Assembly: GCA_937928015.1 (NCBI GenBank)
Contig: CALFXA010000120.1
Location: 1-28,614, forward strand
DNA length: 28,614 bases
Source of the DNA: an uncultured Anaerolineales bacterium
Lineage (GTDB): Bacteria; Chloroflexota; Anaerolineae; Anaerolineales; Villigracilaceae
Direction of reading: 5' to 3'
Below, piece after piece: positions 1 through 28,614 of the stretch. A program made the position numbers and the translations under genes. The notes under the pieces are model-generated. The model had not been told where the DNA came from. It saw nothing but the letters and a program-made list of their open reading frames with translations, and ran no database searches. The number at the start of each line of letters is the position of its first letter. Position 1 is the stretch's first letter.

Positions 1-55
1 CCATCGTCCCCACGTTCAGATGCGGCTTGCTGCGATCAAATTTTGCCTTCGCCAT
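1..55 (-). CDS. tuf: Elongation factor Tu, N-terminal fragment (runs off window)
   Basis: Only the first 18 codons are inside the window. They read MAKAKFDRSKPHLNVGTM, the conserved start of bacterial EF-Tu, the GTPase that carries aminoacyl-tRNA to the ribosome. The ATG (55-53) is preceded on the minus strand by AAAGGAG at suitable spacing, so the start is secure. It lies about 44 bases downstream of tRNA-Thr(GGT) on the same strand, matching the known tRNA-tuf cotranscription unit of other bacteria. The rest of the gene lies beyond the left edge. Confidence 0.95.
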   Translation of the reverse strand, partial: MAKAKFDRSKPHLNVGTM

Positions 56-98
56 GTTTCGTTCTCCTTTTTCTGACAAATACTTGAGTCAGCATCTG

Positions 99-171
99 AG
101 CCCACGATGGGATTTGAACCCATGACCTCGTTCTTACCAAGAACGCGCTCTGCCGACTGAGCTACGTGGGC
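99..171 (-). tRNA. tRNA-Thr (anticodon GGT)
   Basis: The minus strand folds as a cloverleaf: acceptor GCCCACG pairs with CGTGGGC, the anticodon stem is CGTTC/GAACG, the loop is TTGGTAA with anticodon GGT, and the T-loop is TTCAAAT. The discriminator base is T and CCA is not encoded. It is the last tRNA before tuf, the position held by the GGT threonine tRNA in the E. coli tufB operon. Confidence 0.95.
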
Positions 172-206
172 TTGACGTGCTGTGTGACCGGCTTTCCAGT
201 CACAAG

Positions 207-289
207 TGGGCGGTGGAGGATTCGAACCTTCGAAGTCTTCTGACAACTGATTTACAGTCAGTCCCCTTTGGCCACTTGGGTAACCGCCC
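207..289 (-). tRNA. tRNA-Tyr (anticodon GTA)
   Basis: The minus strand gives an 83-nt class II tRNA. Acceptor GGGCGG pairs with CCGCCC, the anticodon stem is CTGA/TCAG around the loop CTGTAAA (anticodon GTA), the variable arm is long as expected for bacterial tRNA-Tyr, the T-loop is TTCGAAT and the discriminator is A. It is the middle tRNA of the three-tRNA/tuf unit. Confidence 0.95.
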
Positions 290-376
290 GGGGGTAAATT
301 GTATTTTCTAGTAGTTAGTCTACTAGTCGCTTCGCCGCTCAAATGGGAGAGGCGAACCGACCAACAACCTAACTGG
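290..376 (-). other. tRNA operon spacer with two small inverted repeats; no tRNA-Gly
   Basis: The spacer between tRNA-Thr(TGT) and tRNA-Tyr contains a 7-bp inverted repeat, CTAGTAG (308-314) and CTACTAG (320-326), and a second pair TTCGCC/GGCGAA (331-336 and 351-356). Neither is followed by a U-run, so processing signals are more likely than terminators. I see no cloverleaf here or in the 171-207 spacer, so the tRNA-Gly that sits in the E. coli operon is absent. Confidence 0.5.
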
Positions 377-449
377 AGCCGACGACGAGAATCGAACTCG
401 TAACCGCCCGCTTACAAGGCGGGTGCTCTGCCGATTGAGCTACGTCGGC
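377..449 (-). tRNA. tRNA-Thr (anticodon TGT)
   Basis: The minus strand folds with acceptor GCCGACG/CGTCGGC, D-arm GCTC...GAGC, anticodon stem CCCGC/GCGGG around CTTGTAA (anticodon TGT), and T-loop TTCGATT. Discriminator T; CCA is not encoded. It is the first gene of the tRNA-tuf unit, about 15 bases downstream of a consensus -10 box. Confidence 0.95.
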
Positions 450-463
450 GATTAAGCGTGCGG

Positions 464-492
464 ATTATACCAAACCACACAATCGGCCGCAA
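464..492 (-). promoter_or_regulatory. Promoter of the tRNA-tuf operon
   Basis: The minus strand has a perfect -10 TATAAT (469-464) and a weak -35 TTGCGG (492-487) with 17-bp spacing. Transcription would start about 8 bases before tRNA-Thr(TGT), a short leader typical of stable-RNA promoters. Confidence 0.6.
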
Positions 493-644
493 GGTTTTGA
501 CAATTAAATTGCTCCCAGCACGCAGGAGCACGGGTCGAAAGTTTATCAGGGAATAAGGTCCTAGTCAACCCTTGAAGGTGATTCTTCAAAGAGAAAGATG
601 CTTTTCACTCTGAAGGGATGAATCAAAGAAGGTCCTGCCGGGTA

Positions 645-691
645 TTGACGAAAGCGAGAATCTGATTAAAATAGAACATAAGTTCTATTTT
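645..691 (+). promoter_or_regulatory. Promoter with LexA-box-like operator upstream of the ATPase gene
   Basis: TTGACG (645-650) and TAAAAT (667-672) are separated by 16 bp. Overlapping the -10 and the start site is a perfect 10-bp inverted repeat, AAAATAGAAC (668-677) and GTTCTATTTT (682-691), with a 4-base centre. Its core, GAAC-N4-GTTC, matches the Bacillus-type LexA/DinR box in both half-sites. The geometry is that of a repressor-blocked promoter. LexA as the regulator is an inference. Confidence 0.6.
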
Positions 692-736
692 ATATGTGGC
701 CGTATCCATTGCCTGGGTACGCCGATCGGTGGTGAC

Positions 737-1528
737 ATGGATGAAATGACTCGCAAGGAATTGATGCTGGAGGTTATGGCCGAACTCCAGCCAGAGATCG
801 AAGCGGCGCGGTACGCCCCATTACCGATAAAACCATCCCAACCGCTGCTCAGCCACACATTGGAAGATTACCTGCCCCTGCCCCCCGAAGCGCTCTTCCT
901 CGGTGTGGCCATGGACCGGCTGCCGGTCCTGCTCAATTTGCAGGACCCGGTCCCAGGTCCGTTGCTGATTACGGGGGATCAGGAAAGCGGCAAGACGGCC
1001 TTTCTTCAGATCATCGCCCGCGGCGTGGATCAGGTCCACCAGGCCAACGAGGTGCAATACGGCGTCATCACAGCATATCCCGAAGAGTGGAATCGGGTGA
1101 GCGGCGCGCCCAACTGCGTGGACATCTTCCCCTCCTACAAAAACGAATCTCAGGATTTTCTGAATTCGCTTTCCAGTTGGACACACGTCAATCGCGGCGA
1201 GCGGCAATCCGTGCTGTTGCTGATCGACGACTTGTCCGTCATCGCAGGCATGGACTTCGAAGCGCGGCAAAGTCTGCGCTGGCTGCTCCTGCGCGGACCT
1301 GCGCGGCGGGTCTGGCCCATCGTGACGCTCAATCCGTCCAGGCTGGCTGAGGCACGCCCGTGGATGGATTTCTTCCATACACGCCTATTCGGCAGGATGC
1401 AAAACACGGGAGACGTTGTCAAGCTAGCCAACGCCAATGCCCTGCTGGGCGACCTGACGCCCGGCTCCGAGTTCATGATGCGCGAGGGCGAGGACTGGCT
1501 CAAGTTCTGGATCCCCGCCTTCGACTAG
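737..1528 (+). CDS. P-loop ATPase, FtsK/HerA-like, unknown role
   Basis: A 263-residue protein with a clear nucleotide-binding core: Walker A GDQESGKTA at residues 80-88 after a hydrophobic strand (PLLITG), and Walker B VLLLIDD at about 159-165. The fold resembles the ATPase core of FtsK/HerA-type DNA motors. It lacks their membrane and gamma domains and is shorter than those motors, so DNA translocation is only one possibility. No transmembrane segment is visible. The ATG at 737 follows GGTGGTGA. The next gene starts 8 bases after its stop, so the two form an operon. The promoter carries a LexA-box-like operator, suggesting expression under DNA damage. I cannot name a specific family. Confidence 0.75.
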   Translation: MDEMTRKELMLEVMAELQPEIEAARYAPLPIKPSQPLLSHTLEDYLPLPPEALFLGVAMDRLPVLLNLQDPVPGPLLITGDQESGKTAFLQIIARGVDQVHQANEVQYGVITAYPEEWNRVSGAPNCVDIFPSYKNESQDFLNSLSSWTHVNRGERQSVLLLIDDLSVIAGMDFEARQSLRWLLLRGPARRVWPIVTLNPSRLAEARPWMDFFHTRLFGRMQNTGDVVKLANANALLGDLTPGSEFMMREGEDWLKFWIPAFD

Positions 1529-1536
1529 GAGATGAT

Positions 1537-1779
1537 ATGCATACCGGTTTAATGTGGTTCGACAACGATCCCCTCACGACGCTGACCGCGAAGATCCAAA
1601 AGGCCAGCCAATATTACCAACAAAAGTTTGGGCATCTCCCGGACCTCTGCCTGGTCCCGCCCGAAGCACTTGATGCCGCCCAAGCGGACCTGACCCCAGA
1701 ACAGCCCATCACCATCCGCGCGTACCGCCCTGTCTTGCCCGGGCACTTGTGGATCGGCACGGAAGAACAGAATTCGTAG
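1537..1779 (+). CDS. Small hypothetical protein, operon partner of the ATPase
   Basis: An 80-residue protein beginning MHTGLMWFDND and ending IGTEEQNS. The start is fixed by AGGAG (1528-1532), which overlaps the stop region of the ATPase gene, pointing to translational coupling. It has no transmembrane segment or cysteine-pair motif. A phrase of the form YYQQKFGHLPDLCLVPPE gives it a compact, soluble look. A long terminator hairpin follows, so the operon consists of these two genes only. I do not recognise the family, and its function probably depends on the ATPase. Confidence 0.7.
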   Translation: MHTGLMWFDNDPLTTLTAKIQKASQYYQQKFGHLPDLCLVPPEALDAAQADLTPEQPITIRAYRPVLPGHLWIGTEEQNS

Positions 1780-1813
1780 GAGCGACCCGGCACCGGTCCC
1801 CTACTTAATTCGA

Positions 1814-1855
1814 ATCGCCTCCCGCGGAACTGGCCCGCGGGAGGCGATTGCTTTT
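1814..1855 (+). terminator. Intrinsic terminator after the ATPase operon
   Basis: A 14-bp perfect stem, ATCGCCTCCCGCGG (1814-1827) with CCGCGGGAGGCGAT (1835-1848), has a 7-base loop and is followed by TGCTTTT. It ends the plus-strand operon just before the 3' end of the convergent acpS gene. Confidence 0.8.
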
Positions 1856-1862
1856 CTACAGG

Positions 1863-2228
1863 CTATCCCATCGCTATGACAAAAGCCACCGCATACTGTC
1901 GCTCATGGCTGAGGCTGACCGACCAGGTCGTCAACCCTTTCTCCTCGGCGATTTGCAAGGCTTTGCCGCGCAATACGAGGAATGGGGCTTTGCGATCATC
2001 ATTGAGAATCTCGATGTCCTGCCAGCCGATCTCGCCGAACCCATGTCCCAGGGCCTTGGCAGCCGCCTCCTTGGCGGCAAAGCGCACCGCCAGAGACTCG
2101 GGCCGACCCTGACAAGCCTCCAATTCGGCGGTTGTGAAAACGCGCTTCAAGAGACGTCCGTCATGGCGCTCGGCGGCCGCTGTCATGCGGCTGATCTCAA
2201 GGATATCGACACCGGTGGACAGGTTCAC
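1863..2228 (-). CDS. acpS: Holo-[acyl-carrier-protein] synthase
   Basis: AcpS moves the 4'-phosphopantetheine arm from coenzyme A to the conserved serine of apo-ACP, activating it for fatty-acid synthesis; it is cytosolic and Mg-dependent. The 121-residue product has the family's usual length. It shows the N-terminal GVDILEI motif with metal-binding Asp8, the signature RFAAKEAAAKALG with Glu54 at about 49-61, and the late SLSHER motif near 106-111. The start is a GTG at 2228, one base after the TGA of the upstream M16 gene, so translation is coupled. Starts further upstream would read through the peptidase gene in another frame and add a tail unlike AcpS. It is the last gene of a four-gene minus-strand cluster. 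Confidence 0.93.
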   Translation of the reverse strand: MNLSTGVDILEISRMTAAAERHDGRLLKRVFTTAELEACQGRPESLAVRFAAKEAAAKALGHGFGEIGWQDIEILNDDRKAPFLVLRGKALQIAEEKGLTTWSVSLSHERQYAVAFVIAMG

Positions 2229-2229
2229 G

Positions 2230-3504
2230 TCACGGCCCTGCGATGGAGATGCCCAGCCGTTCGGGATCGATGTACTTCTGCGCCGCGGCCAAGACGTCGC
2301 GTGGTGTGACGGCGCGGATGCGCTCGACATAACCGCGATAGTAATCCAGCCCGAGGTTGTAACGCTCGATGTTGAGCAAGGCGTTCGCCACACCGCCATT
2401 CGACTCGAGCGAGAGCGGCAGGCGGCCGATGAAATTCGCCTGGCTGTCGGCCAACTCGGACTTGGTCACACCCTTGTTCACAAAGCGTTCGAGTTCCCGC
2501 TTGACCAGATCGACGGTCTTTTTGACGTTGGACGGGTTGACGCCCGCACTGACGGTCCATGCGCCGGGGCCAACGCCCGCGCTCAGATTCGAGTAAGCGT
2601 AATAAGCCAGGCCCGATCTCTCACGGACCACATCGCCGATGCGGCCCATCATGCCGAACTGACCGAGGACCGAATTTCCCAGCGAGGCGGCCACGTACTC
2701 GGAGTCCTTGCGGCGCGGGCCCACTGTGCCGACGACCAAATCCGATTGGGATTTGCCCGAAATTCTGTATTTCTTTTGAATTGTCTTTTTGATGGGCTTC
2801 AACGGCGGCAGAGACGGCATATCCTTTTGCTCGTCGGGCTGCCAGCCGCCCAGGGCGTTCTCGACGATGTCGGCGGCCCGCTGCGGGTCGATGCCGCCCA
2901 CGATGGACAGGATCAGCCCGCGGGGTCCAAAAAAGGAACGGTGGAAATCGAACAAATCCTCGCGGGTGATGGAGCGGATCGTCTCGGGCCAGCCGTCCCC
3001 GGGCCGACTATAGGGATGCCCAGCGTACATGATCTGGTCGAAGGTTAGGTCGGCCATATCGGACGTATCCTGCGCGCGCAGGGCCAGCCCCGTCAGCAAT
3101 TGGGCGCGCAAACGCTCCACTTCATCGGCGGGGAAGGTGGGAGTACGCAGAGTCTCGGAGAACAAATCGATCAACAGCGGCAGGTCCTCGGCCAGAGATC
3201 GCCCACCGAAACTGGTGGTGTGGACACCCGAGTCGTATCCGAGCGACGCGCCGACCGACTCGAGCCGATTGTAGATCTCGTCGAAGGAATGCTTCTGCGT
3301 GCCGCGCATCAACGCCGACGCGACGAAGTCAGCCAGCCCGAGTTTTTCCTGCGGCTCGGCCAGGGCGCCTGCCGCGAAATATCCGCTGAGTGTGACGGCG
3401 GCCGAATTGAAATTAGGTCGTGCCAGGATGGTGATGCCGTTGGGCAGGACGCGGCGATAGACATCGTCCGCGCCTGGCAGAGGATGAATGGGCTTCGTCT
3501 TCAT
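2230..3504 (-). CDS. M16 family peptidase-like protein, non-catalytic partner
   Basis: A 424-residue protein with the two-domain M16B (pitrilysin/processing peptidase) layout. At the position of the zinc motif HxxEH it reads GLADFVAS (residues 56-63), with Asp, Ala and Ser replacing the His, Glu and His ligands, so it cannot bind zinc in the usual way. It keeps the second-domain R/Y signature (RERSGLAYYAYS), which in bacterial M16B heterodimers belongs to the non-catalytic subunit. Its ATG overlaps the TGA of the catalytic gene by 4 bases (3501-3504), so the two subunits are probably made together. The pair most likely degrades or trims peptides. Cytosolic or periplasmic placement is unclear because no signal peptide is visible. 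Confidence 0.88.
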   Translation of the reverse strand: MKTKPIHPLPGADDVYRRVLPNGITILARPNFNSAAVTLSGYFAAGALAEPQEKLGLADFVASALMRGTQKHSFDEIYNRLESVGASLGYDSGVHTTSFGGRSLAEDLPLLIDLFSETLRTPTFPADEVERLRAQLLTGLALRAQDTSDMADLTFDQIMYAGHPYSRPGDGWPETIRSITREDLFDFHRSFFGPRGLILSIVGGIDPQRAADIVENALGGWQPDEQKDMPSLPPLKPIKKTIQKKYRISGKSQSDLVVGTVGPRRKDSEYVAASLGNSVLGQFGMMGRIGDVVRERSGLAYYAYSNLSAGVGPGAWTVSAGVNPSNVKKTVDLVKRELERFVNKGVTKSELADSQANFIGRLPLSLESNGGVANALLNIERYNLGLDYYRGYVERIRAVTPRDVLAAAQKYIDPERLGISIAGP

Positions 3505-4784
3505 GCTCCCTCCCCCGACGGAAGATACGCCCCGATAATGCGATTCTGCGGACGCAGGTACTCGCGCGCCACGCGCCGCACGTCGCGCGGGGTGACGGCC
3601 GCCAGACGGTCGAGGTAGGTCAGGAACCAGTCGATGTCGGCGAACATCTCGGCAAAGCCCAGCCAGAAGGCCTGGTTGGTGATGTTCTCGCTGCCATACG
3701 CAAAGATGGCCCGCGCCTGTTTGATGGCGCGCGCGATCTCCTGCCGCGACACCAACTCGGTCTGGGCGCGCTCGATCTCGGCGTCCAGCGCGGCGAGGAC
3801 CTGCTCGGGGCTGCGTTCGGGATGCACGGTGAAGGTGAAGAAATACAGGAAGGGGTCAATCGTCAGGCTGGAACCACCCGAAACGCTGACCGCCAATTCC
3901 TTGTCCACGAGGGCGCGATACAGGCGCGAGGTCTTGTTCGAGATGCCGCCGCCGAACAGGTTGGGATTCGATGGCCCTGCCAGCAGGCTGTCCAACACAG
4001 ACAGCGGGAAGAAATCAGGATGGGAGGCAGACGGGAAACGGTAACCGATCTGAAGGTAGGCCGTCTCGCCTGGCCCCTCGACTGTCAGCCTGATCTCACC
4101 GCGTTGGGGCGGCTCGGGGCGAGCCAGCCGCGGCGGGACGGGTCCTGCGGGAATCGGCTCGAACAACTCGCGGATGCGCGCCAGCATAGACTTCGTCTCG
4201 AAATCCCCCGCCACAGCCAGGACCGCATTGTTCGGGACATAGTATTTGCGATAATGCGCGTGCAGCATGTCGCGGGTGATGGTCTGCAGGTCGGCCATAT
4301 CGCCGATGACTTCATGATGATACGGGTGCACGCGGAAGGCCGTCTGCTGGAGGGCTTCACCCAACTGGAAGAGCGGCTCGTTCTCGTTGCCTTCGCGCTC
4401 CGAGATGATGACCGTGCGCTCGGAGGCCACGTCCTTTTCGTCGAAGAGGCTGTTGACCATGCGGTCGGCTTCGAGGCTGAGGGCCAGGTCGAAGCGGTCG
4501 GACGGCATGGTCTCGTAGTAGGTGGTCCAGTCGAGGAAGGTCATCGCGTTCCAGACGCCGCCCTCGCGCGAGATGGCGCGGTCGAGCACGCTGGCCGGGT
4601 AGCGCGGCGTGCCCTTGAACTGCATGTGTTCGGTCCAATGCGAGAGGCCCGTCGCACCCGTGACCTCGTCACGCGAGCCGACGCGATACCACATCCACGA
4701 CGAAACCAGCGGCGCGGTGTGGATTTCCTTGAGCAGGACCTTCAATCCGTTCGACAGGGTCACTTGCTTGATTTTTTCAGGCAT
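3501..4784 (-). CDS. M16 family zinc metallopeptidase, catalytic subunit
   Basis: A 427-residue M16B peptidase. The inverted zinc motif HWTEH lies at residues 49-53, followed by the conserved FKGT. The glutamate-rich stretch SERTVIISEREGNENEP near 121-137 supplies the third zinc ligand expected about 75 residues later. I chose the ATG at 4784 because GGAGG sits 4 bases upstream and the protein then starts MPEKIKQVTLSNGL, typical of the family. A GTG at 4814 in the same frame overlaps the stop of the preceding gene and would add 10 residues. With the following gene it forms the active/inactive pair known from bacterial M16B heterodimers. No secretion signal is apparent. Confidence 0.9.
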   Translation of the reverse strand: MPEKIKQVTLSNGLKVLLKEIHTAPLVSSWMWYRVGSRDEVTGATGLSHWTEHMQFKGTPRYPASVLDRAISREGGVWNAMTFLDWTTYYETMPSDRFDLALSLEADRMVNSLFDEKDVASERTVIISEREGNENEPLFQLGEALQQTAFRVHPYHHEVIGDMADLQTITRDMLHAHYRKYYVPNNAVLAVAGDFETKSMLARIRELFEPIPAGPVPPRLARPEPPQRGEIRLTVEGPGETAYLQIGYRFPSASHPDFFPLSVLDSLLAGPSNPNLFGGGISNKTSRLYRALVDKELAVSVSGGSSLTIDPFLYFFTFTVHPERSPEQVLAALDAEIERAQTELVSRQEIARAIKQARAIFAYGSENITNQAFWLGFAEMFADIDWFLTYLDRLAAVTPRDVRRVAREYLRPQNRIIGAYLPSGEGA

Positions 4785-4810
4785 GGGCCTCCGGGCGGAC
4801 GATGGGGATG

Positions 4811-5590
4811 TCACTGGCAGATGGACTGATTATCCAGGTCAACGGACAGCGGCTCGATGATGCACAGGAAGGGCTTGACCACTTTCTGGAGATTCGAGAA
4901 CGGCGTCTGCAATTCGGTCTGCGCCAACGGGATGTTGACCGGCACGGTCAGGTTGATCGGGACCGATCCCTGCACGGGGACATTGAAGTCGAGAGCCACC
5001 TCCAGCACCGTGCCCGAGGGAAGAATCACCTGGGCAGGTGCGTCAATGTTCAGGGTGGCCGTGTTGATACGCACCCGCGCGTTGGGAATGGTCGTGTCGG
5101 AGGCCAGCCTGATCTGGGTGGTCTTTTGGATCGGCACGGTCAGGTCAATCGGGATCGAGTCCTGCACGGCAATCGAGGTCACGATGCTGGCTCGCTCCAT
5201 GCGCTGGAAGTTGGTGTACAGGCCTGAGAGGATTCGCAAGTCCTTGTTATCACCGAGCGCCATCAGGCTGTTGAGCGACAAAAGCAAATACACGACGACC
5301 CCAAAAAGGATACCGTTCACCATCAGCGACATGATGCCGGTGACGGTCCAGAAGGCGCGGAAGGTACGCTCGGTGCGCGAATACGTCTGACGTGGTGCGG
5401 ACTCGGGAGGTGAGGACGGCTGGGGCGCGGAAACAGGCTCGGGCGTCGACGGGGCGGGTCCGCCCGCCTGGGGCCGCCTGGGAAGGCGTGCAATCGGCGA
5501 CGATGCTTCCTCTGTTGGAGAAGGCTCTTCCCCACTGGAGAGGATGTTCCGCAAACGGGAACCTGGATTATCTTTCGGGTCTGTGGTCAT
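4811..5590 (-). CDS. Single-pass membrane protein with Pro-rich N-terminus and beta-repeat outer domain
   Basis: A 259-residue protein of unknown function. Residues 1-70 are polar and rich in Pro, Ser and Glu. One transmembrane helix follows at about 80-107 (FWTVTGIMSLMVNGILFGVVVYLLLSL in the translation). The rest is an outer domain with recurring strands such as IPIDLTVPI, VPINLTVPV and VPVNIPL, suggesting a repeated beta-structure. The ATG follows AAGGAGG, so the start is firm. It is the first gene of the M16/acpS cluster, and its stop abuts the peptidase gene. The link to the peptidase pair is positional only. The family is not recognised. Confidence 0.75.
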   Translation of the reverse strand: MTTDPKDNPGSRLRNILSSGEEPSPTEEASSPIARLPRRPQAGGPAPSTPEPVSAPQPSSPPESAPRQTYSRTERTFRAFWTVTGIMSLMVNGILFGVVVYLLLSLNSLMALGDNKDLRILSGLYTNFQRMERASIVTSIAVQDSIPIDLTVPIQKTTQIRLASDTTIPNARVRINTATLNIDAPAQVILPSGTVLEVALDFNVPVQGSVPINLTVPVNIPLAQTELQTPFSNLQKVVKPFLCIIEPLSVDLDNQSICQ

Positions 5591-5736
5591 CTTGCCTCCT
5601 TGAAATGTGCGTGCTTAATCTTAGCATAGATATGAAAAAAGACGCGCTTTCAGGTTCTCATCAAATTCTCAACCAGGGGCAGTACCTTTTTGAGCCGAAC
5701 TGCGACTTGTGGAATCATAAGCCATGAGCAGACCGC

Positions 5737-5765
5737 TTGTACGGTTGCTTCTTTTTGGCTATAAT
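5737..5765 (+). promoter_or_regulatory. Promoter of the FAD oxidoreductase gene
   Basis: TTGTAC (5737-5742) and a perfect TATAAT (5760-5765) are 17 bp apart. The predicted start, about 5772, lies downstream of the ATG at 5724, so translation must begin later, at the GTG of 5805. Confidence 0.75.
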
Positions 5766-5804
5766 CGCACCGCTTTTGTCTTATTTGCATCGCAAGGAGG
5801 AAGA

Positions 5805-7115
5805 GTGAGTTCTCAGTATCTGGTAGCCGTGGTGGGCGCTGGCCCGGCCGGTCTTTTTGGCGCGCGTGAATTAGCCAACATGGGCGCGCACGTAGTCCTG
5901 TTCAACCGCGACCTGAAGCCGGGCGGCCTGGCTGAATACGGCATTTACCCAAACAAGCACATCATGAAGGAAGGACTGCGTCGGCAGTTTCGCGGTGTGC
6001 TCGACAACCCGAATGTCGATTACTTCGGCAACGTGACCGTCGGCGCCCAGGGTGACTTGAGCCTTGACGAACTGCGCGCGTTGGGCTTTGACGCCGTCCT
6101 CGTGACGGCGGGCGCGCAGGGCACCAAGTGGCTGGGGCTGCCGGGCGAAGACCTGGTGGGCGTGTACCACGCCAAGGATGTGGTCTATTCCTACAACAAG
6201 CTGCCACCCTTCTCGCAGAAGCAGTTCCGCTTTGGGAGGCGCTGCGCCATCGTCGGTGCGGGCAACGTGATGGTGGACATCGCGCATTTCCTGATCCACG
6301 AGCAGAAAGTGGACGAGGTCATCGCGGTCGTGCGCCGAGGCCCAGCCGAGGTCAAGTTCGACAAGAAGGAAATGGAACACGTCATCGCCAACCTGGACCT
6401 CTCCGCGTTGGATGAGGAACTGGCCCGCTCGACGCCGGTCATGCAGGCCGTCGGTCAGGACCCGGCGGCGGCTCGCGCCTCGATTTTGGAGGCCCTGCCG
6501 AAGGCGGATCCCAAGACCTCCGAGACGAAGTTCCGCTTCGAGTTCCTGGCCTCGCCCGTGCAGATGCTCGGCCAAGGCGGAATGCTGACCCAGCTCGAAG
6601 TCGAGGATAATACTCTCGTGCTCAAGGACGGCGAGACCAAGGCCCGCGGCACGGGCGTCAAACGCCGCATCGACGTGGAGACGGTCATCTTCGCCATCGG
6701 CGACAAGGTGGACGAATCCTTCGGCCTGCCGGTCCAATGGAATGAGTTCATCAAGAACCAGGAACCCCGCTTCCCGGTGGACGGAATCTCGTACGAGTCG
6801 ACGGTGGAAGGCATCTTCGTCGGCGGGTGGTCACGCCAGGCCAGCCACGGGTTGGTCGGCTATGCCCGCAGGGACGGCACCAACGCTGCCAGGGCGGTCT
6901 GGCAATACTTGCAGACCAAGTCCCCATCCGCGGCAAACGCCGAGGCGGTCTCCGCCAGATTGCTGGCCCTCAGCAAACCCGTCATCACCAAGGACGACAT
7001 CAAGCGGCTGGAAGCGGCCGAAGCCGCCGAAGCTCAAAGACGCGGGCTGGAAGAATTCAAGTTCGCCAGCAACGAGGAAATGCTGGCAGCCATCGGAATG
7101 ATCGAAACCGCGTAA
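5805..7115 (+). CDS. FAD-dependent NAD(P) oxidoreductase, adrenodoxin reductase/FprA type
   Basis: A 436-residue two-dinucleotide-fold flavoprotein. The FAD Rossmann motif is VAVVGAGPAGLFGAREL at about 7-23 and the second motif CAIVGAGNVMVDIAHFL at about 147-163. VVRRGP (about 175-180) matches the arginine pair that binds the NADP 2'-phosphate in FprA and adrenodoxin reductase. The late IFVGGWSRQASHGLVGYARRDG resembles the family's GW...G.(I/V)G motif. It probably moves electrons between NADPH and a ferredoxin. A glutamate-synthase beta-like role is the alternative. The start is GTG at 5805 with AAGGAGG upstream; the longer reading frame begins before the transcription start. It is monocistronic, with a terminator right after. 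Confidence 0.87.
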   Translation: MSSQYLVAVVGAGPAGLFGARELANMGAHVVLFNRDLKPGGLAEYGIYPNKHIMKEGLRRQFRGVLDNPNVDYFGNVTVGAQGDLSLDELRALGFDAVLVTAGAQGTKWLGLPGEDLVGVYHAKDVVYSYNKLPPFSQKQFRFGRRCAIVGAGNVMVDIAHFLIHEQKVDEVIAVVRRGPAEVKFDKKEMEHVIANLDLSALDEELARSTPVMQAVGQDPAAARASILEALPKADPKTSETKFRFEFLASPVQMLGQGGMLTQLEVEDNTLVLKDGETKARGTGVKRRIDVETVIFAIGDKVDESFGLPVQWNEFIKNQEPRFPVDGISYESTVEGIFVGGWSRQASHGLVGYARRDGTNAARAVWQYLQTKSPSAANAEAVSARLLALSKPVITKDDIKRLEAAEAAEAQRRGLEEFKFASNEEMLAAIGMIETA

Positions 7116-7120
7116 TTCCA

Positions 7121-7150
7121 CCCCTCTCCCAGCAGGAGAGGGGTTATTTG
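7121..7150 (+). terminator. Intrinsic terminator after the oxidoreductase gene
   Basis: CCCCTCTCC (7121-7129) pairs with GGAGAGGGG (7135-7143) around a 5-base loop and is followed by TTATTTGTTT. It separates the plus gene from the convergent membrane-protein gene ending at 7158. Confidence 0.8.
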
Positions 7151-7157
7151 TTTAATA

Positions 7158-7664
7158 TCACGGACAAGCTGCGCTCTGGATCAGCGTGATCGTGGATGAA
7201 CCAACATATTGGTCGGCATACTGATTTTCCTGCAAGTTCAGCAACGGCCTGGACGTGTAGTAAGTAACCTGATAACACTGGCCTTCCTGCACCCTGTCCA
7301 ACACATCCTGGCTGACGCCAAAGGTGTAATACTTCGAATTGCCCGTCATCTCCATCTGGTAACTGGTGCATGTCGTACCGCTGTTCGAGCAATTCGACTC
7401 GACCACACGTTTCTTATCAAGGTGGGCGATCACGGTCTCGTCCCCATTTTGGATGGAGAAGAACATCGAAATTGCCATGACGCAGCCAACCATCAGGAGA
7501 ATCACACCTGCTGCACCTGTCGCCACGCGCCCGAGGACTTTATCTTTGCGGCGAAAAATAGCCATTCCCAGACCAATCCCTCCCAACCCAAGCACAAAGA
7601 CGACCAGAAAGATTCCGCCCGAGAAGGCGCGCAGGGGTGTAGCGCTGTAAATAATGTTTTCCAT
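7158..7664 (-). CDS. Two-helix membrane protein with Cys-containing outer domain
   Basis: A 168-residue protein with two hydrophobic helices at about 15-36 and 46-71 joined by a short positive loop (RRKDKVLGR). The remaining 95 or so residues are polar and contain cysteines (SNCSNSGTTCTSY, EGQCY, SAACP) that could form disulfides outside the membrane. By the positive-inside rule the short loop is cytoplasmic. The ATG at 7664 has AAAGGTG upstream and a good promoter further up (7728-7755). The gene stands alone. The family is not recognised. Confidence 0.75.
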   Translation of the reverse strand: MENIIYSATPLRAFSGGIFLVVFVLGLGGIGLGMAIFRRKDKVLGRVATGAAGVILLMVGCVMAISMFFSIQNGDETVIAHLDKKRVVESNCSNSGTTCTSYQMEMTGNSKYYTFGVSQDVLDRVQEGQCYQVTYYTSRPLLNLQENQYADQYVGSSTITLIQSAACP

Positions 7665-7727
7665 GATTCACCTTTAATTTTTGATTTGATCGGCTCCCAT
7701 GTTCCAACCGCCGAAAATATGCAATCC

Positions 7728-7755
7728 ATTATAAGAAAATCAGAGGCGCAATCAA
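7728..7755 (-). promoter_or_regulatory. Promoter of the two-helix membrane protein
   Basis: On the minus strand TTGATT (7755-7750) and a perfect TATAAT (7733-7728) are 16 bp apart. The start would lie about 55 bases before the ATG at 7664. Confidence 0.65.
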
Positions 7756-7931
7756 TCCCCAATGGTCATACTCTGCGTTTATGGAACCGCCCCGCCCTGA
7801 TCGGCGTCAGAAAAACATATTCTTTGCAGACGTTTTTCTCATCTTTTTGAGGTATAAACGCATACAACTCATAGGGAAGGTACAAGCAAGTTTAGCCAGC
7901 TATTGAGAAGTGCAAGGGAGTAGGATGCAAA

Positions 7932-8768
7932 ATGAATCTAAAAAGGCAAAATTTGTCAGTCTATTTTGTGTTGTTGAGTATATTTGCTGCAAGCTGTAAC
8001 CCTGTTCAAGCACCTAATACAACTGCGTCAGCCATAACCACAACACCTGTAGCATTATCCACAACAACATTCACGCCGGTGCCCACGCTTAAGCCAATAT
8101 CAACGCTTCCACCTACACCCTCTCTGACAGATGTTGGATTGAATTGGAAAGAATGCCTTGTCACAAAAGGTTCTCCCAAGGAGGGTTTTAATTGGGCAGA
8201 AGTGGAAACATGTTTTGGTCATTTCATGCCTCTGTGGAGCGATGAAGAAAACGCAAACTTTGGCGCTCAGGTTAATATGGAGAATTTCCGCATAACGATT
8301 GGAAATGATGTTTATGAAACCAGATTAACCGACAATTCATTCCCCAGTCAGAAATACATGCTATACAAGAATGATGATATCATTCAAAGTTTATCTGGTG
8401 AGTTCACAAGTATTTCTCCTAACATAAGTTTACAAAATGTTGGTGGGAAAGTAGCCTGGGAATTTTTAGATAAAAATGGAGCAACGATCATCTACGATGG
8501 CATAGACGTGCGTAGCCTTTATGGAATAGATAAGGCATACCGTCCCTACGGCATCAATGGAAAATTGATATTTGTTGGAAAAAAAGGCAGTCTATATTAC
8601 ATTGTCTACAATGGGCAGAAGGTAGGGACGACGTTTGATAAGATATTTATTGCATATTGTTGTGAGCCAGCAGCATGGTCAGTGCAATATGGAAAAGGGA
8701 CATATTTATTCTGGGGTTCCAGGAATGAACAATGGTATATGGTAGAAATCACATCTGCTCTAAAATGA
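7932..8768 (+). CDS. Hypothetical lipoprotein with Thr/Pro-rich linker
   Basis: A 278-residue secreted lipoprotein. It has a positive N-terminus, a hydrophobic stretch and a lipobox ending in FAASC (Cys at about 22), so it should be lipidated and anchored outside the membrane. Residues 28-66 form a Thr/Pro/Ser-rich linker. The rest looks like a globular beta-rich domain with repeated short strands (GKLIFVGKKGSLYYIVYNGQKVG) that recall propeller-type repeats, without a clear family match. The ATG at 7932 follows GGGAG. Base composition is visibly more AT-rich than in flanking genes, suggesting relatively recent acquisition. It stands alone. Confidence 0.8.
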   Translation: MNLKRQNLSVYFVLLSIFAASCNPVQAPNTTASAITTTPVALSTTTFTPVPTLKPISTLPPTPSLTDVGLNWKECLVTKGSPKEGFNWAEVETCFGHFMPLWSDEENANFGAQVNMENFRITIGNDVYETRLTDNSFPSQKYMLYKNDDIIQSLSGEFTSISPNISLQNVGGKVAWEFLDKNGATIIYDGIDVRSLYGIDKAYRPYGINGKLIFVGKKGSLYYIVYNGQKVGTTFDKIFIAYCCEPAAWSVQYGKGTYLFWGSRNEQWYMVEITSALK

Positions 8769-8881
8769 CGATGGCCGAAGCAGATTATTGCGAACCGTTG
8801 CATCTCCACCCCAATTACCCAGAAGCATCGTACAATTAAACCTGCCTGCAAGCTCAATTGCTGGCTTATCCTGGAGACACT

Positions 8882-9283
8882 ATGAAACTATCCCAAACCA
8901 TCACCATCGAAGTCAAACCTGACTACTTCGTGTTCATCAACGACGACATCAAATACGTCTTCGAGACTTGCATCAACTATAAACTACAAGACGGCGAACC
9001 CGTGCCCGTGGCCATCGGCGAAAGCCAGCAAATTCCAGACACCACCCTGCTGCGTCTGTTCGACCCAGAATCTGGCGCGGAGATCGACAAGTTCGGCTTC
9101 CTGCGCCTCTTCCTCGAGTACGGCATCGACAAGACCTACGAGAAGGGCCGCTTCCCCACCCTCAAACCCCTGGTCATCTTCAAGGGCGCGGAAACGCTGC
9201 AAAAGGAATTGCTCGGTTACCACTACGGTATCCTGCAATACGCGGGCCTGTTGGCAGGCGCCCGCGACGTTGTATTCGAGTAA
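8882..9283 (+). CDS. Hypothetical protein, coupled to the DHODH-like gene
   Basis: A 133-residue soluble protein of unknown function that begins MKLSQTITIEVKPDYFVF. The ATG at 8882 has GGAG 6 bases upstream; an ATG 24 bases earlier lacks a ribosome site. It has no cysteine-pair motif and no membrane segment. Its TAA is followed with no gap by the ATG of the next gene, so the two are almost certainly translated together. The partner is a TIM-barrel enzyme with an altered active site, so this small protein may be its subunit, but this is inferred from position alone. Confidence 0.75.
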   Translation: MKLSQTITIEVKPDYFVFINDDIKYVFETCINYKLQDGEPVPVAIGESQQIPDTTLLRLFDPESGAEIDKFGFLRLFLEYGIDKTYEKGRFPTLKPLVIFKGAETLQKELLGYHYGILQYAGLLAGARDVVFE

Positions 9284-10024
9284 ATGTCCAAGCGCGACCT
9301 GTACTTCCGCAAGCCGCTTATGAACGCGGCGGGGACCCTGGGATTTTCTCCCGACCCGCGCGCGCCCTTGGCTTGGGAGGACTTGGGCACGTTTGTGACC
9401 AACCCCATTTCCCTGCGCCCGCGCTTGCCCGCCGCCCAACCGGCCGTGGTCGAATACCCAGGCGGATTCCTACTCCATACGGGGCTGCCGAACCCCGGCC
9501 TGTCTGCCGTTATCAAGAAGGACTCAGCTCGTTGGGCGCGCGCCGACCTGCCCGTAATCGTCCACCTGATGGCCGACCGCCCCGAAGAGACAGCCAAAAT
9601 GGTGCAAATGCTGGAGCGCCAGGAAAATGTGATGGGCGTGGAACTTGGCTTTGCGTCGTTGCTCGCGAGTGACACCCTCACCCTGACGGTGGAAATGTGC
9701 CGGGGTGAACTGCCATTGATCGTTTCGCTGACGGCGGAGCAGGTAACGCGCATCGGCGCGCGGGTGATGCAGACGGGCGCAGCGGCCATTAGCCTGTCCG
9801 CGCCGAGGGGAGCCCTGGAAACTGACGGGGCGTTGACGATGGGCAGATTGTATGGGCCGTCTCTATTCCCCCAGGCGTTGGAGCTGGTCCACACGGCAGC
9901 GCGAATGGGGCTGCCCGTCATCGGCGCAGGGGGCGTCTGGAAACGAGACCAAGCCGAGGCGATGATCCAGGCGGGCGCGCTCGCCGTCCAGGTCGATGCC
10001 AGCCTGTGGCTTCCACAAACATAA
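9284..10024 (+). CDS. Dihydroorotate dehydrogenase-like TIM-barrel protein, altered active site
   Basis: A 246-residue protein with class 1 DHODH landmarks: KPLMNAAGTLGF near the N-terminus, TNPISLRPR where the family has TKTVTxxPR, HTGLPNPG, LPLIVSLT, GAAAISLSAPRG and the FMN-phosphate motif LPVIGAGGV near the C-terminus. It is shorter than the usual 300 or so residues. The lysine expected in the second motif is Asn, and the NxSCPN block with the catalytic Cys loop is replaced by ELGFASLLASD. It may bind FMN but probably does not perform the pyrimidine-pathway reaction. The ATG directly follows the stop of the preceding gene. Confidence 0.7.
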   Translation: MSKRDLYFRKPLMNAAGTLGFSPDPRAPLAWEDLGTFVTNPISLRPRLPAAQPAVVEYPGGFLLHTGLPNPGLSAVIKKDSARWARADLPVIVHLMADRPEETAKMVQMLERQENVMGVELGFASLLASDTLTLTVEMCRGELPLIVSLTAEQVTRIGARVMQTGAAAISLSAPRGALETDGALTMGRLYGPSLFPQALELVHTAARMGLPVIGAGGVWKRDQAEAMIQAGALAVQVDASLWLPQT

Positions 10025-10053
10025 AGACCCCGTCGGTACGACGGGGTCTTTAT
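10021..10053. terminator. Bidirectional terminator between DHODH-like gene and csp
   Basis: A 15-bp perfect stem (10021-10035 with 10039-10053) has a core GACCCCGTCG/CGACGGGGTC, flanked by AAA on one side and TTT on the other. It overlaps the stop codon of the plus gene and lies 15 bases past the stop of the minus-strand csp gene, serving both. Confidence 0.85.
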
Positions 10054-10067
10054 ACGAGTCGAGTGGG

Positions 10068-10280
10068 TTAATCCACGAGGCGGACGGCGGCGGCCTGCGG
10101 GCCCTTGGGGCCCTGCTCGATGGTGAATTCCACCTTCTGGCCTTCGTTCAGGTTGCGGAATCCGTTGCCTTCGATCGCGGAGTAGTGAACGAAGACGTCC
10201 GGGCCGCCCTCGCGTTCGATGAAGCCATAGCCCTTGGTGCCGTTGAACCACTTCACGGTGCCGATGATACGCTCAGACAT
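10068..10280 (-). CDS. csp: Cold-shock domain protein (CspA family)
   Basis: A 70-residue single cold-shock domain, the full family length. It starts with [15 protein letters not shown], containing the RNP1 motif KGYGFI, followed by RNP2 VFVHY (about 29-33) and the closing [11 protein letters not shown]. Such proteins bind single-stranded RNA and DNA and act as RNA chaperones. The ATG at 10280 follows AAGGAGG. A promoter at 10413-10440 gives a leader of about 125 bases that contains a terminator-like hairpin, suggesting RNA-level control. Confidence 0.96.
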
Positions 10281-10339
10281 TTTGCCTCCTTAAGACAAAA
10301 AAGAAAAAAATGGGTGACGCAAAGCCTTTCATCGGCAGT

Positions 10340-10370
10340 AAAAAAACGGCCCATGCAGTGCATGAGCCGT
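10340..10370 (-). terminator. Terminator-like hairpin inside the csp leader
   Basis: On the minus strand ACGGCTCATGCA (10370-10359) pairs with TGCATGGGCCGT (10357-10346), including one G-U pair, and is followed at once by seven T residues (10346-10340). It lies between the csp promoter and the csp start codon, with no minus-strand gene upstream that needs a terminator. It may act as an attenuator or end a short RNA. Confidence 0.7.
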
Positions 10371-10412
10371 CGTTCTTCCTTCCAACGAAACCACTTGCAT
10401 CTTGCAAACGGG

Positions 10413-10440
10413 ATTCTACCGCTAACCATTTGGAAGTCAA
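10413..10440 (-). promoter_or_regulatory. Promoter of csp
   Basis: On the minus strand TTGACT (10440-10435) and TAGAAT (10418-10413) are 16 bp apart. The predicted start near 10406 gives a leader of about 125 bases before the csp ATG. Confidence 0.7.
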
Positions 10441-10540
10441 GGTTAAAATTCCATGAGTAAGCGGCCGCAAAGTTTGCAACTTTTCCGCGCCTGCTTCATC
10501 CAAAGTGGGAAATCAATTCAAGAACAGCAGGAGCACAAAC

Positions 10541-11206
10541 ATGGAAAAACTTCTCAACGAACAGATCGTTGGTCAGGTCAAGGAAGTCTTCGGCGGGATG
10601 AAGGAACCCGTCGAGATCCTTTTCTTCGGCAGCGAGACATGCGATTATTGCACCGAGACGCGCCAGCTCGTCGAAGAGGTGGCCGACACCCACACCAGCA
10701 TCAGCGCCGCATATTACGATCTCGATCAGGACGCCACGCTGGCGGCTGAGTTCAACGTGGACAAGGCGCCCGCCATCGTCATCGCTGCGAAGAACGGCGA
10801 CGAGGTGGTGAATTACGGCATCCAGTATTCGGGCATCCCCTCGGGCCATGAGTTCAGCACGTTGATCAACGACATCCTGCTGGTCTCGGGCCGCGACTCG
10901 GGCCTGGACGAGGCTACCCGAGCCTACCTCAAGGGGCTGGAGACGCCCCTGCACATGCAGGTCTTCGTGACACCCACCTGCCCGTACTGCCCGCGCGCCG
11001 TGCTGCTGGCGCACCAGATGGCGATGGAGAATCCCGCCATGATCCGCGCGGAAGGTGTGGAGGCCACCGAGTTCCCCGATTTGGCGAACCGCTTCAACGT
11101 CAGCGGCGTGCCGCAGACCACCATCAACGCGGGCCGCGGAACCGTGGTCGGCGCGGTGCCCGAAGGTCACCTGCTGGACGAGATCAAGCGCGCGCTGTTG
11201 AATTAG
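10541..11206 (+). CDS. Protein disulfide oxidoreductase with two thioredoxin-fold domains
   Basis: A 221-residue glutaredoxin-like PDO of the type common in thermophiles and Chloroflexi. The first domain carries SETCDYC (Cys34 and Cys37), the second PTCPYC (Cys147 and Cys150). Each has its cis-proline loop (KAPAI near 76-79 and GVPQT late in the protein). It catalyses thiol-disulfide exchange and is predicted cytosolic, with no signal peptide. I chose the ATG at 10541, preceded by CAGGAG; a start at 10505 has no ribosome site and adds an unrelated 12 residues. It forms an operon with the thioredoxin-like membrane protein 7 bases downstream. Confidence 0.92.
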   Translation: MEKLLNEQIVGQVKEVFGGMKEPVEILFFGSETCDYCTETRQLVEEVADTHTSISAAYYDLDQDATLAAEFNVDKAPAIVIAAKNGDEVVNYGIQYSGIPSGHEFSTLINDILLVSGRDSGLDEATRAYLKGLETPLHMQVFVTPTCPYCPRAVLLAHQMAMENPAMIRAEGVEATEFPDLANRFNVSGVPQTTINAGRGTVVGAVPEGHLLDEIKRALLN

Positions 11207-11213
11207 GGAAGCC

Positions 11214-11807
11214 ATGTCCAACCGAAGCGAACGACGCAGGCAGATCGAAAAGCGAAAGCAGCAACAGATCCTCGTATCGGTGCTGATTGGCCTGGGCGTG
11301 ATCGTTGCCCTGGTGGGTGTCTTCGCCTCGCTGGCAAAAACCGCATCGAACATTCCACAAGGCGGCTACTCGACCATCCCCGCGGAAGTCAACTACCCCG
11401 CCCCCGACCTCGCGTTGGAAAGTGTGGCAGGTGGAACCGAGGCGCTGACGGATTACCGCGACAAGGTGGTGCTCGTCAATAATTGGGCCACATGGTGCCC
11501 GCCCTGCAAAGCCGAGATGCCGACCCTGGCCGCTTATTACAAAGCCCATGCCGACGAGGGTTTCATGATCGTGGCCGTGGAAGCAGGCGAACCGCTCGAC
11601 CAGGTCAAGGCATTCGCAGACCAATACCAGCTCCCGTTTTCGGTCTGGCTCGACCCCGATGGGAAGGCTCTGCAAGCCTTTCAGAACGGCACCCTGCCGA
11701 ATTCTTACGTGATCGACCGCACGGGCACCGTCCGCTTGATGTGGACGGGTGAGATCACCCGAGATATGCTGGAAAAATACGTCACGCCGTTACTAGGCGA
11801 AGGATAA
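11214..11807 (+). CDS. Membrane-anchored TlpA/ResA-type thioredoxin
   Basis: A 197-residue protein with a very basic N-terminus (RSERRRQIEKRKQQQ), one transmembrane helix at about 19-41 and an outer thioredoxin domain with the WATWCPPCK motif (Cys95 and Cys98). Later landmarks are LPFSVWLDPDG and LPNSYVIDRTG, typical of TlpA/ResA proteins. The domain should face the outside and reduce disulfides in exported proteins such as apocytochromes. It follows the PDO gene by 7 bases and shares its terminator, so the two probably form one redox system across the membrane. Electron transfer between them is inferred. Confidence 0.9.
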   Translation: MSNRSERRRQIEKRKQQQILVSVLIGLGVIVALVGVFASLAKTASNIPQGGYSTIPAEVNYPAPDLALESVAGGTEALTDYRDKVVLVNNWATWCPPCKAEMPTLAAYYKAHADEGFMIVAVEAGEPLDQVKAFADQYQLPFSVWLDPDGKALQAFQNGTLPNSYVIDRTGTVRLMWTGEITRDMLEKYVTPLLGEG

Positions 11808-11813
11808 CAAAAG

Positions 11814-11838
11814 GCCGCTCGATGAGAGCGGCTTTTTT
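11814..11838 (+). terminator. Intrinsic terminator after the thiol-redox operon
   Basis: GCCGCTC (11814-11820) pairs with GAGCGGC (11826-11832) around a 5-base loop and is followed by six T residues. It ends the PDO/TlpA-like operon ahead of the convergent glycosyltransferase gene. Confidence 0.85.
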
Positions 11839-11856
11839 ATTGACCCAGAATCGCGA

Positions 11857-13152
11857 TTATTTCTTGTCTTGCTCCACTACACGCAAAGCAATTTGATCCA
11901 CACAAAGGAGCAAAAGCAGCCAGGCGCTGAGATAGAGTTCGAGGCCGACAGACAGAGCGTGACGGGCGGGGGCCATGGCGTCTCCGTGCCAGGTGATGAA
12001 GAGATGCGGAAAGATCGGGAGGACGAGCAGGATGAAGGCCGCCCAAAGCGGATTACCTCTCCAGGCGCGGAACAGGATGGCAATCAATGCGGCGACGGTC
12101 ACCGCGACGAAAATCCACAAGATGAAACGGTCGGGATACAGGACGCGCTCGACGAAAGCGGGCAGGACGGGTTTGTACAGACGCGTGAAATAATTATCCA
12201 CATCGGGGAAAGCCACCAGCGGGCCGAACTGCTCAAAGGCCTCTGCCCCGCTATTCATTGGGTTAGAGGCCAGCCAACGCATGTAACAGGATTTCCCATG
12301 CGGATAGACCCAGGAGCGAAAGTCAGCCAGATCGGGGTCGTTGTAGAAGGCGCGCGATTGGCCATTGGCGAACTCGCCTTCGAGCGCCATTAGACCAGGG
12401 GTGACAACCAGGTCACAATTGGATTCGAAGAAATCGACCGCCTGCGGGTTGGGCAGGATGCGGCGTCCCATCACGTTGAGGAAGGGGAAGACCCAGCGCC
12501 CCCCCAGATCAGCATTGGCATTGTTGAGCAGGAAGATACTGACGAAGGCGGCGCTGAGGATCAAGGTGCGCGGTTCGGCCCAACGCAAGATGACCGCCAG
12601 AACAAGCAATCCCGCCAGCATGAGCAGCAGATAGGCATTGGTATCACGCGTGAAGGCCAGGAACAGACCGACGACGATCAACGCAAGGACGCGCTCGACG
12701 CGCCAGCCGCGTAGCAGCCAGAGTCCCGCGGCGAGGAACAGCACGAACCATGAGACCGAAAGCGCCTCGGTCAGCATGGTGAAGTCCCAACCTGCCAGAT
12801 GACGGACCAGACTCAAGGCGAAGATCAAACCGAAGGCGAACGGAGCCAGGCCACGGGTCCGCAGCGAAGCGGCCACCGACAGCCCGAGCAGGGTCCAGGC
12901 CAGGATGGAGAATCCAAGCTGAAGGGCGGCAGCGGTCGAGAAATCCTGACCTGCAATTTTCAGTAATAAGGGAAAAACCAGCGGACGCGAGTCACCCCAA
13001 AATTTTGCATCCAGCAGCAGCTGATTGGAAATGCGCAGATAGGCCTGGGTGTCGTCCATCACGCGCGGCTTGACCAGGGCGGGCTGCGCATAAAGCAGAC
13101 GCGCGGTCACATACAGCGCAAAGAGCGCAATGTAAAGGATGCGGCGGATCAT
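11857..13152 (-). CDS. Polytopic membrane protein, probable GT-C type glycosyltransferase
   Basis: A 431-residue protein dominated by hydrophobic helices, about ten by eye. A hydrophilic outer segment at roughly 220-330 contains [21 protein letters not shown]. An acidic MDD (residues 32-34) in the first outer loop after helix 1 fits the metal or sugar-phosphate site of GT-C enzymes that use lipid-linked sugars. No closer family is recognised. Its ATG overlaps the dtd stop (ATGA, 13149-13152), so it is the last gene of the selW/trpS/dtd operon. The functional link to those genes is unclear. Confidence 0.7.
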
Positions 13153-13586
13153 CGTTCGAGCCAGATGGTGACGGGGCCGTTGTTGTGGATCTCGACCTGC
13201 ATGTGCGCGCCGAACTGTCCCGTCTGGGTGGGAACGCCCTGCGCCCGCAGCAACTCGACGAAGCGCTCGACCAGCGGAGCGGCCACGTCGGGCAGGGCGG
13301 CGTCGGTGAAGGAGGGACGGCGGCCCTTGCGCGTATCGGCGTAGAGCGTGAACTGCGAGACGACGATGGCCTCCCCTTTCACGTCCAGCACGGAGAGGTT
13401 GGTCTTGCCCGCCTCGTCTTCGAAGATGCGCAGGTTGGCGATCTTATCGGCGAGGAAGGCGGCCTGCTCCTCGCCGTCGCCGTGACCGACGCCGAGCAAA
13501 ATCAACAGGCCAGGTCCGATGCTGGAAATGACCTGGCCTTCGACAGTGACGCTGGCTTTGGAAACTCGTTGGAGGATGGCGCGCAT
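13149..13586 (-). CDS. dtd: D-aminoacyl-tRNA deacylase
   Basis: Dtd removes D-amino acids, and mischarged glycine, from tRNA. The 145-residue product has the standard family length. It begins [17 protein letters not shown] and carries both catalytic signatures: SQFTLYAD at 77-84 and the cross-subunit NNGPVT at 135-140. The ATG at 13586 matches the family start; an upstream extension would run through a dispersed palindrome and is rejected. It lies between trpS and the membrane glycosyltransferase on the same strand. A translation-quality gene next to a tRNA synthetase is a sensible pairing. Confidence 0.95.
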
Positions 13587-13594
13587 AAGAAACA

Positions 13595-13614
13595 GGGCGG
13601 ACGGCCGTCCGCCC
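13595..13614. repeat. 20-bp perfect palindrome between trpS and dtd
   Basis: GGGCGGACGGCCGTCCGCCC is a perfect palindrome, flanked by CCTAC on one side, and sits in the 38-bp gap between trpS and dtd. Sequences of this kind are, as far as I know, widespread intergenic repeats in Anaerolineae-type genomes. It may also form an RNA hairpin that separates expression of the two genes. Confidence 0.6.
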
Positions 13615-13624
13615 CTACACAAAA

Positions 13625-14611
13625 TTACGGGAGTTGAATGGCCTCGCGGACCTCTTCCATCGTCTTTTCGGCGATGGCGCGGGCGCGCTTGGCGCCGTCA
13701 TCCAGCACGTCCTTGACGTACTGCGGCTTGGCGTCCAGTTCGGCGCGTTTGGCGCGGAAGGGTTCGAGGCTCTTGTTCATGTTGGCGGCCAGACGCTTCT
13801 TGCAGTCCACGCAGCCGAGGGCGGCGGTGCGACAGTCAGCATTGATCTGGGCCACTTCCTCTTCGGTGGAGAAAATCTTGTGCATCGAGAAGACGTTGCA
13901 CACGTCAGGGTTGCCCGGGTCATTGCGGCGCAGGCGTTGCGGATCGGTGACCATCTGCATGACGCGCTTTCCCGTCTCTTCGGGGGTGGACGCGATCTCG
14001 ATGTGGTTATTGAGGCTCTTGCCCATCTTCTCTTTGCCGTCGAGGCCGAGCACCTTGAGGATCTTGGTGTTCTTCATCTGCGGCTCGATCAGCACCTGCT
14101 TGCCATAGCGATAGTTGAACGAGCGCACGATCTCGCGCGCAAACTCAATATGCGGCGCCTGGTCGATACCGACGGGCACCACATCCGTTTTGTAGAGGAC
14201 GATGTCGGCGGTCATCAGCACGGGGTAACCGACCAACCCGTAGTTGATATTGTCAGGCTGCTGGCGCACTTTCTCCTTGAAGGTCGGCAGGTCGGTCAGC
14301 TTGCCAAGCGGCGTGACCATCGAGAGCAGGGTGTGAAGCTCCATCACCTGCGGCACATGCGACTGAATGAAGACAATCGACTCCTCGGGACGGATGCCCG
14401 CCGCGAGCCAGTCGAGCGCCATTTCGTAGGTATTCTGCTTGAGATTGAGGGTATCCTCCACCGTGGTCAGCGCATGGATGTCCACGATGCAGTACACACA
14501 CTCGTACTCATCCTGCAAGGCAACATAGTTCTGGATGGCGCCTAGGTAATTACCGAGATGCTGACGACCCGTGGGGCGGGCGCCTGAAAAAACACGTCCT
14601 TTTTTTGACAT
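13625..14611 (-). CDS. trpS: Tryptophanyl-tRNA synthetase with putative Fe-S cysteines
   Basis: TrpRS charges tRNA-Trp with tryptophan in the cytosol. The 328-residue protein is a class I synthetase of normal length, with the HIGH-type motif PTGRQHLGN at 13-21 and the KMSKS-type motif KMGKS at 195-199. Four cysteines, Cys238, Cys260, Cys267 and Cys270, are spaced C-x21-C-x6-C-x2-C. This is one residue from the C-x22-C-x6-C-x2-C pattern that binds a [4Fe-4S] cluster in Thermotoga maritima TrpRS, near the anticodon-binding region. The ATG at 14611 follows CGGAG. It lies 30 bases after the selenoprotein gene and probably shares its promoter. Confidence 0.95.
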
Positions 14612-14641
14612 TGGTCCTGTCTCCGTTATGTTTGCTTCGAT

Positions 14642-14884
14642 CTACCCTTCGACCATCTTCCGCACCAGTCCGAGCACCTCGCCCGGCTCGGCGTGACGTT
14701 TCGTCTGCATCTTCGAGTACAGCAGTTGCCCATTGACGGTCACCTCGAAGCGGCCCCCTTCCGAGGGCACCAGCACGATCTTCTCGATGCTGTGTTCGTA
14801 CTCCTTGAGCAACTGGTCGGCCAGGCTCACGGCCCGGCTGGTGTAGTGTCAGACCGCGCAGTAAACGATCTCGATGGTCAGCAT
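14642..14884 (-). CDS. SelW/SelT/SelH (Rdx) family selenoprotein, in-frame TGA = selenocysteine
   Basis: Read through the TGA at 14851-14849, the gene encodes 80 residues starting MLTIEIVYCAVU, i.e. a C-x-x-U redox motif (Cys9, Sec12) right after the first beta-strand, exactly where Rdx proteins carry CxxC or CxxU. The rest fits the family: RAVSLADQLL, the strand IVLVPSEGGRFEVTVNG, and a C-terminal helix with LVRKMVEG. Members are small thioredoxin-like thiol oxidoreductases. Starting after the TGA would remove the first strand and the active site, so a 62-residue start at 14830 is unlikely. The ATG at 14884 has AAGGA upstream. A hairpin just after the TGA fits a bacterial SECIS. It leads an operon with trpS and dtd. 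SelA/B/C/D are not in this window. Confidence 0.87.
14820..14838 (-). promoter_or_regulatory. Bacterial SECIS element of the selenoprotein mRNA
   Basis: Ten bases after the UGA the RNA forms a 7-bp stem, GCCGGGC (14838-14832) with GCCUGGC (14826-14820), one pair being G-U. The apical loop CGUGA has G in its second position. The loop begins 17 bases after the UGA. This meets the published general features of bacterial SECIS elements: a short stem, a small loop with an early G, and a loop about 16-37 bases from the UGA. Confidence 0.75.
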
Positions 14885-14903
14885 GGGTAAATTTTCCTTT
14901 TCA

Positions 14904-14949
14904 TGTCATGGCGGGGTGCCTCGTCGCTCCGCTTCCGCACGCAATGACA
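14904..14949. repeat. Dispersed-repeat-like element in the selenoprotein leader
   Basis: A GC-rich 46-bp block is bounded by TGTCAT and ATGACA and reads TCATTGCG...GCGGAGCGACGAGGCA on the minus strand. This resembles the widespread family of intergenic repeats of the type GTCATTGCGAGCGAAGCGA. It lies inside the predicted 5' untranslated RNA of the selenoprotein operon. Family membership is from memory. Confidence 0.5.
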
Positions 14950-14969
14950 TTCGATTTAATTGTTAGAAA

Positions 14970-14978
14970 ATTATAACA
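14970..14978 (-). promoter_or_regulatory. Extended -10 promoter of the selenoprotein/trpS/dtd operon
   Basis: The minus strand reads TGTTATAAT (14978-14970), a perfect extended -10 (TGnTATAAT). No good -35 is present, as is usual for this class. Its -35 zone overlaps the -35 of the divergent fmdB-like promoter. Confidence 0.65.
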
Positions 14979-14993
14979 TGCCGCCTCGCAGAC

Positions 14994-15022
14994 TTGCCTT
15001 GAGCCCGCATGGAGGCTATAAT
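14994..15022 (+). promoter_or_regulatory. Promoter of the FmdB-type zinc-ribbon gene
   Basis: TTGCCT (14994-14999) and a perfect TATAAT (15017-15022) are 17 bp apart. The predicted start, about 15029, rules out the upstream in-frame ATGs at 15009 and 15021 as start codons. Confidence 0.75.
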
Positions 15023-15059
15023 GCCCAACGTTCTAACCGTAAAGAAGGAGAAAGTCAGT

Positions 15060-15317
15060 ATGCCTGTTTATACCTACCGCTGTGAAAATTGTGGCGTCCA
15101 GTTCGAGCGCCAGCAGTCCTTCCAGGATGCCCCGCTCAAGACCTGCCCCGAGTGCCGCAAGAAGGCGCTCAAGAAGGTGATTACCCCCACCAAGATCATC
15201 TTCAAGGGTTCGGGCTTCTATGCCAACGACCACAAATCGCCCTCGGGCAGCGTCTCGCGCACCAGCAAGAGCGAGAGCAAGAAGGAAACTCCTTCTACAA
15301 GCGACTCGGCAGAATAG
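15060..15317 (+). CDS. FmdB family zinc-ribbon protein
   Basis: An 85-residue protein. The N-terminal zinc ribbon has CENC (Cys8, Cys11) and CPEC (Cys29, Cys32), with the family opening MPVYTYRCENCG and the following VITPTKIIFKGSGFYAND. The C-terminal third is a low-complexity Ser/Lys/Thr tail. FmdB-type proteins are putative regulators, so no firm role can be given. The ATG at 15060 follows AAGGAG, and longer starts precede the transcription start. It is monocistronic, with a strong promoter and terminator, and divergent from the selenoprotein operon. Confidence 0.92.
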   Translation: MPVYTYRCENCGVQFERQQSFQDAPLKTCPECRKKALKKVITPTKIIFKGSGFYANDHKSPSGSVSRTSKSESKKETPSTSDSAE

Positions 15318-15334
15318 CCACCATCATCAAAAGG

Positions 15335-15366
15335 ACACCGCAGGTTTTAGCCTGCGGTGTTTTTTT
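15335..15366 (+). terminator. Intrinsic terminator after the FmdB-type gene
   Basis: ACACCGCAGG (15335-15344) pairs with CCTGCGGTGT (15351-15360) around a 6-base loop and is followed by six T residues. The T-run overlaps the stop codon of the convergent glycosyltransferase gene. Read on the minus strand, the hairpin is followed by CCTTTTG and may work there too. Confidence 0.88.
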
Positions 15367-16966
15367 ATTGAGGGTCGGGGAAGTCCTCGAAACCGCGAAT
15401 CAATTCATCGTAATAACCCAGGTTGAAGCGGATGATCTCCGCCAGACGTCCGGGTGCCAGCAAATCCCCGTGGATAAGGCGGGTTAGTTTCTCATAATAC
15501 AGATTCAAATAAGGGTTGATGATCAAGTTATTCCTAAAGCCGCTGGCGATGGTCTCGCGGTAACCGATGGGCATCGGGCGTTCGTAATGTCCCACGCGGG
15601 AGGGGCCGAGGGCAGGCAGATGCGCGCGCAACGGGTCGGACAGGGCATAATCGTCGATGATGTAGATCTTTGGCCCCGCATAATATCCAAAGAAACCGAC
15701 TTGATTGTGCTCGATGGGAGAGAGGCCCGCGACCTGTGCTTGTTTTCCGTCGTTCACCGTGCCATAATAAGATTTGTATTTGAAATAATTGGTCCAGCCT
15801 GTGGCGCCGAAGTAGTAGTATTTTTCGTCGGCGATACCATACTGGTCATTGGACGGGCCAGCCTGGTCATCACGCATCAACACGGGCGGACGTTCCGCTG
15901 TCAACCCGAGAACGAGAAGCAAAATCAGGCCGAGATAATACATCTTTGGCGGGATCAGGCCGAAGGTCCGCTCGAGATCGAAGGTCAGCAGGAGGGTAAG
16001 TCCCATCAAGAAGATGACCGAAAAGAATCGGCTCGACATGAAGTCCCCGCCGATCCATAAGATGTAAAGCGCATACAGGGCAATACCCACTGCGACGGAC
16101 AGCCGCTTCGCATTGCCCTGGAATCCAACCGTGATCAGGCCAAGCAGCACGGACCCAAGCGTAAACGGATCCCAGTGAATGGAATTTGCGAAGTAGGCCG
16201 CACCCTGTTTGAGCAGGTAATACGTGTCAAGGCCTGTACGCGCTTTGACATAGTAGGTATTGGGGAAAGGAAATCCATAATAAAAGAGGGCAAAGAGTTC
16301 CCACAGAATTAGAGGCAGCAGCCCCGCCAGTATCACGCCCAAGGCTTTACGCCATTCATCGCGACAAAGCCAGAATTGCCGGGCCAATCCGGGCAGGAGC
16401 AACAACATGGCATCGAGACGAGTCAGCCCACCCAAGGCCGTCAGCAGGGACAAGTGCAGGAGCTTGCGGAAGGGTCGCTCATCCTCGCGAAACAGGATGA
16501 TGAGGTATAGCACCAACAACAGGTGTGTGAGCGGATTCTCCAACCCAGAAGACGAATAATCGATGAAGGCCATCGAGCCGCCCAACGCAATGGTAGTCAA
16601 CACGATGGCACGTGGACCGACGGCAAACCGTTGGAGGAAGAGATATATCGCACCCAGTGAAATCAAGAAAGATGGGATGTAGAGCACATAATACGGGTCA
16701 TGAATAAAACGCGCGAGCGGAACCAACAAAAACAACCACAACGGGTGCGTGAAGACCTGCACACGCTCCCCCACATTCCACACCAAGCCGTAGCCGTGCA
16801 GGAAATTATCCACCACACGCATGGTGATGAACGAGTCATCCGAGATCCACAGGTTGCGGACCAGGATGGAGCCCAGCACAAGCATCGCCATGATGAGAAA
16901 AAAACGCGGCGGATTCTCGATGCGCATGTTCAATCGGATCGGCTGGCGGGCGGACTCTCGCGACAT
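15365..16966 (-). CDS. GT-C family membrane glycosyltransferase, AftB-like
   Basis: A 533-residue protein with about ten transmembrane helices followed by an outer C-terminal domain of roughly 160 residues. The first outer loop has ISDDSFITMRVVDNFLHGYGLVWN followed by FTHPLW. The DD pair and the spacing resemble mycobacterial AftB-type arabinofuranosyltransferases, which use lipid-linked sugars outside the membrane. IGGDFMSSRFF, near residue 310, is another motif seen in that group. It probably adds sugars to a cell-surface glycan. Donor and acceptor cannot be told from sequence. The ATG at 16966 has GGAGG a few bases upstream. It is monocistronic. Confidence 0.83.
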   Translation of the reverse strand: MSRESARQPIRLNMRIENPPRFFLIMAMLVLGSILVRNLWISDDSFITMRVVDNFLHGYGLVWNVGERVQVFTHPLWLFLLVPLARFIHDPYYVLYIPSFLISLGAIYLFLQRFAVGPRAIVLTTIALGGSMAFIDYSSSGLENPLTHLLLVLYLIILFREDERPFRKLLHLSLLTALGGLTRLDAMLLLLPGLARQFWLCRDEWRKALGVILAGLLPLILWELFALFYYGFPFPNTYYVKARTGLDTYYLLKQGAAYFANSIHWDPFTLGSVLLGLITVGFQGNAKRLSVAVGIALYALYILWIGGDFMSSRFFSVIFLMGLTLLLTFDLERTFGLIPPKMYYLGLILLLVLGLTAERPPVLMRDDQAGPSNDQYGIADEKYYYFGATGWTNYFKYKSYYGTVNDGKQAQVAGLSPIEHNQVGFFGYYAGPKIYIIDDYALSDPLRAHLPALGPSRVGHYERPMPIGYRETIASGFRNNLIINPYLNLYYEKLTRLIHGDLLAPGRLAEIIRFNLGYYDELIRGFEDFPDPQ

Positions 16967-17030
16967 TGGATTCCTCCGAGATGAATGAAATGATTATACA
17001 ACCACGCCACCCGGTCATTCATCACAGTTT

Positions 17031-17059
17031 TCTACATATAGTTTAATGGGGTTTATAAT
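17031..17059 (+). promoter_or_regulatory. Promoter of the Gly-rich repeat protein
   Basis: TCTACA (17031-17036) and a perfect TATAAT (17054-17059) are 17 bp apart. The start would be about 30 bases before the ATG at 17096. Confidence 0.65.
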
Positions 17060-17095
17060 GCCTTCATCGTATTTCAATTTTACAAGGAGCATTCC

Positions 17096-17845
17096 ATGTC
17101 ATTGGAAGATGTTTTCAAAGTCTTAGCGGACTCTCGCCAACAGGGCAGCGACAGCCCTTCGGCCACACAAGACCCGATGACCCAGTTGATCGGCGGCCTG
17201 TTGGGCGGTCAAGGCGGATCCAACCAGGCAGGCCAGATGGCCGACCTGGTGGGCGGCTTGCTCGGCGGACAGGGCGGCTCCTCAAGTCAGGCCAATCAGA
17301 TGGCGGACCTTGTAGGTGGTCTGCTCGGCGGACAGCCCTCCACCCCCGCATCCACTCCCGCGAGCGGACAGGGCGGCCTGGGCGACATGCTCGGTTTGCT
17401 GGAAACGGTGATTGGCTCAGGCCAGACAGGAGCCACCAGCCAGGGCGCGAGCAATGACCCGATCATGGCCATGCTGCAACCTTTTATCAACCAACTGGCT
17501 GAGAAGGTCAACATCTCCCCTGCGCTGGCTACCATCGTGATCTCGTTCGTGGTGCACAAGATGCTCTCGCACCACCCCACCTCGGGCCGCGACTCGACTC
17601 AGTTCAACCTGGACGACCTGCTCAGCACAGGCTCGCTCAACACACAAGCACTTCAGTCGAGCGGCATGATCAAGGAATTGGCCAAGGCCACAGGCATGAA
17701 CGAACAGGCCGCCACCCGCAGCCTGGATGCCGCCTTCAGTATGCTCGGCGGAACGGCGCAACAAGTCGCTTCTGCACCGAAGGTGACCAGCAAGGTCGGC
17801 TCGGCGGCAGGACGCAAGATCGGCCGCAGCGGCGCGGACCAGTAA
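17096..17845 (+). CDS. Gly/Gln-rich repeat protein of unknown function
   Basis: A 249-residue protein. Residues 28-82 hold three tandem copies of a 20-21 residue unit of the form M-x-x-L-(I/V)-GGLLGGQ, with Gly/Ser/Gln linkers. A Pro/Thr/Ser stretch follows, then a helical region near 120-160 (NDPIMAMLQPFINQLAEKV, ATIVISFVVHKML) and a C-terminal helical part with GMNEQAATRSLDAAFSMLGG. The layout recalls DUF937-type bacterial proteins, but I am not certain. It has no signal peptide. The start has AAGGAG upstream, with its own promoter and terminator. It is the last chromosomal gene before the integrated element. Confidence 0.8.
   Translation: MSLEDVFKVLADSRQQGSDSPSATQDPMTQLIGGLLGGQGGSNQAGQMADLVGGLLGGQGGSSSQANQMADLVGGLLGGQPSTPASTPASGQGGLGDMLGLLETVIGSGQTGATSQGASNDPIMAMLQPFINQLAEKVNISPALATIVISFVVHKMLSHHPTSGRDSTQFNLDDLLSTGSLNTQALQSSGMIKELAKATGMNEQAATRSLDAAFSMLGGTAQQVASAPKVTSKVGSAAGRKIGRSGADQ
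17177..17341 (+). repeat. In-gene tandem repeat (three units of about 60 bp)
   Basis: Three diverged copies of a 60-63-bp unit encode the GGLLGGQ motif inside the Gly-rich gene. The copies keep reading frame and protein motif while third positions vary, suggesting selection on the protein rather than a recent slippage event. Confidence 0.75.
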
Positions 17846-17863
17846 GTCCAAGAAGCAATAACA

Positions 17864-17890
17864 AAAAGCCCTCCTAATGGAGGGCTTTTC
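17864..17890 (+). terminator. Intrinsic terminator at the left edge of the integrated element
   Basis: AAAAGCCCTCC (17864-17874) pairs with GGAGGGCTTTT (17879-17889) around TAAT. It ends the Gly-rich gene 7 bases before the left attachment repeat, and can work in both directions. Confidence 0.85.
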
Positions 17891-17895
17891 TCTTT

Positions 17896-17932
17896 GGCTC
17901 CTGGCCGAGGACTTGAACCTCGAACCTAGCGG
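17896..17932 (-). repeat. Left attachment site (attL), displaced 3' end of tRNA-Asn
   Basis: This 37-bp copy is identical to 23584-23620. It holds the last 35 bases of tRNA-Asn (T-arm and acceptor 3' strand) plus 2 flanking bases, with no 5' half, so it is not a functional tRNA. It is the expected scar of site-specific integration into a tRNA 3' end. Confidence 0.93.
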
Positions 17933-17967
17933 AGGCAATTTCAATTCCTAGGAGGATACAAAATTTA

Positions 17968-18636
17968 TTATTTAATTATCGCCCTTAAGTCGTCAATCAA
18001 TTTATCAAAGGTTTTAACCTTAGTACTTTCTTCAATAGCATCATCGTTCAAAACATAACTTCCATCCAAATCAACCTCGACGATAGCTCTAGGTTTTTTG
18101 GGGGGGTTTATTGTCTTAAGAGTTTTATCCTCGTCGGGCGTAACAAAATAAACTTTAATGTGTTCGGTAACAGCATCCAAAGACAATTTCAATTTCCAGT
18201 ATCCTGTTTGAGCTATTCTCTCTCTCAAAGTAGTCTTTACCGAAAGAACAGCAATTACTTCATAATCTTGAGGGCTATAAATAATAATGTCCACATCAGG
18301 AAGGTGCGATCCAAATTCACCGTAATCAATAAGTAAATTTCTTTTCACCTTACTTAATGCCACGCCTAACTTTGCGCCACTTGCCCTTTCAAGCAAATTG
18401 CCATTTATAACCTCAAGCCCAAGGCTATGCACCTCATCCACAATAATATGCTCAACTAACTTTTCTAGGGATTTCCCTTTAAGGGGCTTCCATGATTGTT
18501 CAAAGTCTTTTCCCGTAAAAGCTTTTTTATGTTGAGCTTTTGCTTCTTCAAGTAATTCTGTTATATGGCGATAAGTATCACTTCCATATATCTGTTTCTT
18601 AGCCTCATAAAGAGGGATTATATCTTGCGGCTTCAT
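17968..18636 (-). CDS. Type II restriction endonuclease, PD-(D/E)XK, CCGG-family-like
   Basis: A 222-residue protein coupled to the methyltransferase by a 4-base ATGA overlap (18633-18636). The nuclease core reads LPDVDIIIYS (Pro113, Asp114) then VLSVK (Lys134), a PD...(x)xK arrangement. Directly after comes TTLRERIAQ, like the K-x-(S/T)-L-R-x-(D/E)-R signature by which enzymes of the NgoMIV/Bse634I/BsaWI group recognise a CCGG core. The N-terminal helix with SLEKLVEHIIVDE may supply the extra acidic residue. I infer a CCGG-centred target, uncertain in its flanking bases. With the methyltransferase it probably acts as an addiction and defence module for the element. Confidence 0.8.
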   Translation of the reverse strand: MKPQDIIPLYEAKKQIYGSDTYRHITELLEEAKAQHKKAFTGKDFEQSWKPLKGKSLEKLVEHIIVDEVHSLGLEVINGNLLERASGAKLGVALSKVKRNLLIDYGEFGSHLPDVDIIIYSPQDYEVIAVLSVKTTLRERIAQTGYWKLKLSLDAVTEHIKVYFVTPDEDKTLKTINPPKKPRAIVEVDLDGSYVLNDDAIEESTKVKTFDKLIDDLRAIIK

Positions 18637-19937
18637 AACTTCTCCATTATCAGAATATATTCTGTAGGGTAAGCTAATTTCATCTTTTTATCTGTGCTCT
18701 TTACAAATTGACCATTATTAATATCGCGTGTAGAGGGCAATATTTTAGATGGAATCTCTCTATGAATGATTTTATTCGTCTTAAAGCCTATATTCTCAAA
18801 TTGTTCTTGAAACACTTCTGCATTGAGGATATCAACACCTTGAAATTGTGTATTTCCGATAACTACACAAGCCTTACCGCCAATTTTCAAAACTCGCCTA
18901 GCTTCCTCAAACGTCTCAAGCATATCAGCAAAATAATATTTTACTTCTCTACCTTTCTTATTATCGCCTAGTTTTTGAATAGTAGTATTTGCTAAGTTAC
19001 TTTTTAAGTCTAATTTTTCTCTATTTTTATATGCGCTACCAATAAATTTCTTTCTAAACTCTGGCAATTCATCTAAATAACCAAACCAAAGTGACGGTAA
19101 TTGGTGCAGGTCAGCATACTCATAAGACGTCACATAAGGTGGGCTAGTTACAATTAATTGCGCTCTATTTTCCTCACAAGGCAATCTCCTTGAGTCGCCG
19201 CAGCTAATGATCCTAAATGTTTCGATGTTTTCTTTAACTTTTTGGGTCAGCATATTATTAAACTCATCATGTCTTCTTATCATTTTCTTGGCCTGAGCTA
19301 AAAATAACGCTAATGGATCATAAATTTTCTTATTTTGGTCTCGTGTTGGCTTAATGCTTTTTTGCATCCATATCGAACTTGACTTTAATATTTGAGCAAA
19401 TGCCACCATATAAAAATTCTGTATGTCTTTATCCTCAATTTCCAATATCCTAGAGAAAATAATTGCCAGCTTCTCTTTCTGTTGAGGTAAAAACCAGTAG
19501 TCGATTCGCTCATTTTTGGGAATCAATTCCATTGCTTGCTTTAATGCTTGTTTATTGTCGGCATCCATTCTTCCACGTAAATCCGACTCCATTTTTTTAA
19601 ATTCTTGCAGTAATCTAATAGCCTGAATCGGGGTAGTTTTTACTTTTGCGACTAGATATGCAATATCATTTATATCTGTTCCTACTCCTACCCTATTCCT
19701 TACAATAGCCTCAACAATAGTTGTACCACTACCCATAAATGGATCAACCACAACATCTCCCTCATTACTATATTCACTAATTAACCGCGCCGCAAGTTGA
19801 GGGATAAATTTAGCAGGATACGTATAGTAGCCATGTGTAATATAGGCAGTATCTTTTACAGTTTTATCAGAAAATGACCAAGAATAATCTATTGACATTC
19901 CTGAAAATTTATTTTCATTTAATAATGAAGGTTTCAT
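18633..19937 (-). CDS. Site-specific DNA methyltransferase (probably N4-cytosine)
   Basis: A 434-residue amino-methyltransferase. The AdoMet motif I DPFMGSGTT lies at 65-73 and the catalytic motif IV TSPPY at 264-268. SPPY rather than DPPY or NPPY favours N4-methylcytosine. Motif I comes before motif IV, separated by a long insert likely to hold the target-recognition region. GKACVVIGNTQFQG near 355-368 looks like a later core strand. The start at 19937 follows the TAG of the small upstream ORF by 4 bases, and its stop overlaps the restriction gene. Its expected role is to protect host DNA from the coupled enzyme. Confidence 0.92.
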   Translation of the reverse strand: MKPSLLNENKFSGMSIDYSWSFSDKTVKDTAYITHGYYTYPAKFIPQLAARLISEYSNEGDVVVDPFMGSGTTIVEAIVRNRVGVGTDINDIAYLVAKVKTTPIQAIRLLQEFKKMESDLRGRMDADNKQALKQAMELIPKNERIDYWFLPQQKEKLAIIFSRILEIEDKDIQNFYMVAFAQILKSSSIWMQKSIKPTRDQNKKIYDPLALFLAQAKKMIRRHDEFNNMLTQKVKENIETFRIISCGDSRRLPCEENRAQLIVTSPPYVTSYEYADLHQLPSLWFGYLDELPEFRKKFIGSAYKNREKLDLKSNLANTTIQKLGDNKKGREVKYYFADMLETFEEARRVLKIGGKACVVIGNTQFQGVDILNAEVFQEQFENIGFKTNKIIHREIPSKILPSTRDINNGQFVKSTDKKMKLAYPTEYILIMEKL

Positions 19938-19941
19938 ATCA

Positions 19942-20166
19942 CTATGCGCCTTTATCTGGGTATTCTGATACTAGCAAAGTATCAACAAAAACATTGTTTA
20001 GAAATAAATCTACTGCCAATTCGCCGTTCAAATGTTTCCTTACTTTCCAATTACCTTTAACATACATTTTCGCTATTAATTTATCGACAGCATCATCAAA
20101 TGATGATGCCCGAATTGTGCAATCTAATCTATCATCATCTTGCGGGATAAAATGATATTTCATCAT
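19942..20166 (-). CDS. Small hypothetical protein between the repressor and the methyltransferase
   Basis: A 74-residue acidic protein starting MMKYHFIPQDDDRLDC and ending VSEYPDKGA. It is predicted soluble and has no recognisable motif. Its stop lies 4 bases before the methyltransferase start, so it belongs to the same transcript. It could be a control protein of the restriction-modification system, but it has no visible helix-turn-helix. Either of the first two ATGs could be used, and the ribosome site is weak. Confidence 0.6.
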   Translation of the reverse strand: MMKYHFIPQDDDRLDCTIRASSFDDAVDKLIAKMYVKGNWKVRKHLNGELAVDLFLNNVFVDTLLVSEYPDKGA

Positions 20167-20188
20167 CTTTTAGATACCAACCGAAGTA

Positions 20189-20677
20189 CTAATTTTTGCC
20201 ACGTTTTTCACGCGATTTCTTTACTTCTTCCTCATGTTCTAACTTAGCAATCGTATATGGAGTCTGCTCAACAACAAAAGCATCAATATCAAACTTTCCA
20301 ATGGATTTTACGATATCAATTATCAATCTTCTAAAATAATCTGAAACAATGTCATCGCGGAAGTTTAATAATAACTCGTTTTCTAATGGGGTTAAGTCTT
20401 CCCCTTTTATCTCATGGTAAAGATATTCGGGAAGGAAATATGCTAACGGTTTTTTTAGGTAATAAGCCAGTAATGTGAAAGTACTAGTATTAGGCTCGTT
20501 TTTTCCGTTTTCAATATCCGAAAGCGTAGCACGTCTTAAGTAAACAAGTTGGGCCAGTTTCTCCTGACTATATCCTGCTTCCTCGCGGGCGGATCTAATT
20601 TTTTCCCCCATAAATAGCGTGAATTTATTAGGGCGCTCCTCAGATTCTGCAAAAAAATCACGGATGAAATCTAACAT
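20189..20677 (-). CDS. XRE-family transcriptional repressor of the element
   Basis: A 162-residue regulator with an HTH_3 domain at about 24-80: MGEKIRSAREEAGYSQEKLAQ, then RRATLSDIENGKNEPN, the usual recognition-helix context. A helical C-terminal half follows, and the protein ends in a basic tail (KKSREKRGKN). The ATG at 20677 has AGGAG upstream; a longer start at 20728 would lie inside the divergent promoter and its operators. Two palindromes at 20708-20743 cover the divergent promoter and are its likely binding sites. It should keep the Rep/integrase arm silent in the integrated state and may also control the R-M arm. Confidence 0.88.
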   Translation of the reverse strand: MLDFIRDFFAESEERPNKFTLFMGEKIRSAREEAGYSQEKLAQLVYLRRATLSDIENGKNEPNTSTFTLLAYYLKKPLAYFLPEYLYHEIKGEDLTPLENELLLNFRDDIVSDYFRRLIIDIVKSIGKFDIDAFVVEQTPYTIAKLEHEEEVKKSREKRGKN

Positions 20678-20696
20678 GAGGGGAAAACTCCTAACC

Positions 20697-20743
20697 TTGA
20701 CAAAGTCGTACGTTTTTCGTACAATCACGTACGAAATTCGTAC
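20697..20743 (+). promoter_or_regulatory. Rep/integrase promoter with two palindromic operators
   Basis: TTGACA (20697-20702) and TACAAT (20720-20725) are 17 bp apart, a near-consensus promoter. Operator 1, GTACG-TTTTT-CGTAC (20708-20722), covers the spacer and part of the -10. Operator 2, GTACGAAATTCGTAC (20729-20743), covers the start site. Their centres are 21 bp apart, two helical turns, suggesting cooperative binding by the divergent XRE repressor. Confidence 0.8.
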
Positions 20744-20800
20744 AACCCGTTGGTAATCTTGTTTGTTAATGATACTTGTTTTTCATAGTCATTACAAGAG

Positions 20801-20953
20801 TAAGCCGCCCGTTGATACCTTAAGCCGCCCGACGAAGCCGTTCTTATTGCCCTCGCAGAGGCTCATTGTCAAGGCTGGTGAGCGAAGCGGCGCAAGCCAG
20901 GAAGCCTTGACAATGAGAGCGAGGGCGATAGGCTTCGCACGGCGGGCGGCTAA
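20801..20953 (+). other. Large GC-rich inverted repeat with iteron-like boxes; candidate origin or structured leader RNA
   Basis: Nested arms pair across this block: AGCCGCCCG (20823-20831) with CGGGCGGCT (20943-20951), CGAAGCC (20833-20839) with GGCTTCG (20931-20937), GCCCTCGC (20849-20856) with GCGAGGGC (20919-20926), and CTCATTGTCAAGGCT (20862-20876) with AGCCTTGACAATGAG (20903-20917). An inner CTGG/CCAG closes the top. GCCGCCCG also occurs at 20804-20811, 20824-20831 and 21182-21189. The block is untranslated, very GC-rich against the AT-rich element, and lies between the promoter and rep, the usual place of a rolling-circle origin. Confidence 0.7.
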
Positions 20954-20973
20954 GTAGCAAGATCGGAGAGCAT

Positions 20974-21231
20974 ATGGAAGAAAAAATTATATTCACTCAT
21001 AAAGGCATTTATGGTCGCGTCAATGTCACCATGCCTCTACCCATGAAAACAACCATGCTAGCTTGGGCAAAGGGGGCAGGCATGAAAAAGGCTGAATTCC
21101 TACGGTTAGCCCTTACTACGGGCTTCCTAGTGCTTTCTAAGGGCATTTCTAGCCCTACTGACGAATGCGAGGCGGCGCAGGGCCGCCCGACCGCACGTGC
21201 GGAGGACGGACGGCCTGCGCCAAGCGCATAA
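20974..21231 (+). CDS. Small protein, possibly a ribbon-helix-helix DNA-binding factor
   Basis: An 85-residue protein. Residues 15-55 read VNVTMPLPMKTTMLAWAKGAGMKKAEFLRLALTTGF, a strand followed by two helices as in CopG/Arc-type proteins, which often control copy number or assist a relaxase. The last 20 or so residues (from CEAAQGRPTARAEDG) are encoded by a GC-rich palindromic stretch and look like a tail imposed by the DNA structure. The ATG at 20974 follows CGGAGAG. It is the first gene of the Rep/integrase operon. The fold is inferred from the local pattern only. Confidence 0.65.
   Translation: MEEKIIFTHKGIYGRVNVTMPLPMKTTMLAWAKGAGMKKAEFLRLALTTGFLVLSKGISSPTDECEAAQGRPTARAEDGRPAPSA
21174..21221 (+). 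other. GC-rich nested hairpin at the end of the small DNA-binding gene
   Basis: Outer arms GGCGCAGGGCCG (21174-21185) and CGGCCTGCGCC (21211-21221) enclose the 12-bp palindrome CCGCACGTGCGG (21191-21202). It stands out from the AT-rich flanks and repeats the GCCGCCCG box of the upstream structure. It may be part of the origin or an attenuator before rep. Confidence 0.6.
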
Positions 21232-21261
21232 GGGCTTGTCTTAATTACAACAAAGTTTATT

Positions 21262-21282
21262 TATTTATCTTGAGGATAAATA
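21262..21282 (+). promoter_or_regulatory. Hairpin overlapping the rep ribosome-binding site
   Basis: TATTTATC (21262-21269) pairs with GATAAATA (21275-21282), leaving the loop TTGAG. The Shine-Dalgarno GAGG (21272-21275) lies in the loop and at the base of the right arm, and the stem ends one base before the rep ATG. Such a fold could hold down translation of the initiator. Confidence 0.6.
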
Positions 21283-21283
21283 C

Positions 21284-22039
21284 ATGGCAAACCACTATAC
21301 AATCCTTTTGAACCGAAAAACAAATCAGGTAATGGTCTTGGATAATTTCAAGGTGCGTTACAACCGTATGAGGCGGAGAATAGCAGGGTGGGTAGAAATC
21401 ATGCGTTCCTATCCTGATATTCAGTTCGTCATGGTTACTCTAACCTATGCTCCTGAGCATGATTGGCAACCTAATCACATCAGGGAATTCATGCTGTCTT
21501 ATCGCAAGGTTCTAGGGGAAAATCTGCTGGCTTACGCGTGGGTTGCTGAGTTACAAAAACGCGGGGCAGTTCATTATCACGTTATGTTAGTCGTTCCAAA
21601 TATGCTCACGGTAGGGGATGACCTGCCCTATCCAGACGAGGCGGGGTTATGGCCCTATGGATTTACACGGGTAGAAATTGCTAGAACACCCTTTTACCTT
21701 ATCACTTATTTGGGCAAAGAATATCAAAAAGACTTTTCTAATTTCCCTAAAGGGATACGGGTTTTTGCTGTCCACGTCAAGGACAAAGTAAAAAAGCTAT
21801 CTTTGCGCTATCAGTCTTTGAAGGTGTATCAAAAAGAGTTTGTTGACGAGTTCGGCTGGTCTGAGTTGAATTCCCTTTGTAAACTCCGCAAGGACATCAA
21901 CACTGAGCTAAATTACAACTGGCAAATTCAAGCATTTGAACGCAAAAAAGAAGATGCTATCGAGCAGGCACAATCCAAAGAGGCTCTTGGTTATAAATGG
22001 GCTGGCCGTAGCATGTTCGTGGGGGTGGAAAATGGCTGA
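21284..22039 (+). CDS. rep: HUH-type rolling-circle replication initiator (G2P/plasmid Rep-like)
   Basis: A 251-residue HUH endonuclease. Motif 1 is FVMVTLTYA at 48-56, the metal-binding motif HYH lies at 97-99 within GAVHYHVMLVV, a WPYGFTRVE block follows at 123-131, and the tyrosine motif YLGKEYQK is at 142-149, with Tyr142 the likely nicking residue. Such proteins nick one strand at an origin and start rolling-circle replication; close forms occur in small plasmids and filamentous phages. A hairpin covers its ribosome site. The next gene overlaps its end by 8 bases. It probably copies the excised circle, and could also process the element for transfer by a helper. Confidence 0.88.
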   Translation: MANHYTILLNRKTNQVMVLDNFKVRYNRMRRRIAGWVEIMRSYPDIQFVMVTLTYAPEHDWQPNHIREFMLSYRKVLGENLLAYAWVAELQKRGAVHYHVMLVVPNMLTVGDDLPYPDEAGLWPYGFTRVEIARTPFYLITYLGKEYQKDFSNFPKGIRVFAVHVKDKVKKLSLRYQSLKVYQKEFVDEFGWSELNSLCKLRKDINTELNYNWQIQAFERKKEDAIEQAQSKEALGYKWAGRSMFVGVENG

Positions 22040-22445
22040 TTCTCAAATCGTTCTTCGTGGGCGTCTGAATGGAGTACAGCGTAACAGGCTAAAGGGTCTG
22101 TTCGATATGCTTTACTCCCCTAGAGAGTTGGCCGAAGAAATCGGGATAAACACGGATCAAATTTACAGCGTCTATGTGCCTTTGGGCTGTCCAGAAGAAC
22201 GGGACGGAAAAAATCACATCCTGATTAATGGTAAGATTTTTGCGGAGTGGTATAGCAGGGTTTACGTCAAAATCAAACTCAACCAGAATGAGACGTTTTG
22301 CAAAACCTGTAAAAAGGGTGTTGAGATTTACAAGCCTAAGAAAAAGAAAAAGGCTGATTTGGTCTATGTACTGAGTGTATGCCCACATTGCGGGCGCAAC
22401 CTGACAAAGATTATCAGTGCAAAGCGAGGGGACAATGATAAATAA
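22032..22445 (+). CDS. HTH plus C-terminal zinc-ribbon protein, probable excisionase or accessory factor
   Basis: A 137-residue protein. Residues 28-75 (LYSPRELAEEIGINTDQIYSVYV ... ILINGKIFAEWY) have the shape of a MerR/excisionase-type helix-turn-helix with wing. The C-terminal part has two cysteine pairs, CKTC (90-93) and CPHC (117-120), for a zinc ribbon, joined by a lysine-rich stretch. It overlaps the end of rep by 8 bases and the start of the integrase by 11 bases, so it is made with both. The best guess is a recombination directionality factor. The zinc ribbon on such a protein is unusual. Confidence 0.75.
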   Translation: MADSQIVLRGRLNGVQRNRLKGLFDMLYSPRELAEEIGINTDQIYSVYVPLGCPEERDGKNHILINGKIFAEWYSRVYVKIKLNQNETFCKTCKKGVEIYKPKKKKKADLVYVLSVCPHCGRNLTKIISAKRGDNDK

Positions 22446-23505
22446 AAAGAATTGGCTACTTATGAAAAAGTATCTGGACTATCGTTTTATGGTAGACCAG
22501 ATTAGTAAAGGCTCTTTGAACAAAGAGCAAACTCACATACGCTATGTTCTCGAATGGGCGCAAGAAATTTCATTCAAAAACGCCCCAACAATTAGACCAA
22601 CCTTTCCAGAATACTTGCGGACAAGCCGTCTGGATGGGGGCAAGGGACAATTATCCCCTGTTTATATCAAAAAGGCTTTGGCAACTGCCCGCTTATTTTT
22701 CTCTTGGCTCTCTGACAACGAAGTTGAGGGAAAACGGATTAAACAGTCTTGGATAAAGACCATCAAGATAAAAAGGCTATCAGAGCCACCAAAGACAAAA
22801 GAGGCTGTCACTCTGGAAGAAGCCCTAAGCATGGCCGCCTATCCTGCCAATACTCTTATGCAAAGACGCGCAAGGGCTGCGGCTGTGTTTCTTTATTTGT
22901 CAGGCATGAGGATTGGGGCTTTTGTATCTTTACCTATGCAAGCCGTAGACATTCCTAGCCGAAAGATTTTTCAGTACCCTAATCTTGGTGTTAGGACTAA
23001 AAACAGTAAGTACGGGATAACCTATCTATTGGATATTCCCGAATTGCTAAAGGTGGTTCAAGATTGGGACAATGAGATCAGACCATTATTACCGCCTAGT
23101 GGCTTTTGGTTTGCTCCCCTATCGCCTGAGACAGGGCAAATAGATACAAATGTTTCTTCAATCGGGGAACATCGCGTTTCATTGGCAAGAAGAAATATCA
23201 AAGATTGGTTAGATCAAGCTGGTTTGCCTTATCACTCTCCCCATAAATTCAGGCATGGTCATATTCACTACGGATTAGCCTATGCTAAGAGTATGGCCGA
23301 TTTCAAAGCCGTAAGTATGAACGCTATGCACTCCAGCATGAAAATCACAGATGAGTTTTATTCTGTGCTGAATGATACCGAGATGAAAAGCCGCATCAAC
23401 GCATTGGGCAAGCAGGACAATAACCCACAAAAACAGGAAACAAACGAGGCTGAATTACTCATCAGGGAGTTTTTAGACTGGAAGAAGAAACAGGAAAAAG
23501 AATAA
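22435..23505 (+). CDS. int: Tyrosine recombinase/integrase of the element
   Basis: A 356-residue integrase with all catalytic residues visible: Arg159 in SGMRIG, Lys189 in RTKNSKYG, His270 and Arg273 in HKFRHGH, His299 in MHSSMK, and the nucleophile Tyr309 in DEFYSVL. The N-terminal part has the core-binding helices (about 15-110). The ATG at 22435 follows GAGGGG and overlaps the upstream gene. It lies next to the right attachment repeat and is followed by a terminator. It should catalyse integration into, and excision from, the tRNA-Asn 3' end. The protein appears full length and undamaged. Confidence 0.95.
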   Translation: MINKKNWLLMKKYLDYRFMVDQISKGSLNKEQTHIRYVLEWAQEISFKNAPTIRPTFPEYLRTSRLDGGKGQLSPVYIKKALATARLFFSWLSDNEVEGKRIKQSWIKTIKIKRLSEPPKTKEAVTLEEALSMAAYPANTLMQRRARAAAVFLYLSGMRIGAFVSLPMQAVDIPSRKIFQYPNLGVRTKNSKYGITYLLDIPELLKVVQDWDNEIRPLLPPSGFWFAPLSPETGQIDTNVSSIGEHRVSLARRNIKDWLDQAGLPYHSPHKFRHGHIHYGLAYAKSMADFKAVSMNAMHSSMKITDEFYSVLNDTEMKSRINALGKQDNNPQKQETNEAELLIREFLDWKKKQEKE

Positions 23506-23539
23506 AAAACTTACTGCTATACGAAAAAATTGGAAACAA

Positions 23540-23576
23540 AAATTGCCTCCGCTAAAAAGCTAGAGGCAATTTTTTT
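23540..23576 (+). terminator. Intrinsic terminator after the integrase
   Basis: AAATTGCCTC (23540-23549) pairs with GAGGCAATTT (23563-23572) and is followed by a T-run to 23576. A small GCT/AGC pair lies within the loop. It protects the tRNA-Asn region from transcripts of the element. Confidence 0.85.
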
Positions 23577-23583
23577 GGTCAAA

Positions 23584-23620
23584 GGCTCCTGGCCGAGGAC
23601 TTGAACCTCGAACCTAGCGG
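23584..23620 (-). repeat. Right attachment site (attR) within tRNA-Asn
   Basis: This 37-bp copy is identical to 17896-17932 and forms the T-arm, acceptor 3' strand and part of the anticodon-variable region of the complete tRNA-Asn. The identity stops at 23621, inside the anticodon stem, so the crossover lies somewhere in these 37 bp. Confidence 0.93.
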
Positions 23621-23658
23621 TTAACAGCCGCGCGCTCTGCCGATTGAGCTAGCCAGGA
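23586..23658 (-). tRNA. tRNA-Asn (anticodon GTT), integration target
   Basis: The minus strand gives TCCTGGC pairing with GCCAGGA, a D-arm GCTC...GAGC, the anticodon loop CTGTTAA with anticodon GTT, the T-loop TTCAAGT and discriminator G. The gene is complete because the element restores the 3' half on integration. CCA is not encoded. Confidence 0.95.
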
Positions 23659-23700
23659 AAGCGAAGGGCATTATACGAGCAAGGCGGAGAGGTGTCAAGC

Positions 23701-23946
23701 CTAATGAGCGTTTTTCAGGCTCAGATACACGGTCCCGCTACGTGGACTGTAGCTGGCCCAGATTACTTTATCGTCCAGGTGATATTCATCCAGCAGGATT
23801 GTGCGGCCATAATCTCCCGCCTGCTCCACAAAACTGGTCTTGTTGTCCGGCAGGCAGGTCACCTTGACATGCTCATCCACAAGACTACCTGTATGGATAA
23901 ACCGTTCCACTACCCGCAAGATGATCTGCTTTTCTTCTGAGATCAT
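23701..23946 (-). CDS. Small hypothetical protein downstream of the CarD-like gene
   Basis: An 81-residue protein beginning MISEEKQIILRVVERFIHTG and ending YLSLKNAH. It is predicted soluble with mixed alpha/beta character and one cysteine. The ATG (23946) comes one base after the stop of the CarD-like gene and has GAGGAA upstream, so it is the third gene of that operon. Its function is not recognised. Confidence 0.7.
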   Translation of the reverse strand: MISEEKQIILRVVERFIHTGSLVDEHVKVTCLPDNKTSFVEQAGDYGRTILLDEYHLDDKVIWASYSPRSGTVYLSLKNAH

Positions 23947-23947
23947 A

Positions 23948-24445
23948 TTATTCCTCGGTTTCTGTCAGACCAGTCAACAAATGGTACATCTCACGCTCTG
24001 CCTGCATCGGGGTCAGGGACAGGACAAAACTCCACTCCCCCAACAAAACGGCGTGCGCCTGTTTCAGGAGCAATTGGTCGTTGTCGTTCAAAGGTTTTTT
24101 GTTCTGATATGCAGACAGGTCGCGGATGATGTGAAAAAGCGATTCCGCACGCCCATCCCTCAACATTTTTTGCAAGTAGAGCCTGCGTTCGTTCCGATCC
24201 TCAGGAAGCGGATCGCACGGGCTCGACAAGATAGGCAGTAACTGTTTGAACTCATCCGAAGTCAGGGGAGGCCGCAGGCGACTCTCCAGTTTTGCATCAG
24301 CAGGCACCCAGACGGTCAACTCCCCTACCTGGACGGCATAATACAGGTTCTTGGAACCGAACAGAGCCCGCTCCTCCAAATTAATGATCCGCCCCAATCC
24401 ATAGGTCCAATGCATGACCGTGTCGCCTTCATGAAAAATCATCAT
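23948..24445 (-). CDS. CarD-family transcription regulator
   Basis: A 165-residue protein. The N-terminal 60 residues (FHEGDTVMHWTYGLGRIINLEERALFGSKNLYYAVQVG...TVWVPAD) form the CarD/CdnL/TRCF RNA-polymerase-interacting domain. A helical C-terminal domain (about 75-160) follows, as in CdnL proteins that stabilise open promoter complexes on the RNA polymerase beta subunit. The length matches CarD/CdnL. The two first codons are ATG ATG, preceded by AGAGG. Its start overlaps the stop of the SRPBCC gene (ATGA, 24442-24445), giving a coupled three-gene operon. It may be a paralogue with a narrower role than the housekeeping CarD. Confidence 0.87.
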   Translation of the reverse strand: MMIFHEGDTVMHWTYGLGRIINLEERALFGSKNLYYAVQVGELTVWVPADAKLESRLRPPLTSDEFKQLLPILSSPCDPLPEDRNERRLYLQKMLRDGRAESLFHIIRDLSAYQNKKPLNDNDQLLLKQAHAVLLGEWSFVLSLTPMQAEREMYHLLTGLTETEE

Positions 24446-24942
24446 GCCTCTCCGTTGGTCTTACCCATGGAATTCGCTTCCGCAACAAACCGTACCCGTT
24501 TCGCTTCCAGCAGATCCTTGAGCATGGTCAGGTTCTCTTTGAACTGCCGCTTCATCCATTTTTCCAGAACGCTCTCGGCAATCTGAATGGAATTGACCAC
24601 ATTGGCCTGCATGGAGACGCCAACCTTTGTGCTCCCCTTGTCTATATCGAAGGTATAAGAAATCTGCGAGAGCAGGGGCCCTGAGAGGGACTTGAATCCA
24701 TACTTCGCATTCGGTTCATATTCGTTTACCTCGAAGACACTCTGCGCACGATGTCCCATCAAATGACCAACGCTTCGAAAATGCACCCCCATGCCGACCT
24801 CACCTTCCAAGAGCCGCGCCGAAACCAGCGTTCCATACTGCCATTGAAAATCGTTCTCAGGCGTGCTAACGTATTCAAAGACCTGTTTAATGGGTCTGTA
24901 GATCATGGTACTGATATTGAAATTGATCATAAACTCTTTCAT
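24442..24942 (-). CDS. SRPBCC (START-like) ligand-binding protein
   Basis: A protein of about 166 residues of the polyketide-cyclase/SRPBCC type. It begins with the hallmark FNISTMIYRPIKQVFEYVSTPENDFQW and has the expected GVHFRSVGHLMG and FEVNEYEPNAKYGF strands, with a long C-terminal helix (ESVLEKWMKRQFKENLTMLKDLLEA). Such proteins bind small hydrophobic ligands, which are not predictable here. Several starts are possible: TTG 24951, ATG 24942 or ATG 24930; I use 24942. It leads the operon with the CarD-like regulator. A ligand-binding protein coupled to a transcription factor suggests a sensing role, by inference. Confidence 0.83.
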   Translation of the reverse strand: MKEFMINFNISTMIYRPIKQVFEYVSTPENDFQWQYGTLVSARLLEGEVGMGVHFRSVGHLMGHRAQSVFEVNEYEPNAKYGFKSLSGPLLSQISYTFDIDKGSTKVGVSMQANVVNSIQIAESVLEKWMKRQFKENLTMLKDLLEAKRVRFVAEANSMGKTNGEA

Positions 24943-25034
24943 CACAAGCAACAGGGCCTGACTATAAATAACCGTCCATCGCCATCATGGACAGCCTGTC
25001 TTTCCCCCGAAGATAAACACCATGTTTTACTTTA

Positions 25035-25062
25035 AATTTAGTGTAACACACTATCAGGTCAA
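25035..25062 (-). promoter_or_regulatory. Promoter with palindromic operator for the SRPBCC-CarD operon
   Basis: On the minus strand TTGACC (25062-25057) and TAAATT (25040-25035) are 16 bp apart. The spacer holds the 15-bp palindrome TAGTGTAACACACTA (25039-25053), a TetR-like operator shape. The leader to the first gene is about 85 bases. The rest of 25063-25185 holds only weak open frames and no clear feature. Confidence 0.5.
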
Positions 25063-25263
25063 ATAACGAATGGGTTTCCCTACCCTGCCTGTTCCAGCAC
25101 TTCTTTTGCTCGATGACAGGTCTCGTTCCTGCTTCGGGGATGACCTGTTTCCATAAATCATCCTCGTTCAAACGGGGATGATACTTTGTTTAGCCATTCG
25201 ATTGAGACCCGTAAGGTAAAATCGGCCCTACAAGTTCCACAAGGCAAATCATTTCAGGAGATC

Positions 25264-26217
25264 ATGAAATCCAACTCTTCTTCCTATTCCCGCGGATACC
25301 TCATCGCGCTGACCGCCACCGTGCTTTGGTCGAGCACGGGTATTTTGATCAGTTATATCAACCGCACGTATTCCCTGCCATCGCTGGTGCTGGCTTTCTG
25401 GCGTGACTTGTTCGTGGCGTTGGGCATGATCCTCGGGCTGGCAGTTTTCAGCCGCGCGCGTTTTCACTTACCTCGAACCCATTGGAAATTTATTGCGCTC
25501 TACGGTCTGACGCTGGCCGTCTTCAATACGGCCTGGACCTTCTCCGTGCAGTACAACGGTGCGGCGGTCGCCACGGTACTGGCGTTCAGTTCGCCCGCCA
25601 TCACGGCCATCCTCAGCCGCATTGTGTTCAAGGAAGAGTTCAGCCGCGTCAAGATCCTGTCCATCGTGTTGACCTCGCTGGGCGTGATCCTCGTCTCGGG
25701 CACGATCAATCCCGAGGTGTGGAAGCTCAATCCGCTCGGGATCATCTTCGGGCTGCTGACGGGGCTGTTCTTTGCCATCTACAACCTCGAAGGCACGCAC
25801 GCCTCCGACCTTCAAATCGACTCATGGACGGCGCTGCTCTACAGCTTCGGCGCGGCGGCGGTCTTTTTATTCTTCTTCAATCTGGGAGCGGATCTGTGGA
25901 TGGCCCGCCCGCCGCTGGGAGATCTGATGTGGCTTGGGGCTTCCTTCGACGGTTGGGGCTGGCTCGCCTTTTTGGGCGTGGCACCCACCCTGGGCGGATT
26001 CGGACTCTACACGCTCAGCCTGCGCTACCTGCCCCCCACCGTCTCCAGCTTGATTGCCACTTCCGAACCTGGGCTGACAGTCATCTGGGCCTACTTCATC
26101 TTCGGCGAAGTGCTGACCCCCATGCAATTTTTCGGAAGCCTGGTTTTGTTCGCGGGTGTCATTCTGCTGCGCATCAGAGAACGACCTGCGGCGAACGAAA
26201 TTACAGAGATGCCTTAA
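25264..26217 (+). CDS. EamA/DMT-family membrane transporter
   Basis: A 317-residue protein with ten predicted transmembrane helices made of two EamA repeats. The first repeat opens YLIALTATVLWSSTGILISY, and the second begins near IIFGLLTGLFFAIYNLEG. The SLIATSEPGLTVIWAYFIFGEVLTPMQFFGSLVLFAGVILL segment is the classic end of a DMT permease. Substrates are usually metabolites or drugs and cannot be told here. The ATG at 25264 has AGGAG just upstream; the longer frame start at 25186 has no ribosome site. It is monocistronic and followed by a terminator. Confidence 0.92.
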   Translation: MKSNSSSYSRGYLIALTATVLWSSTGILISYINRTYSLPSLVLAFWRDLFVALGMILGLAVFSRARFHLPRTHWKFIALYGLTLAVFNTAWTFSVQYNGAAVATVLAFSSPAITAILSRIVFKEEFSRVKILSIVLTSLGVILVSGTINPEVWKLNPLGIIFGLLTGLFFAIYNLEGTHASDLQIDSWTALLYSFGAAAVFLFFFNLGADLWMARPPLGDLMWLGASFDGWGWLAFLGVAPTLGGFGLYTLSLRYLPPTVSSLIATSEPGLTVIWAYFIFGEVLTPMQFFGSLVLFAGVILLRIRERPAANEITEMP

Positions 26218-26221
26218 AAAC

Positions 26222-26254
26222 AATTGGGGTGGACCTGAAAGGTCCACCCCAATT
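26222..26254. terminator. Terminator between the EamA and MFS genes
   Basis: A perfect 15-bp stem (26222-26236 with 26240-26254), with core TTGGGGTGGACC, lies between convergent genes. On the minus strand it is followed by GTTTTTAAG, so it mainly ends the MFS gene; on the plus strand the tail is weak. Confidence 0.8.
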
Positions 26255-26256
26255 CG

Positions 26257-27459
26257 TTACTTATAAACGGGGTCTTTCAACTGCGTGATCAACACCACGC
26301 TGACTACCAACAACCCGATTGCCAGCAACAGTGCAGAGGTGAACGAACCATCAGACGTTTTCAGTGCTTCCATGATATAGACAAACACCACCGACGCCTG
26401 ACCGAACAACTGGATCAACCCATTCGACGTGCCCTCTGGCGTGGGCTGCGTCACCTCGGCGGCGTATTGCATCCCGACGGGCATCGCGCTGACCAGGAAG
26501 AATCCCATCAGAAAAGCGGAGGCAAACAACAGGGCGGCGGACTTCGCAAAGGTCAGGCCGATCAAAAAGGGAATCGCGCCGATAAAGGCAATCAGCAAAT
26601 ACATCTGACGCTTGCGCTGCTTGTCCGACAACGCAGGAATAACCACCGCCCCGATCACCCCACCGACGATCATCAGCGCGCCGAGCGTGCCCGCGTCATT
26701 GGGCGTAAATCCGCGCGGACGGATGATGTTCTCGACCCAGGTGGTGATGCCGTTGAAGATCCCCAGCCCGATGAACGAGACCACGAGATATAGCCAGAAA
26801 GGCTTGACCGTCAGCGCGTGTTTGAGGCCATCCAGCATCAGCGCGCGGACTTCCCCTCCAGGCGGGCAGGGCGGCGTGGGCGGAGTCTCACGCGCCAGCA
26901 GGATGAACAGCACCGACGAAAATGCCGCCACGCCGCCGTAGATCAATTGCACGGTCGGGATGGACATGCTCTTGGTCAGGGCGGGCGTCAACACCATGCC
27001 GAGGGCGGTGCCCACCAGATTCGCCAGCGTGACCAATCCCACGGCGGTGGCGCGCTCTTCGAGGGCGAACCAATTGGCAGGGACCTTCGTCCATGCGTTG
27101 AGCAGGAAGGGCTGCGCGGCTGCCAGCCCGAAGGTGCTCCACAGGACGAGCGTGTAGTTCGCGCCCGCCAGCCCGCGCAGGACGCCGAAGACGCCCATCA
27201 GCACACAACCGATGCTGACCGCTAATCGGAAGCCGTAGGTGTCGATCACCCATGAGACAGGAATCGACAACGGGATGAAGGCGATCATAAACGACATCGC
27301 CAGTAAACCGATTTGCAAATCGGTCACGCCGTAGAACTGCGCGGCAGGGCCCGTGATCGGCGCATACCCGATCCACAGGGTCTGGACGGTGAGGTTGATG
27401 AACATGAAGACCGCCAGCACCACCCAACGGTAAGGATACAGTTTGTATTGTTCGGTCAT
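26257..27459 (-). CDS. MFS transporter, FLVCR-like
   Basis: A 400-residue major facilitator with twelve predicted helices. The first loop reads YGVTDLQIGLLAMSFMIAFIPLSIPVSWVIDTYGFR, which follows the FLVCR-type (haem/choline exporter-related) pattern, and ALSDKQRKRQ is the usual loop between helices 8 and 9. The substrate is unknown in bacteria of this group. The ATG at 27459 has TAGGAG upstream; a longer frame starts inside the dispersed repeat at 27476-27518 and is rejected. It lies downstream of the sugar-kinase gene on the same strand, 168 bases apart, so cotranscription is possible but not certain. Confidence 0.88.
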   Translation of the reverse strand: MTEQYKLYPYRWVVLAVFMFINLTVQTLWIGYAPITGPAAQFYGVTDLQIGLLAMSFMIAFIPLSIPVSWVIDTYGFRLAVSIGCVLMGVFGVLRGLAGANYTLVLWSTFGLAAAQPFLLNAWTKVPANWFALEERATAVGLVTLANLVGTALGMVLTPALTKSMSIPTVQLIYGGVAAFSSVLFILLARETPPTPPCPPGGEVRALMLDGLKHALTVKPFWLYLVVSFIGLGIFNGITTWVENIIRPRGFTPNDAGTLGALMIVGGVIGAVVIPALSDKQRKRQMYLLIAFIGAIPFLIGLTFAKSAALLFASAFLMGFFLVSAMPVGMQYAAEVTQPTPEGTSNGLIQLFGQASVVFVYIMEALKTSDGSFTSALLLAIGLLVVSVVLITQLKDPVYK

Positions 27460-27475
27460 GAAGGCTCCTAAGTTA

Positions 27476-27620
27476 CTTCGCGCTGAGCGGAGCGACCCAC
27501 AAGGGAGCGCAGTCGAAGCGCGGGGTTTCCACAAATAAAATGTAAGATAGTTACCTGCTCTTCGACCTCGCCGCTATCGCGGCTCCGCTCACGCGTGCCT
27601 GCTGCACGGTGCAGGCAGGG
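27476..27620. repeat. Intergenic dispersed-repeat-like sequences between kinase and MFS genes
   Basis: Two GC-rich palindromic blocks lie in the gap. One (27476-27518) has CTTCGCGCTGAGCGGAGCG facing GGAGCGCAGTCGAAG. The other (about 27561-27620) contains CTTCGACCTCGCCGC and the hairpin GCCTGC...GTGCAGGC. They resemble the common intergenic repeats of the form CTTCGACTGCGCTCAG found in many GC-rich genomes. They may have been acquired separately. Confidence 0.5.
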
Positions 27621-27627
27621 CGAAGGT

Positions 27628-28614
27628 TTATTGGTTCAATCTTTTATATACACTTTTCATCTGCTGATACACATCTTTAAACACCGCAAAGCGCTCATCG
27701 TATACGCCGCGATTCGTGGACTGCGGCATATAGCTGCGTTTGAACTCGACCAGGCGCGGCACGTCGCTGAAGGAGATCTCGCCCAGGCCCACCGCCCCGA
27801 TCCAGGCGGCGCCGCGGGCGTTGGCGTAGATGGGATCGTTGACCTGCCTGATCTCCACGTTCATCACGTCCGCGAAGATCTGACACCACACGTCCGACTG
27901 CGCCCCACCGCCGACGATATTGATGCTGGGCACCCTGCGCCCCAGGAATTTTTCCACGGGCTGCAACAGCCAACGCGTGTTGAAGGCGATGCCTTCGAGG
28001 AAGGCGCGGATGATGTCCTCGCGCGTGTTATGCAGGGAAATGTTGTACAGGCCCGCACGCAGGTGACGGTCATCGACGGGCGCGCGCTCGCCCCAAATCC
28101 ACGGCGTGTAGAGCACGCCGTTCGAGCCCGCGGGCACGCGCATCGCGATCTGGTCGAGCACCTTGAAGATATCTGGCACGTCGGCTTCCTGCAACAACTC
28201 GTCCTTGTGATAGATGACGTTGTCGCGCAGAAAGGTCAGATTGCCACCCGCCGTGGCTTGCAGCGCGGTCAGCAGATAACGTCCAGGCACGGCGCAAGGG
28301 ACCGACGCCAGCGAGGAAGCGATGTCCGTTTTCTTATACGGCACATGCGCGGTCATCCACGAGGAGGTGCCGATGTAGAGGTGCATGGCGTAATCTTCCA
28401 CCGCGCCCGCGCCGATGGCTGCTGCCGTGTTGTCGATGGCGCCTGCCACGACCTGCACATCCGTCGGAAGGCCGAGCGCTGCAGCCACATCCGCCTTGAG
28501 CGGGCCGAGCACGGCCGTGCAGGGCACGATCTCGGGCAGCTTGGCAGAGTCCACGCCACAGTCGCGTACCAGGCCCGGGTCGTAGTGAACAGCCAGAGGG
28601 TCGCGCTGGTCGGT
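27628..28614 (-). CDS. FGGY-family carbohydrate kinase, C-terminal part (runs off window)
   Basis: The frame is open to the right edge; 328 residues are visible of an expected 490-510, so the N-terminal third lies outside. The visible part has FGGY domain II landmarks: VVAGAIDNTAAAIGAGAV, IGTSSWMT, LYTPWIWGERAPVDDRHLRAGLYNI, RAFLEGIAFNTRWLL, and the ATP-binding motif INIVGGGAQSDVWCQIFADV followed by ARGAAWIGAV. It phosphorylates a sugar or polyol, most like xylulose, but the substrate cannot be fixed without the N-terminus. It may form a transcription unit with genes to the right. Confidence 0.9.
   Translation of the reverse strand, partial: TDQRDPLAVHYDPGLVRDCGVDSAKLPEIVPCTAVLGPLKADVAAALGLPTDVQVVAGAIDNTAAAIGAGAVEDYAMHLYIGTSSWMTAHVPYKKTDIASSLASVPCAVPGRYLLTALQATAGGNLTFLRDNVIYHKDELLQEADVPDIFKVLDQIAMRVPAGSNGVLYTPWIWGERAPVDDRHLRAGLYNISLHNTREDIIRAFLEGIAFNTRWLLQPVEKFLGRRVPSINIVGGGAQSDVWCQIFADVMNVEIRQVNDPIYANARGAAWIGAVGLGEISFSDVPRLVEFKRSYMPQSTNRGVYDERFAVFKDVYQQMKSVYKRLNQ

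Follow-up and report, generated by a model that had tools for sequence, protein, structure and literature searches.

The window, that is, the whole 28,614-nucleotide stretch of DNA from an uncultured Chloroflexi bacterium that was analysed here, almost certainly holds an intact selenoprotein gene: a redox selW with SelB-directed selenocysteine (Sec) insertion at residue 12, heading a trpS-dtd cluster. In the mechanism that we propose, SelB with Sec-tRNA(Sec) would recognise a hairpin just past an in-frame UGA, and Sec would be inserted at residue 12 of SelW. The product, a member of the SelW/Rdx family, would be small, thioredoxin-like and of the CxxU type, with a thiol/selenol redox role; its gene would lead a conserved cluster in which trpS of the iron-sulfur type and dtd follow. 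We document the reading frame and the protein family, and show that the TGA is conserved, that relatives have the Sec machinery and that the hairpin is under selection; from these sequence data we infer Sec insertion in the window's own host.

Results

The selW-like gene occupies positions 14642..14884 of the (-) strand. Its frame, read from 14884 to 14642, is MLTIEIVYCAV-TGA-HYTSRAVSL...MVEG-TAG, with 80 codons, a TAG stop and a single in-frame TGA at codon 12 (14849..14851, (-) strand, read from 14851 to 14849), which we read as Sec. A weak Shine-Dalgarno-like AAGGAA (14894..14899, (-) strand) could be read upstream of the ATG. The region before the gene, at 14900-14960 (TCATTGCGTGCGGAAGCGGAGCGACGAGG...), has the look of a dispersed repeat, and similar but different pieces stand at that place in two relatives (L001 and L002).

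An earlier note on this DNA had proposed that the frame runs through one TGA into a protein of the Rdx family, and the profile searches agreed with it. The read-through protein matched Pfam Rdx (PF10262) end to end, at E 1e-20 over profile positions 1-74 of 74. Searched by itself, the portion past the TGA gave 3.4e-14 and covered positions 12-74, so positions 1-11 are supplied by the stretch before the TGA. The match to TIGR02174 (CXXU_selWTH) was above the cut-off, at 60.5 bits against 34.2, and the protein fell under the cut-off of the Campylobacter-named equivalog profile NF041051 (80.9 against 88). The TGA is the U of CxxU, the second redox position of C-A-V-U, where the note had placed it. 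An AlphaFold2 model, built with Cys in place of Sec, reached a pLDDT of 93.5, and a Foldseek search with this model returned SelW-family structures as its top matches, with mouse SelW (2npb) at rank 23. The protein is thus predicted to have the thioredoxin-like Rdx fold. It resembles the Cys-type bacterial Rdx structures 2fa8, 2obk, 3dex and 2p0g in fold (query TM-score 0.85-0.90) and by sequence matches, but in the two alignments shown, those of 2fa8 and 2p0g, these have CxxC where the window has CxxU. Despite its broken look, the gene is very probably an intact selW-like redox gene, and SelW most likely works as a small redox protein of the selenol/thiol kind, its redox activity being presumed.

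SelW-like CxxU selenoproteins are a known family, of which the present gene is a new member. In the available text of a 2026 review, CxxU proteins of PF10262 are predicted with high confidence to be selenoproteins (PMC13188914), and a 2006 count, as given in the part of the source at hand, stood at 10 SelW-like selenoproteins and 3 selenoproteins from Chloroflexi (PMC1794560). The window's protein is like the bacterial SELENOW-like selenoproteins (PF10262) in family, in fold, in the CxxU that ends strand 1 and in having one Sec; it differs from the known ones in its Chloroflexi lineage and in standing ahead of an iron-sulfur trpS and a dtd gene.

A genome scan gave 12 relatives, 10 of them Chloroflexi and 2 Planctomycetota. 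The same CxxTGA, with the TGA at codon 12 of selW, was present in 12/12 of their loci, and the peptide before it was conserved, which argues that the in-frame TGA is not a matter of chance. The conserved peptide also answers the doubt raised in the earlier note that close homologues might all lack the sequence upstream of the TGA. A sample of 201 genomes from the order to which the closest relative belongs gave a selW match in 113, and an in-frame TGA lay inside 112 of these 113, its codon position being checked for the 30 matches that have loci. The 113th match begins at a contig end, after residue 14. A second stop was found inside three matches of the order sample (G563, G479 and G412). When 72 selW genes, including 3 duplicates, were extracted by a scan for TGA, TGC or TGT at the site, all 72 were found, 69 with TGA and 3 with TGT (Cys). 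In an alignment of 13 SelW proteins, a further 13 columns were invariant besides Cys 9 and residue 12. In a class sample of 396 genomes, 179 had an Rdx gene; among the matches listed, nine had no stop and the rest had one TGA. The genes in these conservation counts, as in the hairpin counts below, are related and not independent. Second SelW-like copies were seen in three genomes (L203, L204 and L205, in G440, G458 and G465); their match starts only at residue 15-16 and they have no CxxU; a stop codon stands near the expected end of that motif.

The Sec machinery of the host was deduced from the genomes of the 12 relatives, the closest of which for comparison, L001, shares 88-90% nucleotide identity with the window over four longer aligned stretches. 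Matches over the cut-off were found for selA in 12/12, and for selB, selC and selD in 11/12 each; the twelfth selB (G007) is split at contig ends, G004 gave no selC match over the cut-off and G011 no such selD match. The earlier proposal that the host decodes UGA as Sec gains support from this set of genes, and the host would be expected to have the same machinery. An in-frame TGA was present within 10 of the 11 relatives' selD genes (L049-L052 and further selD places), so that selD itself is a probable selenoprotein gene in ten of the twelve relatives. In the class sample, selA was found at E<1e-60 in 165/179 genomes with Rdx versus 153/217 without. Incomplete assemblies are a likely reason why 14 of the 179 Rdx genomes have no strong selA match; one genome without such a match, G338, has two Rdx genes, both CxxC and without TGA, a form that fits its place among them.

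We then considered the RNA directly after the UGA. Folding under the published constraints gave a bacterial-SECIS-type hairpin at 14820..14838 ((-) strand), with a 7-bp stem and the loop CGUGA at 14831-14827, 17 nt past the UGA. It falls inside the bSECIS limits stated in the review (PMC13188914, Fig. 2 legend), namely a loop of 3-9 nt with G within its first two positions, a stem of 4-16 bp, a spacing of 16-37 nt and an energy of at most -7.5 kcal/mol. A hairpin of this model was present in 57 of 66 distinct genes, versus 16.5 (sd 3.4) expected from synonymous recoding, with 9/66 outside the model; in a control stretch 54 nt downstream, 18/66 had one versus 16.1 expected. Codon usage showed the same constraint. 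At codon +8, Ser was encoded by AGY in 42/42 genes (locus background 0.35) and Arg by AGG in 15/15 (locus background 0.08), which is the choice that the hairpin needs, and the remaining 9/66 genes had Gly. These data establish selection on a SECIS-type hairpin at the RNA level right after the TGA. Folding energy as such was uninformative: in the window the energy after the UGA was unremarkable against dinucleotide shuffles (z -0.07), and against synonymous recoding the mean z of -1.01 (67 genes) was no clear signal beside -0.72 (67 genes), -0.71 (67) and 0.04 (36) at three control stretches. The position of the hairpin varied with gene context. The distance from the UGA to its apex is 17 nt in 17/37 trpS/dtd-linked genes, namely the window's and 16 others, and 22 nt in 7/37; in most unlinked genes it is 22 nt (25/30). 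From these sequences, the hairpin has apparently shifted along the coding sequence while the protein alignment stayed constant.

Downstream of selW, on the (-) strand, stand trpS (13625..14611), assigned by PF00579, by the motif C-x21-C-x6-C-x2-C at residues 238-270 and by its best PDB match, and dtd (13149..13586), the third gene of the cluster, encoding a D-aminoacyl-tRNA deacylase and assigned by PF02580 and the conserved order, with an ATG as its probable start. On the other side of selW lies a divergent zinc-ribbon gene (15009..15317, (+) strand; PF09723). As trpS starts 30 nt past the selW stop and the order is conserved, selW, trpS and dtd probably form one transcript. Between trpS and dtd, at 13594-13615 on the coding strand, we noted a 9-pair GC-rich hairpin that looks like a terminator or attenuator; a scan for terminator-like hairpins gave 1 site versus 1.7 expected by chance.

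The earlier note had called a selenoprotein leading trpS and dtd an unusual arrangement, a view in need of revision, as selW-trpS-dtd is the usual order among the closer relatives. One cultured bacterium with this gene order is Longilinea arvoryzae (L009). We defined a TrpRS of the window's type at E<1e-130, the order samples being 201 genomes for selW and 202 for TrpRS. Such a TrpRS was present in 107 order-sample genomes; 85 had both genes, 22 trpS only, 28 selW only and 66 neither, so that the presence of the two is associated, in counts uncorrected for kinship. In 83 of the 85 genomes with both, trpS lay 7-230 nt (median 29) downstream of selW on the same strand; the exceptions were G426, in which the two are unlinked, and G543, in which contig ends lie at or close to both genes. 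In the loci that we read, selW stood directly before an iron-sulfur trpS down to 54% selW identity. Five loci (L008, L109-L111 and L116) have selW followed by dtd with no trpS match between, and the more divergent loci of the class (selW 38-56% identical) show no trpS or dtd match in the ~0.6-1.5 kb covered downstream of selW.

The neighbouring TrpRS is predicted, from its four-cysteine motif, to be of the iron-sulfur type. Its best PDB match by sequence was the [4Fe-4S] TrpRS of Thermotoga maritima (2g36), whose motif is given as C-x(21-24)-C-x6-C-x2-C (PMC2954223, available text); the window TrpRS shares this pattern, with x21 where T. maritima has x22. The available text on the T. maritima enzyme mentions no adjoining selenoprotein (PMC2954223). 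The motif was present in 51/51 trpS examined next to selW, the window's included, in 18/20 window-type trpS without selW, and in 0/20 of the other TrpRS type. In L188 and L189, whose iron-sulfur-type TrpRS has no adjoining selW, Asp replaces the fourth cluster cysteine (CVDD for CVDC). We considered whether cluster cysteines tend to be lost where selW is missing and set this idea aside, as the difference (2/20 versus 0/51, p 0.08) is too weak for use. An unlinked set of 30 genomes comprised 27 class-sample genomes with a TGA-containing Rdx, whose kinship to the window's order is not given, two Planctomycetota and G338 with its Cys-type Rdx. A TrpRS match was found in 28/30 of them, and the best match had the four-cysteine motif in 1/28, on which ground a universal link between SelW and iron-sulfur TrpRS was rejected.

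Discussion

If the TGA were a true stop or a sequencing error, the gene would be a pseudogene or would start at a GTG or ATG after the TGA and encode 62 residues. Database entries have just this shape: of 940 matches to selW, 112 of the 120 listed are 59-63 aa long, as the earlier note had foreseen for the usual annotation. We nevertheless regard this reading as extremely improbable, since the identical TGA recurs in all the related loci and nearly all the extracted genes, a conserved peptide with CxxU precedes it, and RNA-level selection acts directly past it; truncation would moreover remove strand 1 as well as the redox motif from a fold that was modelled with high confidence. Hardly more credible is a UGA read as tryptophan, whether by a changed genetic code or by a tRNA-Trp that reads UGA, with which a trpS downstream of selW would fit. 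Trp does stand at residue 12 in seven full-length database entries (P0002-P0006, P0011 and P0012), but these are most likely an annotation artefact, short contigs presumably translated with TGA as Trp. TGA ends 9 of the 27 listed genes of the window, and the same 27 use 115 TGG codons; the site itself, in the 72 genes found by the scan for TGA, TGC or TGT, is TGA or TGT and never TGG. For these reasons read-through as Trp was rejected; the position is also the one that holds the redox Sec or Cys in this family, and the Sec machinery of the relatives and the SECIS-type hairpin likewise speak against it. With Sec at this codon, automatic gene calling trims selW to about 62 residues or shows tryptophan in place of Sec, and a selenoprotein of more than half of the order genomes sampled (113/201) is therefore mis-annotated in the entries seen.

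The conserved order of selW and trpS hints at a shared job. Gene order suggests the hypothesis that in this Chloroflexi order SelW serves the adjoining [4Fe-4S] TrpRS as its dedicated redox partner; it would reduce or protect the cluster or its cysteines and so tie tryptophan charging to selenium and redox state, and the UGA might even make trpS expression selenium-dependent. We consider this proposal unlikely as a whole. Neutral synteny of housekeeping genes, with no functional meaning for SelW, is by a little the better bet than not. A dtd match was found in the fetched stretch of 16/20 type-A loci without selW, in 13 within ~200 nt of trpS, and the five selW-dtd loci with no trpS match between, together with the 22 order genomes that have trpS without selW and the 28 with the reverse, point the same way. 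The more divergent SelW genomes, moreover, almost all have the other type of TrpRS, so SelW needs no iron-sulfur TrpRS in general and a dedicated partnership can be put forward as a hypothesis only. Against neutrality stand the near-constant adjacency of the two genes where both occur, their associated presence (again uncorrected for kinship), and the 30 closest order loci, in which trpS was kept downstream in 27 while the zinc-ribbon gene was on the other side in only 15. According to the available text of the 2026 review, it is unknown exactly what SelW-like and co-located selenoproteins do (PMC13188914), and that of a 2010 paper described the part played by the iron-sulfur cluster of TrpRS as unclear (PMC2954223). 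The conserved pair offers a concrete partner to test for SelW and for the TrpRS cluster. A literature search, from whose coverage subscription journals mostly fell outside, found no paper on a Chloroflexi selW cluster with an iron-sulfur trpS.

Elsewhere in the window, about 5.6 kb (17933-23583) beside a tRNA-Asn gene (23584-23658) are missing from L001. This stretch contains an integrase-like gene (22417-23505), along with what we take, from the look of their sequences, to be a DNA methylase, a restriction-type gene and a replication initiator, and it is probably an integrated mobile island.
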